Below, piece by piece: positions 1 to 56,963 of a stretch of 56,963 nucleotides of DNA. Made by a program: the position numbers and the translations under genes. Source of the stretch: Oscillospiraceae bacterium (GTDB lineage Bacteria > Bacillota > Clostridia > Oscillospirales > Oscillospiraceae); NCBI GenBank assembly GCA_015068065.1, contig SVLE01000006.1:1-56963 (forward strand). Direction: 5' to 3'. Every line of letters begins with the position of its first letter. Position 1 is the stretch's first letter. Under the pieces are notes generated by a model. The model saw nothing but the letters and a program-made list of their open reading frames with translations, had not been told where the DNA came from and searched no databases.

Positions 1-180
1 GGCCCCACCGGCCCTACCGGAGCCACGGGCGCTACCGGCGCAGTAGGCCCCACCGGTCCAACCGGAGCCACGGGCGCTACCGGTGCAGTCGGTCCCACCG
101 GCCCAACCGGAGCCACGGGCGCTGCCGGCGCAGTAGGCCCTACCGGCCCTACCGGAGCTACGGGCGCTACCGGCGCTGAG
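1..180 (+). repeat. Four tandem 45-bp units encoding 15-residue collagen blocks
   Basis: Units begin at 1, 46, 91 and 136. Each encodes a [19 protein letters not shown] block with a few synonymous changes and one Thr-to-Ala change in unit 3. A diverged fifth unit starts at 181. The array probably extends left of the window. Such arrays vary in copy number by slippage. Confidence 0.9.
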
Positions 181-330
181 GGGCCAACCGGACCTACCGG
201 CCCTGCCGGAGAGATTACTCCGGGCCCGGCTGTAGATGATCTGGGAACGGAGGCGACACTGGCTGATGTGATCGCTACGATCAACGCGATCCTGGCCTCT
301 CTGCGTGCCGTCGGAGTCATTGCGACCTGA
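1..330 (+). CDS. Collagen-like repeat protein, C-terminal part (5' end outside window)
   Basis: Reading from base 1 gives an open frame of 109 residues ending at the TGA at 328-330. The first about 70 residues are uninterrupted Gly-X-Y triplets rich in Pro and Thr ([19 protein letters not shown] units), the pattern of bacterial collagen-like triple helices. The last about 35 residues are not collagenous. They carry an amphipathic stretch ([21 protein letters not shown]) resembling the short C-terminal trimerising segments of Firmicutes collagen-like and exosporium proteins; that role is inferred. Thr at the Y position is typical of helices stabilised by O-glycosylation, and the next gene is a glycosyltransferase. 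The protein is likely on the cell or spore surface, but the N-terminus that would show export or exosporium targeting is missing. Only the 3' end is seen, so full length is unknown. Confidence 0.85.
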
Positions 331-345
331 CCGGTTTTCACTCAA

Positions 346-374
346 AACGGCGCCCTTCGGGGCGCCGTTCTTTA
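346..374 (+). terminator. Rho-independent terminator after the collagen-like gene
   Basis: A perfect 10-bp stem, AACGGCGCCC (346-355) with GGGCGCCGTT (360-369), closes a TTCG tetraloop and is followed by a short T-containing run. It lies 15 bases after the collagen stop and only 16 bases before the glycosyltransferase start. The downstream gene is therefore probably expressed by read-through. Confidence 0.8.
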
Positions 375-390
375 AATTGGGGGTGCTGTT

Positions 391-1494
391 ATGGGGAAAT
401 ATAAGATATGTGTTTACGCCATCTGCAAAAATGAAGAACAGTTCGCTCAACGCTGGATGCAGTCCATGTCAGAGGCAGATCAGGTGATGGTGCTGGATAC
501 CGGGTCAACGGACGATACTGTGGCGCTCCTGCGTCAAAATGGGGCGCAGGTGACGGTGGAGGAAATCGTACCGTGGCGGTTTGATACGGCACGCAACCGC
601 TCGCTGGAGTTGGTGCCGCAGGATGTGGATATCTGTGTATGCACCGATTTGGATGAAGTGTTTCGCCCCGGGTGGCGGGAGAGGCTGGAACGAACGTGGA
701 AGACGGGCATGGGGCAGGTGTCTTACCGCTACACATGGTCTTTTGAACCGGACGGCTCGGAGGGGTATGTGTTCTGGAGCGAGAAAATCCACGCCCGACA
801 CGGATACCGCTGGACCCACCCGGTCCACGAGGTGTTGGAGTGGACCGGAGCAGGAAAGCGGCCTGGAATCGTTCCGGTGGAGGGGATTCAATTGGACCAC
901 TATCCGGACCCGACCAAATCAAGAGGGCAGTATCTGCCACTGCTGGAGCTTTCTGTGACCGAAGCGCCGGAGGATGACCGGAATATGCACTATCTGGGCC
1001 GGGAATATATGTACCGGGGGCGCTGGGATGATTGCATCCGAACTCTGAAGCATCACCTGAATATGCCCACGGCTACCTGGGCGGATGAGCGGGCGGCCTC
1101 TATGCGCTATATTGCCCGGGCCTACGTGAATAAACAGGAGGGAGAGAATGCGTTGCAGTGGTATCTGCATGCAATCGTTCAGGCACCTCACCTGCGGGAG
1201 CCGTACACAGACCTTGCCGCCTTTCTCTATGAGCGTCAGGAGTGGGACGGAGTGCTCTATTTTACCGGGCGGGCGCTGGAAATTCGGGAGCGGCCCAGAA
1301 CTTATATCTGTGAGGCGGCGGCCTGGGGAAGCCTGCCCTGGGACCTGCGCGCCATGGCCTTTTATCACACTGGGCGATTGGAAGAGGCGTTGGAGTCGGC
1401 CCGGCAGGCCGCCCGACTGTCCGCGAAGGATGAACGTTTGGCTGGAAATGTGCGTGCAATAGAAAAACAGCTGGAAGACCGGAAGGGAAGATGA
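391..1494 (+). CDS. Family 2 glycosyltransferase with C-terminal TPR-like repeats
   Basis: 367 residues, starting at ATG 391 behind a GGGGGTG ribosome site. The N-terminus is a GT-A fold of family 2: a nucleotide-sugar site around residues 5-40 (CVYAICKNEEQ, then DTGSTDDT), and a DLDE acidic motif near residue 86 that serves as the metal-binding DxD. After the catalytic part (to about residue 200), the chain is helical with TPR-like segments (YLGREYMYRGRWDDCI, YIARAYVNKQEGENALQWY, and AMAFYHTGRLEEALESARQA). It has no signal peptide or membrane segment, so it should act in the cytoplasm. Its position directly after a Thr-rich collagen-like gene suggests that protein as acceptor, as in other bacterial collagen-glycosyltransferase pairs; this is inference. 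The sugar donor cannot be told from sequence. Confidence 0.85.
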   Translation: MGKYKICVYAICKNEEQFAQRWMQSMSEADQVMVLDTGSTDDTVALLRQNGAQVTVEEIVPWRFDTARNRSLELVPQDVDICVCTDLDEVFRPGWRERLERTWKTGMGQVSYRYTWSFEPDGSEGYVFWSEKIHARHGYRWTHPVHEVLEWTGAGKRPGIVPVEGIQLDHYPDPTKSRGQYLPLLELSVTEAPEDDRNMHYLGREYMYRGRWDDCIRTLKHHLNMPTATWADERAASMRYIARAYVNKQEGENALQWYLHAIVQAPHLREPYTDLAAFLYERQEWDGVLYFTGRALEIRERPRTYICEAAAWGSLPWDLRAMAFYHTGRLEEALESARQAARLSAKDERLAGNVRAIEKQLEDRKGR

Positions 1495-1547
1495 GTGCAT
1501 ATCTTGCTGCAGGGTTTGCGCAGATTGGCTAAAATTGATCTGTTGGG

Positions 1548-1577
1548 TTGATTTTTCCTGTGGGGTGGCAGTATAAT
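1548..1577 (+). promoter_or_regulatory. Predicted sigma-A promoter for the carboxytransferase gene
   Basis: TTGATT (1548-1553), an 18-base spacer and a perfect TATAAT (1572-1577), 45 bases upstream of the start codon at 1622. No other gene begins in this 127-base gap. Confidence 0.6.
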
Positions 1578-1621
1578 AATACATCAAGCATCCTTGAAAT
1601 GATGACATGGAGGTTTTTGCC

Positions 1622-3403
1622 ATGAGAAAAGTGCAGTTAACAGAGACGGTTCTGCGTGATGCAAACCAGTCTCTCATCGCGACCCGCCTGCCCTACAGCA
1701 AGTTTGAGCCTATTCTTGAGACCATCGACAAGACCGGCTATTATTCTGCGGAGGTGTGGGGCGGCGCAACCTTTGACGTGTGCCTGCGTTATCTGCGGGA
1801 AGATCCCTGGGAGCGTCTGCGCAAGATACGTGCCAAAATGCCCAACACCAAGCTCCAGATGCTCCTGCGCGGTCAGAATATTCTGGGCTATAAACACTAT
1901 CCCGATGATGTGGTGCGCAAGTTTGTGGAGCACTCTGTGAAAAACGGAATTGACATCATCCGCATCTTTGATGCGCTCAACGATGTGCGCAATCTGGAAG
2001 TTGCCATTGATGAGACGGTGAAGCAGGGGGCACACGCCTCCGGCACCATCTCTTTCACCACCAGCCCCGTCCACACCCGGCAGACCTTTGTGGATATGGT
2101 CAAGGACCTGAAGGGTATGGGCGCTTCTTCCATCTGTATCAAGGACATGGCCGGTATTATGGGACCGCAGGAGGCCTATGATCTGGTGTCCGCTATTAAG
2201 GATGCCGAGCCCGATATGCCGCTGGTCATCCATACCCACTGCACCACCGGTCTTGCCTTCATGACCTACCTCAAGTGTGTGGAAGCAGGTGCCGATGTGC
2301 TGGACTGCGCTATTTCTCCCATGTCCGGCGGTACCTCTCAGCCTGCTACCGAGACCATGGCCTACGCTCTGCGTGAGATGGGTTATCAGGTGGATCTGGA
2401 CGACAAGATGCTGACCAAAACGGCCGACTTCTTCAAGGGTGTGCGCGCCGACTTCCTCAAGGACGGTGTATTGGATCCCATCTCCATGGCTACCGATACC
2501 CAGTGCCTGAGCTATCAGATCCCCGGCGGTATGCTGTCCAATCTGATTTCTCAGTTGAAGACGATGAATGCCATCCACAAGCTGGACGAGGCTCTGCTGG
2601 AGACTCCCCGTGTCCGCAAGGATCTGGGCTATCCTCCTCTGGTCACTCCCACCAGCCAGCTGGTTGGCTCTCAGGCGGTGCAGAATGTGCTGGCAGGCGA
2701 GCGCTACAAGGTGGTGGGCAAGGAAATCAAGGCCTACTGCCGCGGCGAATACGGACGTACGCCCGCACCCATCGATCCCGAGGTGCAAAAGAAGATTCTG
2801 GGCGACACTCCTCTGGTGGAGGGCCGCTTTGCCGATGGTCTGGCGCCCGAGTTTGAAAAGACCAAGGCGGAACTGGGTGCCACGGCCAAAAGTGATGAGG
2901 ATGTGCTCAGCTACATTGCCTTCCCTCAGGTTGCCATGGCCTTCTTCAAGGACCGTGAGGCCGGCTTCCCCAAGAAGGAGGAACCGCCCAAGGCTGCCGC
3001 GAAGGCGGCACCTGCCAGCGCTCCTGCTGCGGGAAGCACCTTTAATTACATTGTGAATGTCAACGGCAATCAGTATGCCGTAGCCGGTGTGGTGGGCGAT
3101 GCTGCTGCTCCCGTGGCTGCCACCAAGGTTGCTCCGGCCCCTGTGGCAGCCCCCGCGACTCAGGCTGCTCCCACCGCCCCCGCTGCCGGTGAAACTGCGG
3201 TGAACAGCCCTATGCCCGGGAATGTGTTCAAGGTAGAATGCAAGGTGGGCCAGGCTGTCAACGCAGGCGAGCCTCTGATCATTCTGGAAGCCATGAAGAT
3301 GGAAATTGAGGTTGCCGCTCCCTGTGCCGGTACGGTTAAGGCTATCTCCGCCACCGTAGGCAGTGCTGTCAACACCGACGATCTGCTGGTGACATTGGGT
3401 TAA
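1622..3403 (+). CDS. Oxaloacetate decarboxylase alpha / pyruvate carboxylase subunit B type biotin protein
   Basis: 593 residues. The start is taken at ATG 1622 because GGAGG (1609-1613) lies 8 bases upstream; an in-frame ATG at 1607 would include that site. Residues 1-270 form the HMGL-like carboxytransferase TIM barrel (LTETVLRDANQSL, LRGQNILGYKHYPDD, IHTHCTTG), followed by the conserved PYC/OADA domain. A Pro/Ala linker (about 455-520) leads to a C-terminal biotinyl domain with EAMKM; the biotinylated Lys is residue 559. In this family the barrel moves a carboxyl group between carboxybiotin and pyruvate/oxaloacetate. No biotin carboxylase or membrane beta subunit lies nearby, so sodium-pump decarboxylase and two-subunit pyruvate carboxylase cannot be told apart here. 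Flanked by its own promoter and terminator, it appears to be monocistronic. Confidence 0.9.
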   Translation: MRKVQLTETVLRDANQSLIATRLPYSKFEPILETIDKTGYYSAEVWGGATFDVCLRYLREDPWERLRKIRAKMPNTKLQMLLRGQNILGYKHYPDDVVRKFVEHSVKNGIDIIRIFDALNDVRNLEVAIDETVKQGAHASGTISFTTSPVHTRQTFVDMVKDLKGMGASSICIKDMAGIMGPQEAYDLVSAIKDAEPDMPLVIHTHCTTGLAFMTYLKCVEAGADVLDCAISPMSGGTSQPATETMAYALREMGYQVDLDDKMLTKTADFFKGVRADFLKDGVLDPISMATDTQCLSYQIPGGMLSNLISQLKTMNAIHKLDEALLETPRVRKDLGYPPLVTPTSQLVGSQAVQNVLAGERYKVVGKEIKAYCRGEYGRTPAPIDPEVQKKILGDTPLVEGRFADGLAPEFEKTKAELGATAKSDEDVLSYIAFPQVAMAFFKDREAGFPKKEEPPKAAAKAAPASAPAAGSTFNYIVNVNGNQYAVAGVVGDAAAPVAATKVAPAPVAAPATQAAPTAPAAGETAVNSPMPGNVFKVECKVGQAVNAGEPLIILEAMKMEIEVAAPCAGTVKAISATVGSAVNTDDLLVTLG

Positions 3404-3419
3404 TTCGAACGAAAACAGC

Positions 3420-3452
3420 AAAACAGCCGTGCTTCGCACGGCTGTTTTGTCT
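3420..3452 (+). terminator. Strong intrinsic terminator after the carboxytransferase gene
   Basis: A 12-bp perfect stem, AAACAGCCGTGC (3421-3432) with GCACGGCTGTTT (3436-3447), and a T-rich tail, beginning 17 bases after the stop codon. Confidence 0.9.
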
Positions 3453-3551
3453 TATCAAAAGAAAATTCTAAAAAATTTTGCGAACTTTGCAGGGAAATAT
3501 AGTTTTAAGGCGTATATTAACAATACACGATAAAACACGGGAGGGATCACC

Positions 3552-4556
3552 GTGGATCTGAGAGAGCAGATACAGCAGCAGGAGGCCCGGACACTGTCCC
3601 CCAGAGCCTGCCTGGCGGCAAACTCCAAAGGCCGCCAGCGGCCGGAGGTGGAGAGCGAGGTGCGCACCTGCTTCCAGCGGGATGTGGACCGCATCGTTTA
3701 TTCCAAGGCCTTTCGCCGTCTGAAGCATAAAACACAGGTATTCCTTCAGCCGGAGGGTGACCACTACCGCACCCGTATGACTCACACGCTGGAGGTCAAC
3801 CGCATTGCCCGTACCATTGCACGGGCACTGGGGCTGAACGAGGATCTGACCGAGGCGATCGCCTTGGGGCATGATCTGGGACACACCCCCTTCGGCCACG
3901 CAGGTGAGCGGGCACTTGCGGCGGTGATGCCCGGTGGTTTTGCCCACTATGAGCAGTCTGTCCGAGTGGCGGACCGGCTGGAAAAGAACGGCGAAGGGCT
4001 GAATCTGACGTGGGAGGTGCGCAACGGCATCCTCTGTCACACCAAGGGTCAGGATGCCGCTACGCTGGAGGGGCAGGTGGTCCGTCTGGCGGACCACATC
4101 GCCTACATCAACCACGATATTGAGGATGCTTTGCGCGGGGGTATTATTTTCCCCATGGACATCCCGCTGGAGATTTCCAATGTGCTTGGATTTACCCATG
4201 GTGAGCGCATCAATACGCTGGTGTTGGATGCCATCCGGGCAAGCTGCGAACAGGACAGCATTCGGCAGACCCCGGAGGTAGGGGAGGCCATGCTGGCCCT
4301 GAAAGCCTTTATGTTTGCCAATGTCTATACCAATCCCCTTGCCAAGGGGGAGGAGGGCAAGGCCCAGAAGATGCTGCAGGCCATGTTTGAGTACTATTGC
4401 ACCAACCCGGACGAACTCCCCTCTGACTTCCAGAACATCCGCATGGAGGAGAGCGTGGAGCGGGCTGTGTGCGATTACATCGCCGGTATGACTGACCCGT
4501 TCGCGGTGCAGAAATTTGAGGAGCTGTTCATCCCTATGGGTTGGACAGTGAAATAA
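3552..4556 (+). CDS. dgt: dGTPase-like HD-domain triphosphohydrolase
   Basis: 334 residues from a GTG start at 3552, preceded by GGGAGGG. The HD-domain metal ligands are visible: H78 (RMTHTLEVNRIAR), the H107-D108 pair in ALGHDLGHTPFGH, and a later ADHIAYINHD segment. RRLKHKTQVF near residue 56 is the conserved substrate-site stretch of dGTPase-like proteins. The family hydrolyses dNTPs to the deoxynucleoside and triphosphate. The length fits the short bacterial class (about 330-350 residues) rather than the longer E. coli Dgt, so strict dGTP specificity should not be assumed. It is the first gene of a dgt-dnaG-rpoD block, 34 bases before the primase start, and probably co-transcribed with it. 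Confidence 0.92.
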   Translation: MDLREQIQQQEARTLSPRACLAANSKGRQRPEVESEVRTCFQRDVDRIVYSKAFRRLKHKTQVFLQPEGDHYRTRMTHTLEVNRIARTIARALGLNEDLTEAIALGHDLGHTPFGHAGERALAAVMPGGFAHYEQSVRVADRLEKNGEGLNLTWEVRNGILCHTKGQDAATLEGQVVRLADHIAYINHDIEDALRGGIIFPMDIPLEISNVLGFTHGERINTLVLDAIRASCEQDSIRQTPEVGEAMLALKAFMFANVYTNPLAKGEEGKAQKMLQAMFEYYCTNPDELPSDFQNIRMEESVERAVCDYIAGMTDPFAVQKFEELFIPMGWTVK

Positions 4557-4590
4557 TTCAAAACGGAATTGAATGAAAGGAGGCGGTTTT

Positions 4591-6345
4591 GTGGCTATTC
4601 CAGAGCAATTTGTGGACGAACTGGTATCCAGAACAGATATCGTCGACCTTGTGGGCAGCTATGTCCGGCTGAACAAAAAAGGCAATAACTACTGGGGACT
4701 GTGTCCGTTCCACAGTGAAAAAACCGCTTCCTTCTCCGTCTCACCGGACAAGCAGATCTGCTACTGCTTCGGCTGTCACAAGGGCGGCGGCGTCATCAAC
4801 TTCCTCATGGAGATGGAAAACCTGTCCTTTGTGGAGGCGGTGCAGCAGCTGGCCCAGAGAGCCGGGATGCAGGTGCCGGAGAGTGACTATGACAAGGGAC
4901 GCAAGGAACGGCGGGAACGCCTTTTGGAAATGAACAAAGAGGCGGCACGGTACTTCCATTCCAGACTTTACGCCCCCGAGGGTGGGCAGGCGCTGGACTA
5001 TCTGCGCAGGCGCGGGCTGTCTCAGGCCACGCTGACCAACTTCGGGCTGGGCTTTGCTCCGGACAGCTGGGATGGCCTGCTGAACCATTTGGCCGGGAAA
5101 GGCTATGACAAAAAAATGGTGCTGGAAGGCGGCCTTGCGGTGAGCAATGACAAGGGGCGCATCTACGACCGCTTCCGAAACCGGGTTATGTTTCCCATTA
5201 TTGATGTGCGTGGCTCGGTCATCGGTTTCGGTGGACGGGTGATGGACGACTCCAAGCCCAAGTACCTCAACTCTCCCGAAGGGCCGGTCTACAATAAGAG
5301 CAGAAACCTTTTTGCACTGAACATCGCAAAAAAGACCAAAGAGGGGCGCATCATCCTCACCGAAGGATACATGGACACCATTGCCCTGCATCAGGCGGGC
5401 TTTGACTGTGCGGTAGCCAGTCTGGGCACTGCATTGACCGCAGACCACGCCCAGTTGCTAGCCAGGTACACCAAAGAGGCGGTCATCGCCTACGATGGTG
5501 ACGGAGCCGGTGTGGCCGCGGCCCAGCGAGCCATTCCGCTGCTGGAAAAGGCGGGGCTGAAGGTGAAGGTGCTCCAGATGCGGGGTGCCAAGGACCCAGA
5601 CGAGTTCATTAAAAACTACGGCAGGGATGCCTTTGCCAAGCTGCTGGACGAGAGCAGCAACCATATCGAGTACCGGTTGGAAAAGATCAAAAGCAAATAC
5701 GACCTGAAGGACGATGGACAGCGCATCGAGTTCCTGCGGGAAGCCACGGGACTGATCGCGTCCCTGTCCAGCGCGGTGGAGCGGGAGGTCTATGGTGGCC
5801 GGGCGGCTATGGCGGCCGGGATATCTGCCGAGGCCATGGCGCAGGAGGTCAAAAAGGAACTGCGCCGGCGTATCTATAAGGAGAAAAAGAAACAGGAGCG
5901 CCATGATCTGGCCCCTGCGGCCAATCTCCAGCCCAACCAGAAAGGGCTGCACTATGAAAATGTGCGGTCCGCGGCGGCGGAAGAGGGAATCCTGCGGCTG
6001 GTACTGCTGGAACCCACACTTCTGGATCAGACGGATGGGCTGACCGGTGCAGAGTTTTCCGCACCGTTACTGGGAAAGGTCTTTGACCTGCTGCGGGACC
6101 GGCACGCAGATAGCCGGGCGGTCAATTTGGGCGGCCTTGCCAATACTCTGACAGCGGAGGAAATGAGCCATCTGGCCCGAATCACAGATCGGCCGGAAAA
6201 CCTCGGACACGCCCGGCGTGCGCTGAGTGACTACATAGCCATCATTCGCATGGAGCGGCTGAAGCGGCAGGGAGGATCGGATGAAGATCTGCTGCGGGCA
6301 GCCCAGGCAAAATATAAACAAGCCAAATCGTATGGAGGAGAATAA
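4591..6345 (+). CDS. dnaG: DNA primase
   Basis: 584 residues. GTG 4591 is chosen as start since AAAGGAGG (4576-4583) sits 7 bases before it; the ATG at 4573 overlaps that site. The N-terminus has the CHC2 zinc finger (C38, H41, C59, C62) used for template reading. The primase catalytic core includes [18 protein letters not shown]. The TOPRIM domain carries the catalytic Glu (E258 in TEGYMDT) and the DxD pair (D302, D304 in AYDGDGAG) that bind magnesium. The C-terminal about 140 residues are the variable helicase-binding region. It synthesises RNA primers at the replication fork with the replicative helicase. It sits between dgt and rpoD and is separated from rpoD by only 2 bases. Confidence 0.97.
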
Positions 6346-6347
6346 CC

Positions 6348-7643
6348 ATGAGCGAAAAGAAAGAAAAGACGGTCCGCGATCAGGACAAGCCCCAGAGCAA
6401 GCAGAATGCGGAGAACAGTAAAGTTGATGTGCTTAAGATCGTGGAGGGCGTTCCCGGTGCGGAAAAGCTCAGCGAACTGATCGAGCGGGGCAAGAAGAAG
6501 GGCAATCTGTCCTCCACAGAGCTGATGGATGTTCTGGAGGAGCTGGATCTGGAATCCGAACAGCTGGACAAGATTTATGACACCATGGAAAACCTGGGCA
6601 TCGACACCGTGGGAGAGGACTATGTGCCCGAACTGAACGAGGATGGTGAACCTTCCGTTCATGAGATGGAGGACATCTCGGAGGAGGAAATTGTCGATCC
6701 TGCGGCCATGATGGATGCCTTTGGCACAGACGATCCGGTGCGCATGTACCTGAAGGAAATCGGCAAGGTGAATCTGCTCACCTCCGAGGAAGAGGTGGAA
6801 CTGGCCCAGGCTATGGGTGCGGGCAGTGAAGCACAGATCCAGCTGGAAGAGATGGAAAAGGCTGGGGAGGAGATTCCTGACGAGGTTCGTGCGGAGCTGG
6901 ACAAGCTGATCCAGAAGGGCGAGGCGGCCAAGCAGCGCCTGGCGGAGGCCAACCTGCGTCTGGTGGTGTCCATTGCCAAGCGCTATGTGGGCCGCGGCAT
7001 GCAGTTTTTGGACCTGATCCAGGAGGGTAACCTGGGCCTGATCAAGGCGGTGGAGAAGTTTGACTATGTTAAGGGCTTCAAGTTCTCCACCTATGCCACC
7101 TGGTGGATCCGTCAGGCCATTACCCGCGCCATCGCCGATCAGGCCCGTACCATCCGCATCCCCGTGCACATGGTGGAGACCATCAACAAGGTCATCCGCG
7201 TCTCCCGTCAGCTGCTGCAGGAGCTGGGCCACGATCCCAGTCCTGAGGAGATTGCGAAGGAGATGTCCATGCCTGTGGACAAGGTGCGCGAGATCCTGAA
7301 GATCGCCCAGGAGCCCGTCTCTCTGGAAACCCCCATCGGTGAGGAGGAGGACAGCCACCTTGGCGACTTCATCCCTGACGAGGATGCCTCCGAGCCTGCC
7401 GAGGCTGCCAGCTTTACCCTGCTCAAGGAGCAGCTTGTGGAGGTGCTGGGTACCCTGACTCCCCGCGAGGAAAAGGTGCTCAAGCTGCGCTTTGGTCTGG
7501 AGGACGGCCGTACCCGCACGCTGGAGGAAGTGGGTAAGGAGTTCAACGTGACCCGTGAGCGTATCCGCCAAATCGAGGCAAAGGCGCTGAGAAAGCTGCG
7601 TCACCCCAGTCGCTCCAAGAAACTGAAAGATTTTTTGAATTAA
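6348..7643 (+). CDS. rpoD: RNA polymerase primary sigma factor (sigma-70/sigma-A)
   Basis: 431 residues, ATG 6348 with GGAGGA upstream, starting 2 bases after dnaG. A Lys-rich tail is followed by a short region 1.1 (about 35-100). Region 1.2 begins at [16 protein letters not shown]. Region 2 is [16 protein letters not shown] with [19 protein letters not shown] and [17 protein letters not shown], which contact the -10 element and melt DNA. Region 3 has [13 protein letters not shown]. Region 4 ends in the helix-turn-helix [22 protein letters not shown] for the -35 element. It directs most housekeeping transcription. The dnaG-rpoD arrangement is the classical macromolecular synthesis operon, here lacking rpsU and with dgt at the front. 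The window's promoters (TTGCAA, TGnTAnnnT) are probably its targets. Confidence 0.98.
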
Positions 7644-7669
7644 GAGAATTATAAAAATAGGAGGAAGTT

Positions 7670-8527
7670 ATGAAAGGTATCGTGCTTGCGGCAGGCAAAG
7701 GAACCCGCCTGTATCCCATGACCAAACCGGTGAGCAAGCCTTTGCTGCCGGTGTATGACAAGCCTCTGATCTATTATCCCATCGCTGTGCTCATGCAGGC
7801 TGGCATCCGTGAGATCATGGTCATCGTCCCTCCCGGAGAGACGGACACCTTCAAGGCTCTTCTGGGTGACGGCAGCCAGTACGGTCTGGATATGCACTAT
7901 GCCGAGCAGCCCGTTCCCCGGGGCATCGCGGACGCATTGCTGATCGGCCGGGAGTTTGTGGGGGATGACAGTGTCTGTCTGGTGCTGGGCGACAATATTT
8001 TCTACGCACCTACGTTGGGGAACACCCTGAAGAAAGCGGCGAAGAACAATGCCGGCGCCACCGTGTTCGGTTACTGGGTGGAAGATCCCCGGCCTTTTGG
8101 TGTAGTGGAGTTTGACAAGGATGGTAAGGCCATATCTATTGAGGAGAAGCCCCGCTATCCCAAGTCCAATTACATCATTCCCGGCTTGTACTTCTACGAC
8201 AATCAGGTCATGGAGATCGCTGCCAACCTGAAGCCCTCTGCCCGGGGTGAGCTGGAAATCACCGATGTGAATCTGGAGTACCTGAAGCGGGATCAGCTGC
8301 AGGTGGTTCCGCTGGAAAAGGACTTTACCTGGTTGGATGCCGGTACGGCAGACAGCCTGCTTGTGGCCGGTCAGACGATCAAGCGGATCCAGGACAGCAC
8401 AGGCCGCTATGTAGGCTGTCTGGAGGAACTTGGCTATTACGAGGACTGGATCAGCACCGAGCAGGTCCATGCCACCGGTGTGGACCTGAAAATGACCCTG
8501 TATGGGCAGTATCTTCAGTGCCTGTAA
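7670..8527 (+). CDS. rmlA: Glucose-1-phosphate thymidylyltransferase
   Basis: 285 residues, ATG 7670 behind AGGAGG. The enzyme joins glucose-1-phosphate and dTTP to give dTDP-glucose, first step of dTDP-rhamnose synthesis for cell-surface polysaccharide. The nucleotide-binding loop reads LAAGKGTRLYPMTKPVSKPLLPVYDKP (shown as family pattern, residues 5-31 in part: LAAGKGTRLYP then KPLLPVYDKP). Next come LGDNIFY with the catalytic metal Asp, GVVEFD, EEKP, and ITDVN / FTWLDAGT, which are typical of RmlA. The loop Ala-Lys replaces the more usual Gly-Ser. Length matches the short RmlA class. No rmlB, C or D gene is in the window, so the rest of the pathway must be elsewhere. It follows rpoD by 26 bases with no terminator between. 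Confidence 0.93.
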   Translation: MKGIVLAAGKGTRLYPMTKPVSKPLLPVYDKPLIYYPIAVLMQAGIREIMVIVPPGETDTFKALLGDGSQYGLDMHYAEQPVPRGIADALLIGREFVGDDSVCLVLGDNIFYAPTLGNTLKKAAKNNAGATVFGYWVEDPRPFGVVEFDKDGKAISIEEKPRYPKSNYIIPGLYFYDNQVMEIAANLKPSARGELEITDVNLEYLKRDQLQVVPLEKDFTWLDAGTADSLLVAGQTIKRIQDSTGRYVGCLEELGYYEDWISTEQVHATGVDLKMTLYGQYLQCL

Positions 8528-8532
8528 CATAG

Positions 8533-9285
8533 ATGAGTATGAGAGAAGTTACTGTGGCCTGTTTCAGTCCCTCCGGAGGGACCCTCCGGGCTGCACGAGA
8601 GATGGCGCAGCTGCTTGGAGAGGGAGCGCGCTGGATCGATCTGGTCGACCCGGAGCAGCGTGAAGCCAAACTGGGGCAGGAAGATCTTCTTCTGCTGGCC
8701 CTGCCCGTGTATGCCGGGCGGATTCCGGCGGTAGAGGGGTCACTGGACGGCCTTTCGGGGAATGATACTCCCTGTATACTGCTGGTAGCCTACGGAAACC
8801 GCCATTATGATGAGGCGCTGGCACAGATGCAAAGGCTGATGAAAGGGCGGGGCTTCCGGTGTGTGGGAGCTGCCGCAGTCATCACGCCACACATTTTTGC
8901 GCCTGCCCTTGGAGCAGGCCGGCCCAACGAGACCGATCTGGAACTGCTGAGCGGATTTGCCACGCAGGTAAGAGAAAAACTGGAACGTGGGACGTGGGAC
9001 GAGCCCTGCTTGCCCGGCCAGCCGGAGCCGGAACCGAAGAAAGCGGTTCCGGTACCCAAGTACCGGGACGCAGAAAAGTGTGTGCGGTGCGGACTGTGTG
9101 CCCGCCGGTGTCCTGCATTGGCCATGGACCGGAACACGCTGGAATGGGACGAGGTGCAGTGCATCAGCTGCATGGCCTGTGTGTACATTTGCCCTGAGGG
9201 TGCGTTGAGCTTTGATGCCGCTCCATTGCAGGAACGGCTGACGGCCAATTTCAGTCAGCCCCGGCCGGTGGAACTGTTTATTTGA
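8533..9285 (+). CDS. EFR1-type protein: flavodoxin-like domain plus two 4Fe-4S clusters
   Basis: 250 residues, starting 5 bases after rmlA (ATG 8533 or the in-frame ATG 8539; the ribosome site is weak). The N-terminal about 150 residues resemble a flavodoxin fold: a phosphate-binding loop in FSPSGGTLRAAREMA, LLLALPVYAGRIP and LLVAYGNRHYDEA. The C-terminus has two ferredoxin motifs, CVRCGLCARRCP (about 178-189) and CISCMACVYICP (about 206-217), each with four Cys for a 4Fe-4S cluster. Such fusions shuttle electrons between flavin and iron-sulfur carriers in anaerobes; the partner is unknown. The neighbours (rmlA, a lipoprotein) do not suggest a pathway. There is no signal peptide, so it is cytoplasmic. 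Confidence 0.85.
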   Translation: MSMREVTVACFSPSGGTLRAAREMAQLLGEGARWIDLVDPEQREAKLGQEDLLLLALPVYAGRIPAVEGSLDGLSGNDTPCILLVAYGNRHYDEALAQMQRLMKGRGFRCVGAAAVITPHIFAPALGAGRPNETDLELLSGFATQVREKLERGTWDEPCLPGQPEPEPKKAVPVPKYRDAEKCVRCGLCARRCPALAMDRNTLEWDEVQCISCMACVYICPEGALSFDAAPLQERLTANFSQPRPVELFI

Positions 9286-9398
9286 AAAATTTTCAAAAAA
9301 GAGGGAACCTTTTTGCGCGCACTGCGTCATAGTAGTTCGGAACGCAAATCGCGTATACACAAGGACGATGTATAACAATGAAAAGGAGTATGACAATT

Positions 9399-9887
9399 AT
9401 GAAAAAGATCCTGTCTATGGGCCTGGCTCTGGCCCTGTCCCTGGCCATGCTGGCCGGCTGCACCAGTGGCAGCGGTCAGAAGACCGCTGATGTGAACCTG
9501 GAGGAGTTCTATCAGACTATTTTTACCGACCCCGAAAACACCCCTGCTATGATGCCCCTGGAGGGTGAGATGCTGGAGGCCTTCTACCCCGGACTGGCTG
9601 AGGTGGAGCTGAAGCAGATGGTGGCCTATATGCCCATGATCACTGCCGTGGCTTGCGAGATCGTTATGGTGGAGTGTGCCAATGCCTCTGATGTGGATGC
9701 GGTCAAGGAGATATTCCAGGCCCGTGTTGACTCTCAGGTGGGTAACCACTTCAACTACCCTGCGGTTATCGAGGCGTGGGAGAAGGAAGTTAAGGTGGTT
9801 TCCAACGGCAACTATGTTGCTCTGTTCCTGGTCAGCGGTATGGGCGATCAGGTTGTGGAAAACTTCAACGCCGCCATCGAGGGCTGA
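9399..9887 (+). CDS. DUF4358-type lipoprotein
   Basis: 162 residues from ATG 9399, chosen because AAAGGAG (9382-9388) lies 10 bases upstream; the earlier in-frame ATG 9378 precedes that site. The N-terminus is a lipoprotein signal peptide: MKKI, a hydrophobic stretch, then LAMLAGC with the lipidated Cys at residue 21. The mature part, with AYMPMITAVACEIVMVEC, DVDAVKEIFQARVDSQ and NGNYVALFLVSGMGDQVVENF, resembles the DUF4358 family of clostridial membrane-anchored proteins of unknown function. It should be tethered to the outer face of the membrane. It lies between the ferredoxin gene and the arginine operon and is followed by its own terminator. Confidence 0.8.
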   Translation: MKKILSMGLALALSLAMLAGCTSGSGQKTADVNLEEFYQTIFTDPENTPAMMPLEGEMLEAFYPGLAEVELKQMVAYMPMITAVACEIVMVECANASDVDAVKEIFQARVDSQVGNHFNYPAVIEAWEKEVKVVSNGNYVALFLVSGMGDQVVENFNAAIEG

Positions 9888-9900
9888 TTTATACAAACAA

Positions 9901-9937
9901 AAGTCCCTTCGGGAGAATACCCGGAGGGACTTTTTGC
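9901..9937 (+). terminator. Intrinsic terminator after the DUF4358 lipoprotein gene
   Basis: AAGTCCCTTCGGG (9901-9913) pairs with CCCGGAGGGACTT (9920-9932), with one wobble and a 6-base loop, and is followed by TTTTT. It isolates the arginine operon from upstream transcription. Confidence 0.88.
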
Positions 9938-9950
9938 ATATATGGGGTAG

Positions 9951-9995
9951 AATATGCATAAAATGGTGCATATAAATGAATAATATTCATTTATA
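9951..9995 (+). promoter_or_regulatory. AT-rich inverted repeats, candidate ArgR/AhrC operator
   Basis: Two dyads lie 60-100 bases upstream of the argG promoter. The first is TATGCA (9953-9958) with TGCATA (9967-9972). The second is an 11-bp perfect inverted repeat around one base: ATAAATGAATA (9972-9982) and TATTCATTTAT (9984-9994). The core TGAAT-ATTCA resembles the Gram-positive ARG box, but the spacing is one base shorter than the usual form. A further TTATGCA half-site is at 10035-10041. No ArgR gene is present here; assignment rests on motif and location. Confidence 0.5.
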
Positions 9996-10050
9996 GTGAA
10001 AAGAACACGAATAAAACGAAAAATACACGGATAATTATGCAAATAAACAC

Positions 10051-10079
10051 TTGCATTTTTTGCCGGAGCGTGGTAGACT
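10051..10079 (+). promoter_or_regulatory. Predicted promoter of the arginine operon
   Basis: TTGCAT (10051-10056), a 17-base spacer ending in TGG, and TAGACT (10074-10079), so an extended -10 of the type TGnTAnnnT. It is 61 bases upstream of the argG start. Confidence 0.65.
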
Positions 10080-10139
10080 GCTTCCAGACTGAAAAACAAG
10101 GGGCTTTTTACCGGCCCTGTGAAAACGGAGGATACTGCA

Positions 10140-11363
10140 ATGGCGGATAAAAAGGATATCAAGAAGGTCGTACTGGCCTATTCCGGCGGACTGGATACGT
10201 CCATTATTATTCCCTGGCTGAAGGAGAACTACAACAACCCCGAGATCATCGCCGTGGCCGGCGATGTGGGTCAGAATGACGAGCTGGACGGTCTGGAAGA
10301 GAAGGCCATCAAGACCGGTGCCTCCAAGCTGTACGTGCTGGACCTGACCGACGAGATGGTGGATGACGTGATCATCCCCTCCATGATGATGGGTGCTACT
10401 TACGAGGGTTATCTGCTGGGTACTGCCTTTGCTCGTCCCATTATTGCCAAGGGTCTGGTTGATATTGCCAAGAAGGAGGGCGCGGACGCCATCGTTCATG
10501 GCTGTACCGGCAAGGGCAACGATCAGATCCGCTTTGAGCTGGCCATCAAGCGCTTTGCTCCCGAGATGACCATCATCGCCCCCTGGCGTGAGTGGGACAT
10601 CAAGAGCCGCGACGAGGAGATCGACTATGCCGAAGCTCACAACGTTCCCTTGAAGATCAGCCGCGAGACCAACTACTCCAAGGACAAGAACCTGTGGCAC
10701 CTGTCCCACGAGGGTCTGGATCTGGAGGATCCCGCTAACGAGCCTCAGTACGACAAGCCCGGCTTCCTGGAGATGGGCATCTCCCCCTTCCAGGCTCCCG
10801 AGCAGCCCACCGTGGTCACCCTGGACTTTGAGAAGGGCTGGCCCGTGGCCGTGGACGGCGAGAAGATGAAGGCCTCCGACATCATCCGCAAGCTGAATAA
10901 GCTGGGTGGTGAGAACGGCATCGGCCTGCTGGACATTGTGGAAAACCGCATGACCGGCATGAAGGACCGCGGCGTGTACGAGACCCCCGGCGGCACCATC
11001 CTCTACCGCGCTCACGAGGTGCTGGAGCAGATCACTGTGGACAAGGATACCATGCACGCCAAGCGCAAGCTGGCTGTAGACTTTGCCGACCTGATTTACA
11101 ATGGCAAGTGGTTCACCCCCCTGCGTGAGGCTCTGCAGGCCTTCGCTGTTGCCACTCAGGAGCATGTCACCGGTCAGGTGAAGCTCAAGCTGTACAAGGG
11201 CAACATCATCACCTCTTCCGTTACCTCTCCCGACAGCCTGTACTCCGAGGAGATTGTTACCTTCGGCGAGAGTGACTACAATCAGGCGGACGCTACCGGC
11301 TTCATCAACCTGTGGGGTATGTCCGACAAGGTTCTGGGTCTGCGCGATCAGGGAAAACTTTGA
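10140..11363 (+). CDS. argG: Argininosuccinate synthase
   Basis: 407 residues from ATG 10140, placed 8 bases after CGGAGG; the GTG at 10119 is upstream of that site. The enzyme condenses citrulline and aspartate with ATP to argininosuccinate. The ATP-pyrophosphatase loop YSGGLDTS (14-21) is intact, and [13 protein letters not shown], the substrate-binding stretch [21 protein letters not shown] and the catalytic-domain residues are as in the family. Length is normal for bacteria. It heads a seven-gene set that covers ornithine synthesis from glutamate and its conversion to arginine. Expression is probably controlled from the inverted repeats at 9951-9995. The gene is rich in Firmicutes-style C-ending codons like its neighbours. 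Confidence 0.97.
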
Positions 11364-11400
11364 TTCAAATAAAAGCATCCGCTTTTAATTGAGGAGGATG

Positions 11401-11567
11401 CAGGCTGCTGCAGCGCACCGGCCTTGCCGGCACGTTTGCAGCCTGAGATGAATTTTTCCCGACGCGCATGTCGCCGGGAAAAATGATTGGATTTCATTTG
11501 CCGCTGCGGCGGCAAATTACGAGGCGTAGCAGGGGCGGCACGGGCCGCCCCTGCATTCCGCATTTTT
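11401..11567 (+). repeat. Four consecutive hairpins between argG and argH
   Basis: The 227-base gap between argG and argH has no gene. Hairpin 1: CAGGCTGC (11401-11408) with GCAGCCTG (11438-11445), inner CCGGC/GCCGG. Hairpin 2: TTTTTCCCG (11453-11461) with CGGGAAAAA (11475-11483). Hairpin 3: ATTTGCCGC (11496-11504) with GCGGCAAAT (11509-11517), perfect. Hairpin 4: GCAGGGGCGGC (11529-11539) with GCCGCCCCTGC (11544-11554), perfect, followed after 7 bases by TTTTTT. The last one could act as an attenuator or be a dispersed palindromic repeat. It may also protect or separate mRNA segments. Confidence 0.7.
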
Positions 11568-11590
11568 TCAGCGAAAGGCTGTGTTGTATT

Positions 11591-12970
11591 ATGAAACTCT
11601 GGGCAGGACGGTTCCAGAAGGAAACAGACACACTGGTCAACGATTTCAACTCCTCCATCGGCTTTGATGCACGGATGTACCGACAGGATATCACCGGCTC
11701 CATCGCCCACGCGGGTATGCTGGGCAAGCAGGGCATCATCGAGCAGTCCGAGGCGGACAAGATCATCGAGGGACTCAAAGCCATTCTGGTCGATATCGAG
11801 GCCGATCAGGTGCAGTTCTCTCTGGATAACGAGGATATCCACATGAATATCGAGGCGCTGCTGACCCAGCGCATCGGCGACACGGGCAAGCGCCTGCACA
11901 CCGCCCGCAGCCGCAACGATCAGGTGGCGGTGGACTTCCGTATGTATGTGCGGGAGCAGATCCCTGCGATCATTGATCAGGTGGTGGAACTGGAAAAGGT
12001 GCTGGTCAACAAGGCCAAGGCCAATCTGGACACGGTCATGCCCGGCTACACCCATCTGCAGCGTGCCCAGCCCACCACCTTCGCCCACTATATGATGGCC
12101 TACGCCAACATGCTGCGCCGGGATATCACCCGTCTGGAGGACTGTCTGGAGCGCATGAACGAGTGTCCTCTGGGTTCCGGCGCTCTGGCGACCACCACTT
12201 ATCCCGTGGACCGGTTTCAGACGGCGCAGGCGCTGGGCTTTGCCAAGCCCATGGACAACTCCATGGACGGCGTCAGCGACCGCGATTTCGCGCTGGAGCT
12301 GCTCAGCGACCTGTCCATTCTCATGATGCATCTGTCCCGTTTCTCTGAGGAAATCATTCTGTGGTGCTCCTGGGAGTTCAAGTTTGTGGATCTGGACGAC
12401 GCCTACTCCACCGGTTCGTCCATCATGCCCCAGAAGAAGAATCCAGACGTGGCCGAGCTGGTGCGGGGCAAGACGGGCCGCGTGTACGGATCCCTCATTA
12501 CCCTGCTCACCGTGATGAAGGGTCTGCCCCTGGCCTACAACAAGGACATGCAGGAGGACAAAGAGCCGGTGTTCGATGCCATCGACACCGTGCAGATGTG
12601 TGTGCCTGTGTTCGCCGCCATGGTGGACACCCTGACGGTCCGGCCCAAGAATATGGCCAAGGCGGCCTCCGGCGGCTTTATCAACGCCACCGACTGCGCC
12701 GACTATCTGGTTAAGAAGGGCATGCCCTTCCGCGAGGCCTATATGATCGTGGGTCGGCTGGTCAACCACTGTATCAAGACCGGCGATACGCTGGATACCC
12801 TGACTCTGCGTGACTTCCGTGCTATTTCCGGCCTGTTTGATCAGGACGTATATGAGGCACTGGCCCTGAAGACCTGTGTCAACGGCAGAAAGGTCTACGG
12901 CGGTCCCGCCCGGGAGTCTGTGGAGAAGCAGATTGCAAATATCGAGGAATTTATCGCCAAACGCGGCTGA
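11591..12970 (+). CDS. argH: Argininosuccinate lyase
   Basis: 459 residues from ATG 11591, where homology begins (MKLWAGRFQKETDTLVNDFNSS would be read in two parts: MKLWAGRFQKE, then DFNSS). An in-frame GTG/ATG further upstream would run through the hairpin region and is rejected. It splits argininosuccinate into arginine and fumarate. The fumarase/aspartase superfamily signature GSSIMPQKKNP lies near residues 275-285 and carries the catalytic Ser loop. TARSRNDQVA and GYTHLQRAQP are the other two conserved regions of the active site. The ribosome site (GAAAGG) is weaker than those of neighbours. It is second in the operon, after a long structured spacer, and 20 bases before argC. Confidence 0.97.
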   Translation: MKLWAGRFQKETDTLVNDFNSSIGFDARMYRQDITGSIAHAGMLGKQGIIEQSEADKIIEGLKAILVDIEADQVQFSLDNEDIHMNIEALLTQRIGDTGKRLHTARSRNDQVAVDFRMYVREQIPAIIDQVVELEKVLVNKAKANLDTVMPGYTHLQRAQPTTFAHYMMAYANMLRRDITRLEDCLERMNECPLGSGALATTTYPVDRFQTAQALGFAKPMDNSMDGVSDRDFALELLSDLSILMMHLSRFSEEIILWCSWEFKFVDLDDAYSTGSSIMPQKKNPDVAELVRGKTGRVYGSLITLLTVMKGLPLAYNKDMQEDKEPVFDAIDTVQMCVPVFAAMVDTLTVRPKNMAKAASGGFINATDCADYLVKKGMPFREAYMIVGRLVNHCIKTGDTLDTLTLRDFRAISGLFDQDVYEALALKTCVNGRKVYGGPARESVEKQIANIEEFIAKRG

Positions 12971-12990
12971 TTCAGATAGGAACGATGGTT

Positions 12991-13938
12991 ATGAGCAACA
13001 AACCAAAGGTATACATAGACGGCAAGGAGGGGACCACCGGCCTGCAGATCTACGAGCGGCTGGGGGGACGGCAGGACATTGATCTGCTGCTCATTGACGA
13101 GGATAAGCGCAAGGACACCGCCGAGCGCAAAAAGCTGATTAACGCAGCGGATCTGGTGTTCCTGTGTCTGCCCGACGCGGCGGCCATTGAGGCTGTTTCT
13201 CTCATCGATAACCCCAATACCCGGGTCATTGATGCCTCCACCGCCCACCGCACAGCGGAGGGATGGACCTACGGCTTTGCGGAGCTGCTTGCCGGACAGC
13301 GGGATAAAATCGCTGCGGCCAAGCGTGTGGCCAACCCCGGCTGCCACGCCACCGGTTTTCTGGCGGGTACGGCGCCTCTGTCCGCCGTGGGGGTTCTGCC
13401 TGCGGACTACCCCGTGACCTGCTACTCCCTCACCGGCTACTCCGGCGGCGGCAAGAAGATGATCGCCGAGTTTGAACAGGCGGATCGCCCTGTGGAGCTG
13501 GACGCCCCGGCAGCCTATGCCATCGGCCTGACCCACAAGCACCTGCCCGAAATGCAGGCGCTTGCTGGCCTGAATACGCCGCCTGTGTTTGTGCCGGTGC
13601 TGGGTGACTACTACAAGGGCATGGCTACCACCGTGATGCTGCACAACCGCCTGCTTAAGGACAAGCCCACTGCGCAAAACATCCACGAGCGGCTGTGTGC
13701 CTATTACGAGGGGCAGACCATGGTGCGTATGGCTCCCTTCGGCGGCGAAAGCCCCCGGCTGCATGCCAACACCATGGCGGGCAGAGACTGGCTGGAACTG
13801 ATCGTATCCGGCCACGCAGAACAGACCATTATCACCGCCCGCTTTGACAATTTGGGCAAGGGCGCCTCCGGTGCGGCGGTGCAGAACATGAACATCATGC
13901 TGGGCTTTGACGAGAGCACCGGTCTGAATGTTCAGTAA
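12991..13938 (+). CDS. argC: N-acetyl-gamma-glutamyl-phosphate reductase, short (type 2) form
   Basis: 315 residues. ATG 12991 is preferred over ATG 12985, because AGG (12978-12980) is 10 rather than 4 bases away. The NADPH-dependent enzyme reduces N-acetylglutamyl phosphate to the semialdehyde. The N-terminus (VYIDGKEGTTGLQIYERL) is the type 2 variant of the dinucleotide fold. The catalytic Cys is C118 in VANPGCHATGF, and HKHLPEM holds the conserved His pair. The type 2 class is about 30 residues shorter than the usual ArgC, and this length agrees. It is the third gene of the operon, 14 bases before argJ. Confidence 0.95.
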   Translation: MSNKPKVYIDGKEGTTGLQIYERLGGRQDIDLLLIDEDKRKDTAERKKLINAADLVFLCLPDAAAIEAVSLIDNPNTRVIDASTAHRTAEGWTYGFAELLAGQRDKIAAAKRVANPGCHATGFLAGTAPLSAVGVLPADYPVTCYSLTGYSGGGKKMIAEFEQADRPVELDAPAAYAIGLTHKHLPEMQALAGLNTPPVFVPVLGDYYKGMATTVMLHNRLLKDKPTAQNIHERLCAYYEGQTMVRMAPFGGESPRLHANTMAGRDWLELIVSGHAEQTIITARFDNLGKGASGAAVQNMNIMLGFDESTGLNVQ

Positions 13939-13952
13939 TTTGAGGTGTGACT

Positions 13953-15182
13953 ATGTTTGAACAGATCAACGGCGGCGTTTGTGCCGCGAAGGGCTTCAAG
14001 GCTGCAGGCGTGCACGCCGGCGTAAAGAAGAACAGCAATCCCGACAAGAACGATCTGGCCCTGATCCTGTCGGAAAAAGAATGTACCGCCGCTGCTACCT
14101 ATACGCTGAACCGGGTGAAGGCTGCTCCTGTCTATGTGACCATGGAGCATCTGGAAAACGGTGTGGCTTGGGGCGTGGTGGTCAACAGCGGAAACGCCAA
14201 CGCCTGCTGTCCCATGAGCCATGAGAATGCCACGGCCATGGCACAGGCCGCAGCCAAGCTGACCGGCCACAATGCCGAGGATTTTGCGGTGGCCTCCACC
14301 GGCGTCATCGGCCAGACCATCAACATCGCGGCCATCGAAGCCGCCCTGCCTGCCGCCGCGGACAAGCTGGAGCGCAGTGAAGCGGCCTCCGACAGTGCAG
14401 CCCGTGCCATCATGACCACCGACACGGTGAAAAAGGAAGTGGCCTACAGCTGTGAGATCGGAGGAAAAACTGTTACCGTGGGCGGCATCGCCAAGGGCTC
14501 CGGCATGATCCACCCCAACATGGGCACCATGCTGTGCTTCATCACCACCGACTGCGCCATCACCCATGAGATGCTGGAAGATGCCCTGCGGGACATCGTG
14601 ACCAAGAGCTTCAACCGGGTCACCGTGGACGGTGACACCTCCACCAACGACACCTGCGTGGTGCTGGCCAACGGCATGGCGGGCAACGAACTCATCGAGT
14701 GGAAGAACGAGGACTATGACAAGTTCTACGAAATGCTGTCCGCTCTGTGCAAGACCATGGCCAAAATGATTGCCGCCGATGGCGAGGGTGCCAGCCGCCT
14801 GCTCACCTGCGTGGTGAAGAACGCCCGCAGCGAGGAGTGCGCCGAGCGCCTTGCCAAGGCTGTTGTGGGCTCCTCACTGGTCAAGGCCGCCATGTTCGGC
14901 GCCGACGCCAACTGGGGCCGAATCATCTGTGCCATGGGCTATTCCAAGGCTCCTTTCCGTCCTGAGTATGTGGACATCGGCTTTGCCTCTGTCGCCGGAG
15001 AGATTCTGGTGTGTGAGCAGGGCGCCGCCGTGGCCTTTGACGAGGAACTGGCCAAGAAGATCCTGACCCAGAGCGAGATCACCATCGACATCAACGTCAA
15101 CGAGGGTGAGGACAGCGCCGAGTGCTGGGGCTGCGATCTGACTTACGATTATGTGAAAATTAATGGAGATTATCGCACTTAA
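13953..15182 (+). CDS. argJ: Bifunctional glutamate N-acetyltransferase / amino-acid acetyltransferase
   Basis: 409 residues from ATG 13953, 7 bases after GAGG. ArgJ moves the acetyl group from N-acetylornithine back to glutamate (the cyclic pathway). Bifunctional members also use acetyl-CoA. The protein self-cleaves before a conserved Thr: here GMIHPNMGTML places it at T192, so alpha and beta chains of 191 and 218 residues. Most relatives have Ala rather than Gly just before that Thr. Other conserved parts are VVVNSGNANAC and ANWGRI(I). No argA or argE gene is in the operon, which agrees with a recycling pathway. It is the fourth gene, followed by a 177-base structured gap. Confidence 0.96.
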   Translation: MFEQINGGVCAAKGFKAAGVHAGVKKNSNPDKNDLALILSEKECTAAATYTLNRVKAAPVYVTMEHLENGVAWGVVVNSGNANACCPMSHENATAMAQAAAKLTGHNAEDFAVASTGVIGQTINIAAIEAALPAAADKLERSEAASDSAARAIMTTDTVKKEVAYSCEIGGKTVTVGGIAKGSGMIHPNMGTMLCFITTDCAITHEMLEDALRDIVTKSFNRVTVDGDTSTNDTCVVLANGMAGNELIEWKNEDYDKFYEMLSALCKTMAKMIAADGEGASRLLTCVVKNARSEECAERLAKAVVGSSLVKAAMFGADANWGRIICAMGYSKAPFRPEYVDIGFASVAGEILVCEQGAAVAFDEELAKKILTQSEITIDINVNEGEDSAECWGCDLTYDYVKINGDYRT

Positions 15183-15197
15183 TCGGACTTGATTAAA

Positions 15198-15321
15198 TTC
15201 CGTCATACTTCGTTATGAGAACCGCGGCGGTTCGGTCACATACTTCAAGTATGCTCCCTCGCCGCCGGAACCGCATGCCTCGTCTGGCGAAATTTTCTCT
15301 GCGTCCGAGGATTTGACGGAA
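15198..15321 (+). repeat. Folded intergenic element between argJ and argB
   Basis: The 177-base gap has no gene but can fold as one nested structure. An outer stem pairs TTCCGTCA (15198-15205) with TGACGGAA (15314-15321). Inside it GCGGTTC (15227-15233) can pair with GAACCGC (15268-15274), and CATACTTCAAGTATG (15239-15253) is a compact hairpin with a three-base loop. The closed ends at both borders suggest a miniature inserted or repeated element. A structural role in the arginine mRNA is the alternative. Confidence 0.55.
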
Positions 15322-15359
15322 GTTAAGAGACATCTCATGCCAAATTGGAGGTTATCCAT

Positions 15360-16220
15360 ATGTCCTTTAATCACGAGGTAGACCGGGCCAACGTACTGGC
15401 CGAAGCTCTGCCCTATATCCAGAAGTATTACGGCAAGACCGTTGTGGTCAAATACGGCGGAAACGCCATGATCTCCGAGGGGTTGCGCCACGCGGTCATT
15501 TCCGACATTATCCTGCTGCATCTGGTCGGTATCCGAGTGGTAGTCGTTCACGGCGGTGGTCCGGAAATCAGCGGTATGCTCAAGAAGATCGGCAAGGAGT
15601 CCAAGTTTGTGGATGGACTGCGCTATACCGATGAGGAGACCATGGATATCGTCCAGCAGGTGCTGTGCGGCAAGGTGAACAAGGACCTGGTGGCCACCCT
15701 CAACCGCACCGGCGGAAGGGCCATCGGCCTGTGCGGCATGGACGGCGGCCTGTTTGAAGCCAAAGTGCTGGATGACGGCAAATACGGTCAGGTGGGCGAG
15801 ATCGTTGCCGTCAATGCCGAGACCGTGGAGAACGCTCTTGCAAACGGATACATCCCCGTGGTGTCCACGGTGGCACAGGGAATGGATGCTGAGTGCGCCT
15901 ACAACATCAACGCCGACACCGCCGCTGCCAAGCTGGCCACGGCACTGGGCGCAGAGCGCCTCATTCTGCTTACCGATGTACGCGGTCTGCTGCGTGACCC
16001 CAAGGATGAGTCCACACTCATTCCCAGCCTGACCATCTCTCAGGTGCCCGAACTGGTGCAGGAAGGCATCATCTCCGGTGGCATGATTCCCAAAATCGAG
16101 TGCTGTGTGGAGTCGGTCCGTTCCGGCGTGAAGAGCGCTGTTATTCTGGACGGACGTATCGAGCACTCCATCCTCATCGAGCTTTTGTCTGATGAAGGTA
16201 TCGGCACTATGCTGCACTAA
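15360..16220 (+). CDS. argB: Acetylglutamate kinase
   Basis: 286 residues from ATG 15360, with GGAGG 8 bases upstream. It phosphorylates N-acetylglutamate with ATP. Amino-acid-kinase motifs are clear: VVVKYGGNAM (about 26-35, phosphate loop), VVHGGGPEI (about 63-71, substrate), INADTAAAKLATAL and GGMIPKIECCVESV. The N-terminal helix (HEVDRANVLAEALPYIQKYY) is the extension present in arginine-inhibited hexameric forms. Feedback by arginine is therefore likely, as expected when ArgJ recycles the acetyl group. It is 12 bases before argD and clearly co-transcribed with it. Confidence 0.97.
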   Translation: MSFNHEVDRANVLAEALPYIQKYYGKTVVVKYGGNAMISEGLRHAVISDIILLHLVGIRVVVVHGGGPEISGMLKKIGKESKFVDGLRYTDEETMDIVQQVLCGKVNKDLVATLNRTGGRAIGLCGMDGGLFEAKVLDDGKYGQVGEIVAVNAETVENALANGYIPVVSTVAQGMDAECAYNINADTAAAKLATALGAERLILLTDVRGLLRDPKDESTLIPSLTISQVPELVQEGIISGGMIPKIECCVESVRSGVKSAVILDGRIEHSILIELLSDEGIGTMLH

Positions 16221-16232
16221 GGAGGCGTTCAC

Positions 16233-17411
16233 ATGAGTTTTGAAGAATTGAAGGCCCGTGACCACGAATATGTCATGCAGTCCTACGGCCGCTTTGATGT
16301 GGCCATTGACCACGGAAAAAACGCTACCCTCTGGGATGTGGAGGGGAAGGAGTACATAGACTTTACCTCCGGCATCGGCGTTTGTTGTCTGGGCTACGGC
16401 AATGAGGACTGGAGCAAAGCTATTTATGATCAGGCCCTGAAGCTGGGTCACATCTCCAATCTGTTCTATTCCGAGCCCTACGTCAACGTGGCCGAAACGC
16501 TGTGCAAGCGTACGGGTATGTCCAATGTGTTCTTTGCCAATTCCGGTGCCGAGAGCAACGAGGGTATGATCAAGCTGGCCCGCAAGTACTCCTTTGACAA
16601 GTACGGCAAGGGCCGCGGCACGGTCATCACCCTGAACAAGTCTTTCCACGGTCGTACCATCACCACTCTGGCTGCTACCGGACAGGATGTGTTCCACAAC
16701 TATTTCTTTCCCTTCACCGAGGGTTTCCGCCATGCGGACGCCAACAGCATGGACTCTCTGGAGAGTGTGGCCGGGCATGACGTGTGCGCGGTGATGATGG
16801 AGCTGGTGCAGGGCGAGGGCGGCGTGCTTCCTCTGGACGTAGAGTTTGTTCACAGTGTGGCCAAGCTGTGCGCGGAGCGGGACTGGCTGCTGCTCATTGA
16901 CGAGGTGCAGACCGGCGTGGGCCGTACCGGCTCTCTGTTTGCTTTCCAGCAGTATGGCATCGTGCCCGACGTGGTGTCCTTTGCCAAGGGAATCGCCGGT
17001 GGCCTGCCCTTTGGCGGTATCATGGCCAATGCCAAGTGCGCCGGAGTATTTACCCCCGCAACCCATGCCACCACCTTTGGCGGAAACCCCATCGCTGCCG
17101 CTGCCGCCGGTGTTGTGCTGGAGAAACTGGATGAGGATCTGCTGGCACAGGTGAAGGAGAAGGGCGAGTATCTGCGCGGACAGATCGAGGCGCTGGACCT
17201 GCCCTGTCTGGGCAAGACCCGGGGCATGGGCCTGATGATCGGCATCGAAGTCAAGGGCGACAAGACCAACAAGGAGTTGGCCGCCAAGCTGATCGCGAAC
17301 GGCCTGCTGTGCCTGACCGCCGGCCCGGGCCTGCGTCTGCTGCCCCCCCTGACCATCACCAAAGAGGAGATGGACAAAGGTGTTGCCATTATGAAAGCAA
17401 CGCTTTCCTGA
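16233..17411 (+). CDS. argD: Acetylornithine aminotransferase
   Basis: 392 residues, ATG 16233 behind TAAGGAGG, which overlaps the argB stop codon. A class III PLP enzyme that converts N-acetylglutamate semialdehyde and glutamate to N-acetylornithine. It shows FTSGIGVCCLGY, the cofactor phosphate site NSGAESNEG, FHGRT, LIDEVQTGVGRTG with the ring-contacting Asp, and the Schiff-base Lys K252 in SFAKGIAGGLPFGG. The C-terminal substrate domain (GLRLLPPLTIT) is complete. It is the sixth operon gene, 18 bases before argF. Confidence 0.96.
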   Translation: MSFEELKARDHEYVMQSYGRFDVAIDHGKNATLWDVEGKEYIDFTSGIGVCCLGYGNEDWSKAIYDQALKLGHISNLFYSEPYVNVAETLCKRTGMSNVFFANSGAESNEGMIKLARKYSFDKYGKGRGTVITLNKSFHGRTITTLAATGQDVFHNYFFPFTEGFRHADANSMDSLESVAGHDVCAVMMELVQGEGGVLPLDVEFVHSVAKLCAERDWLLLIDEVQTGVGRTGSLFAFQQYGIVPDVVSFAKGIAGGLPFGGIMANAKCAGVFTPATHATTFGGNPIAAAAAGVVLEKLDEDLLAQVKEKGEYLRGQIEALDLPCLGKTRGMGLMIGIEVKGDKTNKELAAKLIANGLLCLTAGPGLRLLPPLTITKEEMDKGVAIMKATLS

Positions 17412-17429
17412 AGTTAGGAGTTGGACGTT

Positions 17430-18350
17430 ATGAAAAAAGACTTGCTGAAGCTGCTGGACTTGTCCGGTGAGGAAATTTTGGAAATTCTGGACACTGCCGA
17501 TCAGCTGAAATACAACCAGAAGCACGGCATCCAGCACGACTATCTCAAGGGCATGACCCTTGCCATGATTTTTGAGAAGAATTCCACCCGTACCCGCGTC
17601 TCCTTTGAGACGGGTATGTATCAGCTGGGCGGCCATGCCCTGTTCCTGTCCGGCAAGGACAGCCAGATCGGCCGTGGCGAGCCCATCGAGGACACCGCCC
17701 GGGTGCTGTCCCGCTACTGTGACGGCATCATGATCCGTACCTTTGCCCAGGAGACGGTGGAAAAGCTGGCGGAATATGCCGATATCCCCGTCATCAACGG
17801 TCTGACCGACTTCTGCCATCCCTGTCAGGTGCTGGCCGACCTGATGACCGTGCGGGAGCACAAGGCCAAGCTGTCCGGACTGAAGATGTGCTACATCGGC
17901 GACGGCAACAATATGACCAATTCCCTTATCGTAGGCGGCCTGAAGTGCGGCATGGAAGTGGCTGTGGCCTGCCCTGAGGGCTATGACCCCGACCCTGAGG
18001 TGCTGGCCTTTGCCAAGAGCGATCCCAACTTCAAATTCACCCTGTGCCGCAAGCCTGCGGACGCTGCCGTCAATGCTGACGTGGTGTTCACCGACGTGTG
18101 GGCCTCCATGGGTCAGGAAGGGGAAAAGGCTGAGCGTGAAAAGGTTTTTGCCGGCATCTACTGTGTGGATGAGGAACTGATGAAGGTCACCAACCCCGGC
18201 TGTATGGTGCAGCACTGCCTGCCCGCTCACCGTGGCGAGGAGATCACCGCCGACGTGTTCGAGGAGCACGCCGTGGAGATTTTTGACGAGGCGGAGAACC
18301 GCCTGCATGCCCAGAAAGCGGTCATGTACTTGCTGATGAAAAAGGACTGA
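17430..18350 (+). CDS. argF: Ornithine carbamoyltransferase
   Basis: 306 residues from ATG 17430, with AGGAG 9 bases upstream; a TTG at 17421 is not needed. It makes citrulline from ornithine and carbamoyl phosphate. The carbamoyl-phosphate loop STRTR is at residues 52-56, followed by HPCQVLAD, the ornithine loop with DVWASMG, and HCLPAHRGEE near the C-terminus with the catalytic Cys. It could be anabolic ArgF or catabolic ArcB by sequence alone, but its place at the end of a biosynthetic arg operon supports ArgF. A strong terminator follows. Confidence 0.96.
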   Translation: MKKDLLKLLDLSGEEILEILDTADQLKYNQKHGIQHDYLKGMTLAMIFEKNSTRTRVSFETGMYQLGGHALFLSGKDSQIGRGEPIEDTARVLSRYCDGIMIRTFAQETVEKLAEYADIPVINGLTDFCHPCQVLADLMTVREHKAKLSGLKMCYIGDGNNMTNSLIVGGLKCGMEVAVACPEGYDPDPEVLAFAKSDPNFKFTLCRKPADAAVNADVVFTDVWASMGQEGEKAEREKVFAGIYCVDEELMKVTNPGCMVQHCLPAHRGEEITADVFEEHAVEIFDEAENRLHAQKAVMYLLMKKD

Positions 18351-18361
18351 ATTCAATTAAG

Positions 18362-18394
18362 AAAGGCTGACGGCTTTGTCGTCAGCCTTTTGTG
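18362..18394 (+). terminator. Terminator of the arginine operon
   Basis: AAAGGCTGACG (18362-18372) pairs perfectly with CGTCAGCCTTT (18380-18390) around a 7-base loop, followed by a T-rich stretch, 11 bases after the argF stop. Confidence 0.9.
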
Positions 18395-18424
18395 TTATTT
18401 GTCCTTTTTTTGGGACGTATTTTG

Positions 18425-18433
18425 TGGTACACT
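18425..18433 (+). promoter_or_regulatory. Possible extended -10 promoter for addB
   Basis: TGGTACACT (TGn plus TACACT at 18428-18433), 30 bases upstream of the addB start. The -35 position holds only a T run, so recognition would rely on the extended -10. Confidence 0.4.
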
Positions 18434-18462
18434 GAGAAAAAAGTACAAGGAGGGTGAGCGGG

Positions 18463-21400
18463 ATGCTGAAACTGATCATCGGACGCAGCGGGACGGGGAA
18501 GTCCACGCTGATGCTGCACCGTGCCTGTGAACAAACCGGGCGGCAGAACATCCTGCTGGTACCTGAACCCCAGTCCCACGAGACGGAACGCCGGCTGTGT
18601 CAGGTAGGCGGGGCTCGCTCATGCTTGTATGCGGAGGTGCTTACCTTCAGTCGTCTGGCCAATCGGGTGTTTCAGACCGCGGGCGGCATGGGCAGGGAGG
18701 AACTGGACGACGGCGGACGGCTGCTGCTTATGCGGCGGGCAGTGCAGGCGGTGTCCGGACAGTTGAGCGTGTACGCCCGCCCCTCTCAGCGGCCTGCATT
18801 TCTCAGCGGCCTTTTGGCTGCGGCGGACGAACTGAAAAGCTGTTGTGTTTCTCCGGAACGGCTGAGTGCGGCCGGGGCTGAGATTGGCGGCAGCGAGGGA
18901 CAGCGCCTTCGGGATCTTGGCCTGATCTGCGGTGCCTATGATGCCCTGACGGCCCAGACCGCGCTGGATCCCCGAGACAGACTGAGCCGTGCGGCGGAAA
19001 AGCTGGCCGGGTGCAGCTGGGGTGAGGGAGCCGACTTCTTTGTGGATGGCTTTATTGACTTTACGCCCCAGCAGATGGAACTGCTTCGCCTGCTGCTCAA
19101 GCGTGGGGAGAGCGTCAGTGTTGCTCTGACCTGTGACCATCTGGAGGAGGATGAGGGCGGCGCGGGCATTTTCTCCCCGGCTCGCCGCACTGCCATGCAG
19201 CTGCAGCGCATGGCTCGTGAGCTGGGACAGGAATGTCTTGTGGAAACGTGTGTTCAGCCTGCTCCGGCCCGGGCTGAGGCGATTACGGCACTGGAACAGC
19301 AGCTATTTGGACCACGGACAGAGCAACCCACACCCTGTGGGGATGATGTGCAGCTGTTTTGCGCGCCTGATCCCCGGACAGAGGTGGAGTGGACGGCAGC
19401 AAAGATACTGGAGCTGGTGCGCGGGGGCGGACTGCGCTTTCGGGATATCGGCGTAGCGGCCCGGGGCTATGAGAGCTATGATGCACTGGTGGAATCGGTA
19501 TTTGAGCGCTATGACATTCCCGTATTCCGCTCGATGATGAGTGATATTCTGCAAAAACCCGTGCTGACTCTGGTGACAGCTGCTTTGGACTGTGTGTCCG
19601 GAGGCTACACCTATGACGATGTGTTCCGCTACCTGAAAAGCGACTTGACCGACCTGGACCGGGAGGAACGGGATCTGCTTGAAAACTATGTCCTCAAGTG
19701 GGATTTGAGAGGTGGACGCTGGACGCAGCAGGAGCCGTGGAACCTGCATCCGCGCGGGTACGGCTTTGCAATGGAAGAGAAAGACCGGCTGCTGCTTGAG
19801 CGTCTGGATGAACTGCGGAGCAAAGTGTCCGGGCCGCTGGAGCGGCTTCGCCTCAACCGGGATCGCACCGGACGGGGACAGGCCATGGCGCTGTATGGAC
19901 TGCTGGAGGAGATCGCACTGCACCAGCGGCTGGAGGAGCGAACTGCCTTGCTGCGTCAGCGGGGGGAACTGGGCCTTGCGGAGGAATACCGACAGCTGTG
20001 GGAGATTTTGTGTGGGGCGCTGGAGCAGTGTGCTCAGCTGCTTGGAGATACCCCCATGGAGTTGGATGAGTTTGCCGACCTGCTGAAGTTGGTGCTGACT
20101 CAGTACGATGTGGGGACCATTCCCGTCTCCCTTGATCGGGTAACGGCGGGAGAACTGATCCGCCAGAGCGGGCACGGAGTGCAGGTGCTCTTTGTTCTCG
20201 GTGCCCACGATGGGGCGCTGCCCGGAACGGGCGGGCCAGGCGGACTGATCTGTGATGATGACCGGGAACTGCTGGCCGCCTACGGAGTAGACCTTGGCCT
20301 GCGGGGCAAGGACCGGCTCTATCGGGAAATGACAGCTATCTATACCGCCTGCACAAGACCGGACCGGAAGCTGCTGGTCACATGGCCTGCCCATGGGAGC
20401 GGCGGGGAGGAACTGCGGCCCTCTTTTCTGGTGGAGCGGCTGCGGCGCATTTTTCCGGACATCTGCGTTCAGGAGGAAGGGGATGGCGCGTTCCGTCTGG
20501 CTGCCCCCCGGCCTGCTCTGGAACAGGCAGGGACAAAACCGGAGGTGGCCCGCGTGCTGGCACGGCTGCCCCAATGGACGCAGCAGGTGGAGCGGCTGGA
20601 ACGAGCCCGGAACTGGGAGAGGGGCAGCCTTTCCCGTCAGAGCGTAGACCGCCTTTACGGCAGTCGGGTACCCATGTCCGCATCCCGTTTGGACAAGTAT
20701 AAGTCCTGCCACTTCTCCTATTTCATGCGCTACGGATTGAAGGCTGAACCCAGACGCACTGCCGGGTTCGACGCGCCGGAGTACGGAACCTTTGTGCACT
20801 ATGTGCTGGAGCATGTGCTGCGGGACGGCGGTTGGAAGGACGGCGAAGGCGGCGTGGACCGCAGGAAGCTGAAAGAACTGACCCGGGAGAGCGTGGAACG
20901 ATATGTTCGGGAGGAACTTGGCGGCCTTGAACATCAGTCGGCCCGGTTCCGTTATCTGTTCCGTCGCCTGTTGGAGGGCGTGGAGCAGGTGGTGGAAAAT
21001 GTGGTTCAGGAACTGGCGGTGTCCGCCTTTGAGCCCATCGCCTTTGAACTTGGCTTTGGACGCAACAAGGATCTGCCCCCGGTGGAACTGGAACAGGACG
21101 GGGTGCGCATCAGCGTGAACGGTTTCGTGGACCGCGTGGACGGATGGGTGTATGAAAACAAGCTTTACCTGCGGGTGGTGGACTACAAGACCGGCAGCAA
21201 GAGTTTTGATCTGACCGAGGTGCGAAACGGTATGGGCCTGCAGATGCTGCTGTACCTGTTTGCCTTGCGGCAGAAAGGACGGGAACTGTACGGCAAAGAA
21301 ATCGTACCCGCCGGTGTACTCTACCTGCCTGCCCGGGATGTGACCGTTTCCGGTTCCCGCAGCATGAGCGAGGAGGAGCGTCGCAAGCTGATGGACAAGC

Positions 21401-21807
21401 AGCTGCGCCGCAAGGGTCTGGTGCTGGACGAGCCGGAGGTGCTTTCTGCCATGGAGCGGCCGGGAGAAGATGGGATCCGATTCCTGCCGGTGAAGATGAA
21501 CCGAAGTGGCACCCTGTCCGGCGACGGGCTGGTGAGTGCCCAACGGTTTGAACGATTGGAGAAGCATGTGGACCGGGTACTTCGGGACATCTGTCGGGAA
21601 CTGGCTGCGGGCAATATCGCAGCCGATCCGTTCTGGCGCGGACCGGATAAAAATGCCTGTCGCTACTGTGATTACGCCGCCGCCTGCCACTTTGAAGAGG
21701 GGCGGGGCGGGGACTGCCGCCGCCGGCTGAGCGGCATGAGTGCTGAGGAGTTTTGGCACAGTCTGGGCGAGGATGTGCAGCAGCACAAGGAACAGGAAGG
21801 TGTCTGA
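18463..21807 (+). CDS. addB: AddB, helicase/nuclease subunit B
   Basis: 1114 residues. ATG 18463 is 9 bases after AAGGAGG; GTG 18454 directly abuts it and is rejected. AddAB processes double-strand breaks and pauses at Chi, replacing RecBCD in Firmicutes. The Walker A loop GRSGTGKST is at residues 6-14. The C-terminal nuclease domain has RVDGW followed by VVDYKTGSKSFDL (catalytic Asp and Lys). Four Cys bracket this domain as in other AddB: C749 (YKSCHFSYF), C1066, C1069 and C1075 (CRYCDYAAAC), giving the 4Fe-4S staple with the known C-x2-C-x5-C spacing. All are intact. It is separated from addA by a pyridoxamine kinase gene, which is unusual as addB and addA are commonly adjacent. Confidence 0.96.
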   Translation: MLKLIIGRSGTGKSTLMLHRACEQTGRQNILLVPEPQSHETERRLCQVGGARSCLYAEVLTFSRLANRVFQTAGGMGREELDDGGRLLLMRRAVQAVSGQLSVYARPSQRPAFLSGLLAAADELKSCCVSPERLSAAGAEIGGSEGQRLRDLGLICGAYDALTAQTALDPRDRLSRAAEKLAGCSWGEGADFFVDGFIDFTPQQMELLRLLLKRGESVSVALTCDHLEEDEGGAGIFSPARRTAMQLQRMARELGQECLVETCVQPAPARAEAITALEQQLFGPRTEQPTPCGDDVQLFCAPDPRTEVEWTAAKILELVRGGGLRFRDIGVAARGYESYDALVESVFERYDIPVFRSMMSDILQKPVLTLVTAALDCVSGGYTYDDVFRYLKSDLTDLDREERDLLENYVLKWDLRGGRWTQQEPWNLHPRGYGFAMEEKDRLLLERLDELRSKVSGPLERLRLNRDRTGRGQAMALYGLLEEIALHQRLEERTALLRQRGELGLAEEYRQLWEILCGALEQCAQLLGDTPMELDEFADLLKLVLTQYDVGTIPVSLDRVTAGELIRQSGHGVQVLFVLGAHDGALPGTGGPGGLICDDDRELLAAYGVDLGLRGKDRLYREMTAIYTACTRPDRKLLVTWPAHGSGGEELRPSFLVERLRRIFPDICVQEEGDGAFRLAAPRPALEQAGTKPEVARVLARLPQWTQQVERLERARNWERGSLSRQSVDRLYGSRVPMSASRLDKYKSCHFSYFMRYGLKAEPRRTAGFDAPEYGTFVHYVLEHVLRDGGWKDGEGGVDRRKLKELTRESVERYVREELGGLEHQSARFRYLFRRLLEGVEQVVENVVQELAVSAFEPIAFELGFGRNKDLPPVELEQDGVRISVNGFVDRVDGWVYENKLYLRVVDYKTGSKSFDLTEVRNGMGLQMLLYLFALRQKGRELYGKEIVPAGVLYLPARDVTVSGSRSMSEEERRKLMDKQLRRKGLVLDEPEVLSAMERPGEDGIRFLPVKMNRSGTLSGDGLVSAQRFERLEKHVDRVLRDICRELAAGNIAADPFWRGPDKNACRYCDYAAACHFEEGRGGDCRRRLSGMSAEEFWHSLGEDVQQHKEQEGV

Positions 21808-21808
21808 C

Positions 21809-22645
21809 GTGAACAAGAACAGTAAGAATATTCTCATCATCAACGATATGCCCGGATACAGCAAGGTGGCCATGGCTGCCATGCTGCCTATTCTGTCTCA
21901 CATGGGGCACAGCGTGTACAACCTGCCCACGGCGCTGGTATCAAATACGCTGGACTACGGCAAGTTTGCCCTGCTGGATACCACGGACTACATGACCCAA
22001 GTCATTGAGGTGTGGAAGGAACTGGGCTTCCAGTTTGACTGCATTACTACGGGCTTTCTGGCCAGTGCCCGGCAGGTGGGTATCATCCGGGACTTCATCG
22101 CGGGGCAGAAGAAGGAAGGGCTGTTGGTCATGACCGACCCCATCATGGGGGATGACGGAAAGCTCTATAATGGCGTGACGGAGGAGACGGTGGACAATAT
22201 GCGCCAGCTCATCGGGGTGGCGGACATCATCGTACCCAACCTGACCGAGGCACAGTTCCTGACCGGCCTTTATGAAGGGGAGCAGACCCTGACTGCGGAA
22301 CAGGCGCGGGAAGTGGTGGATGGACTGCGCGCCTTTGGGCCCCGTTCGGTAATCGTGACCAGCGGACAGGATGCTTCCACCGGCAAGCACATGGTCTGGG
22401 GTTATGACCACACCACCGGGAACTATTTTTCCATTGCGTACCGCCTGATCAAGGTGCATTTTCCCGGTACGGGTGATATGTTCTCCGCTGTTCTGGTGGG
22501 CGAATTGCTTCGGGGCAGGCCTCTGCGGGCAGCAGTGAAGCGGGCCATGGATGTGCTGGAGAAGCTGGTCTTTCTGGAGAAAGACGAACTGGACAAGAAC
22601 AAGGGCATCCGCATCGAAAAGTTTTTGGATGTGCTCAACGACTGA
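21809..22645 (+). CDS. Pyridoxamine/pyridoxal kinase (PdxY type)
   Basis: 278 residues from GTG 21809, one base after the addB stop and 8 bases after AGGAAGG; GTG 21800 within addB is an alternative. A ribokinase-fold enzyme of B6 salvage: N-terminal IINDMPGYSKVAMAAMLPIL, NLPTALVSNT and FASARQ-like substrate stretch (TTGFLASARQVG), MTDPIMGDDGKLY, IVPNLTEAQFLTG, and the anion-hole motif GTGDMFSAVL with the catalytic Asp. It phosphorylates pyridoxal, pyridoxamine or pyridoxine using ATP. PdxY and PdxK cannot be separated confidently here. It lies inside the addB-addA cluster, probably translated from the same transcript. Confidence 0.88.
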   Translation: MNKNSKNILIINDMPGYSKVAMAAMLPILSHMGHSVYNLPTALVSNTLDYGKFALLDTTDYMTQVIEVWKELGFQFDCITTGFLASARQVGIIRDFIAGQKKEGLLVMTDPIMGDDGKLYNGVTEETVDNMRQLIGVADIIVPNLTEAQFLTGLYEGEQTLTAEQAREVVDGLRAFGPRSVIVTSGQDASTGKHMVWGYDHTTGNYFSIAYRLIKVHFPGTGDMFSAVLVGELLRGRPLRAAVKRAMDVLEKLVFLEKDELDKNKGIRIEKFLDVLND

Positions 22646-22676
22646 ACCGAAGTAACGGGGAGAGGAGGCGGACCAT

Positions 22677-25600
22677 ATGCCATTTCCTTTAACAGACGAA
22701 CAGAGACAGGCGGTGGAAAACCGGGGCGGAGCGGTACTGGTGTCCGCCGCCGCCGGCTCGGGCAAGACCCGGGTACTGGTGGAACGTCTGCTGGACCGGG
22801 TGAGCCGGGGAGCGGACATTGACCGTTTTTTGATCATTACCTACACGAAGGCGGCCGCGGCAGAGCTGCGCGGACGCATTGCTCAGGAACTGAATGAACG
22901 CCTTGCCGACCGACCGGGCGACCGGCATCTGCGTCGGCAGACGACCCTGATCTACCGGGCACAGATCTCCACCGTTCATGCTTATTGCGCACAGTTGCTG
23001 CGGGAGAATGCTGCGCAGCTGGATATGGACCCGGATTTTCGCCTGTGTGACGATGGAGAGTCTTCCGTACTGATGAATCAGGCCCTTGGACGCGTTCTGG
23101 AAGACAGATACGAACAGATGCAGCCGGAGGATGGGTTTTCCCGGTTGGTGGACACGATGTCCGCAGGTCGGGATGACCGAAAGCTTATGCAGATCGTGCT
23201 GGATGTGTTCGGTCGCATCCAAAGCCACCCGGACCCGGAGGGGTGGCTGAAGGAGCAGGGACAGGTCTGGGAACTGGAGCATGTGGGTGATGTGTCCCAG
23301 ACACCATGGGGAGCGGTCCTTATGGCCGATGTTCGGGCGCAGGCGGAGTACTGTCTGCAGCGGCTGACCCAGGCGCTGGAACTGGCCGGACGGGACGGTG
23401 TGCTTCAGGCCAATTATGCTCCATCTCTGGACGAGAGTCGGCAGGGCATTCAGGTCTTGCTGCGAGCCGACAGCTGGGATGAAATGGCAGCGGCGCTGCC
23501 TGTGGCATTCCCCAGAGTGGGTGCCAAGCGCGGAGCGGAGGATATTGTGGCTGCCGAACGGGTAAAGCAGCTGCGTGCCCGGACCAAAAAGCAGCTGGAC
23601 AGACTGGCCGAGCGATTCGGGCAGACCAGTGAGCAGCTGCTGTATGATCTGGAACAGGCTGCCCCCGCAGTGAAAGCGTTGATGGCGCTGGTGCGGGATT
23701 TCGCCGCTGAGTATGAGCGTGAGAAGCGCCGCCGGAATGTGGTGGATTTTTCTGATTTGGAGCATATGGCGGTCAGACTGTTGTATGACCCGGAAAGCGG
23801 GACATACACGGATGTGGCACGGGCTCAGAGCGCCCGCTTTGACGAGGTGATGGTGGACGAATTTCAGGACACCAATCAGGTACAGAACGCCATCTTTCAG
23901 GCGGTATCCGACGGCGGGCAAAGCGAATTTGCGGTGGGCGATGTAAAACAGTCCATTTATCGCTTCCGCCTGGCTGACCCCACGATTTTTCTTCGCCGTT
24001 ACGAAACGTTCAAACCGTGGGACGAGGCGCAGGAGGGAGAGCCGCGCAAAATTCTGCTCAAGCGTAATTTCCGCTCCCGACCCCAGGTGCTGGAGGGGGT
24101 CAACGAACTGTTCCGGGATTTGATGAGCCGACAGTTCGGTGAGATGGACTATACCGAGGAGCAGGCACTGGTTCCGGGGGCACAGTTCCCCAAGGACGGG
24201 GACTACCGTCTGGAACTGGATGTGGTGACAGTCGAGGACGGCGGGGAGGATGAAGAGGAGCAGGAGGACAAGAACCTGCAGGAGGCCCGGAATGCCGCCC
24301 GGCGCATTCGTCAGATGCTGGACGGAGAGATCCGGGTGCAGGGCCGGGCGCTGAAGGCGTCTGAGGTGATGATTCTGCTGCGATCTCCCGGCCCGGTGCT
24401 CCATTATTACGCCCGGGCGCTGAGCGAACAGAATATCCCGTGGTCCGCCGATGCGGGAGAGGACTTTTTTGAAAGCACCGAAGTGAACGTGGCGCTGGCT
24501 CTGCTGCAGGTCGTGGACAATCCTCGTCAGGATGTTCCTCTCATTTCTGTGCTGCGTTCCCCGGTCTGGGGATTTTCTGCTGACCGGCTGGCGCAGCTGC
24601 GTGCCCGGGCCGAGGGGGACTTTTACTCCGCGGTGGAGCAGGCTGCCCAACGGGGCGAGCAGGACTGCGTGTATTTTCTGGAGGAACTGGACCGACTGCG
24701 GTTTGGGGCGGGAGACCGTACCTGTAGTCAGTTGGTCTGGCATATTTACGAGCAGACCAATCTGCTTGGCCTGATGTCCGTCATGCCTGATGGTGAACGG
24801 CGGCGGGAAAATCTGCTGGCCGTGTATGAACTGGCACGGCAGCAGGAGGGGGCCGGGTGCCGCACCCTGTTTGAATTCCTGCTCAGACTGGAGCGTATGC
24901 GGCAAAACGGACATAAATTCACATCTGCGACCGCCCGGCAGCAGGAGGGCGTGCGTATCATGTCCATCCACCGCTCCAAGGGACTGGAGGCACCGGTGGT
25001 CTTTGTATGCGGACTTGGCCGGCGCTTCAACCGGGAAGATTTTACCCGTCCGGTGCTCTTCCACAGCGTGCTGGGTGTAGGACCGAAATATCTGGAGCGG
25101 GAACGGCATATTGAACTCAATACGCTGGCTCGAAGAGCAGTCGCCCTGACACTGGAACGGGAAATGCTGGCGGAAGAACTGCGTCTTTTGTATGTGGCCA
25201 TGACCCGGGCAAGGGAAAAACTGGTGCTCTCCATGGCACTGACCCGGGCACAGCAGACGCTGGCCGGCCTGCGTGAGGATGCGGACAGCCCCGTGGCATC
25301 CCAGGCGCTGGCGGACTGTCCCTGCATGGGTCACTGGATCCTGCTGTCCGCGCTGAACCGTCAAAGCGGTCAGCCGCTGCGGGAACTGGCGGGGCTCAAT
25401 ACCCCTGCGGAACTGGACTATGCCCCGGCGTGGGATGTCAGAGTCGTGTCCGGTGTGCAGCCGGAAGAGACTGTGCGGCAGACTCGCAGTTCGAACAGAC
25501 GGGAAGAAACACGGATCGACTCGGTCCAATTGAAGCAGAATATGACCTGGCGGTATGATAAGTGGCAGGTCACGCAAATCCCATCCAAGATCACAGCTAC

Positions 25601-26219
25601 CCAGCTTAAGGGACGTATACTGGATCAGGAAGCGGCGCAGGAGGCGGGGCAGGAGCGCACTGCCCAAGTGCATCCTCTGTCCAGACCCCGGTTTGCCACC
25701 CGGAAGCTTGGACTGACTCCGGCCCAGCGTGGCAGCGCCATACACCTGGTGATGCAGTATCTGGATTTTGGCAGGACAGGGACAAGAGAAGAAATTGCGG
25801 ATCAGATCCGGGAACTGGTGGAGCGGGAGTACATTGACCAGCTGCAGGCAGATGCGGTGGATCAGAAACGGCTGCTGGCGTTTTTCCGGTCGCAGTTGGG
25901 ACAGGAGGTCGTGGCCGCTCAGCCTCATCGGGAATTTAAGTTTTCTTTGCTTGTGCCTGCGGAACTGTATTTTCCCGGCGTGCAGGGGGAGCAGGTACTC
26001 CTTCAGGGCGTGGTGGACTGCTGGTTTGAGACCCCGGATGGCATCACGGTGCTGGACTTCAAGAGTGATCGGGTGGACGAGAACACGGTGGAACAGCGCG
26101 CTCAGGACTACCGCCCCCAGCTGGAGGCATACGCAAAGGCACTGTCAGCGCTGACCGGAAAGCCTGTGGTGCGGCGGCTGCTGTGGTTCTTCGGGGTGGA
26201 TCGGGCTGTGCAGGTGTAA
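22677..26219 (+). CDS. addA: AddA, helicase/nuclease subunit A
   Basis: 1180 residues from ATG 22677, preceded by AGAGGAGG. It is a UvrD-type 3'-5' helicase with C-terminal RecB nuclease. The N-terminal LTDEQRQAVENRGG is the Q motif. Walker A is AAAGSGKT (24-31, K30). Motif II is VDEFQDTN, motif III GDVKQSIYRFRLADP, motif IV LKRNFRSRP, motif V SIHRSKGLEAPVVF, motif VI LLYVAMTRAREKL. The nuclease centre near the end reads GVVDCWFE followed by VLDFKSDRV with catalytic Asp and Lys. Length is normal for AddA. Both AddAB subunits therefore look complete. The next gene has its own promoter. Confidence 0.97.
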   Translation: MPFPLTDEQRQAVENRGGAVLVSAAAGSGKTRVLVERLLDRVSRGADIDRFLIITYTKAAAAELRGRIAQELNERLADRPGDRHLRRQTTLIYRAQISTVHAYCAQLLRENAAQLDMDPDFRLCDDGESSVLMNQALGRVLEDRYEQMQPEDGFSRLVDTMSAGRDDRKLMQIVLDVFGRIQSHPDPEGWLKEQGQVWELEHVGDVSQTPWGAVLMADVRAQAEYCLQRLTQALELAGRDGVLQANYAPSLDESRQGIQVLLRADSWDEMAAALPVAFPRVGAKRGAEDIVAAERVKQLRARTKKQLDRLAERFGQTSEQLLYDLEQAAPAVKALMALVRDFAAEYEREKRRRNVVDFSDLEHMAVRLLYDPESGTYTDVARAQSARFDEVMVDEFQDTNQVQNAIFQAVSDGGQSEFAVGDVKQSIYRFRLADPTIFLRRYETFKPWDEAQEGEPRKILLKRNFRSRPQVLEGVNELFRDLMSRQFGEMDYTEEQALVPGAQFPKDGDYRLELDVVTVEDGGEDEEEQEDKNLQEARNAARRIRQMLDGEIRVQGRALKASEVMILLRSPGPVLHYYARALSEQNIPWSADAGEDFFESTEVNVALALLQVVDNPRQDVPLISVLRSPVWGFSADRLAQLRARAEGDFYSAVEQAAQRGEQDCVYFLEELDRLRFGAGDRTCSQLVWHIYEQTNLLGLMSVMPDGERRRENLLAVYELARQQEGAGCRTLFEFLLRLERMRQNGHKFTSATARQQEGVRIMSIHRSKGLEAPVVFVCGLGRRFNREDFTRPVLFHSVLGVGPKYLERERHIELNTLARRAVALTLEREMLAEELRLLYVAMTRAREKLVLSMALTRAQQTLAGLREDADSPVASQALADCPCMGHWILLSALNRQSGQPLRELAGLNTPAELDYAPAWDVRVVSGVQPEETVRQTRSSNRREETRIDSVQLKQNMTWRYDKWQVTQIPSKITATQLKGRILDQEAAQEAGQERTAQVHPLSRPRFATRKLGLTPAQRGSAIHLVMQYLDFGRTGTREEIADQIRELVEREYIDQLQADAVDQKRLLAFFRSQLGQEVVAAQPHREFKFSLLVPAELYFPGVQGEQVLLQGVVDCWFETPDGITVLDFKSDRVDENTVEQRAQDYRPQLEAYAKALSALTGKPVVRRLLWFFGVDRAVQV

Positions 26220-26255
26220 AATACGAAAAAATCCGAAAAAAATATCAGAAAGCCC

Positions 26256-26284
26256 TTGCAATTCTGAAAATGCCGTGCTATACT
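26256..26284 (+). promoter_or_regulatory. Strong predicted promoter for rpmE
   Basis: TTGCAA (26256-26261), a 17-base spacer ending TGC, and TATACT (26279-26284): near-ideal spacing and an extended -10. It is 51 bases upstream of the rpmE start in an otherwise featureless 115-base gap. Confidence 0.8.
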
Positions 26285-26334
26285 ATCCCATGCGCTTTCC
26301 AGAAAACCCTTATAAATGAAAGAGGTGAACACAA

Positions 26335-26538
26335 ATGAAGGAAGGCATCCATCCCAACTACGAGCAGACCACCATTCGCTGCGCCTGCGGCAATGTGATC
26401 GAGACCGGCTCTACCAAGAAGGATATCCGCGTTGAAGTTTGCTCCAAGTGTCACCCCTTCTACACCGGCAAGCAGAAGATGGTGGATACTGGCGGTCGTG
26501 TCAGCCGCTTCAACAAGAAGTTCGGCCTGGACAAGTAA
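26335..26538 (+). CDS. rpmE: 50S ribosomal protein L31, zinc-binding form
   Basis: 67 residues from ATG 26335, with AAAGAGGTG upstream. The full set of zinc ligands is present: C16 and C18 (RCACG), C36 and C39 (CSKC), so this is the C+ type that also stores zinc. KGQKxVDTGGRVxRFxKKF-like C-terminus ([19 protein letters not shown]) is the RNA-binding part that joins the 50S and 30S heads. It is transcribed alone, between a strong promoter and a strong terminator. Confidence 0.98.
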
Positions 26539-26549
26539 GTTCCGCATTC

Positions 26550-26579
26550 AAAAACCGCACCTTATGGTGCGGTTTTTTG
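26550..26579 (+). terminator. Terminator after rpmE
   Basis: AAAACCGCACC (26551-26561) and GGTGCGGTTTT (26566-26576) around TTAT, followed by a T run, 12 bases after the stop. Confidence 0.92.
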
Positions 26580-26635
26580 TATATCGGCATATAATAACGA
26601 TATGCTGCTGTACACATGAAAAAGGAGTGTGCACG

Positions 26636-27187
26636 ATGGATAAGATCGCCCTGCCCGGAATCGGGATGCGAAAGGTGAAGAGTGTGTTGGCCGTTGCGCT
26701 GGCCTTTCTCCTTTGGCAGGTGGTACGTCTTTGGTTTCCACAGTTCGATGTCCATCCACTGTTCGGTTATATTTATGCCGTCATCGAAATGCGGGACAGC
26801 GTGGAGAAGACCAAACAGTTTGGACGTCGCCGGATCAAGGCCACGCTGCTGGGCCTTGCGGTGGGATTGGCCATTCTGCCTCTGAGTGTTCGGTGTGGAG
26901 CGTATGCCGGTGAAGGGGCGGTATTTGCCCTGGCCGGGCTGGCGATCATCATGCTGGGCGTTTTGCTTACCCTGTGGTTGGCGGAACTGATTCGGTGCGA
27001 AAATTTCTGCGGCATCGCCGCCATTGTTTTTGTTATCTGTATGGTTCGGGACGCGGATGCAGATATCAATATTTACCTGTACGCGGTTTTAAGAGTATTT
27101 CAGACACTGCTGGGCGTTTTCTGCGCATGGACGGTCAATGCTTTGATCTGCCCATACCCCAAGCGAAAACCTGACGGGGCAGTGTGA
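26636..27187 (+). CDS. Small FUSC/aromatic-acid-exporter-like membrane protein
   Basis: 183 residues from ATG 26636, 9 bases after AAGGAG. Four to six hydrophobic segments are visible: VKSVLAVALAFLLWQVV, LFGYIYAVIEM (weaker), ATLLGLAVGLAILPLSV, AVFALAGLAIIMLGVLLTLWLAELI, FCGIAAIVFVICMV and AVLRVFQTLLGVFCAWTVNAL. The arrangement resembles the N-terminal membrane half of the aromatic acid exporter / FUSC superfamily (MxKIALPGIGMRKVKSVLAV is a typical opening; shown residues include PGIGMRKVK). Full family members carry a further cytoplasmic half, which is absent here. Substrate unknown. It is 19 bases before a flavin reductase gene, perhaps one transcript. Confidence 0.6.
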   Translation: MDKIALPGIGMRKVKSVLAVALAFLLWQVVRLWFPQFDVHPLFGYIYAVIEMRDSVEKTKQFGRRRIKATLLGLAVGLAILPLSVRCGAYAGEGAVFALAGLAIIMLGVLLTLWLAELIRCENFCGIAAIVFVICMVRDADADINIYLYAVLRVFQTLLGVFCAWTVNALICPYPKRKPDGAV

Positions 27188-27206
27188 ATAAACAGGAGGG
27201 GTCATT

Positions 27207-27710
27207 ATGCTGAGAAGAATTGACGTAAAGGACCTGAAGGACAATGTATTTTCCCTCATCGGGGACGAGTGGATGCTTATCACCGCAGGCACGGCCGACA
27301 ACTGCAACACCATGACGGCCAGCTGGGGCGGACTTGGTATCATGTGGGGGGAGCCTGCGGCCACCGTGTATGTCCGTCCTCAGCGCTATACAAAGGAGTT
27401 TATTGACCGGGAGGAATACTTTACCCTGTCCTTCTTCGGTCCGGAATATAAAAAGGAACTGGCCCTGTGCGGGGCCAAGAGCGGCCGCGAGGTGGATAAA
27501 ATTGGGGAATGTGGCTTCACCGTTGCCTGCGGCGAGGGCGGTGCACCTTATTTTGAGCAGGCGCGGCTGGTGCTGGTGTGCCAAAAGATGTATGCACAGG
27601 ACATGGACGCGGATGCCATGCCTGAGGCTGTAAAGGAAAAGTGGTATCCCAACCGGGACTACCACACCATGTATCTGGGCCGCATCGTGGAGGCCTATAC
27701 CAAGGATTAA
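27207..27710 (+). CDS. Flavin reductase-like FMN-binding split-barrel protein
   Basis: 167 residues, ATG 27207 behind AGGAGGGG. The sequence NTMTASWGGLGIMWGEPAATVYVRPQRYT is the flavin-binding stretch of the flavin reductase family (residues 30-58 in part: NTMTASWGG, then VYVRPQRYT). FTLSFFGPEYKKELALCG is another conserved block. Members bind FMN and reduce it with NAD(P)H or act as small flavoproteins in anaerobes; the electron partner is not evident. No signal peptide, so it is cytoplasmic. It is 14 bases before hflX and probably in one operon with it. Confidence 0.87.
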   Translation: MLRRIDVKDLKDNVFSLIGDEWMLITAGTADNCNTMTASWGGLGIMWGEPAATVYVRPQRYTKEFIDREEYFTLSFFGPEYKKELALCGAKSGREVDKIGECGFTVACGEGGAPYFEQARLVLVCQKMYAQDMDADAMPEAVKEKWYPNRDYHTMYLGRIVEAYTKD

Positions 27711-27724
27711 ACCGGAGGTTTTTT

Positions 27725-29014
27725 ATGACCGGGAATAACACACAGGAAAAAGTGGAAAAGGCTGTGCTGGTGGGCTTGAGTGCCCACAGCCTGAACAATG
27801 ACGAGAATGCTACAGAATCCTCCATGGAGGAACTTGCCGCCCTGCTGGAAACGGCAGGGGGCAGGTGTGTGGGCGTGGTCACTCAGTCCAAGGACAGCCC
27901 CGACCCACGCACCTTCATCGGTGAGGGCAAGGTGGCCGAGGTGAAGGAACTGGTCCGGGCCATGGAGGCAGATATGGTGGTGTTCGACAACAGCCTGTCT
28001 CCCTCCCAGCAGCGTGTGCTGACGGAAGAACTGGGTGTGTCCGTGCTGGACCGCTCCGCCCTTATTCTGGATATTTTTGCCCAGCGTGCCCGTACCCGTG
28101 AGGGGCGGTTGCAGGTGGAGCTGGCTCAGTACAAGTATCTGCTGCCCCGACTGCTGGGTATGTGGAAGCATCTGGAGCGGCAGGAGGGTGCCATCGGCAC
28201 CCGCGGCCCCGGCGAGACCCAGCTGGAAAGTGACCGCCGCCACATCCGCCGCAAAATCTCCAGACTGGAGGGTGAGCTGAAAGAGGTTCGCCGCATCCGA
28301 GGCGTACAGCGGGAACGGCGCATCAAGAACGAAGTGCCCGTGGTGGCCATCGTGGGCTATACCAACGCGGGCAAGTCCACCCTGCTCAACAAGCTGACCG
28401 GGGCGGATATCCCGGCCAACAACCGCCTGTTTGACACGCTGGATACCACCACACGGACCCTTGAGATTTCCGATACCTGCACGGTGCTCATTTCCGACAC
28501 TGTGGGCTTTATCTCCAAACTGCCCCACCATCTGGTGGAGGCATTCAAGGCCACACTGGAGGAACTGGAGTTTGCCGATCTGCTGCTCCACGTCATCGAT
28601 GCGTCCAATCCCGAATGGCGGGATCAGGCGGCAGTGGTGGACGAGCTCATCCGGGAGCTTGGGGCGGAGCAGACCCCCCGGCTTGAGGTATTCAACAAGT
28701 GTGACCGTTACGTGGGCGAGATCCGTCCCCATGGAGAGAATATCGTGTCTATCTCCGCGAAAACCGGGGAGGGGCTGGACGAACTGTTGGAGGCTATCGG
28801 CAAGCGGCTGGACAGCGGTGCGCGCAGAGTGACCATCCATCTGCCCTACGACAAGGGTGGTATTCTGGATGCCCTGTATAAGGAAGCCAAGGTGGAGAAG
28901 GTGGACTACTCCGAGACCATCGATGTGGTGGCGGTGTGTACACCTAAGACCATCGGGCAGCTTGGCCCGCTGGTGGAGGGCTGGCAGCCCCATAAGGAGC
29001 CTTGGGAAGAATAA
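27725..29014 (+). CDS. hflX: Ribosome-associated GTPase HflX
   Basis: 429 residues from ATG 27725, 6 bases after CGGAGG. HflX binds the 50S subunit and splits stalled or hibernating ribosomes. The N-terminal HflX domain has VTQSKDSPDPRTFIGEGKV and VFDNSLSPSQQR, followed by a coiled linker with ERQEGAIGTRGPGETQLE. The G domain has G1 GYTNAGKS (211-218), the G2 Thr in LDTTTRTLE, G3 DTVGF, G4 NKCD and G5 ISAK. All GTP-binding motifs are intact. The adjacent YigZ-family gene is also ribosome/translation linked by its eukaryotic relative IMPACT. Confidence 0.95.
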   Translation: MTGNNTQEKVEKAVLVGLSAHSLNNDENATESSMEELAALLETAGGRCVGVVTQSKDSPDPRTFIGEGKVAEVKELVRAMEADMVVFDNSLSPSQQRVLTEELGVSVLDRSALILDIFAQRARTREGRLQVELAQYKYLLPRLLGMWKHLERQEGAIGTRGPGETQLESDRRHIRRKISRLEGELKEVRRIRGVQRERRIKNEVPVVAIVGYTNAGKSTLLNKLTGADIPANNRLFDTLDTTTRTLEISDTCTVLISDTVGFISKLPHHLVEAFKATLEELEFADLLLHVIDASNPEWRDQAAVVDELIRELGAEQTPRLEVFNKCDRYVGEIRPHGENIVSISAKTGEGLDELLEAIGKRLDSGARRVTIHLPYDKGGILDALYKEAKVEKVDYSETIDVVAVCTPKTIGQLGPLVEGWQPHKEPWEE

Positions 29015-29081
29015 ACTGGCAGACAGAGGTTGCCTGCAGAGTGAGCTGCGATATACCAAGCAGAACAGGGGGGAACACTCC

Positions 29082-29717
29082 ATGACTGAATATTATATCC
29101 CTACCAAGCGCAGTGAGGCGCGGCTGGTGGAAAAGCGCTCGGAGTTCATTGGCCGGGTCTGGCGGGTGGAGAGTGAGGAAGAGGCCCGCATGTGCATCGA
29201 GGCCACCCGAAAAAAAGACTATGCCGCAAACCACCACTGCTGGTGCTATATTATACAGGATGGCCCGGTACGCTACTCCGATGACGGCGAGCCACAGGGA
29301 ACAGCCGGACAACCCATGCTCAACGTGTTTCAGCGGGAGGGCGTGGTCAACGTGTGCTGCGTGGTCACCCGATACTTTGGAGGCATCCTGCTTGGCGCGG
29401 GCGGTCTGGTCCGAGCCTATACCCAAAGCGCAAAGGATGCGCTGGATGCGGCGGGTATCTCTGTGGTTCGCCGGTGGGTGGCCATGGAGCTGCCCTGTAC
29501 TTACAACCAGTTCGAGACCATGCGCCGGGAGGTAGCTGCCTTTGACGGTGTGGTGGAGAACATCGACTACGGCGCGGACGTGGTTCTGTCCGTCCTTTTG
29601 CCCGAAGAGCGGGCTGGGGAGTTTTCCGCCCGTATCGTGGATGTGAGTGCCGGAACGGTAGAGCCGCTGGAGGCGGGCGAACAGTTCAAGGATGTCCCAT
29701 TCAGGGAAGCAAAATAA
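29082..29717 (+). CDS. YigZ/IMPACT family protein
   Basis: 211 residues from ATG 29082, with AGGGGGGAA upstream. N-terminal UPF0029 domain: FIGRVWRVESEEEARMCIE, NHHCWCYII, SDDGEPQGTAGQPML, VVTRYFGGILLGAGGLVRAYT, all signature stretches of the family. The C-terminal about 70 residues form the DUF1949 ferredoxin-like domain. The function is not firmly known: eukaryotic IMPACT controls GCN2 kinase, and bacterial YigZ is suspected to act in translation or proteolysis. It is 67 bases after hflX, possibly co-transcribed, and followed by a terminator. Confidence 0.92.
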   Translation: MTEYYIPTKRSEARLVEKRSEFIGRVWRVESEEEARMCIEATRKKDYAANHHCWCYIIQDGPVRYSDDGEPQGTAGQPMLNVFQREGVVNVCCVVTRYFGGILLGAGGLVRAYTQSAKDALDAAGISVVRRWVAMELPCTYNQFETMRREVAAFDGVVENIDYGADVVLSVLLPEERAGEFSARIVDVSAGTVEPLEAGEQFKDVPFREAK

Positions 29718-29721
29718 GACG

Positions 29722-29760
29722 AAGACGCATTGACGAAAAAAGTCGATGCGTTTTCTTTTT
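29722..29760 (+). terminator. Terminator after the YigZ-family gene
   Basis: GACGCATTGAC and GTCGATGCGT (29741-29750), with one wobble and a seven-base loop, followed by TTTTCTTTTTT. Confidence 0.85.
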
Positions 29761-29819
29761 TGGCAAATATAAAAATGTTATGGAACTGTAAATTCGAGAT
29801 AAAGATATCATAAATTTTG

Positions 29820-29848
29820 TTGTAACAGGTCGATTCTTTCGCTATCAT
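29820..29848 (+). promoter_or_regulatory. Predicted promoter for the activase operon
   Basis: TTGTAA (29820-29825), 17-base spacer, TATCAT (29843-29848), 65 bases upstream of the start at 29913. The flanking 150 bases are AT-rich, unlike coding DNA nearby. Confidence 0.6.
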
Positions 29849-29912
29849 GCATAGGAATTAAAGTGGCGTAATAGGTGTATTTTGGGGTGTTTCCCACACA
29901 GGAGAGGTACGT

Positions 29913-32846
29913 ATGAGTCTTCGCATCGGAATCGACATCGGCTCCACCACAGTGAAGGTAGTGGTGCTGGACGACTATAACAGGCTGCTGTTCCGTTCCT
30001 ATGAGCGGCACTTTTCCAAAACCCGTGAACGAGCGGTCCAGACGCTGTACGGCGTTGCGGACATGCTGCGTGGACGGCAGGTGAAGCTGGTCATTACCGG
30101 CTCGGCTGGACTGGGTGTGGCCAAGGCCGCCGGCCTTGACTTTGTGCAGGAGGTATATGCCACCGCCGCGGCGGTGAATACCTATATCCCCGACACGGAT
30201 GCAGTCATCGAATTGGGTGGAGAGGATGCAAAAATCATCTTCTTCGGCGGTGCACTGGAAGAGCGTATGAACGGAACCTGTGCAGGCGGCACAGGTGCAT
30301 TTATCGACCAGATGGCCACGCTGATGAATGTGACGGTGGACGAGCTGGATGCGCTTTCACTGCAGCATGAGAAAATCTATCCCATCGCCAGCCGCTGCGG
30401 CGTGTTCGCCAAAAGTGATATTCAGCCCATTCTCAATCAGGGCGGGCGCAAGGAGGATGTGGCGGCGTCTATTTTTCAGGCAGTGGTGGATCAGACGGTG
30501 GCCGGCCTGACGCAGGGACGGGAACTGAAAGGGAAAATCGTCTTTCTGGGTGGTCCGCTGCACTTTTTGATGGGCCTTCGGGAACGCTTTGTGAAGACAC
30601 TGAAGCTGGATGGGGAACACGCCGTGTTCCCTGAGGACGGTGACTGTTTTGCGGCCATGGGCGCGGCCCTGTGCTCCGGGGACTATGACAGCATTGATTT
30701 TGACCAGGCTCTTTCGCGGCTGGAGAGCAGTGTGGACAGCACCACGCTGATGGACACCATGCCCGCTCTTTTTGATAACCGGGAGGAGTATGATGCCTTT
30801 GTAGCCCGGCACAACGCATCTGCCCCGCCCCGGGAAGATGTGGGAGACTATGCCGGAGATGCATTTCTGGGTATCGACGCCGGTTCCACCACCACCAAGA
30901 TGGCGCTGGTAACGGGGGATGGCAGCCTGTTGTATACCTATTATCACTCCAATCAGGGCAATCCCGTGGCTATTGTGCTGGAACAGCTGAAGGAAATCTA
31001 TCGTCTGTGTGAGGACCGGGTCCGGATCAAGGGTGCGGCGGTCACCGGCTATGGCGAGGATCTGATCAAAAACGCCTTTTCCTGCGACTTGGGACTGGTG
31101 GAGACTGTGGCTCACTATAAGGCTGCGGCCCACTTTGACCCGGACGTGGATTTTATCATCGATATCGGCGGACAGGACATGAAGTGCTTTAAGGTCCGCA
31201 ACGGCGCGGTGGATTCCATCCTGCTTAACGAAGCCTGCTCTTCCGGCTGCGGCTCCTTCATTGAGACCTTTGCCCGGGCGCTGGGCTACTCCATCGCCGA
31301 TTTCGCCAAGCTGGGCCTGTTCGCCAAGCATCCGGTGGATCTGGGATCACGGTGCACCGTATTCATGAACTCTTCGGTCAAGCAGGCTCAGAAGGACGGT
31401 GCAAGTGTAGAGGATATCTCTGCGGGACTTTCTGCATCCATCGTGAAAAATGCCGTTTACAAAGTCATTCGTGCGGCCAATGCGGACGATTTGGGCCGAC
31501 ACATCGTGGTGCAGGGCGGCACATTTTACAATGATGCGGTGCTCAGAGCCTTTGAACGGGAGCTTGGACGAAACGTCACTCGGCCTGCCATCGCGGGCAT
31601 CATGGGTGCGTTTGGCGCGGCGCTGGCTGCCCGGGATCTGGGGCTGGAGCGAAGTGCGCTGCTGGACGGACAGGCGCTGGAACACTTCGCCCACACTGCG
31701 AAGCCGGCCTCCTGTGGCTTGTGTACCAACCACTGCGCCCTGACTGTGAATACCTTTGACGGCGGCCGCCGTTTTATCTCCGGTAACCGCTGTTCCCGTC
31801 CGCTGGGCACGCAGAAAGAGGACAGCCCGGACCTGATGACGTATAAGTACCAAAAACTGCGCGCCATGGAGGGAAAGGGGACGGGTGACGGCTCCCGGGG
31901 ACGCATGGGGATCCCGTTTGGGCTGAATATGTACGAAAATCTGCCCTTCTGGTATGCGTTTTTCACAAAGCTGAACTTTCAGGTGGTGTTGTCCGCTCCA
32001 TCCTCCCGTAAGCTGTACCTCAAGGGACAGCGCACCATCCCTTCAGACACGGTGTGCTATCCCGCAAAACTGCTTCACGGTCATGTGGAGGATCTGGTGG
32101 AGCAGAGTGTGGACGCTGTCTGGTATCCATGCATGTCCTACAACAATGACGAGGGAATCGGGGACGATCACTATAATTGTCCCGTGGTGGCCTATTATCC
32201 CGAACTGCTGGCGGTCAATGTGCCCGCACTGAAAAAGGTGCGTTTCCTCAACCCCTATGTAGGCCTGTGGCGGCGGGATGATTTTGAGAAGCGCATCGTA
32301 AAGTATATGCGAGAGCAGTTCCGTATCCCGGCCCGGGAGACGGCGGCTGCCGTCCGGGCGGCTTACGACTCCTATGAGGCGTACCTTGCCGATGTGCGTG
32401 ATACCGGAAAAGCGTATATCGAGCAGGCTCGGGCGGAGGGAAAGTCGATTCTTGTGGTGTGCGGCCGCCCCTATCACATTGATCCGGAAATCAACCACGG
32501 GATCAACGATTTGATGACCTCCTTCGGTTTTGCGGTGGTGACGGAGGACGCCCTGAGCCATCTGGAGGGCTACGCGCCCCGCAGGGTACTCAATCAGTGG
32601 ACCTTCCAGAGCCGGATGTACAACGCGGCCCGTTATGTGTGCTCTCAGCCGGATATGCAGGCGGTACAGCTGGTCAGCTTTGGCTGTGGCTCGGACGCCA
32701 TTACTACCGATGAAATGAGAGATATTCTGGAGGGGGGCGGCAAGCTCTATACCCAGCTGAAGATCGATGATATCAGCAATCTGGGCGCGGTGAAGATCCG
32801 TATCCGCAGCCTGATGGCGGCTATTGAGGCCAGAAAGGAGCGGTGA
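29913..32846 (+). CDS. Acyl-CoA dehydratase activase-like protein with two ATPase domains and DUF2229
   Basis: 977 residues, ATG 29913 after GGAGAGG. Two BadF/BadG/BcrA/BcrD-type ATPase domains in tandem: the first opens with GIDIGSTTVKVVVLD (about 5-19) and has CAGGTGAFIDQ and SRCGVFAKSD, the second opens GIDAGSTTTKMALV (about 318-331) and has CSSGCGSFIE and SRCTVFMNSS. In HgdC-type activases the equivalent Cys pair ligates a 4Fe-4S cluster shared by the dimer; here one polypeptide could supply both halves. From about 610 a Cys-rich stretch (CGLCTNHCALTVN) leads to a DUF2229 domain (LPFWYAFFTKLNFQVVLS). Many relatives are about 1400 residues because the next gene is fused. Exact substrate is unknown; ATP-driven electron injection is the family's known chemistry. 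Confidence 0.88.
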   Translation: MSLRIGIDIGSTTVKVVVLDDYNRLLFRSYERHFSKTRERAVQTLYGVADMLRGRQVKLVITGSAGLGVAKAAGLDFVQEVYATAAAVNTYIPDTDAVIELGGEDAKIIFFGGALEERMNGTCAGGTGAFIDQMATLMNVTVDELDALSLQHEKIYPIASRCGVFAKSDIQPILNQGGRKEDVAASIFQAVVDQTVAGLTQGRELKGKIVFLGGPLHFLMGLRERFVKTLKLDGEHAVFPEDGDCFAAMGAALCSGDYDSIDFDQALSRLESSVDSTTLMDTMPALFDNREEYDAFVARHNASAPPREDVGDYAGDAFLGIDAGSTTTKMALVTGDGSLLYTYYHSNQGNPVAIVLEQLKEIYRLCEDRVRIKGAAVTGYGEDLIKNAFSCDLGLVETVAHYKAAAHFDPDVDFIIDIGGQDMKCFKVRNGAVDSILLNEACSSGCGSFIETFARALGYSIADFAKLGLFAKHPVDLGSRCTVFMNSSVKQAQKDGASVEDISAGLSASIVKNAVYKVIRAANADDLGRHIVVQGGTFYNDAVLRAFERELGRNVTRPAIAGIMGAFGAALAARDLGLERSALLDGQALEHFAHTAKPASCGLCTNHCALTVNTFDGGRRFISGNRCSRPLGTQKEDSPDLMTYKYQKLRAMEGKGTGDGSRGRMGIPFGLNMYENLPFWYAFFTKLNFQVVLSAPSSRKLYLKGQRTIPSDTVCYPAKLLHGHVEDLVEQSVDAVWYPCMSYNNDEGIGDDHYNCPVVAYYPELLAVNVPALKKVRFLNPYVGLWRRDDFEKRIVKYMREQFRIPARETAAAVRAAYDSYEAYLADVRDTGKAYIEQARAEGKSILVVCGRPYHIDPEINHGINDLMTSFGFAVVTEDALSHLEGYAPRRVLNQWTFQSRMYNAARYVCSQPDMQAVQLVSFGCGSDAITTDEMRDILEGGGKLYTQLKIDDISNLGAVKIRIRSLMAAIEARKER

Positions 32847-32847
32847 C

Positions 32848-34158
32848 ATGGCGCAATTGATTTATGATGAGACCGGTCGGCTGCTCTTTACCAGGGAGAT
32901 GAAAGAGGAATATACCATTCTCATGCCTCAGATGCTGCCGGTCCATTTTGGAATGTTCCGTCAGCTTCTGGAACTGGAGGGCTATAAGGTAGACCAGCTG
33001 AACAACACCGGCAGAGCGGTGATCGACGAGGGACTGAAATATGTCCACAACGATACCTGCTATCCGGCGCTGCTGGTGATCGGGCAGATGATCGACGCTG
33101 TGAAACACGGCGGCTATGATCCCCATAAGGTTGCCCTGTTCATTACTCAGACCGGCGGTGGCTGCCGGGCTTCCAATTACATCCATTTGCTGCGCAAGGC
33201 GCTGGGGAAGGCGGGACTTTCCTTTGTGCCTGTCATCTCCGTCAATGCATCCGGACTGGAGAAAAATCCCGGGTTTGAACTGTCACCTACCCTGTTGTTC
33301 AAGCTGATGTGTGCCATTGCCTACGGCGATTTGATCATGGATGCGGCCAACCAGATCCGGCCTTACGAGATGACGCAGGGGCAGACGGATCAACTGGTGG
33401 AGCGGTGGTCCCGGAGGCTTGCGGAGGAATTCCAGCAGGGGAAGGGCCTTGCCGGACATCGAATGAGCGCTAATTTTCAGCAGATCTGTCGGGATTTTGC
33501 GGCCGTTCCCACCCGGGGCGAACCCAAGGTGCGGGTTGGCATCGTGGGAGAAATCTACGTCAAATTTTCTGCTTTGGGTAACAACAGACTGGAACGCTTC
33601 CTGCTGGAGGAAGGGGCAGAACCGGTGGTGCCCGGATTGATGGACTTTATTCTCTATTCTGTACATGCCCGTATTACCGATGTGCGCCTTTACGGCGGTT
33701 CACGGCTGGGTGCGGCGCTGTGCAGTGCTTTTATCGCCTATGCCGAGGGACTTCAGAAAAAAATGGGCGCAGCCATGAAGCGGGCGGGCCTGCGGCCCTG
33801 CGGTACTTTTTCCAACCTGCGCAGAGGGGTTGGCGGCTACCTGAGTGAGGGCAACAAAATGGGGGAGGGATGGCTGCTTACGGCGGAGATGCTGGAGCTT
33901 ATCCGTTCCGGAACACCCAATATCGTATGCACTCAGCCATTTGGTTGCCTGCCCAACCATATTGCGGGTAAGGGAATGCTGCGTAAGCTGAAGGACGATT
34001 TCCCCACGAGCAATATCGTAGCCATTGACTATGACCCCGGCGCCACGAAAATCAATCAGGAAAACCGGATCAAGCTTATGTTGGCCAATGCCAGAGAACT
34101 GGATAAAAAGCGAGAGTCAAATTTGCTGCAGACGGGTGAACCGGCGTTAGCAAAGTGA
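32848..34158 (+). CDS. 2-hydroxyacyl-CoA dehydratase-like partner of the activase
   Basis: 436 residues, ATG 32848, one base after the previous stop; AAAGGAG is inside the upstream gene. It corresponds to the C-terminal part found fused in long activase-related proteins. Conserved Cys occur in HNDTCYPALLVIG, TQTGGGCRASNY and TQPFGCLPNHIAGKG, candidate ligands for a 4Fe-4S cluster. VGIVGEIYVKFSALGNN and the middle domain resemble HgdB/DUF2229-type folds. The pair should form a complex and be made in equal amounts. No dehydratase alpha/beta genes of a known amino-acid fermentation pathway lie nearby, so a role in a specific route cannot be stated. Followed by a strong terminator. Confidence 0.83.
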   Translation: MAQLIYDETGRLLFTREMKEEYTILMPQMLPVHFGMFRQLLELEGYKVDQLNNTGRAVIDEGLKYVHNDTCYPALLVIGQMIDAVKHGGYDPHKVALFITQTGGGCRASNYIHLLRKALGKAGLSFVPVISVNASGLEKNPGFELSPTLLFKLMCAIAYGDLIMDAANQIRPYEMTQGQTDQLVERWSRRLAEEFQQGKGLAGHRMSANFQQICRDFAAVPTRGEPKVRVGIVGEIYVKFSALGNNRLERFLLEEGAEPVVPGLMDFILYSVHARITDVRLYGGSRLGAALCSAFIAYAEGLQKKMGAAMKRAGLRPCGTFSNLRRGVGGYLSEGNKMGEGWLLTAEMLELIRSGTPNIVCTQPFGCLPNHIAGKGMLRKLKDDFPTSNIVAIDYDPGATKINQENRIKLMLANARELDKKRESNLLQTGEPALAK

Positions 34159-34163
34159 ATGGA

Positions 34164-34200
34164 AAACAGCGCGGATCGGAAGATCCGCGCTGTTTTTTTG
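34164..34200 (+). terminator. Terminator of the activase operon
   Basis: A 14-bp perfect stem, AAACAGCGCGGATC (34164-34177) and GATCCGCGCTGTTT (34182-34195), around GGAA, with a T run. Confidence 0.93.
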
Positions 34201-34269
34201 ACGGATATGGCCTATATGTAAAGAACGGACTTTTTTGCGAAAAAAATCGTACCAAAAGGAAGGAAGATG

Positions 34270-34278
34270 TGGTATGAT
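34270..34278 (+). promoter_or_regulatory. Possible extended -10 promoter for the lipoprotein-two-component operon
   Basis: TGGTATGAT (TGn plus TATGAT at 34273-34278), 62 bases before the start at 34340. No good -35 is seen at 17 bases. Confidence 0.45.
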
Positions 34279-34339
34279 AATAAATGAGCAATTATAGCAT
34301 TGTGGGGCAGTGTACCCCAAAGGAAAGGAGCGGTCGGAT

Positions 34340-35716
34340 ATGCGCGGAAAAACTAGTCTGGTTGTCCTTGCGGCACTGCTGTGTGTGCTGCTGTCCGGCT
34401 GTTTCCCGTGGTCGGCGGAGGATTCTTACAAGTTGCCCCGGCCCCCAAAGGATTATGAAAATCTGATGCAGGCAGTGGCCCAGACCAAACGGGAACTGGC
34501 CCTTGAATACTCCGCCACAGTGGAGGATGTACCCCCCTCTGCCGGTGACAATACCTCTACCGTTCAGCTGCTGGACATGGATGGGGACGGTGAACAGGAG
34601 ACGGCAGTGACCTTTTTTCGCATCCTGGGCGCGGATATGCCGGTACGGCTCTACTTCTATACCCTTCAGGAGGATGGCCGCTATGTGCTGAGTAATGTGA
34701 TCCAGGGTGAGGGAGACAGCGTTTACGCGGTGTACTATGCGGATCTGGACGGCGCACGGGATCCTTTGACCCAGAAGCACTGCAAAGAGGTCGTGGTCAG
34801 TTGGAGGATGGGCAGCGGCGCTGATTATCTGGGCGTCTATGCGCTGGAGGCGGAGCAGATGCAGGCACAGACGCTTATCATGACCGCCTATCAGACCTAC
34901 CGGCTGGTGGATCTGGACCGGGACGGGCTGACAGAGTTGGCCGTAGCCCGCATCAATCAGGAACTGACGAGCGGTGAAGTTGCGCTGCATGACTGGAATG
35001 CGGCCGGAGTTGCCACGGTGTCCTCGGCGGCACTGAGTGCGGGAATTTCAGCAATTGGGCAGATGAAGGCGGACTATCTGACGGATCTGATCCCTGCCCT
35101 GTACATCACCGGCGAATTGGCGGCTGGGGGCAAAGTGACCGATGTGCTGGCAGTTTGTAACGGCGAGCTTACCAATCTGACCGTGGATCCGGAGACCGGA
35201 GTAAGCCGGGAACTGGTGACCGGGTTGCGGGAAATGGCACCCGCCGATGTAAACAGTGACTATATTTCGGAGATCGCCCGCCCCAGACAGCTGCCTGCTT
35301 ACGGAACGGCCGTCAATACGTGGCTGATGGATTGGGTGCAATATGATGCCCGGGGGCGTGCAAAAGAAATCTGCACCACTTACCACAATACGGCGGATGG
35401 CTGGTATCTGATTATCCCGGATCACTGGAGAAACAGACTGACTATCTACCGAAATGACAGTGTCAGTGGACAGCGGGCGGTGGTGTTTGCCCTGTGGCAG
35501 GGGGCGGAGAAGGAACCGCTGCCCTTCCTGAGCATCTATAAGCTGACCGGAGCAAGTCGGAGTACCAGAGCCGACAGTGGCAATCGTTTTATTCTGGCAG
35601 AGGACAGCAGTGCGGTCTATGCTGCTACATTTTATAACACATGGAACTGCGGGCTGGATGAAAACGGCCTGTTGGAGAATTTCCGTCTGATCGTCAGCAG
35701 CTGGTCCGGAGACTGA
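34340..35716 (+). CDS. Lipoprotein with calcium-loop-like repeats, upstream of a two-component system
   Basis: 458 residues from ATG 34340, 9 bases after AAAGGAG. The N-terminus is a lipoprotein signal: a hydrophobic core and LLSGC with lipidated C21. The mature part contains DxDxDG-like segments: LLDMDGDGEQETAV, LVDLDRDGLTELAV and a weaker ADVNSDYISEIA. These look like the Ca-binding loops of FG-GAP/VCBS beta-propeller repeats. No enzyme motif is seen. Being membrane-anchored outside and placed 21 bases before a response regulator gene, it may supply the sensor kinase with a signal from the cell envelope; this is inference. I do not recognise a named family. Confidence 0.75.
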   Translation: MRGKTSLVVLAALLCVLLSGCFPWSAEDSYKLPRPPKDYENLMQAVAQTKRELALEYSATVEDVPPSAGDNTSTVQLLDMDGDGEQETAVTFFRILGADMPVRLYFYTLQEDGRYVLSNVIQGEGDSVYAVYYADLDGARDPLTQKHCKEVVVSWRMGSGADYLGVYALEAEQMQAQTLIMTAYQTYRLVDLDRDGLTELAVARINQELTSGEVALHDWNAAGVATVSSAALSAGISAIGQMKADYLTDLIPALYITGELAAGGKVTDVLAVCNGELTNLTVDPETGVSRELVTGLREMAPADVNSDYISEIARPRQLPAYGTAVNTWLMDWVQYDARGRAKEICTTYHNTADGWYLIIPDHWRNRLTIYRNDSVSGQRAVVFALWQGAEKEPLPFLSIYKLTGASRSTRADSGNRFILAEDSSAVYAATFYNTWNCGLDENGLLENFRLIVSSWSGD

Positions 35717-35737
35717 CGGGAGAGAGGAGTGCCTGAA

Positions 35738-36424
35738 ATGAAAAAAGTACTTGTTCTGGAGGATGAGGAAAACATCCGCAGTTTTGTGGTGATCAACCTG
35801 AAACGGGCGGGTTACGAGACCATTGAGGCCGCCACCGGTGAGGAGGCACTGACCCAACTGAAGAATAACCCCGGTATCAAGGTGGCACTGCTGGACGTGA
35901 TGCTGCCGGATATTGACGGTTTTGAAGTTTGCCGTCGGATCCGGGTGAATGACAACAAAATCGGAATTATCATGCTGACTGCCCGCACGCAGGAGATGGA
36001 CAAGGTGACCGGACTGATGACCGGGGCGGACGACTATGTGACCAAGCCGTTCTCGCCGGCGGAGCTCACCGCCCGAGTGGACGCCCTGTTCCGCCGCACG
36101 GGCAGCGAGCCGTCGCTGGAGCCGGGTGAGTTGTATCAGCCGCCCTTCCTGCTTAATACCCGCAACCGCACGCTGGAAAAGAATGGGCAGCGGATCAAGC
36201 TGACACAGGTAGAGTACGGCATTGTAAAGCTGTTCATGGAAAATCACGGCAAGGCTTTGTCCCGAGAAGAAATTCTGGATGCGGTATGGGGCAGAGATTA
36301 TTTCGGCGAGCTGAAGATCGTGGATGTGAATATCCGCCGTCTGCGCATCAAAATCGAGGATGATGCCCAGAACCCGGCCTTTATCACCACCGTGTGGGGC
36401 TATGGATACAAGTGGGGAGCGTAA
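35738..36424 (+). CDS. OmpR/PhoB-family response regulator
   Basis: 228 residues from ATG 35738, 8 bases after AGAGGAG; GTG 35729 overlaps the site. Receiver domain with acidic pocket E8-D9, phosphoacceptor D53 (ALLDVMLPD), the Thr switch in MLTART-like IIMLTARTQ, and K in VTKPFSPAEL. The C-terminal winged helix (LTQVEYGIVKLFMENHGKALSREEILDAVWG, read in parts, and VDVNIRRLRIKIE) binds DNA. Its partner kinase is the next gene. The target regulon is unknown. No obvious direct repeat suitable for it was noticed in front of the operon. Confidence 0.95.
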   Translation: MKKVLVLEDEENIRSFVVINLKRAGYETIEAATGEEALTQLKNNPGIKVALLDVMLPDIDGFEVCRRIRVNDNKIGIIMLTARTQEMDKVTGLMTGADDYVTKPFSPAELTARVDALFRRTGSEPSLEPGELYQPPFLLNTRNRTLEKNGQRIKLTQVEYGIVKLFMENHGKALSREEILDAVWGRDYFGELKIVDVNIRRLRIKIEDDAQNPAFITTVWGYGYKWGA

Positions 36425-36453
36425 GTCTTTGAGCCGCTGAGAGCGGGACAATA

Positions 36454-36528
36454 GACTCCGGCGTGGATGGAGGAGTCCGGAACCGGACTAAAAACCAAAT
36501 CGAGGCCCACTGCAGTGGGGGCGATTTG
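36454..36528 (+). promoter_or_regulatory. Overlapping hairpins between response regulator and kinase genes
   Basis: In the 123-base gap, hairpin A pairs GACTCC (36454-36459) with GGAGTC (36472-36477). Hairpin B pairs AGTCCGG (36474-36480) with CCGGACT (36483-36489). They share bases 36474-36477 and cannot both form. Hairpin C pairs CAAATCG (36496-36502) with CGATTTG (36522-36528), enclosing CCCACT/AGTGGG. The kinase ribosome site follows 8 bases later. The structure could tune kinase translation relative to the regulator. Confidence 0.5.
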
Positions 36529-36547
36529 GAGAGGACGAGGTGAGACC

Positions 36548-37975
36548 ATGGCCGCAAAACAAAATAAACAGGACAGCGCCCGAGTGCGGGGCATCCGCCA
36601 GCGTTGGATCGCCAACAGTGTCAGCGTGGTGCTGTTTATGGTGGTGCTGGCTGTGGTGGCATTCTCTCTGGCTATGGCGAGCTATTACTACGATGCTATG
36701 GAAGAGGGGCTAAAAGCCCGTGCCGGCAGTGCAGCCTCCTTTTTCCGGAATTATACGGAGTCGGAGTACCGCAGGACCGCGAAAAACTATGTGGACAACT
36801 TTGGTGAAAAAAGCAAACTGGAGCTGCAGTTCATTGAGCCGGATGGCTCCATCCTCTATTCCAGTTACGGCCTGACTGCCGGAAGCCGTCCGGGAACGGC
36901 AGACATTGAGGGAGCATTTGAAAATGCGGTCATGACCCCATGGCGGGGGCGGGATCCCTCCACGGACGAGCGTATTATGGCGGCCACAGCACCGGTCATC
37001 TATCGTGGAAATCTGGTGGGCGCGGTGCGTGTGGTCACCTCCATGCAGGAGGTTGATCGGCAGCTGCTGCTGGCCTCGGGAACGGTGGCCCTGATCGGTA
37101 TCATTTTGCTGGCCATGCTGTATATCTCCAACCTGTTTTTTGTCCGCTCCATTATCGAGCCGCTGGCGGGCATCACACAGACCACCCGGCGCATTGCAGA
37201 CGGTAGCTACGGTATTCAGCTGGAAAAAACTTATGATGACGAAATCGGTGAACTGACCGATGCCATCAATGACATGTCCCTGAAAATCAGGCAGGCAGAA
37301 AAGGTGCAGACGGAGTTTATTTCCTCCGTCTCCCATGAACTGCGCACCCCTCTTACCGCCATCAACGGCTGGGCAGAGACCATCATGAACGGGGAACTGC
37401 AGGAGCCGGAGGATGTGAAAAAGGGCATGAGCATCATCGTCAGTGAGGCCCGCAGACTGACCAACATGGTGGAAGAGCTGCTGGAATTTTCCCGCATTTC
37501 CGACGGGCGCTTTACGTTGGCAGTAGAGGCACTGGACCTGAAGGCGGAACTGGAGGACGCGGTGTACACCTACCGTGAGTTCTTCCGTCGGGACGGGATC
37601 GCCCTGAACTATTACGACTGCCCGGAGGATATGCTCCCCGTGATCGGTGACCCGGAGCGACTGCGGCAGGTGTTCTGCAATCTGCTGGACAACGCGGCCA
37701 AACACGGCGGTGCGGGCAAGCGCATTGACGTGACCATCCGTCAGGATGAGACCGATGCTATCATCGCCATCCGGGACTACGGCCCCGGTGTGCCGGAGGA
37801 TGAACTGCCCTTTATCAAAAATAAGTTTTACAAGGGCAGTTCCAAAGCCAGAGGCAGTGGCATCGGCCTTGCAGTGTGCGAAGAGATTATTTCGCGCCAT
37901 GAGGGTGAACTGCTTCTGGACAATGCCCCCGAGGGGGGCTGTCGGGTGACCATTCGACTGCCAATTGGAACATAA
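36548..37975 (+). CDS. Membrane sensor histidine kinase
   Basis: 475 residues from ATG 36548, 7 bases after GAGG; the earlier in-frame ATG 36467 would read through the hairpins and lacks a site. Two membrane segments (about 22-45, SVVLFMVVLAVVAFSLAMA, and about 180-200, VALIGIILLAMLYISNLF) enclose an about 135-residue extracellular sensor. HAMP follows (RSIIEPLAGITQTTRRIADG). The HisKA domain has the phosphoacceptor H263 in SSVSHELRTPLT. HATPase has N box DNAAKHG, G1 RDYGPGV, F box, and G2 GSGIGLAV. It is the cognate kinase of the upstream regulator and may sense through the lipoprotein. The topology is that of PhoR/WalK-like envelope sensors. Confidence 0.95.
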   Translation: MAAKQNKQDSARVRGIRQRWIANSVSVVLFMVVLAVVAFSLAMASYYYDAMEEGLKARAGSAASFFRNYTESEYRRTAKNYVDNFGEKSKLELQFIEPDGSILYSSYGLTAGSRPGTADIEGAFENAVMTPWRGRDPSTDERIMAATAPVIYRGNLVGAVRVVTSMQEVDRQLLLASGTVALIGIILLAMLYISNLFFVRSIIEPLAGITQTTRRIADGSYGIQLEKTYDDEIGELTDAINDMSLKIRQAEKVQTEFISSVSHELRTPLTAINGWAETIMNGELQEPEDVKKGMSIIVSEARRLTNMVEELLEFSRISDGRFTLAVEALDLKAELEDAVYTYREFFRRDGIALNYYDCPEDMLPVIGDPERLRQVFCNLLDNAAKHGGAGKRIDVTIRQDETDAIIAIRDYGPGVPEDELPFIKNKFYKGSSKARGSGIGLAVCEEIISRHEGELLLDNAPEGGCRVTIRLPIGT

Positions 37976-37989
37976 GTTCGAAGAAATAC

Positions 37990-38018
37990 TTGCAATCCGG
38001 TCATAGGACTGGTAGAAT
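37990..38018 (+). promoter_or_regulatory. Strong predicted promoter for the DUF1385-prmC operon
   Basis: TTGCAA (37990-37995), 17-base spacer ending in TGG, TAGAAT (38013-38018), so an extended -10. It is 40 bases before the frameshifted ATG at 38058. Confidence 0.78.
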
Positions 38019-38057
38019 ATTTGGTATGAAAGGGCGCGCAGCGCCAGAGGAGAACCC

Positions 38058-38126
38058 ATGAGTAACGAACAAAACAAGTCCTGCTGCCCCGGTGGATTTA
38101 AGACCATGTGCGGGGACAGGCTCTGA
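38058..38126 (+). other. Out-of-frame 5' end of the DUF1385 gene (one-base loss in a G run)
   Basis: ATG 38058, preceded by AGAGGAG, opens MSNEQNKSCCPGGFKTMCG and then stops at 38124-38126. Adding one G to the GGGG at 38112-38115 would give MCGGQALIEGIMMRGP, the conserved start of DUF1385 proteins, in frame with the long coding region. The promoter and ribosome site are placed for this ATG, not for the internal GTG. So it is either a sequencing error, a real mutation, a phase switch, or a programmed shift. Confidence 0.75.
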
Positions 38127-39037
38127 TTGAAGGCATTATGATGCGCGGCCCCAAGAAGCAGGCCGCCGTGGTCCGCCGTCCTGATGGGGAACTGGAGATT
38201 CGGGAGGAAGAACTCAAGTTCATCAAGGACCGCTACCCTGTTCTGGGCTGGCCACTGATCCGGGGCGTGATCACCTTTCTGGACTCCATGGTCAACGGAG
38301 TGAAGGCGCTGATGTGGTCTGCGGAGTTCTTTCCAGAGGACGAGGAAAACCCGGAGGAACCCTCTAAATTTGAAGTGTGGCTGGAAAAGAAGCTGGGTAA
38401 CGAAAAAATGACCTCTCTCATTATCGCGCTGGCAGGGATACTGGGTATCGGTCTTTCTATCGTGCTGTTTTTCCTGTTACCCACGCTGTTGGGCGGTCTG
38501 GTTAGTCTGGTAACGAAGTCCATGCTGGTCCGTAATCTGGCCGAAAGTATTTTAAAAATCGTTATTTTTATGGCTTATCTGGCTCTTTGTTCCCAGATGA
38601 AGGACATTCGTCGGGTGTTCCAGTATCACGGCGCGGAGCACAAGACTATCTTCTGTTACGAGGCCGGTTTGCCATTGACTGTGGAAAACGTGCGCAAGCA
38701 GTCCCGGCATCATCCCCGTTGCGGCACCAGTTTTCTGTTTGTGGTCATCATCGTGTCCATTCTGGTATCCACGGTGGTGTTCTCGATCTGGCCGATCTAT
38801 AACACAATCCTGCGGTTTCTGGCCCATCTGGTGATGCTGCCTGCCATCGTGGGAGTCAGCTACGAATTTAACCGCTGGTGCGGACGCAATGACAACGCCC
38901 TGACCCGGGTGCTCACCGCACCCGGCCTGTGGCTGCAGAACTTTACCACCTTTGAGCCGGATGACTCCATGATCGAGGTAGGCATCAAGGCGTTGGAGCT
39001 GGTGCTGCCCGAACGCAAGGGCGATGATAAGTGGTAA
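38108..39037 (+). CDS. DUF1385 multi-pass membrane protein (start disrupted)
   Basis: The in-frame region from GTG 38108 is 309 residues. Conserved opening GQALIEGIMMRGPKK and GWPLIRGVITFLDSMVNGVKAL are DUF1385 signatures, as are YHGAEHKTIFCYE and HPRCGTSFLF, His/Cys-bearing segments. About four membrane segments are visible (SLIIALAGILGIGLSIVLFFLLP, ILKIVIFMAYLALC, FLFVVIIVSILVSTVVFSIW, LAHLVMLPAIVGVSY). The function is unknown, but members are commonly beside prmC, prfA or rho, as here with prmC 27 bases downstream. No ribosome site fits GTG 38108, so translation in this frame depends on repairing the upstream shift, or re-initiation at the GTG. See the separate entry for its 5' end. Confidence 0.85.
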   Translation: MRGQALIEGIMMRGPKKQAAVVRRPDGELEIREEELKFIKDRYPVLGWPLIRGVITFLDSMVNGVKALMWSAEFFPEDEENPEEPSKFEVWLEKKLGNEKMTSLIIALAGILGIGLSIVLFFLLPTLLGGLVSLVTKSMLVRNLAESILKIVIFMAYLALCSQMKDIRRVFQYHGAEHKTIFCYEAGLPLTVENVRKQSRHHPRCGTSFLFVVIIVSILVSTVVFSIWPIYNTILRFLAHLVMLPAIVGVSYEFNRWCGRNDNALTRVLTAPGLWLQNFTTFEPDDSMIEVGIKALELVLPERKGDDKW

Positions 39038-39064
39038 ATCAGAAGTTAGGAGTTGAGTGGCCTT

Positions 39065-39928
39065 ATGGCAACAACTTATAATAATTTGTATCTGGATACC
39101 CGTAACCGCCTGCGTCATGCGGGGGTCTCTCAGGCGCAGACCGAGGCCCGGGAAATCGTATGCTATGCCGCAGACAAGACCAAGGAGCAGTTGTACCGGG
39201 ATATGTCCCTGTATGCCTCCAGCGATCTGGAGCGGCGTGTGGAGGAACTGGTGCAGCGACGTCTTGCCGGTGAGCCGGTGGCCTATATCGTGGGCGAATG
39301 GGAGTTCTACGGTCTGCCATTGGATATCTCCCGGGATGTACTTATTCCCCGGGCGGATACCGAGGTGCTGGCTGCACAGGCCATTGAAAAGGCGCAGGCG
39401 GCCGGAGAGGGTGGCCGGGTGCTGGATCTGTGCGCCGGAAGCGGTTGCGTGGGTCTGGCGGTGGCGGCCAACGCCCCCAACTGCCGTGTTGTGTTGGCTG
39501 ATCTGTCCGAAGGGGCGCTGCGTCTGTGTAAGCAGAATGTGCGCCGCAACAGCCTGAATGCCCGGGTCACCTGCGTCAGCGCCAACGCGCTGGAGGCACC
39601 CTCCTCCGTGCTGTGGGACTTTGATGTGATTGCCTGCAACCCCCCCTACATACCCACCGGGGATATCGAGGGGCTGGACATCTCCGTAAAGGAGTACGAA
39701 CCCCTGATGGCGCTGGACGGCGGCGTGGACGGACTGGACTTCTATCGTGTGATCGCCTCCAAGTGGAAGTCCGCCCTGCGTCTGGGTGGAACCCTGATTT
39801 TTGAAGTGGGTATCGATCAGGCGGAGGCCGTGGCTCAGATCATGGCGGACAACGGCTTTGAGAATATCGTCACTACCGAGGATACCGGCGGTATCCAGCG
39901 TGTGGTCGAGGGTACGATTAACGAGTAA
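39065..39928 (+). CDS. prmC: Release factor glutamine methyltransferase
   Basis: 287 residues from ATG 39065, where family homology begins; TAGGAG is 12 bases upstream, and TTG 39053 directly after it is an alternative. PrmC methylates the Gln of the GGQ motif of release factors RF1 and RF2. N-terminal helical domain (about 1-80), then SAM fold with LDLCAGSGCVGLAVA, and the catalytic NPPY in IACNPPYIPTGD. VLIPRADTEVL is also conserved. Found after DUF1385 as in many Firmicutes. The prfA gene is not in the window. Confidence 0.93.
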   Translation: MATTYNNLYLDTRNRLRHAGVSQAQTEAREIVCYAADKTKEQLYRDMSLYASSDLERRVEELVQRRLAGEPVAYIVGEWEFYGLPLDISRDVLIPRADTEVLAAQAIEKAQAAGEGGRVLDLCAGSGCVGLAVAANAPNCRVVLADLSEGALRLCKQNVRRNSLNARVTCVSANALEAPSSVLWDFDVIACNPPYIPTGDIEGLDISVKEYEPLMALDGGVDGLDFYRVIASKWKSALRLGGTLIFEVGIDQAEAVAQIMADNGFENIVTTEDTGGIQRVVEGTINE

Positions 39929-40017
39929 AGCCCGCGTTATCGGACTTTGTGTTTGGGATAATGGTATCGTGAATAAGAGAAAGACCGGCATTTCACCGGC
40001 CTGAAAGGATGAAAGAT

Positions 40018-41127
40018 ATGGCAACCAAAAAGCCTATGGTAGAGAGCGCGACTCCCGCATCTGACAAGAAGAAGGCCCTTGAGACCGCCATGGCTCAGAT
40101 CGAGCGCACTTACGGCAAGGGCTCCATCATGCGTCTGGGTGAGAATGTGGATGCTATGGTGGAGGCGGTGCCCACCGGTTCTTTGTCTCTGGATTTGTCT
40201 CTGGGTATTGGCGGACTGCCCAAGGGCCGCATCATCGAGATCTACGGGCCGGAATCCTCCGGTAAGACCACCCTGGCCCTGCACGTGGTGGCCGAGGCCC
40301 AGAAGCTGGGCGGCGAGGTGGCCTTTATTGACGCCGAGCATGCTCTGGATCCCACCTACGCCCGGGCGCTGGGCGTGGACATTGACTCCATGCTGATTGC
40401 TCAGCCCGATACCGGCGAGCAGGGTCTGGAAATCTGCGAAGCGTTGGTGCGCTCCGGTGCCATCGACGTAGTGGTGGTGGACTCTGTGGCCGCCCTGACC
40501 CCCCGTGCGGAAATCGAGGGCGACATGGGCGACAGTCATGTGGGTCTGCTGGCCCGACTGATGAGTCAGGCCCTGCGTAAGCTGGCCGGCTCCATCGCCA
40601 AAACTAACTGCATTGTCATCTTCATTAACCAGCTGCGAGAAAAGGTGGGCGTCATGTACGGCAATCCCGAGGTGACCACCGGCGGCCGAGCGCTGAAGTT
40701 CTATTCCTCCGTGCGTATCGACGTGCGCCGGGTGGAGGCCCTGAAGAATGGGTCCGAAATCATCGGCAACCGCACCCGCGCCAAAATTGTCAAGAACAAG
40801 GTGGCCCCTCCCTTCCGCGAGGCGGAGTTCGACATTATGTACGGGGAGGGTATTTCCAAGATCGGTGAGCTGCTGGACATCGGCGTGAAGCTGGATCTGG
40901 TTCAGAAGTCCGGCTCCTGGTTCGCCATGGGCGAGATGCGCTTGGGTCAGGGCCGCGACGCCGCCAAGGAGTTTTTGAAGCAAAATCCTGATGTTGCCGA
41001 GGAACTGGAGGCCAAGATCCGGGCCAACGCCTACAAGCTGATGAGCAAGCAGTCTCAGGCCGCTGCCCGCGCCGCGGGGCGTGCTGTGGACGTATCGGCA
41101 GAGGATTTTGAAGATAAGGACAACTGA
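40018..41127 (+). CDS. recA: Recombinase RecA
   Basis: 369 residues. ATG 40018 is placed 8 bases after AAAGGA; ATG 40009 overlaps that site. RecA coats single-stranded DNA, drives strand exchange and triggers LexA cleavage. Walker A is GPESSGKTT, and the Walker B region is [12 protein letters not shown]. The L1 and L2 loops are [19 protein letters not shown] (in part) and [21 protein letters not shown] (in part). The C-terminal part is complete and no intein is present. It is 2 bases before recX. No LexA-type operator (GAAC-N4-GTTC) was seen in the 89-base upstream gap, so SOS control is not evident. Confidence 0.98.
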
Positions 41128-41129
41128 CC

Positions 41130-41747
41130 ATGCGCATTGAGGAGCTGAAACCCTCCAAACGGGTGCAGGGCCGCTGGCTTGCTGTACTGGAGGACGGAAG
41201 TATTCTGCGCGTGGGGGAGGGCGAGGTCATCGACTTCGCCCTTTATGCCGGTAGGGAGCTGACGGACGGCGAAGCCGAGGTGCTCACCGCCGCCGCCCGA
41301 TGCACCGGATTAAAGGAAAAGGCACTGAACCTGCTTGCCCGTAAGCCGATGTCTCGCAAAGAACTGGAGCGCAAGCTGACGGAATGGGAAGCGGGGGAGG
41401 AGGAGATATCCTCCATCTGTGTGCGTATGGAGGAATTAGGGTTTCTTAACGATGCGGCCTATGCCGTTCAGGTGGTGCGCCATTACAGCCAAAAGGGCTG
41501 CGGCGAGCACAAATTGCGGGACGAGCTGTACCGTAGAGGCGTGCCCCGGGAACTGTGGGAGGATGCCCTTGCTCACGCCGCTGACCCTGCCGAGACCATT
41601 GATGCCTTTGTGCACAAAAAGCTGGCGGGAAAAGAGCCCGACCGTAAGGAACTGAAAAAAGTGTCCGACGCGCTGATGCGCCGTGGCTACGGCTGGGAGG
41701 ATATCTCTGCCGCCCTGCGGCGTTTTGGTGCGGAAACAGAGGACTAA
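41130..41747 (+). CDS. recX: Regulatory protein RecX
   Basis: 205 residues, ATG 41130, 2 bases after recA. The family inhibits RecA filament growth. It is made of three-helix repeats; the stretches ALNLLARKPMSRKELERKL, MEELGFLNDAAYAVQVVRHYSQKGCGEHKLRDELYRRGV (in parts, FLNDAAYA and GEHKLRDELYRRGV) and VSDALMRRGYGWEDISAALRRF are typical. It begins with a short N-terminal strand region. Coupled translation with recA fits its role as modulator. rimO starts 21 bases downstream. Confidence 0.9.
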   Translation: MRIEELKPSKRVQGRWLAVLEDGSILRVGEGEVIDFALYAGRELTDGEAEVLTAAARCTGLKEKALNLLARKPMSRKELERKLTEWEAGEEEISSICVRMEELGFLNDAAYAVQVVRHYSQKGCGEHKLRDELYRRGVPRELWEDALAHAADPAETIDAFVHKKLAGKEPDRKELKKVSDALMRRGYGWEDISAALRRFGAETED

Positions 41748-41768
41748 ACCCTGAATGGGAGCGATGTT

Positions 41769-43094
41769 ATGTCTTTGAAAGTAGCGTTCATCTCTCTTGG
41801 CTGTGCCAAGAATCTGGTGAACACCGAACAGATGATGGCGCTGTGCCGGGATGCCGGGTTTATTGTGACCGGCGAGCCGGAGGGGGCCGATGTGGCTGTG
41901 CTGAACACCTGCGGCTTCATTGACGCGGCCAAGAGCGAGGCAATCCAGAACATTCTGGAGCTGGGGCAGCTCAAGGACGAGGGCAAGCTGGGCAAACTGC
42001 TGGTGGCCGGCTGTCTGTCTCAGCGCTATCCGGAGGATATTTTGGCGGAACTGCCCGAGGTGGACGGTATTCTGGGTACGGGAAGCTATACCGATGTGGT
42101 TCAGGCAGTGGAAAGCCTGCTGGAGGGTGATCAGCCCACCTTCTTCGGGGATATCCACAGCACCATTGAGGATGGAGCCCGCATGGTGACCACGCCCCCC
42201 TACACCGCTTATTTGAAGATTGCCGAGGGGTGCAGCAACGGCTGTGCATTCTGTATCATTCCAAAACTGCGAGGCCGCTACCGCAGTCGGGACATGGATT
42301 CTCTGCTGGCGGAGGCCAAGGGACTGGCGGATGCGGGAGTAAAGGAACTCATCGTTATTGCACAGGATATCACCCGTTACGGTTGGGATAAAAAGGACGG
42401 AACCTCTCTGGCCGGGCTGCTTGCTGAGCTTTGCAGGCTGCCATTCCACTGGATTCGCCTGCACTACCTCTATCCCGAGGCGGTGACGGACGAGCTGATC
42501 GAGGTGATCGCTTCCCAGCCCAAGATCCTGCACTATCTGGACATTCCCATCCAGCACTGCAACGACCGGGTGCTTAAGGCCATGAACCGCCGCAGCACCA
42601 AGGCAGATATTGAGACCCTGTTTGACAAGCTGCGCCAAGCCATGCCCGATGTGGTCATCCGTACTTCCATCATCTGTGGTTTCCCCGGTGAGACCGAGGA
42701 GGAGTACGAGGAACTGTGTGAATTCCTGCGTGAGCAACGGCTGCAGCGAGCGGGTGTGTTCCGGTTCTCCCCGGAGGAGGGGACGAAAGCTGCCGAAATG
42801 GACGAGCAGGTGGACGAGGCGGTGGCCGAGCGCCGGGTGGAGCTTCTGGTGGAGCTGCAGTCCCGGGTGATGGATGAGTTCAACGAAGAGCGTCTGGGCT
42901 GCGTGATGGAGGTTTTGTGTGAGGGCTTTGACAGCCAGATGGGCTGCTATGCCGGACGCACCTATGCCGATTCTGTGGACATCGATGGCCGGGTATACTT
43001 TACCGCTGCGGGGCTCATTCCTGCCGGCGAATTTGTGAATGTACGCATCACCGGAACCGAGGACGGCGAACTGACCGGTGAGATTGAAGATTAA
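41769..43094 (+). CDS. rimO: Ribosomal protein S12 methylthiotransferase
   Basis: 441 residues, ATG 41769. It adds a methylthio group to the conserved Asp of S12. The N-terminal UPF0004 domain has three cluster Cys (SLGCAKNLVN, LNTCGFI, VAGCLSQRYP). The radical SAM core has CSNGCAFC, the C-x3-C-x2-C motif for the SAM-binding 4Fe-4S cluster. The C-terminal TRAM domain ends the protein. IVIAQDITRYGWD matches RimO rather than MiaB. It is translated between recX and pgsA, 12 bases before the latter. Confidence 0.96.
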   Translation: MSLKVAFISLGCAKNLVNTEQMMALCRDAGFIVTGEPEGADVAVLNTCGFIDAAKSEAIQNILELGQLKDEGKLGKLLVAGCLSQRYPEDILAELPEVDGILGTGSYTDVVQAVESLLEGDQPTFFGDIHSTIEDGARMVTTPPYTAYLKIAEGCSNGCAFCIIPKLRGRYRSRDMDSLLAEAKGLADAGVKELIVIAQDITRYGWDKKDGTSLAGLLAELCRLPFHWIRLHYLYPEAVTDELIEVIASQPKILHYLDIPIQHCNDRVLKAMNRRSTKADIETLFDKLRQAMPDVVIRTSIICGFPGETEEEYEELCEFLREQRLQRAGVFRFSPEEGTKAAEMDEQVDEAVAERRVELLVELQSRVMDEFNEERLGCVMEVLCEGFDSQMGCYAGRTYADSVDIDGRVYFTAAGLIPAGEFVNVRITGTEDGELTGEIED

Positions 43095-43106
43095 GGAGAA
43101 AGAGAA

Positions 43107-43631
43107 ATGAATACTGCCAATAAATTGACCATGCTCCGGGTGCTGATGATCCCGGCATTCCTGATGGTGCTCTATCTGGGCATCCCCTTTGCAAGCTACA
43201 TCGCGCTGGCCATTTTCATCGTTGCCAGCCTGACCGACTGGCTGGACGGCTACATCGCCCGCAATTATAACCAGACCACCGACTTTGGCAAGTTTATGGA
43301 CCCGCTGGCCGACAAGTGTCTGGTCATCGCGGCCATGCTGTGGTTTGTGGAGATCGGCCAGATGCCCGCATGGGCGCTGCTCATCGTGGTGGTGCGTGAA
43401 TTTGCCGTCAGCGGCATCCGCATGCAGGCAGCCAATCTGGGCCGCGTCATCGCTGCGGGTTGGTCGGGCAAGGTGAAAACCGCCTCCACCATGGTGTGTA
43501 TCTGCCTGATGCTGCTGCCCATCCCCCCGGTGGTCAACACCGTGTGCGTGGCAGTCATCGTGGCCACTACCCTTTACTCCGGCGGGGAGTACCTGATCCA
43601 GAACAAAGACGTGTTTTCCAGCATGAAGTAA
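43107..43631 (+). CDS. pgsA: CDP-diacylglycerol-glycerol-3-phosphate 3-phosphatidyltransferase
   Basis: 174 residues, ATG 43107 after AAGGAG. It makes phosphatidylglycerol phosphate in the membrane. The CDP-alcohol phosphotransferase signature DG-x2-AR-x8-G-x3-D-x3-D is perfect, running from LDGYIAR to MDPLADK. Several membrane helices follow. The last gene of the DUF1385-prmC-recA-recX-rimO-pgsA stretch and followed by a terminator. Confidence 0.95.
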   Translation: MNTANKLTMLRVLMIPAFLMVLYLGIPFASYIALAIFIVASLTDWLDGYIARNYNQTTDFGKFMDPLADKCLVIAAMLWFVEIGQMPAWALLIVVVREFAVSGIRMQAANLGRVIAAGWSGKVKTASTMVCICLMLLPIPPVVNTVCVAVIVATTLYSGGEYLIQNKDVFSSMK

Positions 43632-43635
43632 AGGG

Positions 43636-43665
43636 AAAGCCCTGCACCGCGGTGCAGGGCTTTTT
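43636..43665 (+). terminator. Bidirectional terminator between pgsA and the DUF1461 gene
   Basis: AAAGCCCTGCACC (43636-43648) and GGTGCAGGGCTTT (43651-43663), 13 bp perfect, with T and A runs on the two sides; it serves the two converging genes. Confidence 0.9.
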
Positions 43666-43668
43666 CGT

Positions 43669-44316
43669 TCACTTTTTTCGCAAATCAAACAGAATTGCAA
43701 GGGTGCACAGCAGCACCATCAAAAGCAGGATGAAAATGGCGCAGTTTCGGAAAAATTCTTGAGGCAGGAGGCAGATGATGGGGTCGGTGTACGGATCAAA
43801 CAGCCAGTTGCTTTTGCCGGGGAAGAACAGAGTATGAAACAGGGTGAATGCCCCGGAGAAGTTCGTGGCGGCCAAAGCGCCGATGACCAGAAACGTACCG
43901 CCCAGCCCCACGCTGCCCCAAAAGGAAAAGCCCCGCTTCATGAAGCGGTAGGGATGGACACTGCTCCTGTTCCGGACCAGTGTCCATCCCAGCAGGAACA
44001 GTCCGGAAAGAAGGGCAGCACGCAGGTCCAGAAGAAACAGAGTGCGCACATCCGCAAAATGATCCCTGCCGGACTGGGACCAGGGCAGGATGCCGGCAGA
44101 AAAGGTGTCGGTGCGCCCGACACAGAAATCCATCATCTCGTCATAGGCCTGTGTGATCTGCGCCCGGCTCAGACCGGTGGTTTCTTCAAGGTCCAGCAGA
44201 TCGATATGTGCATAGTAAAAGGGGCGAAGCAAAATGGGGACCGCGATGGACGCGGTCAGAATAAACACCGCTGTAAAAATGGACAGTACGGCGGATAATA
44301 GTTTGCTTTGACGCAT
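43669..44316 (-). CDS. TIGR01906/DUF1461 family integral membrane protein
   Basis: 215 residues on the minus strand; the start at 44316 is preceded by GGGAGTGTG. Four membrane helices: LLSAVLSIFTAVFILTASIAVPIL near the start, LLDLRAALLSGLFLLGWTLV, FWGSVGLGGTFLVIGALAA, and NCAIFILLLMVLLCTLAIL. Between the first two lies an outside loop with YDEMMDFCVGR and FADVRTLF, the conserved signature of the TIGR01906 family. Function unknown. It is divergently placed from the aldo/keto reductase gene, with a 122-base shared upstream region. Confidence 0.85.
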   Translation of the reverse strand: MRQSKLLSAVLSIFTAVFILTASIAVPILLRPFYYAHIDLLDLEETTGLSRAQITQAYDEMMDFCVGRTDTFSAGILPWSQSGRDHFADVRTLFLLDLRAALLSGLFLLGWTLVRNRSSVHPYRFMKRGFSFWGSVGLGGTFLVIGALAATNFSGAFTLFHTLFFPGKSNWLFDPYTDPIICLLPQEFFRNCAIFILLLMVLLCTLAILFDLRKK

Positions 44317-44348
44317 AGGCTCACACTCCCGGTCACAGGATTTGATTT

Positions 44349-44357
44349 ATGATACCA
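44349..44357 (-). promoter_or_regulatory. Possible extended -10 for the DUF1461 gene
   Basis: On the minus strand TGGTATCAT (TATCAT at 44354-44349), 33 bases before the start codon; no good -35. Confidence 0.4.
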
Positions 44358-44398
44358 CACAGGGTTGAAAAATTCCACTTTTCGGGATGGTTATTTCA

Positions 44399-44407
44399 TG
44401 GTATGAT
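44399..44407 (+). promoter_or_regulatory. Possible extended -10 for the aldo/keto reductase gene
   Basis: TGGTATGAT (44399-44407), 31 bases before the GTG start at 44439, divergent to the promoter at 44349-44357. Confidence 0.45.
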
Positions 44408-44438
44408 AAAACCATAAAGCAGCGAGGAGGAAAGAACT

Positions 44439-45563
44439 GTGATCTATCGTTCCTTTCAGGACCTGAAGCTGTCCGCGCTGGGGATGGGCGGTATGCGCTT
44501 GCCTATGCTGCCTGAGGATAACAAGACGGTTGACGAGGCGGCAGTGGCCGAATTGGTGGACTGTGCCATGGCCCACGGCATTAATTACTATGATACCGCA
44601 TGGGGTTACCATGGTGGTCAGTCCGAGGTGGCTCTGGGTAAAGCCCTGCGCCGCCATCCAAGGGACAGCTACTGCATCGCGGACAAATTTCCCGGCTATG
44701 ACCTGCGGAATATGGACAAGGTGGAGTCCATTTTTGAAGAGCAGCTGCGCAGAACGGGGATGGAGTATTTTGACTTCTATCTGTTCCACAATGTGAATGA
44801 GCTGAATATTAACCACTATTTGGATGATGAGACCTACGGCATCTACAGCTATCTGATCAAGCAGAAGCAAAATGGACGAATCCGGCACTTGGGCTTTTCC
44901 GCTCACGGAGAGATGCCTGTTCTGGAGCGATTTTTGAATGCCTACGGCAAGGACATGGAGTTCTGCCAGCTGCAGATCAACTGGGTGGACTGGGAGTTCC
45001 AAAAGGCGCAGGAAAAAGTGGAGCTGATGCGCAAATGGAATCTGCCTGTCTGGGTCATGGAACCCCTTCGGGGCGGCAAGCTGGTCAGTCTGGCGCCGGA
45101 GCGAACAGCCGAACTGGCAAAGCTGCGCCCGGAGGAAACCATGCCCGGCTGGTGCTTCCGTTTCCTGCAGAGTTTGGAAGATGTGGTGGTTACCCTATCC
45201 GGCATGACTACGCTGGAGCAGCTGAAGGAAAACATACGTGCCTATGAGGAGTGCAAGCCGCTGAACGAAACAGAGCTGAACTCAATTCTGGAATTGGGCA
45301 GAGAACTGACCCGTGGCGTGCCCTGTACTGCCTGCAGCTACTGCACCACCCACTGCCCTCAGGGGCTGGACATTCCCTCACTGATGGAGCTCTACAACGA
45401 GCAGACCTTTGGCGGAAACGGATTTTTGATCCCCATGCGCATGAAGGTGCTGGGTGAGGGCAAGCGGCCTGCCGACTGCCTCGGCTGCCGTAGCTGCGAG
45501 GCAGTTTGCCCCCAGAACATTAAAATTTCCGAGGTGCTGAGCGATTTTGCCAGGAAGCTGTAA
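44439..45563 (+). CDS. Aldo/keto reductase with two C-terminal 4Fe-4S motifs
   Basis: 374 residues from GTG 44439, 8 bases after GAGGAGG. The AKR barrel keeps the catalytic tetrad: Asp and Tyr in YYDTAWGYHGG, Lys in IADKFPGY, and His in YLFHNVN. After residue 285 two ferredoxin-type motifs occur: CTACSYCTTHCP and CLGCRSCEAVCP. Such fused proteins are common in Clostridia; the electron donor may be ferredoxin rather than NADPH. Substrate unknown. A similar protein is encoded at 51096-52277 on the other strand. Followed by its own terminator. Confidence 0.92.
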   Translation: MIYRSFQDLKLSALGMGGMRLPMLPEDNKTVDEAAVAELVDCAMAHGINYYDTAWGYHGGQSEVALGKALRRHPRDSYCIADKFPGYDLRNMDKVESIFEEQLRRTGMEYFDFYLFHNVNELNINHYLDDETYGIYSYLIKQKQNGRIRHLGFSAHGEMPVLERFLNAYGKDMEFCQLQINWVDWEFQKAQEKVELMRKWNLPVWVMEPLRGGKLVSLAPERTAELAKLRPEETMPGWCFRFLQSLEDVVVTLSGMTTLEQLKENIRAYEECKPLNETELNSILELGRELTRGVPCTACSYCTTHCPQGLDIPSLMELYNEQTFGGNGFLIPMRMKVLGEGKRPADCLGCRSCEAVCPQNIKISEVLSDFARKL

Positions 45564-45578
45564 TTTGCATACATCAAC

Positions 45579-45610
45579 AAAACCCAAGCCGTCAGCTTGG
45601 GTTTTGTTTT
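45579..45610 (+). terminator. Terminator after the first aldo/keto reductase gene
   Basis: AACCCAAGC (45581-45589) and GCTTGGGTT (45595-45603), 5-base loop, with TTGTTTTG tail. Confidence 0.85.
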
Positions 45611-45650
45611 GTACTTAAGGTGCACATACTATCATCAACGAGGTGATGGT

Positions 45651-46946
45651 ATGGACTCTTTATGGAGGGAAACAACAACGCTACCTCAACTTGAGAGTTT
45701 AAAGGCAGATTTGAAAACGGATGTGCTTATCATTGGCGGCGGTATGGCCGGGGTGCTTTGCGCATATATGCTGGAGCAGGCCGGGGTGGACTATGCGCTG
45801 GTGGAGGCAGATCGGATCTGCGGCGGAGTCACCGGAGACACCACCGCAAAAATAACCGCCCAGCACGGGCTGATCTATCATCAGATGCTGCAGCGGTTTG
45901 GGGAGGAAAAGACAAAACTCTATCTTCAGGCCAACCAGTGGGCGGTGGAGGAATATAGGCGCTTGTGCCGCCATATTAAGTGTGAGTTTCAGGAGCGGGA
46001 GAATTTTGTTTATTCCCGGTATGACGGGGAGAAGTTGGAAAAAGAGATGGGGGTACTGGAGCGACTGGGCGCGCCGGCTCGTCTTGTAAACCGCATCCCG
46101 CTGCCCATTTCGGTGGTGGGGGCGGTTGGGATGGCCGGTCAGGGGCAATTCCATCCCCTTAAATTTGTGCAGGGGATTTTGCCGGGACTGCGCATTTTTG
46201 AGAAAACGAAGGTTTTGGAACTGAAACCGGGGGAGGCAGTGACCACAGGCGGAAGGGTTCGGGCCGGAAAAATTATCATTGCCACCCATTTCCCCATGCT
46301 GAACAAGCACGGAAGCTATTTTCTCAAGCTGCATCAAGAACGGTCCTATGTGCTGGCGCTGAAGCATGCTCCGCAGATCGAGCAGATGTACGTGGATGAG
46401 AACGAGAGGGGCTTTTCCGCTCGGCAGTATGGCGAGTTTCTGCTGTTTGGAGGTGGCGGACACCGGACAGGCAAGCAGGGCAGAGGGTGGCAGCCGTTGG
46501 AAATATTTGCCCATCGTCACTGGCCAAAAGCGCAGGTGGCTTTCCGCTGGGCTACACAGGATTGTATGACATTGGATGGCGTGCCCTATATCGGCCGGTA
46601 TTCCCGGCGTGCCGGAGACCTGTATGTTGCCACGGGATTCAACAAGTGGGGGATGACCTCGTCCATGGTGGCGGCCCGGGTGCTCAGCGACCTTGTGCAG
46701 GAACGATACAGCCCCTATGAGTCACTGTTCTCACCGTCCAGAAGTATACTGTGGCCGCAGCTGGCGGCCAATGCCGCGCAGGCAGTACTGGGACTGGTCA
46801 CCCCCGGGCCGCGCTGCCCACACATGGGGTGCGTACTGAAGTACAACCGGCAGGAGCATTCCTGGGACTGCCCGTGTCACGGCTCGCGCTTTGACCGGGA
46901 TGGGGAGCTGATCAATGGACCGGCTACAGATGATAAGAGAATGTAA
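45651..46946 (+). CDS. FAD-dependent oxidoreductase with C-terminal Rieske domain
   Basis: 431 residues from ATG 45651, 5 bases after GAGGTG. The N-terminus has the FAD dinucleotide loop VLIIGGGMAGVLCAYMLEQAG (in part IIGGGMAG), then DAO-family stretches; RWATQDCMTLDGVPYIGRYS and ATGFNKWGMTSSM bind the flavin. The C-terminal Rieske domain has CPHMGC and CPCHGSRF, giving the two His and two Cys ligands for a 2Fe-2S cluster. This architecture occurs in putative amine oxidases of many anaerobes and Bacillus. The substrate is unknown; the Rieske cluster probably passes electrons from the flavin. It stands alone between two terminators. Confidence 0.9.
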   Translation: MDSLWRETTTLPQLESLKADLKTDVLIIGGGMAGVLCAYMLEQAGVDYALVEADRICGGVTGDTTAKITAQHGLIYHQMLQRFGEEKTKLYLQANQWAVEEYRRLCRHIKCEFQERENFVYSRYDGEKLEKEMGVLERLGAPARLVNRIPLPISVVGAVGMAGQGQFHPLKFVQGILPGLRIFEKTKVLELKPGEAVTTGGRVRAGKIIIATHFPMLNKHGSYFLKLHQERSYVLALKHAPQIEQMYVDENERGFSARQYGEFLLFGGGGHRTGKQGRGWQPLEIFAHRHWPKAQVAFRWATQDCMTLDGVPYIGRYSRRAGDLYVATGFNKWGMTSSMVAARVLSDLVQERYSPYESLFSPSRSILWPQLAANAAQAVLGLVTPGPRCPHMGCVLKYNRQEHSWDCPCHGSRFDRDGELINGPATDDKRM

Positions 46947-46948
46947 GG

Positions 46949-46983
46949 AAAACGTCCGCCGGTAAAAAACCGGCGGACGTTTG
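46949..46983 (+). terminator. Bidirectional terminator between the FAD-Rieske gene and trmB
   Basis: AAACGTCCGCCGG (46950-46962) and CCGGCGGACGTTT (46970-46982), perfect 13 bp with A and T runs. Confidence 0.88.
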
Positions 46984-46984
46984 A

Positions 46985-47683
46985 TTACTGGTCGCAGTCT
47001 TCTTCCTCGGGCAGGGGAGGCGCGGGAGGCTCGGCGCGGAACAGCTTAGTGCCCACGCAGCGGTTGATGGGGGTGCCCATATTGTGGAATTTTTCCTCAT
47101 AGTCAGTCATTACACCGCAGATGCCATGCTCATGCAGATTGCGGGTGACTTCGGACAACTCAAAGGCGGCCTTGGGGAACTGGAACAGAGACCACTCGTA
47201 TAGGTCGCGGTTGTCGGTCTTGAAGTGGATCTGGCCGCCGTCTTTCAGAACGGCACGGTACAGTTCAAGAAAGCCGACTGCGGTCAGGCGGCGCTTGGAA
47301 TGCCGGTGGCCGGGCCACGGGTCACAGAAGTTGATGTAGATGCGGTCTACCTCTTCCGGGGCGAACAGCTCCGGCAGGCGACGGGCATCGTCATCCACAA
47401 AAAAGACGTTGTTTAGCCCCAGTTCGTTGGCTCGTTCCATGGCGATGACCATGGCGTCGGGCACGCGCTCCACCGCGATGTGCAGAACATCGGGATTTTG
47501 GGCGGCGGTCTCCACCGTAAAGCGGCCCTTACCGCAGCCCAGTTCCAGATGCAGGGCGGTGGCATTGGGCATCAGTTCACGCCAATGGCCCCGACGAGGG
47601 AAGGGTTTTTCTGAAGTGTCGATCAGCAGATGCCCGCAACGCTCCATACGGGGAAGCAGGTTGGGCTTTTTTCTCATTCTCAT
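46985..47683 (-). CDS. trmB: tRNA (guanine-N7-)-methyltransferase
   Basis: 232 residues on the minus strand. The start is ATG 47683, with GAGGTG upstream; ATG 47677 is an alternative. It methylates G46 of tRNA with SAM. SAM-binding motif HLELGCGKGRFTVETA, then AMERANELGLNNVFFVDDD, the catalytic DPWPGHRHSKRRL, and HFKTDNRDLYEWSL match the TrmB family well. A tRNA-Pro gene lies 88 bases away on the other strand, a coincidence or a shared upstream region. Confidence 0.95.
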   Translation of the reverse strand: MRMRKKPNLLPRMERCGHLLIDTSEKPFPRRGHWRELMPNATALHLELGCGKGRFTVETAAQNPDVLHIAVERVPDAMVIAMERANELGLNNVFFVDDDARRLPELFAPEEVDRIYINFCDPWPGHRHSKRRLTAVGFLELYRAVLKDGGQIHFKTDNRDLYEWSLFQFPKAAFELSEVTRNLHEHGICGVMTDYEEKFHNMGTPINRCVGTKLFRAEPPAPPLPEEEDCDQ

Positions 47684-47726
47684 GGGGATTCACCTCAAAA
47701 GTAATCTTACCACAGGAAAAGAATAG

Positions 47727-47755
47727 TTGCAATCGTCACAGGAATATATTATACT
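47727..47755 (+). promoter_or_regulatory. Promoter for tRNA-Pro
   Basis: TTGCAA (47727-47732), exact 17-base spacer, TATACT (47750-47755), 16 bases before the mature tRNA 5' end. Confidence 0.8.
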
Positions 47756-47771
47756 GTATAAAGTCAAATAT

Positions 47772-47847
47772 CCGGGTGTAGCGCAGTTGGTAGCGCGCCT
47801 GCTTTGGGAGCAGGATGCCGCAGGTTCGAATCCTGTCACTCGGACCA
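47772..47847 (+). tRNA. tRNA-Pro, anticodon TGG
   Basis: 76 bases with encoded CCA. The acceptor stem CCGGGTG (47772-47778) pairs with CACTCGG (47837-47843) with one G-T wobble. The anticodon stem CCTGC/GCAGG encloses TTTGGGA, giving anticodon TGG. The T loop GTTCGAATC is standard. Reads Pro CCA (and other CCN) codons. Confidence 0.97.
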
Positions 47848-47848
47848 T

Positions 47849-47880
47849 GGGTGAGTCATTAAAGGTCTCACCCTTTTTGT
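47849..47880 (+). terminator. Terminator after tRNA-Pro
   Basis: GGGTGAG (47849-47855) and CTCACCC (47867-47873) with an 11-base loop and TTTTTG; it directly borders the SOD-like gene on the minus strand and could serve both. Confidence 0.7.
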
Positions 47881-47882
47881 TT

Positions 47883-48407
47883 TTATCTTTCATCTGAGAC
47901 CAATTTATGCCTACTAAACGCTTTAATTTCTCCGCAGGCAATTTTTTCTCCTGCATTTCCTGCTGGCTGGGAGGTAAAATCGTCCGGCCCGGAATGTATG
48001 ACAACTGTTTTATGCAGAATCTCACGGACAGAAAATCTATCGGTGAAAAACACCTGGAATGCATACCCGTGATTTCCGAACAGGGGCGGCATATCTCCGG
48101 CATGATTCGGATGAGACTCCCCCTTCGGATTATAATGGGTTAAAGTGTCTGCAAACGGGTCTGTTTCCGTTCCGCTGCACCGGATTCCGCTGTGAATGTG
48201 GAAACCAAAAATTCTATAGGGAGAACCTGGCGTTGCATCGGGGAGTCCCGTCACCTGGGCAGCCACAAGAACACCGCCGTTCATCTGATAAAAACGAATA
48301 CAGCCAGAGATAGATGGATATATGCTGCTTCCGTATACGCTCGCTACCGCCTGAGGTCGTTGCTGCAGTACACGAAGCATCCAGTGAAAAGGGATCTTTC
48401 CAGTCAT
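47883..48407 (-). CDS. Cu/Zn superoxide dismutase family protein without signal peptide
   Basis: 174 residues on the minus strand from ATG 48407, with GAGGAG about 6 bases upstream; two further ATG codons upstream are less well placed. All metal ligands of Cu/Zn-SOD have counterparts: Cu ligands H70 and H72 (GFHIHSG), H91 (THYNP) and H138 (VVIHSGPDD), and Zn ligands H91, H99, H102 and D105 (SHPNHAGD). The disulfide Cys are C77 and C158 (GNAGEKIACG). The active-site Arg near the end is replaced by Lys (K155). The absence of a signal peptide is unusual for this normally exported family. It may be cytoplasmic or spore-associated. Catalysis is therefore plausible but unproven. Confidence 0.85.
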   Translation of the reverse strand: MTGKIPFHWMLRVLQQRPQAVASVYGSSIYPSISGCIRFYQMNGGVLVAAQVTGLPDATPGSPYRIFGFHIHSGIRCSGTETDPFADTLTHYNPKGESHPNHAGDMPPLFGNHGYAFQVFFTDRFSVREILHKTVVIHSGPDDFTSQPAGNAGEKIACGEIKAFSRHKLVSDER

Positions 48408-48440
48408 AGGCATCTCCTCATATCTTGTATGAAACAACAC

Positions 48441-48470
48441 AGTCTATGCAAGAGAGCGTACAAGTGACAA
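48441..48470 (-). promoter_or_regulatory. Predicted promoter for the SOD-like gene
   Basis: On the minus strand TTGTCA (48470-48465), an 18-base spacer and TAGACT (48446-48441), 33 bases before the start at 48407. Confidence 0.55.
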
Positions 48471-48520
48471 CGCTTCGACTCATTGGGGGGCAGGCACTCC
48501 AGGCATGGAAGAATTTACAT

Positions 48521-48549
48521 TTGCAAAATAGTTACAAAATGGTTACAAT
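48521..48549 (+). promoter_or_regulatory. Promoter for the small peptide and LysM-CAP genes
   Basis: TTGCAA (48521-48526), exact 17-base spacer, TACAAT (48544-48549). The peptide start codon is 46 bases downstream. GTTACA appears twice (48531-48536 and 48542-48547 region), possibly a regulator site. Confidence 0.65.
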
Positions 48550-48594
48550 AACAGCTGTCTTCGCGAGACAAATACTTATCAGGAGGTCAGCAAG

Positions 48595-48660
48595 ATGTGT
48601 AACTTTGATTGCAGCGCCATCTGGCAGATTCTCAGCCAGTTGTGCGGTTTCAGTTGCTAA
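48595..48660 (+). CDS. 21-residue cysteine-containing peptide, leader of the LysM-CAP gene
   Basis: ATG 48595, 8 bases after a perfect AGGAGG (48581-48586), ends at TAA 48658-48660. It encodes 21 residues: MCNFDCSAIW, then QILSQLCGFSC. Four Cys are at positions 2, 6, 17 and 21, in a nearly symmetrical layout, with a hydrophobic amphipathic centre. No other candidate start with as good a site is nearby. A promoter lies just upstream, and a terminator-like hairpin just after. I do not recognise it. It could be a structural spore-coat or envelope peptide cross-linked by disulfides, a short signalling or antimicrobial peptide, or a regulatory leader peptide whose translation affects the hairpin at 48672-48699. 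No modification enzyme gene is adjacent. Confidence 0.65.
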   Translation: MCNFDCSAIWQILSQLCGFSC

Positions 48661-48671
48661 TTCACTGTTCT

Positions 48672-48703
48672 GCGGTTCCGCGAAGGCGGAATCGCTTTTC
48701 TGT
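48672..48703 (+). terminator. Terminator-like hairpin between the small peptide gene and the LysM-CAP gene
   Basis: GCGGTTCCGC (48672-48681) and GCGGAATCGC (48686-48695) with one wobble around GAAG, followed by TTTTCTGTTTC. It ends only 4 bases before the AAGGAGG site of the LysM-CAP gene. It could attenuate transcription, set the ratio of the two products, or stabilise the peptide mRNA. Confidence 0.65.
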
Positions 48704-48719
48704 TTCAAGGAGGTCTGAT

Positions 48720-49325
48720 ATGAAAAAAACCGTTTCTGTTTGCATGGCGTTGCTCTTGCTTTTTGCGATTCCCTTGTCGGCATCTGCCGCCAAATTGTCC
48801 CATACCGTAGTGAAGGGCGACACCCTGTGGAAAATCGCATCCAAATATCAAGTTGGAACCAGCGAAGTTATCAGCGCAAATCCTCAGATTTCCAACCCGA
48901 ATCTGATTTATCCGGGCCAGGTCCTTACCATCCCTCGGGAGAATTCTTCTGTTTTGGCGTTTGAAAAAGAGGTCATTCGTCTGGTGAATGAAGAACGCGC
49001 AAAAAACGGCCTGAAAGCTCTGGCTGCAAACTGGGAACTCTCTCGCGTGGCCCGCTACAAGTCACAGGATATGGTAGACAACCGTTATTTCTCCCATACC
49101 AGTCCTACCTACGGAACCCCGTTCCAGATGATCAAAGCCTTTGGCCTGACCTATCGTACCGCCGGCGAAAATATTGCCTATGGTCAGAGAACACCTCAGG
49201 CCGTGGTAAGCGCCTGGATGAACTCCAGTGGACACCGCGCCAATATCCTGCATGCGTCCTATACGCAAATTGGTGTGGGGTATGTATCAAGTGGCCATTA
49301 CTGGACGCAGATGTTCATCGGTTGA
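48720..49325 (+). CDS. Secreted LysM-CAP domain protein (SafA/YkwD-like)
   Basis: 201 residues from ATG 48720, 6 bases after AAGGAGG. Signal peptide of 23-24 residues (MKKTVSVCMALLLLFAIPLS then ASA). One LysM domain (about 27-70, HTVVKGDTLWKIASKYQV and NPNLIYPGQVLTIP) for binding peptidoglycan glycan chains. Then a CAP/SCP domain (about 76-201) with the conserved EEVIRLVNEERA-like EKEVIRLVNEERA, SHTSPTYGTPFQM, AGENIAYG and WMNSSGHRANIL. In spore formers such proteins (SafA, YkwD types) sit in the coat or cortex region. It is expressed downstream of the 21-residue peptide gene through a terminator-like hairpin. Confidence 0.92.
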   Translation: MKKTVSVCMALLLLFAIPLSASAAKLSHTVVKGDTLWKIASKYQVGTSEVISANPQISNPNLIYPGQVLTIPRENSSVLAFEKEVIRLVNEERAKNGLKALAANWELSRVARYKSQDMVDNRYFSHTSPTYGTPFQMIKAFGLTYRTAGENIAYGQRTPQAVVSAWMNSSGHRANILHASYTQIGVGYVSSGHYWTQMFIG

Positions 49326-49640
49326 TCTACACACAGTTGGAATTTGGTCTAATTGCACCATCTAAGATAAAAGCACCTTACTTACCGCTTACAAACCATT
49401 GATTTTACTGGGTTTTACCAGATTCTTTAATGGCACTCAGAACAAGTCGCTGTGGACGACATATCGTTCGCAGCGACTTGCTTTATGGCTGAACATGTCT
49501 ATACCGGAGAAACCTCAAAACGGGTTTGTTGAAAATTGTGTGTGTTTATATGAATTCTATGAAGCGTTTATTGACTTTTCGCGCGTTTTTGCCTAAACTA
49601 TAAGTAGTAACCCAATGTTCCGAAAAGAAAGAGGGATTTT
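49326..49640. other. 315-base gap with one long hairpin, no gene seen
   Basis: After the LysM-CAP stop the sequence turns AT-rich. The only strong structure is CAAGTCGCTG (49443-49452) with CAGCGACTTG (49471-49480), a perfect 10-bp stem with an 18-base loop that itself has ACGA/TCGT. An open frame at 49399-49596 has no ribosome site or recognisable product. The right edge holds the permease promoter. Confidence 0.6.
49571..49599 (+). promoter_or_regulatory. Predicted promoter for the APC permease gene
   Basis: TTGACT (49571-49576), 17-base spacer, TAAACT (49594-49599), 42 bases before the start at 49641. Confidence 0.6.
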
Positions 49641-51044
49641 ATGAGCAACAAACTGGAGCGTAAATACGGTCTGTTTACCGCCATCTGCATGGTGGTAGGT
49701 ATTGTGATTGGTTCGGGTGTCTTCTTTAAGGCACAGACCATCCTGCAGAAGACCGGCGGCAACACTTCTTTGGGTATCATCGCGTGGATCATCGGCGGTG
49801 CCATCATGCTGTCCTGCCTGCTGGCTTTTGCCTTCATGGGGCAGAAGTACGAGCGCGTCAATGGCATTGTGGACTATGCCGAAGCGACCATGGGTCCCCG
49901 CTATGCCTACTACATGGGCTGGTTTGCCGCGACAATCTACTTCCCCGGCATGACCTCCGCTCTGGCGTGGCTGTCCGCCCGCTATACGCTGGTCTTTATC
50001 ACTTCCGTCAACCCTGACTTCCCTATGGCCATCCCTGTGGAGCAGGGTGGCTGTGTTGTGGGCCCCGAGTGTATGGCGTTGACTGTGCTGTTCATGGCGG
50101 GTGCCTATGTGCTCAACGCTCTGTCCCCCAGGCTGGCCGGTAAGTTCCAGACCAGCACCACTGTCATCAAACTGATCCCCCTGCTGCTGATGGGCGTCAT
50201 CGGCATCATCTACGGCCTGAACCACGGCATGCTGCAGACCAATCTGACCACCACTGTGATTCCTGCAGCCGAGTTGACCACCAACCCTCTGTTCGCCGCC
50301 GTGTGCGCCACCGCCTTTGCCTATGAGGGCTGGATCATCGCCACCTCCATCAACTCTGAGATCAAGGATTCCAAGAAGAACCTGCCCAAGGCTCTGATTT
50401 TGGGCGGCCTGATCATCATCGCCGTCTACATCCTCTACTTTGTGGGCGTGGCCGGCGGAGCCGGTGCCAAGGACCTGATGGATACCGGTGCCAACGTGGC
50501 GTTCAATAACGTGTTCGGCCCTGTGCTGGGCAACATTCTCAACCTGTTCGTGGCTATCTCCTGCATGGGCACCCTGAACGGCCTGATGCTGGGCTGTTGC
50601 CGCTGCATGTATTCTCTGGCCGAGCGCGGCCGCGGCCCCAAGCCCGAGATGTTTGCTCAGGTGGATAAGACCACCAATATGCCCAACAACTCCGCTGTGG
50701 TTGCTCTGCTGGTCACTGCTGTGTGGTTTGTGTACTTCTACCTGACTAATCTGGCCGCCATCTGGGGTCCCAAGGCACCCTTCGTGTTTGACTCCACGGA
50801 GCTGCCCATTATCACCATCTATCTCATGTACATCCCCATCTTCATCCAGTGGATGCGCAAGGAGAAGGATCAGAATGCGGTGCGTCGCTTTATCGTTCCC
50901 GGCCTGGCTCTGATCGGCAGCGCCTTCATGGTGCTGGCCTGTATCCTGGGTCATGGCATGGCCTGCTTCTGGTACATGATCGTCTTCACTGTGATGATGG
51001 TCATTGGTGGGCTGATTGATGCTTCCCGCAAGAAGAACGCATAA
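49641..51044 (+). CDS. APC-family amino acid permease
   Basis: 467 residues, ATG 49641 after GAAAGAGGG. Twelve membrane segments can be counted; the first is the APC hallmark GLFTAICMVVGIVIGSGVFF, with GSGVF forming the unwound substrate-binding helix. WMRKEKDQ near the end precedes the last helices. It takes up amino acids by proton or sodium coupling, or exchange; the specific substrate cannot be set. It stands alone and is followed by a strong terminator shared with the next, converging gene. Confidence 0.92.
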   Translation: MSNKLERKYGLFTAICMVVGIVIGSGVFFKAQTILQKTGGNTSLGIIAWIIGGAIMLSCLLAFAFMGQKYERVNGIVDYAEATMGPRYAYYMGWFAATIYFPGMTSALAWLSARYTLVFITSVNPDFPMAIPVEQGGCVVGPECMALTVLFMAGAYVLNALSPRLAGKFQTSTTVIKLIPLLLMGVIGIIYGLNHGMLQTNLTTTVIPAAELTTNPLFAAVCATAFAYEGWIIATSINSEIKDSKKNLPKALILGGLIIIAVYILYFVGVAGGAGAKDLMDTGANVAFNNVFGPVLGNILNLFVAISCMGTLNGLMLGCCRCMYSLAERGRGPKPEMFAQVDKTTNMPNNSAVVALLVTAVWFVYFYLTNLAAIWGPKAPFVFDSTELPIITIYLMYIPIFIQWMRKEKDQNAVRRFIVPGLALIGSAFMVLACILGHGMACFWYMIVFTVMMVIGGLIDASRKKNA

Positions 51045-51060
51045 ATTACAGCCTGAAATA

Positions 51061-51097
51061 AAAAATCTCCGAACCCATAGGGTTCGGAGATTTTTTT
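51061..51097 (+). terminator. Bidirectional terminator between the permease and the second aldo/keto reductase
   Basis: AAAAATCTCCGAACCC (51061-51076) and GGGTTCGGAGATTTTT around ATAG, with T and A runs on either strand. Confidence 0.93.
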
Positions 51098-52277
51098 ATC
51101 CGAAAAGTTTCAGCTTTTCCACGACCTTGCGGGCCAGCTTATAGATGGGGGGCTCCAGTTCCTTCTGCGCATGTTGCAGATGCTTGCGGATCTCGATGTG
51201 CTGGGGGCAGTGCTGTTCACACTTGCCACAGCCGATGCAGTTGGAGGCGGCGGTGGAGGTTTTGCGGAAGGCGGTGCACATGGCGTACTCCACCAGCGCC
51301 CGGCCCTTGCCTTCGGTGTGTCGGCGGTTGTAGGCGGCAAAGGTGCCCGGAATGTCCACATTCATGGGGCAGGGCATACAGTAGCCGCAGCCGGTGCAGC
51401 CCACCTTCATCTTTGCGTTGATGGCGGCAACTACCCGGGCAAGCAGGTCCTGATCCGCCGGGGTGAATTCGCCGGCGCGCGCATCGGCGGCGGTGGCACA
51501 GTTGTCCTGCACCATCTCCATGCTGTTCATGCCGGACAACACGCAGGTAATCTGGGGCTGATCCCACAGCCAGCGCAGCGCCCACTGGACAGGGGTGCGC
51601 TGAATGGGATAGTCGGTAAAGATGCGCTTTGCCTCCTCGGGCAGGCGGTTGACCAGTCGACCGCCCCGCAGGGGCTCCATGATGACTACGGGCAGGCCCT
51701 TTTCATGGGCGTAGTGCAGCCCCCGGCGACCGGCTTGAGAGTGCTCGTCCATGTAGTTGTACTGAATCTGGCAGAAGTCCCAGTCGTAGGCATCCACCAA
51801 CTTGCAGAACATCTCCGTGTTGCCGTGGTAGGAGAAGCCTACTTGCCGGATGGCACCGGACTTCTTTTTCTCCTCCAGCCATTCGGCCACGCCCAGACCC
51901 TTCATCCGTTCCCACGTGTCCACATCGGTGAGCATATGCATGAGGTAGTAATCGATATGGTCGGTGCGCAGGCGCTGGAGCTGCTCCTGAAACAGTGTTT
52001 CCAGACGTTCCCGGCTGCGGATGAGGTAGTGAGGCAGCTTGGTGGCGATGTACACCCTGTCCCGGATGGAATTGCGCTCCAAAATCTCGCCCAGGGCGGC
52101 CTCGCTGCCGGGGTAGACATAGGCGGTGTCGAAATAGTTTACCCCCGCCTCGTAGGCGGTCATGATCTCCTGCTCCGCCTTTTTCAGATCGATGCGGCCC
52201 ATGGTCTGGGTGAAGCGCATACAGCCGTAGCCCAGAATGGAAATATCATTCCCGTATTTGTCCTGTCTGTAGTTCAT
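51096..52277 (-). CDS. Aldo/keto reductase with two C-terminal 4Fe-4S motifs (second copy type)
   Basis: 393 residues on the minus strand from ATG 52277, with GGAGG 5 bases upstream; the TTG at 52289 overlaps that site. The AKR barrel keeps Asp and Tyr (YFDTAYVYPGSE), Lys (IATKLPHY) and His (YLMHMLTD). The ferredoxin part has CTGCGYCMPCP (about 301-311), and CIGCGKCEQHCP (about 350-361). It resembles the protein at 44439-45563 in architecture but the two diverge strongly, so they are not recent duplicates. Substrate unknown. A CoA-transferase gene is divergent from it, with the promoters back to back. Confidence 0.92.
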   Translation of the reverse strand: MNYRQDKYGNDISILGYGCMRFTQTMGRIDLKKAEQEIMTAYEAGVNYFDTAYVYPGSEAALGEILERNSIRDRVYIATKLPHYLIRSRERLETLFQEQLQRLRTDHIDYYLMHMLTDVDTWERMKGLGVAEWLEEKKKSGAIRQVGFSYHGNTEMFCKLVDAYDWDFCQIQYNYMDEHSQAGRRGLHYAHEKGLPVVIMEPLRGGRLVNRLPEEAKRIFTDYPIQRTPVQWALRWLWDQPQITCVLSGMNSMEMVQDNCATAADARAGEFTPADQDLLARVVAAINAKMKVGCTGCGYCMPCPMNVDIPGTFAAYNRRHTEGKGRALVEYAMCTAFRKTSTAASNCIGCGKCEQHCPQHIEIRKHLQHAQKELEPPIYKLARKVVEKLKLFG

Positions 52278-52305
52278 GGCGGCCTCCAAAAAGTGGTTTT
52301 TGACT

Positions 52306-52334
52306 ATTCTAACAGTTTACAACGCGCGGCACAA
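52306..52334 (-). promoter_or_regulatory. Predicted promoter for the second aldo/keto reductase
   Basis: Minus strand: TTGTGC (52334-52329), 17-base spacer ending TGT, TAGAAT (52311-52306), 29 bases before the start codon; extended -10 type. Confidence 0.6.
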
Positions 52335-52372
52335 GAAAAAGGAAAAAACATATCGCTTTTTTTGTTGGGCTA

Positions 52373-52381
52373 TGGTAAAAT
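52373..52381 (+). promoter_or_regulatory. Possible extended -10 for the CoA-transferase gene
   Basis: TGGTAAAAT (52373-52381), 59 bases before ATG 52440; no convincing -35. Confidence 0.4.
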
Positions 52382-52439
52382 TCGGGAGAGGAAACAATGC
52401 CGCTTGGGCGGCCATGAATATGCTGTGGGAGGAAGCAGT

Positions 52440-53759
52440 ATGTTGAACGAGTTCAAGAGTAAATATGTCACCCCGGAACAGGCGGTCAAGGCGGTGCAGT
52501 CCGGGGACTGGGTGGATTACGGCTTCGGCGGAGGCTATCCCGAGCTGCTGGATAAGGCTCTTGCCGCTCGCAAGGGCGAGGTGACCGATGTAAAGATCCG
52601 GGGCGGTCTCGTGATCCGTCCCCGTATCGAGGTGGTGGAGTGCGACCCGGAACAGATCAGCTTCCACTACTACAGCTGGCATATCGGCGACTACGAGCGC
52701 AAGCTGCAAAGCCGCGGTCTGGTGCAGTTTATGCCTATGATCCTGCGTTCCCTGCCCGACCTGTACCGCCACCACATCAAGGTGGACGTGGCCTTCGTCC
52801 CCGTATCTACCCCCGATGACAAGGGCTATTGCGGTCTGGGTATCTCCAACTACGCATGGCGTACCATTTTCGAGAACGCCCGCATCGTCATCTTCGAGAT
52901 CAATGAGAAGCTGCCCAAGCTGCAGGGCGTTGATGGCTCGCACCGGGTCCACCTGTCCGAGGCCGACTATATCGTAGAGGGCGAGCACGAAGATCTGCCT
53001 ACCCGTACTTATAAGGAAGCCAGCGAGATCGACATTGCCATCGCCAAGCTGGTGGTCAATGAGATCCCCGACGGCGCGGTGCTCTCTCTGGGCGTGGGCG
53101 GCGTGCCCTTTGCCGTGGCCAACATGCTGGCCGACTCCGATCTGAAGGATCTGGGCTGCTGGACGGGTACCATCAGCGACGCCTTTATGTCCCTGTACCG
53201 GGCGGGTAAGCTGACCAACGGCCGTAAGGAGATCGATAAGGGTCTGTCAAGCTGGAATCTGGCCATGGGCTCTCAGGAGCTGTACAACTGGTTGGATGAG
53301 GAGCCGGGCATCTTCCATCCCGGTGATGTGGATTACATCCACTCTCCCGAGCGCATGAGCAGGATGAGCAACTTCATCGGCATCATGGGCGGCGTGCAGC
53401 TGGACCTGATGGGCCAGGAGAATGCCGAGTCCGCCGGCAAGCGCCAGCTGTCCGGTATCGGCGGTCAGCTGGACTTTCTGGAGGGCGCCTTCCGCTCTCA
53501 GGGCGGCAAGGGCTTTATCTGCCTGAACGCCGCCCGCAAGGATAAGGAGGGCAACCTGAAATCCAACATTGTGCCCTTCATCCCCGGCGGCAGTGTGGTG
53601 TCCGGCCCCCGGACCATGATCCAGTATGTGGCCACCGAGTACGGCGTGGTCAAGCTGTCCGGTCTGTCCCTGCGGGAGCGGGCACAGGCCATGATCTCCA
53701 TCGCACACCCTGCCTTCCACGCCGAGCTGGAAGCCTACGCCAAAGAAACCTGGGGCTAA
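52440..53759 (+). CDS. Acetyl-CoA hydrolase/transferase family protein (butyryl-CoA:acetate CoA-transferase-like)
   Basis: 439 residues from ATG 52440, 7 bases after GGGAGG. Overall pattern matches the butyryl-CoA:acetate / 4-hydroxybutyrate CoA-transferase family: VKAVQSGDWVDYGF, LSLGVGGVPFAVANMLADSDLKDLG, GSGGQ-like SGIGGQLDFLEGAFRSQGGKGFICL, and ISIAHPAFHAEL. In relatives I remember, the segment after DLKDLG reads HTEM and its Glu forms the enzyme-CoA thioester. Here it reads CWTGT, so position 243 is Gly. The protein may be a subgroup using another residue, a different reaction, or an inactive member. Followed after 27 bases by the glycosidase-like gene, probably one operon. It is not signal-bearing, so cytoplasmic. 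Confidence 0.85.
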   Translation: MLNEFKSKYVTPEQAVKAVQSGDWVDYGFGGGYPELLDKALAARKGEVTDVKIRGGLVIRPRIEVVECDPEQISFHYYSWHIGDYERKLQSRGLVQFMPMILRSLPDLYRHHIKVDVAFVPVSTPDDKGYCGLGISNYAWRTIFENARIVIFEINEKLPKLQGVDGSHRVHLSEADYIVEGEHEDLPTRTYKEASEIDIAIAKLVVNEIPDGAVLSLGVGGVPFAVANMLADSDLKDLGCWTGTISDAFMSLYRAGKLTNGRKEIDKGLSSWNLAMGSQELYNWLDEEPGIFHPGDVDYIHSPERMSRMSNFIGIMGGVQLDLMGQENAESAGKRQLSGIGGQLDFLEGAFRSQGGKGFICLNAARKDKEGNLKSNIVPFIPGGSVVSGPRTMIQYVATEYGVVKLSGLSLRERAQAMISIAHPAFHAELEAYAKETWG

Positions 53760-53786
53760 GCCTCTGGAATAAAGGAGTTGTGAACC

Positions 53787-55862
53787 ATGAGAATTGAAGC
53801 ACCTTATGAGTTTCGCGAGAAATACAGCATTGTCCACAAGCGCATCTACAACTGGAAAAACCGCAAGCCGGAAGCGGATGAACTGCAGCTGCAGGATGAC
53901 GTGACCATTTTCTGCTCCGCGGACGGCGAGGTGGCCAAGACCGCCCTGAAGGATTTCCGGGACTACCTGAAAACGGCCTTTGGCCTGAAAGCTCAGGTTG
54001 TGGCCGAGGGCGGCATCATTGATGTGAAGCTGGATCCTGCCATGACTGACTACATGGCTCGCAAGATCACCGTGACCGCCGCCGGTGTGCAGATTGCCGC
54101 CGCGGACGAGCGCGGCCTTGCTCAGGCCCTGTACCATCTGGAGGATGAGATGAACCGCCGCCAGGCCCCCTTCCTGAAGCACGGAACGGTGGAGCAGAAG
54201 CCCGCCTTCTCTCCCCGTATGGTTCACTCCGGCATCGGCGTTGACCTGTACCCCGACGGCTTTTTGTCCGCCATCGCCCACAACGGCTTTGATGCCATTC
54301 TCGTCTTTGTTCGCGACCTGACCCATGCCGGCCTGAAGGATCGGGAGTATGACTTCAACGACACCATCAAGCGTGCGGCCAAGTACGGCCTGGACGTGTA
54401 CGCCTACAACTATGTCAAGAACTTCGTCCATCCTGACGATGAGGGCGCCAAGGAGACCTTTGACCGCTCTTACGGTGATGTGTTCCGTGCTTTCCCCGGT
54501 CTGAAGGGCATGGTCTTTGTGGGTGAGTCCATCCAGTTCCCCACCAAAGATCCCAACGCCAGCCCACTCCATCACCTCACGCCTTCGGCGGACGGAATCC
54601 CCGACCGTCGTCCCCGTTCCGGCTGGTGGCCCTGCTATGACTACATCGACTGGATCTCCATGGCCCGTGACAGCATCCGGGAGGTCAAGCCCGATGCCGA
54701 TGTGGTGCTGTGGAGCTATAACTGGGGCAGACAGCCTCTGGAACCCCGTGTGGCGCTCCTGGAAAAACTGCCCACCGACATCTCTTTGCTGGTTACCTTT
54801 GAGATGTATGACCTGCTGGATCTGGGTAACAGCATCGGCAAGGTGAATGATTATACCATTACCCATGTAGGCCCGGGCCAATACTTTGTCAGCGAGGCAG
54901 AGGTGGCCAAGCGCCGTGGTCTGCGTCTGTACTCCATGGTCAACACCGGTGGCCGCACCTGGGACTTTGGTGTGATCCCCTACGAGCCCTTCCCCTGGCA
55001 GTGGCACGAGCGCCATGAAAAGATTCTGGAGGCCCGGGAGAAGTACGGCCTGTGCGGACTGATGGAGTCCCACCACAACGGCTTTATGCCCTCCTTTATT
55101 TCCCAGCAGGCCAAGCAGGCCTATACCATTGGTGGCCGGGACTTTGAGGACTATCTCACCGGCTGGGCAAAAACCCTTGCCGGGGAGGAGTACGAGACAC
55201 TGATGGATGCCATGAAGTCGGTGAACGCGGGCATCCGCTGCCATGTGCCCAGCCACGAGAATCAGTACGGCCCCTACCGCATCGGACCGGCCTTTCCGTT
55301 CTGTCTCAAGGCCGGCCTGAAAAAGCCCAATACCTCTAAAATGTATATGGGCAACAGCATTTACGGGGTTCTGAACCTCTTCCGTGATCCTTCTGAACAT
55401 GATCCCTACAGCATGCGCATACACGACGAACTGCGTCTGGCCAAGCAGGCGATGAAACACACCTTTGATGGCCTGAAGAAGATGAAGACCATCAAGAAAA
55501 AGACCCCCGAGCTGAAAAAGCTGATGGATCTGGTGGAGTTTATCGGCCGCTGCCACCGTACGGCGGTACATTATAAGGAGTTCTACATCCTGCGCGCCCG
55601 ACTGCTGGCCTGCCCCAATCGAGAGGAAATCTTCCGCATTGCCGACCGCATTATGCAGATCGGCCCCAAGGAAATCAAGAATGCGGAGGACACCATTCCT
55701 CTGGTGCAGCGCAACAGCGAGCTGGGCTACGAGCCCGCCATGGACTACCAGTGCGACGAAGAAGGTCTGCGCTGGAAGCTGAAGCAGATGGACTATATGC
55801 TTAATGCGGAACTGAACGGCTACAAGAGACGCCCTGTGGCCGTTCCCCACGCAAAGAAATAA
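53787..55862 (+). CDS. Glycosidase-like TIM-barrel protein of unknown substrate
   Basis: 691 residues, ATG 53787 after AAAGGAG. Residues 1-130 look like the alpha/beta domain that precedes the catalytic barrel in GH20 and related glycosidases (KITVTAAGVQIAAADERGLAQALYHLEDEM in parts). From about 140 a TIM-barrel-like region follows with DAILVFVRDL, YGLDVYAYNYV, MVFVGESIQFP (possible acid Glu), and GLMESHHNGFMPS. The C-terminal 160 residues are helical with HDELRLAKQAMKHTFDGL. No signal peptide is present, so the enzyme would act inside the cell on imported sugars. No sugar transporter is adjacent. The pairing with a CoA-transferase is unexplained. Family uncertain. Confidence 0.72.
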   Translation: MRIEAPYEFREKYSIVHKRIYNWKNRKPEADELQLQDDVTIFCSADGEVAKTALKDFRDYLKTAFGLKAQVVAEGGIIDVKLDPAMTDYMARKITVTAAGVQIAAADERGLAQALYHLEDEMNRRQAPFLKHGTVEQKPAFSPRMVHSGIGVDLYPDGFLSAIAHNGFDAILVFVRDLTHAGLKDREYDFNDTIKRAAKYGLDVYAYNYVKNFVHPDDEGAKETFDRSYGDVFRAFPGLKGMVFVGESIQFPTKDPNASPLHHLTPSADGIPDRRPRSGWWPCYDYIDWISMARDSIREVKPDADVVLWSYNWGRQPLEPRVALLEKLPTDISLLVTFEMYDLLDLGNSIGKVNDYTITHVGPGQYFVSEAEVAKRRGLRLYSMVNTGGRTWDFGVIPYEPFPWQWHERHEKILEAREKYGLCGLMESHHNGFMPSFISQQAKQAYTIGGRDFEDYLTGWAKTLAGEEYETLMDAMKSVNAGIRCHVPSHENQYGPYRIGPAFPFCLKAGLKKPNTSKMYMGNSIYGVLNLFRDPSEHDPYSMRIHDELRLAKQAMKHTFDGLKKMKTIKKKTPELKKLMDLVEFIGRCHRTAVHYKEFYILRARLLACPNREEIFRIADRIMQIGPKEIKNAEDTIPLVQRNSELGYEPAMDYQCDEEGLRWKLKQMDYMLNAELNGYKRRPVAVPHAKK

Positions 55863-55864
55863 AA

Positions 55865-55905
55865 AGAATCCGACCTGTGACGAATGTCGCAGGTCGGATT
55901 TTTTA
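55865..55905 (+). terminator. Terminator after the glycosidase-like gene
   Basis: AATCCGACCTG (55867-55877) and CAGGTCGGATT (55890-55900) with a T run, also suitable for the converging minus-strand gene. Confidence 0.88.
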
Positions 55906-56064
55906 AATCAGTTCCCACAGGAAGTGTTCCAGCTTCAGTCGGCTGCCCACGACAGTGCCCTCGGGCAGCAGGAACATGGTGATGGAATGGGGCTGACCCT
56001 GATCTGTCACAAGCTCGGCGTAATCGCCGTTGATAGCCAGAACGGTGTAGTAAATGGGGTCCAA
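55903..56064 (-). CDS. 53-residue protein in the tatD-radical SAM operon (TTG start)
   Basis: Minus strand, TTG 56064 with GGGGAGGG (56078-56071) 6 bases upstream, stop TAA at 55905-55903. The product begins with M-DPIYYTVLAINGDYAELVTD and ends with LKLEHFLWELI (parts quoted). Codon use is like the neighbours and no other long frame competes. It starts 15 bases after the radical SAM stop, so is almost certainly in the same transcript. I do not recognise a named family. The compact beta-rich look resembles small SH3-like folds; this is a guess. Its size and TTG start explain why automatic calling could miss it. Confidence 0.78.
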   Translation of the reverse strand: MDPIYYTVLAINGDYAELVTDQGQPHSITMFLLPEGTVVGSRLKLEHFLWELI

Positions 56065-56079
56065 AAGATACCCTCCCCA

Positions 56080-56700
56080 TTAAGAGTCAATAAAACTGCG
56101 GATGCGCAGCTTTACGCCCAAATCGGCGGCGATGGTCTTGCACAGCTCAATTTCCTCGGCGGTTTTGTCCTTGTCCACGATGGTCAGAATAACCTCGGGC
56201 ACGTAGCCCGACGCTTCTTTGGCAAAGTCCAGCATAGCCTGATAGGCCGCTTCGCCCTGAATAGGGTGGCACAGGGCCACATAGTCGGCGGCATTGGTGG
56301 AGTTCAGGGAAATAGACAGGGTGTGGATGCGGCCCTGAAGCTCGGGGCACACGTTGCGGCCATTGATGAGGTTGGCGTGACCGTTGGTGTTGATGCGTAC
56401 GGGAGGCAGTTTGTTGCCGAAGCGTGCCTTTAGTGCATCCACCAGCCACAGCAGGTCGTCCAGACGATAGGTGGGCTCGCCGTAGCCGCAGAAGACGATC
56501 TCCCGGTAGGAGCACACGTCCCGGCTCAAAAAGCTGTCCATAGCCTCCTGCCGGGTGGGCTCCCGCTCCAGCCACAGGGAGTCCTCGGTATAGATGGAAC
56601 CCTGAGCCTTGCCGTGGCGCAGGCAGAACTCGCAGTTGCAGTTGCACTTGTTGGTCAGGTTGACATAAAGTGCGCCCTCGTATTCGTAGGTGATGGTCAT
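56080..56700 (-). CDS. TatD-associated radical SAM protein
   Basis: 206 residues on the minus strand from ATG 56700, behind GAGGG. It begins YVNLTNKCNCNCEFCLRHG, with C20, C24 and C27 as the C-x3-C-x2-C cluster site. FCGYGEPTYR corresponds to the GEP-like SAM-binding motif and SLNSTNAADYVALC to the next strand. The family TIGR04038 is defined by its location beside tatD, as here, 12 bases downstream of tatD. The reaction is unknown. No Cys-rich C-terminal SPASM extension is present. Confidence 0.92.
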   Translation of the reverse strand: MTITYEYEGALYVNLTNKCNCNCEFCLRHGKAQGSIYTEDSLWLEREPTRQEAMDSFLSRDVCSYREIVFCGYGEPTYRLDDLLWLVDALKARFGNKLPPVRINTNGHANLINGRNVCPELQGRIHTLSISLNSTNAADYVALCHPIQGEAAYQAMLDFAKEASGYVPEVILTIVDKDKTAEEIELCKTIAADLGVKLRIRSFIDS

Positions 56701-56712
56701 GTGTGTTCCCTC

Positions 56713-56963
56713 TCAATCCTTGATATTGAAAAAGCGCCTGCCGTTCTCCGTGGTGATGCGGGCGGCCTCCTCGGGGGTAATGCCCTTGAGCTCGGCGATC
56801 TTCTCGGACACGAAATGCACGTAGCCGGAGTCGTTGCGCTTGCCACGGAAGGGCTCGGGGGTCAGGTAGGGGGAGTCCGTCTCAATCATGATTCGATCCA
56901 GGGGCAGCCAGCGGATGACCTCCAGAGCCTTGCGGGCGTTCTTGAAGGTGATGACGCCGGTGA
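56713..56963 (-). CDS. TatD-family metal-dependent hydrolase, C-terminal part
   Basis: Minus strand, running off the right end; the stop is TGA at 56715-56713. The 83 visible residues include TGVITFKNARKALEVIRWLP, the metal-site IMIETDSPYLTPEPFRGKRNDSGYV (the Asp of ETDSPYL is the conserved TatD ligand) and the helix ELKGITPEEAARITTENGRRFF. TatD proteins are deoxyribonucleases of the amidohydrolase-like superfamily. The start and most of the barrel are outside the window. Confidence 0.93.
   Translation of the reverse strand, partial: TGVITFKNARKALEVIRWLPLDRIMIETDSPYLTPEPFRGKRNDSGYVHFVSEKIAELKGITPEEAARITTENGRRFFNIKD

What the first reader, a model, noticed from the sequence alone, without database searches (positions are those of the whole stretch)
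48521..49325. Promoter, 21-residue Cys peptide, terminator-like hairpin and LysM-CAP gene in one unit
A TTGCAA-17-TACAAT promoter is followed by a perfect AGGAGG and a 22-codon gene with four Cys (positions 2, 6, 17, 21). A 10-bp hairpin with T-rich tail then ends 4 bases before the AAGGAGG of a secreted LysM-CAP gene. The layout looks like attenuation or a set ratio between a disulfide-prone peptide and a wall or spore protein. I know of no described system with this layout. The function is inference.
Basis: partly seen in the sequence, partly recalled or inferred. Interest (0 to 1): 0.75.

Follow-up and report, generated by a model that had tools for sequence, protein, structure and literature searches.

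The report
Tiny cysteine peptide in wall-enzyme regulon
A conserved 21-residue, cysteine-rich peptide gene, absent from the protein-family catalogues searched here, shares one promoter switch with cell-wall enzymes of gut bacteria; usually it stands alone, but here it sits in front of one of those wall proteins.

Summary
Relatives of MCNFDCSAIWQILSQLCGFSC were accepted in 28 of 400 genomes of the same family; 35 loci were studied. The "one unit" reading holds only in part: 24 of 35 loci have no CAP gene within 400 nt downstream; 11 lie in front of LysM-CAP. The promoter contains a 30-bp operator-promoter, TTTG-N7-GTTACA-N5-GTTACA-N-T. In 400 genomes it has 27 exact matches, all 27 in front of the peptide, a CAP protein, or both; the reversed pattern has none. 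GTTACA-N5-GTTACA alone gives 36 sites in 10 genomes; 31 precede the peptide, CAP, or loci of SleB-like or NlpC/P60 wall hydrolases. It overlaps the -10 box and reads TGTAAC-N5-TGTAAC on the other strand, matching the published WalR consensus. Best reading: an unrecognised micropeptide belonging to a WalR-like wall-hydrolase regulon. In the window, LysM-CAP probably depends on terminator read-through, giving excess peptide. Attenuation by alternative folding is not supported. What the peptide does (trans-acting amphipathic thiol/metal peptide favoured) is inference; no expression data were available.

The parts
48513..48525 (+). Conserved box around -35 (ATTTACATTTGCA here; family form ATTRCATTTGMA)
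   Evidence: ATTRCATTTGMA at <=2 mismatches upstream of 30 of 35 peptide loci; 20 of 700 shuffled upstream stretches
48520..48549 (+). Operator-promoter TTTG-N7-GTTACA-N5-GTTACA-N-T: -35 TTGCAA 48521-48526, -10 TACAAT 48544-48549
   Evidence: One match in the window, 0 in 100 shuffles; 27 exact matches in 400 genomes, all 27 before peptide and/or CAP genes, reversed control 0
48531..48547 (-). WalR-like site TGTAAC-N5-TGTAAC (GTTACA-N5-GTTACA on +), overlapping the -10
   Evidence: consensus TGTWAH-N5-TGTWAH as quoted in PMC9210968 (passages seen); 36 sites in 10 genomes, reversed control 0
48556..48570 (+). Dyad TGTCTTCGCGAGACA at the expected transcript start; its UCUUC could also pair with the SD
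   Evidence: TGTCYTCGMGAGRC at <=3 mismatches in 23 of 35 peptide loci, 10 of 700 shuffles; aligned; structure evidence weak
48581..48586 (+). Shine-Dalgarno AGGAGG of the peptide gene
   Evidence: Sequence
48595..48660 (+). Peptide gene, 21 aa: MCNFDCSAIWQILSQLCGFSC
   Evidence: Family of 35 loci; coding-type conservation; no Pfam or NCBIfam family at E <= 1
48672..48705 (+). Terminator-like hairpin (48672-48695) and T-rich tail (48696-48705)
   Evidence: such hairpins follow 29 of 35 peptide genes
48707..48713 (+). Shine-Dalgarno AAGGAGG of LysM-CAP
   Evidence: Sequence
48720..49325 (+). Secreted LysM-CAP protein, 201 aa
   Evidence: Pfam CAP E 2.4e-23 and LysM 3e-17; NCBIfam spore_YkwD 199 bits and spore_safA 80 bits, both over cut-off

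Best explanation
The 66-bp ORF is an autonomous micropeptide gene. It belongs, with the LysM-CAP gene and SleB-like and NlpC/P60 wall hydrolases, to one regulon whose operator (TGTAAC-N5-TGTAAC read on the minus strand) overlaps the -10 of a sigma-A-type promoter. Shown by sequence comparison: the peptide family, the shared operator-promoter, the operator's overlap with the -10 in all four gene classes, the stand-alone state in most genomes that have it, and the terminator-like hairpin after the peptide. Inferred: an OmpR-family response regulator, most likely the WalR/YycF-like one on contig C59, represses these promoters by covering the -10 and lets them fire together when the wall must be remodelled. 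In the window the peptide unit lies between this promoter and LysM-CAP, which has no promoter of its own that I can see, so most transcripts end at the hairpin and a fraction reads through, giving more peptide than LysM-CAP. The peptide itself most likely acts in trans inside the cell, as a short amphipathic helix flanked by thiols (often C-x3-C ... C-x2-C-x3-C) that binds a metal or a partner protein or membrane of the wall-remodelling programme. That last step is inference only.
For: Peptide family in 28 of 400 genomes of the family: 26 accepted genomes plus G160 and G098 through the operator. Codon pattern of a gene. 24 of 35 loci stand alone. 27 of 27 exact operator-promoter sites in 400 genomes precede CAP (17), peptide (7) or peptide plus LysM-CAP (3). 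The core repeat gives 36 sites in 10 genomes with reversed control 0: 8 peptide, 7 CAP, 9 Hydrolase_2, 7 at a ~97-aa protein followed by SH3-NlpC/P60, 5 other (tallied by hand). The repeat overlaps TACAAT in all 31 of those sites that were printed. C59 regulator: best NCBIfam match YycF, 294 bits. Amphipathic core: in the median peptide 4% of shuffles of a 13-residue core have a hydrophobic moment at least as high (33 of 35 peptides).
Against: No RNA, ribosome or protein data. The YycF score is below that model's cut-off (294 against 340), and no binding was tested. Only 20 of 35 peptide loci keep the double repeat at <=1 mismatch with spacer 4 or 5, so membership of the regulon is not universal. 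The search pattern was drawn from such loci, which favours peptide and CAP hits; of 31 one-mismatch sites 23 precede other genes. 8 of 10 genomes sampled in the window's own genus lack the peptide. Four genomes with the peptide (G329, G036, G094, G375) have no match to LysM-CAP at E <= 1e-3, so the peptide does not need this protein. Nothing measured bears on metal binding or a partner.
Confidence: 0.62

Rival explanations
1. Leader-peptide attenuation: ribosome stalling on the Cys codons (or another signal) during synthesis of the 21-mer decides whether the hairpin terminates before LysM-CAP.
For: Cys-rich short ORF and a terminator-like hairpin in all 11 tandem loci; hairpin directly before the LysM-CAP SD. 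In L041 and L016 the terminator 5' arm pairs with upstream RNA better than with nearly all shuffles, and in L007 the stretch tested as 5' arm is paired with sequence before it in the full-leader MFE.
Against: 24 of 35 loci have no CAP gene within 400 nt. No better-than-shuffled pairing for the terminator 5' arm in 9 of 11 tandem loci; in 10 of 11 the arm opens a hairpin in the full-leader MFE. Conservation covers Asp/Asn, Gln, Leu and Gly positions as well as Cys.
Confidence: 0.1
2. Dual-function small RNA: the peptide transcript (about 150 nt by sequence) also acts as RNA, its UCYUC leader pairing with GGAGG ribosome sites of wall-hydrolase mRNAs (or with its own SD as a switch).
For: TC(C/T)T(C/T) in the leader together with a GGAGG site in 28 of 35 peptide loci, conserved leader motif. 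Flank pairing around the SD slightly better in own than permuted pairs (27 of 2000 by helix length).
Against: Energy versions weak (104 of 1000; 133 of 1000); rows are related, so even these overstate. RNAalifold finds no stable consensus fold. No Rfam match at E <= 1. The ORF is conserved also where the leader motif is not (12 of 35 loci).
Confidence: 0.13
3. The peptide is a leaderless secreted or membrane-active peptide (signal, bacteriocin-like or type I toxin) that happens to share the wall regulon's promoter.
For: Short amphipathic core; shared control with wall enzymes.
Against: Sequence conserved across several genera. Core too short and too polar for a membrane span (inference). An antisense partner, as type I toxins have, was not searched for.
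Confidence: 0.1
4. Neutral layout: the ORF has no function of its own and only marks a 5' region shared by promoter duplication.
For: Patchy distribution: 28 of 400 genomes; 2 of 10 in the window's genus.
Against: Coding-type conservation; start and stop kept in 35 loci; 31 of 35 end in GC or CC plus 0-2 residues, also at loci without the double repeat.
Confidence: 0.05

Closest known systems
WalRK (YycFG) regulon of Bacillota
   Same: Site matches the TGTWAH-N5-TGTWAH consensus (passages of PMC9210968); targets are wall hydrolases, including NlpC/P60, for which that paper reports predicted WalR sites in C. difficile; a YycF-like regulator is in the genome.
   Different: Site overlaps the -10 in all classes printed; a 21-aa Cys peptide and CAP proteins are members; YycF model cut-off not met; regulator not proven.
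YkwD/SafA-type LysM-CAP proteins (TIGR02909, TIGR02899)
   Same: The downstream protein scores above both cut-offs.
   Different: Preceded in 11 loci by the peptide and a terminator-like hairpin; operator links it to other wall hydrolases. A spore role is not shown.
Transcription attenuators with leader peptides (general knowledge, recalled)
   Same: Short ORF, terminator-like hairpin, downstream gene.
   Different: Mostly stand-alone; no general antiterminator; conservation not limited to one codon type.
Dual-function small RNAs such as SR1/SR1P (PMC8501984, start of abstract seen in the listing)
   Same: Short transcript with micro-ORF and terminator; a UCYUC stretch that could pair with SDs.
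   Different: No demonstrated RNA target; the ORF is kept where the leader motif is lost.

Membership tests
WalR regulon | Promoter site TGTWAH-N5-TGTWAH | tested here: met
   TGTAAC-CATTT-TGTAAC on - strand at 48531-48547; the window has one other match to this loose consensus, at 29776 on +
WalR regulon | Co-members are wall-remodelling genes | tested here: met
   31 of 36 sites in 10 genomes precede peptide (8), CAP (7) or wall-hydrolase loci (16)
WalR regulon | A WalR orthologue encoded in the genome | tested here: inconclusive
   L215: YycF best of NCBIfam, 294 bits against cut-off 340; adjacent histidine kinase read
WalR regulon | Regulator binds and controls the promoter | not testable with these tools
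   Needs footprinting or expression data
Attenuator leader peptide | Lies directly upstream of the regulated gene | tested here: not met
   A CAP gene follows in 11 of 35 loci only
Attenuator leader peptide | Competing antiterminator structure | tested here: not met
   Not better than shuffles in 9 of 11 tandem loci; L041 and L016 are exceptions
YkwD/SafA LysM-CAP (downstream gene) | Scores over TIGR02909 and TIGR02899 cut-offs | tested here: met
   199.2 against 171 and 79.9 against 67.85 bits
YkwD/SafA LysM-CAP (downstream gene) | Spore-associated function | not tested
   The names suggest it; nothing here shows it
Dual-function sRNA | Conserved RNA element that pairs with target mRNAs | tested here: inconclusive
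   weak, non-independent signal on the own SD; no target mRNA was tested; no Rfam hit
Any catalogued protein family (peptide) | Match in Pfam or NCBIfam | tested here: not met
   0 families at E <= 1; PHROGs and PADLOC were not searched

The most novel reading that the evidence does not exclude
A previously unrecognised class of sub-25-residue, thiol-bearing trans regulator: made at the same promoter switch as the wall hydrolases, it senses metal or redox state with its CxxxC pairs and feeds back on the WalRK-like kinase or on the enzymes themselves. In the window, tandem fusion with a leaky terminator fixes the ratio of regulator to enzyme.
Probability: 0.22. Interest if true: 0.82.

Novelty: new variant of a known kind. 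Interest (0 to 1): 0.6.

Why it matters
It adds a conserved micropeptide to what looks like the cell-wall hydrolase control circuit of gut bacteria, and it gives a sharp test: one 17-bp operator predicts a set of promoters, some in separate parts of the genome. If the peptide modulates wall enzymes or their kinase, it would be a very small regulator of that kind. It also shows that a lone cysteine-rich ORF before a terminator need not be an attenuator: comparison across genomes separates a leader from an independent gene that merely lies upstream.

Tried and rejected
Attenuation by alternative folding: rejected as the general account, with exceptions L041 and L016 noted. RNA switch sequestering the SD: suggestive in single sequences, weak in permutation tests, no consensus fold; left open. 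PhoP-type box: TT(A/T/C)ACA-N4-6-TT(A/T/C)ACA has no match in the window, so not pursued. Rfam: nothing (window 48000-50000). Response regulator at 35729-36424 in the same window: not the best WalR candidate (YycF model 200 bits, behind RpaB, VanR and PhoB models). The tblastn column was void (wrong option) and was redone. One search listed 46 of 400 genomes at E <= 0.1: I accepted 26 (best hits all at E <= 0.0022); of the other 20 genomes I looked at the contexts of four (L160-L163), where no short ORF of this kind was seen, and dropped all 20 as chance. One search gave 7 of 295 in the order: 4 already accepted in the family, 1 convincing outside it (G558, L219, seen), 2 weak ones (G202, G464) dropped. 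Papers: (the last with 0 papers) showed no description of the peptide in their listings; these cover only open-licence full texts, and apart from passages of PMC9210968 no paper was opened.

Full report
1. What is there. The ORF 48595-48660 encodes MCNFDCSAIWQILSQLCGFSC behind AGGAGG. A 10-bp hairpin with a T-rich tail follows, and LysM-CAP starts at 48720. LysM-CAP scores over the NCBIfam cut-offs of spore_YkwD and spore_safA and matches Pfam LysM and CAP. The named records with the most similar LysM-CAP are an Oscillibacter sp. MAG (84%) and other Oscillospiraceae or Clostridia MAGs.

2. The peptide is a gene family. A search of 400 genomes of the same family with the peptide and then with an alignment of 23 relatives gave 26 accepted genomes; two more came through the operator (G160, G098), making 28 of 400. 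Eight further loci came from a search with LysM-CAP, not with the peptide. The working set is 35 loci: 27 from the 400 genomes plus these 8, with G210 represented by its named copy L045. The consensus of 25 peptides is MCxNFDCxxLWQxLCQLFGxGC. Over 49 same-length pairs, pN is 0.16 and pS 0.55, ratio 0.30. This is biased, because most members were found by amino-acid similarity and pairs were limited to at least 55% identity. Nine loci (the window and the eight found through LysM-CAP) give codon-position identities 0.74, 0.79 and 0.65 over 36 pairs, the order expected of coding sequence, though the contrast is modest. One convincing copy lies outside the family (G558, MCKFNCNFIWQILSQLCGFGC), in a search of 295 genomes of the order.

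3. Mostly not a leader. A CAP gene follows within 400 nt in 11 of 35 loci and in none of the other 24 (for L158 only 216 nt were available). Eight of the 11 were fetched through LysM-CAP; within the 28 genomes of the sample, 4 are tandem (G000, G337, G274, G210) and 24 are not. A terminator-like hairpin follows the peptide in 29 of 35 loci, including all 11 tandem ones, against 3 of 175 mononucleotide-shuffled stretches. Four of the genomes with the peptide that were handed to one search have no match to LysM-CAP at E <= 1e-3 (G329, only 73% complete; G036, G094, G375).

4. The promoter is the key. The pattern TTTG-N7-GTTACA-N5-GTTACA-N-T was sought in 400 genomes with up to one mismatch: 58 sites in 50 genomes, reversed-pattern control 0. 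Of 27 exact sites, 17 precede a CAP gene, 7 the peptide and 3 the peptide followed by LysM-CAP: 27 of 27. Of 31 one-mismatch sites, 4 precede CAP, 4 the peptide and 23 other genes (8 of these are the NlpC/P60 locus of the window's genus). In G039, G074 and G078 the peptide and CAP genes lie apart, each with an exact site; in G075 and G151 the CAP site is exact and the peptide site has one mismatch. So the two genes are joined by control, not only by neighbourhood. A caution: the pattern was written from such loci.

5. A wider regulon. GTTACA-N5-GTTACA alone has 36 exact sites in 10 genomes, reversed control 0. Downstream genes fall into: peptide 8, CAP 7, secreted Cu_amine_oxidN1 + Hydrolase_2 (SleB-like) 9, a ~97-aa protein followed by SH3-NlpC/P60 7, other 5. 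Pfam supports all 9 Hydrolase_2 proteins and 6 of the 7 NlpC/P60 proteins; the seventh (L252) was judged by eye. In all 31 sites printed the repeat overlaps TACAAT: judged by eye from the -35, its second half serves as -10 in peptide and CAP promoters and its first half in the two hydrolase classes (in a few sites either half could serve). Read on the other strand it is TGTAAC-N5-TGTAAC, which fits the WalR consensus TGTWAH-N5-TGTWAH as quoted in PMC9210968 (passages only); that paper also reports an NlpC/P60 gene with predicted WalR sites repressed under its Wal-ON condition. The window's genome has four regulators with a Trans_reg_C domain. The one on C59 has YycF as best NCBIfam model, 294 bits against a cut-off of 340; among solved structures its best match is RegX3, with B. 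subtilis PhoP and YycF receivers close. A WalR-like repressor covering the -10 is thus the best inference, not a result.

6. The leader. A dyad TGTCYTCGMGAGRC lies at the expected transcript start in 23 of 35 peptide loci at <=3 mismatches (10 of 700 shuffles), and variants such as CCTTGCAAGG stand in some CAP leaders. It could be a 5'-end hairpin, a DNA site, or a stretch that pairs with the SD. Tests were weak, so I draw no conclusion.

7. How it works. Shown: conserved gene, own promoter, shared operator, terminator-like hairpin. Inferred: co-repression at the -10 and release together with wall hydrolases; in the window, peptide-rich and CAP-poor output by read-through. The peptide's core is amphipathic (median 4% of shuffles reach its moment, 33 of 35 peptides), with 4-6 Cys in 34 of 35 members and 3 in one. 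It has no evident export signal (by eye). I favour an intracellular, metal- or thiol-coordinating helix that acts on a partner or membrane of the wall programme; an RNA function of the same transcript is the main rival.

8. Limits. No expression data. 15 of 35 peptide loci lack the double repeat at <=1 mismatch, though 30 of 35 keep the -35 box. Presence is patchy: 2 of 10 genomes of the window's own genus.

Noticed in passing
L225, L228, L229, L243, L247, L248, L252, just after the operator: A ~97-aa protein (YKGHPLRRKDNLIYYGTMAEKYIIMLQVL...) stands ahead of SH3-NlpC/P60 hydrolases at 7 of 36 operator sites; the one copy tested has no Pfam or NCBIfam match.
   Followed up: partly
CAP proteins in L110, L192, L210, L206: CAP proteins lacking LysM carry an exported Cys-rich N-terminal stretch (such as CEFSLQDFLKNC, CPKCFNFCWNDC) that looks somewhat like the peptide's core; homology untested.
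   Followed up: no
window 35729-37975: OmpR-type response regulator and histidine kinase pair about 2 kb upstream of a RecA ORF (40009-41127, named by eye); a second candidate regulator, not the best WalR match.
   Followed up: partly
L143, L183-L186, L188-L190: In the window's genus an operator variant with a TTTGACA -35 and an added GTTACA repeat precedes the ~97-aa/NlpC-P60 locus in 8 of 10 sampled genomes (not found in G000 or G275).
   Followed up: partly
window 29776 (+): A second match to the loose WalR consensus, TGTTATGGAACTGTAAA; its context was not examined.
   Followed up: no
L219 (G558, another family of the order): A peptide gene, MCKFNCNFIWQILSQLCGFGC, very close to the window's in a genome assigned to another family; transfer or misassignment not tested.
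   Followed up: no
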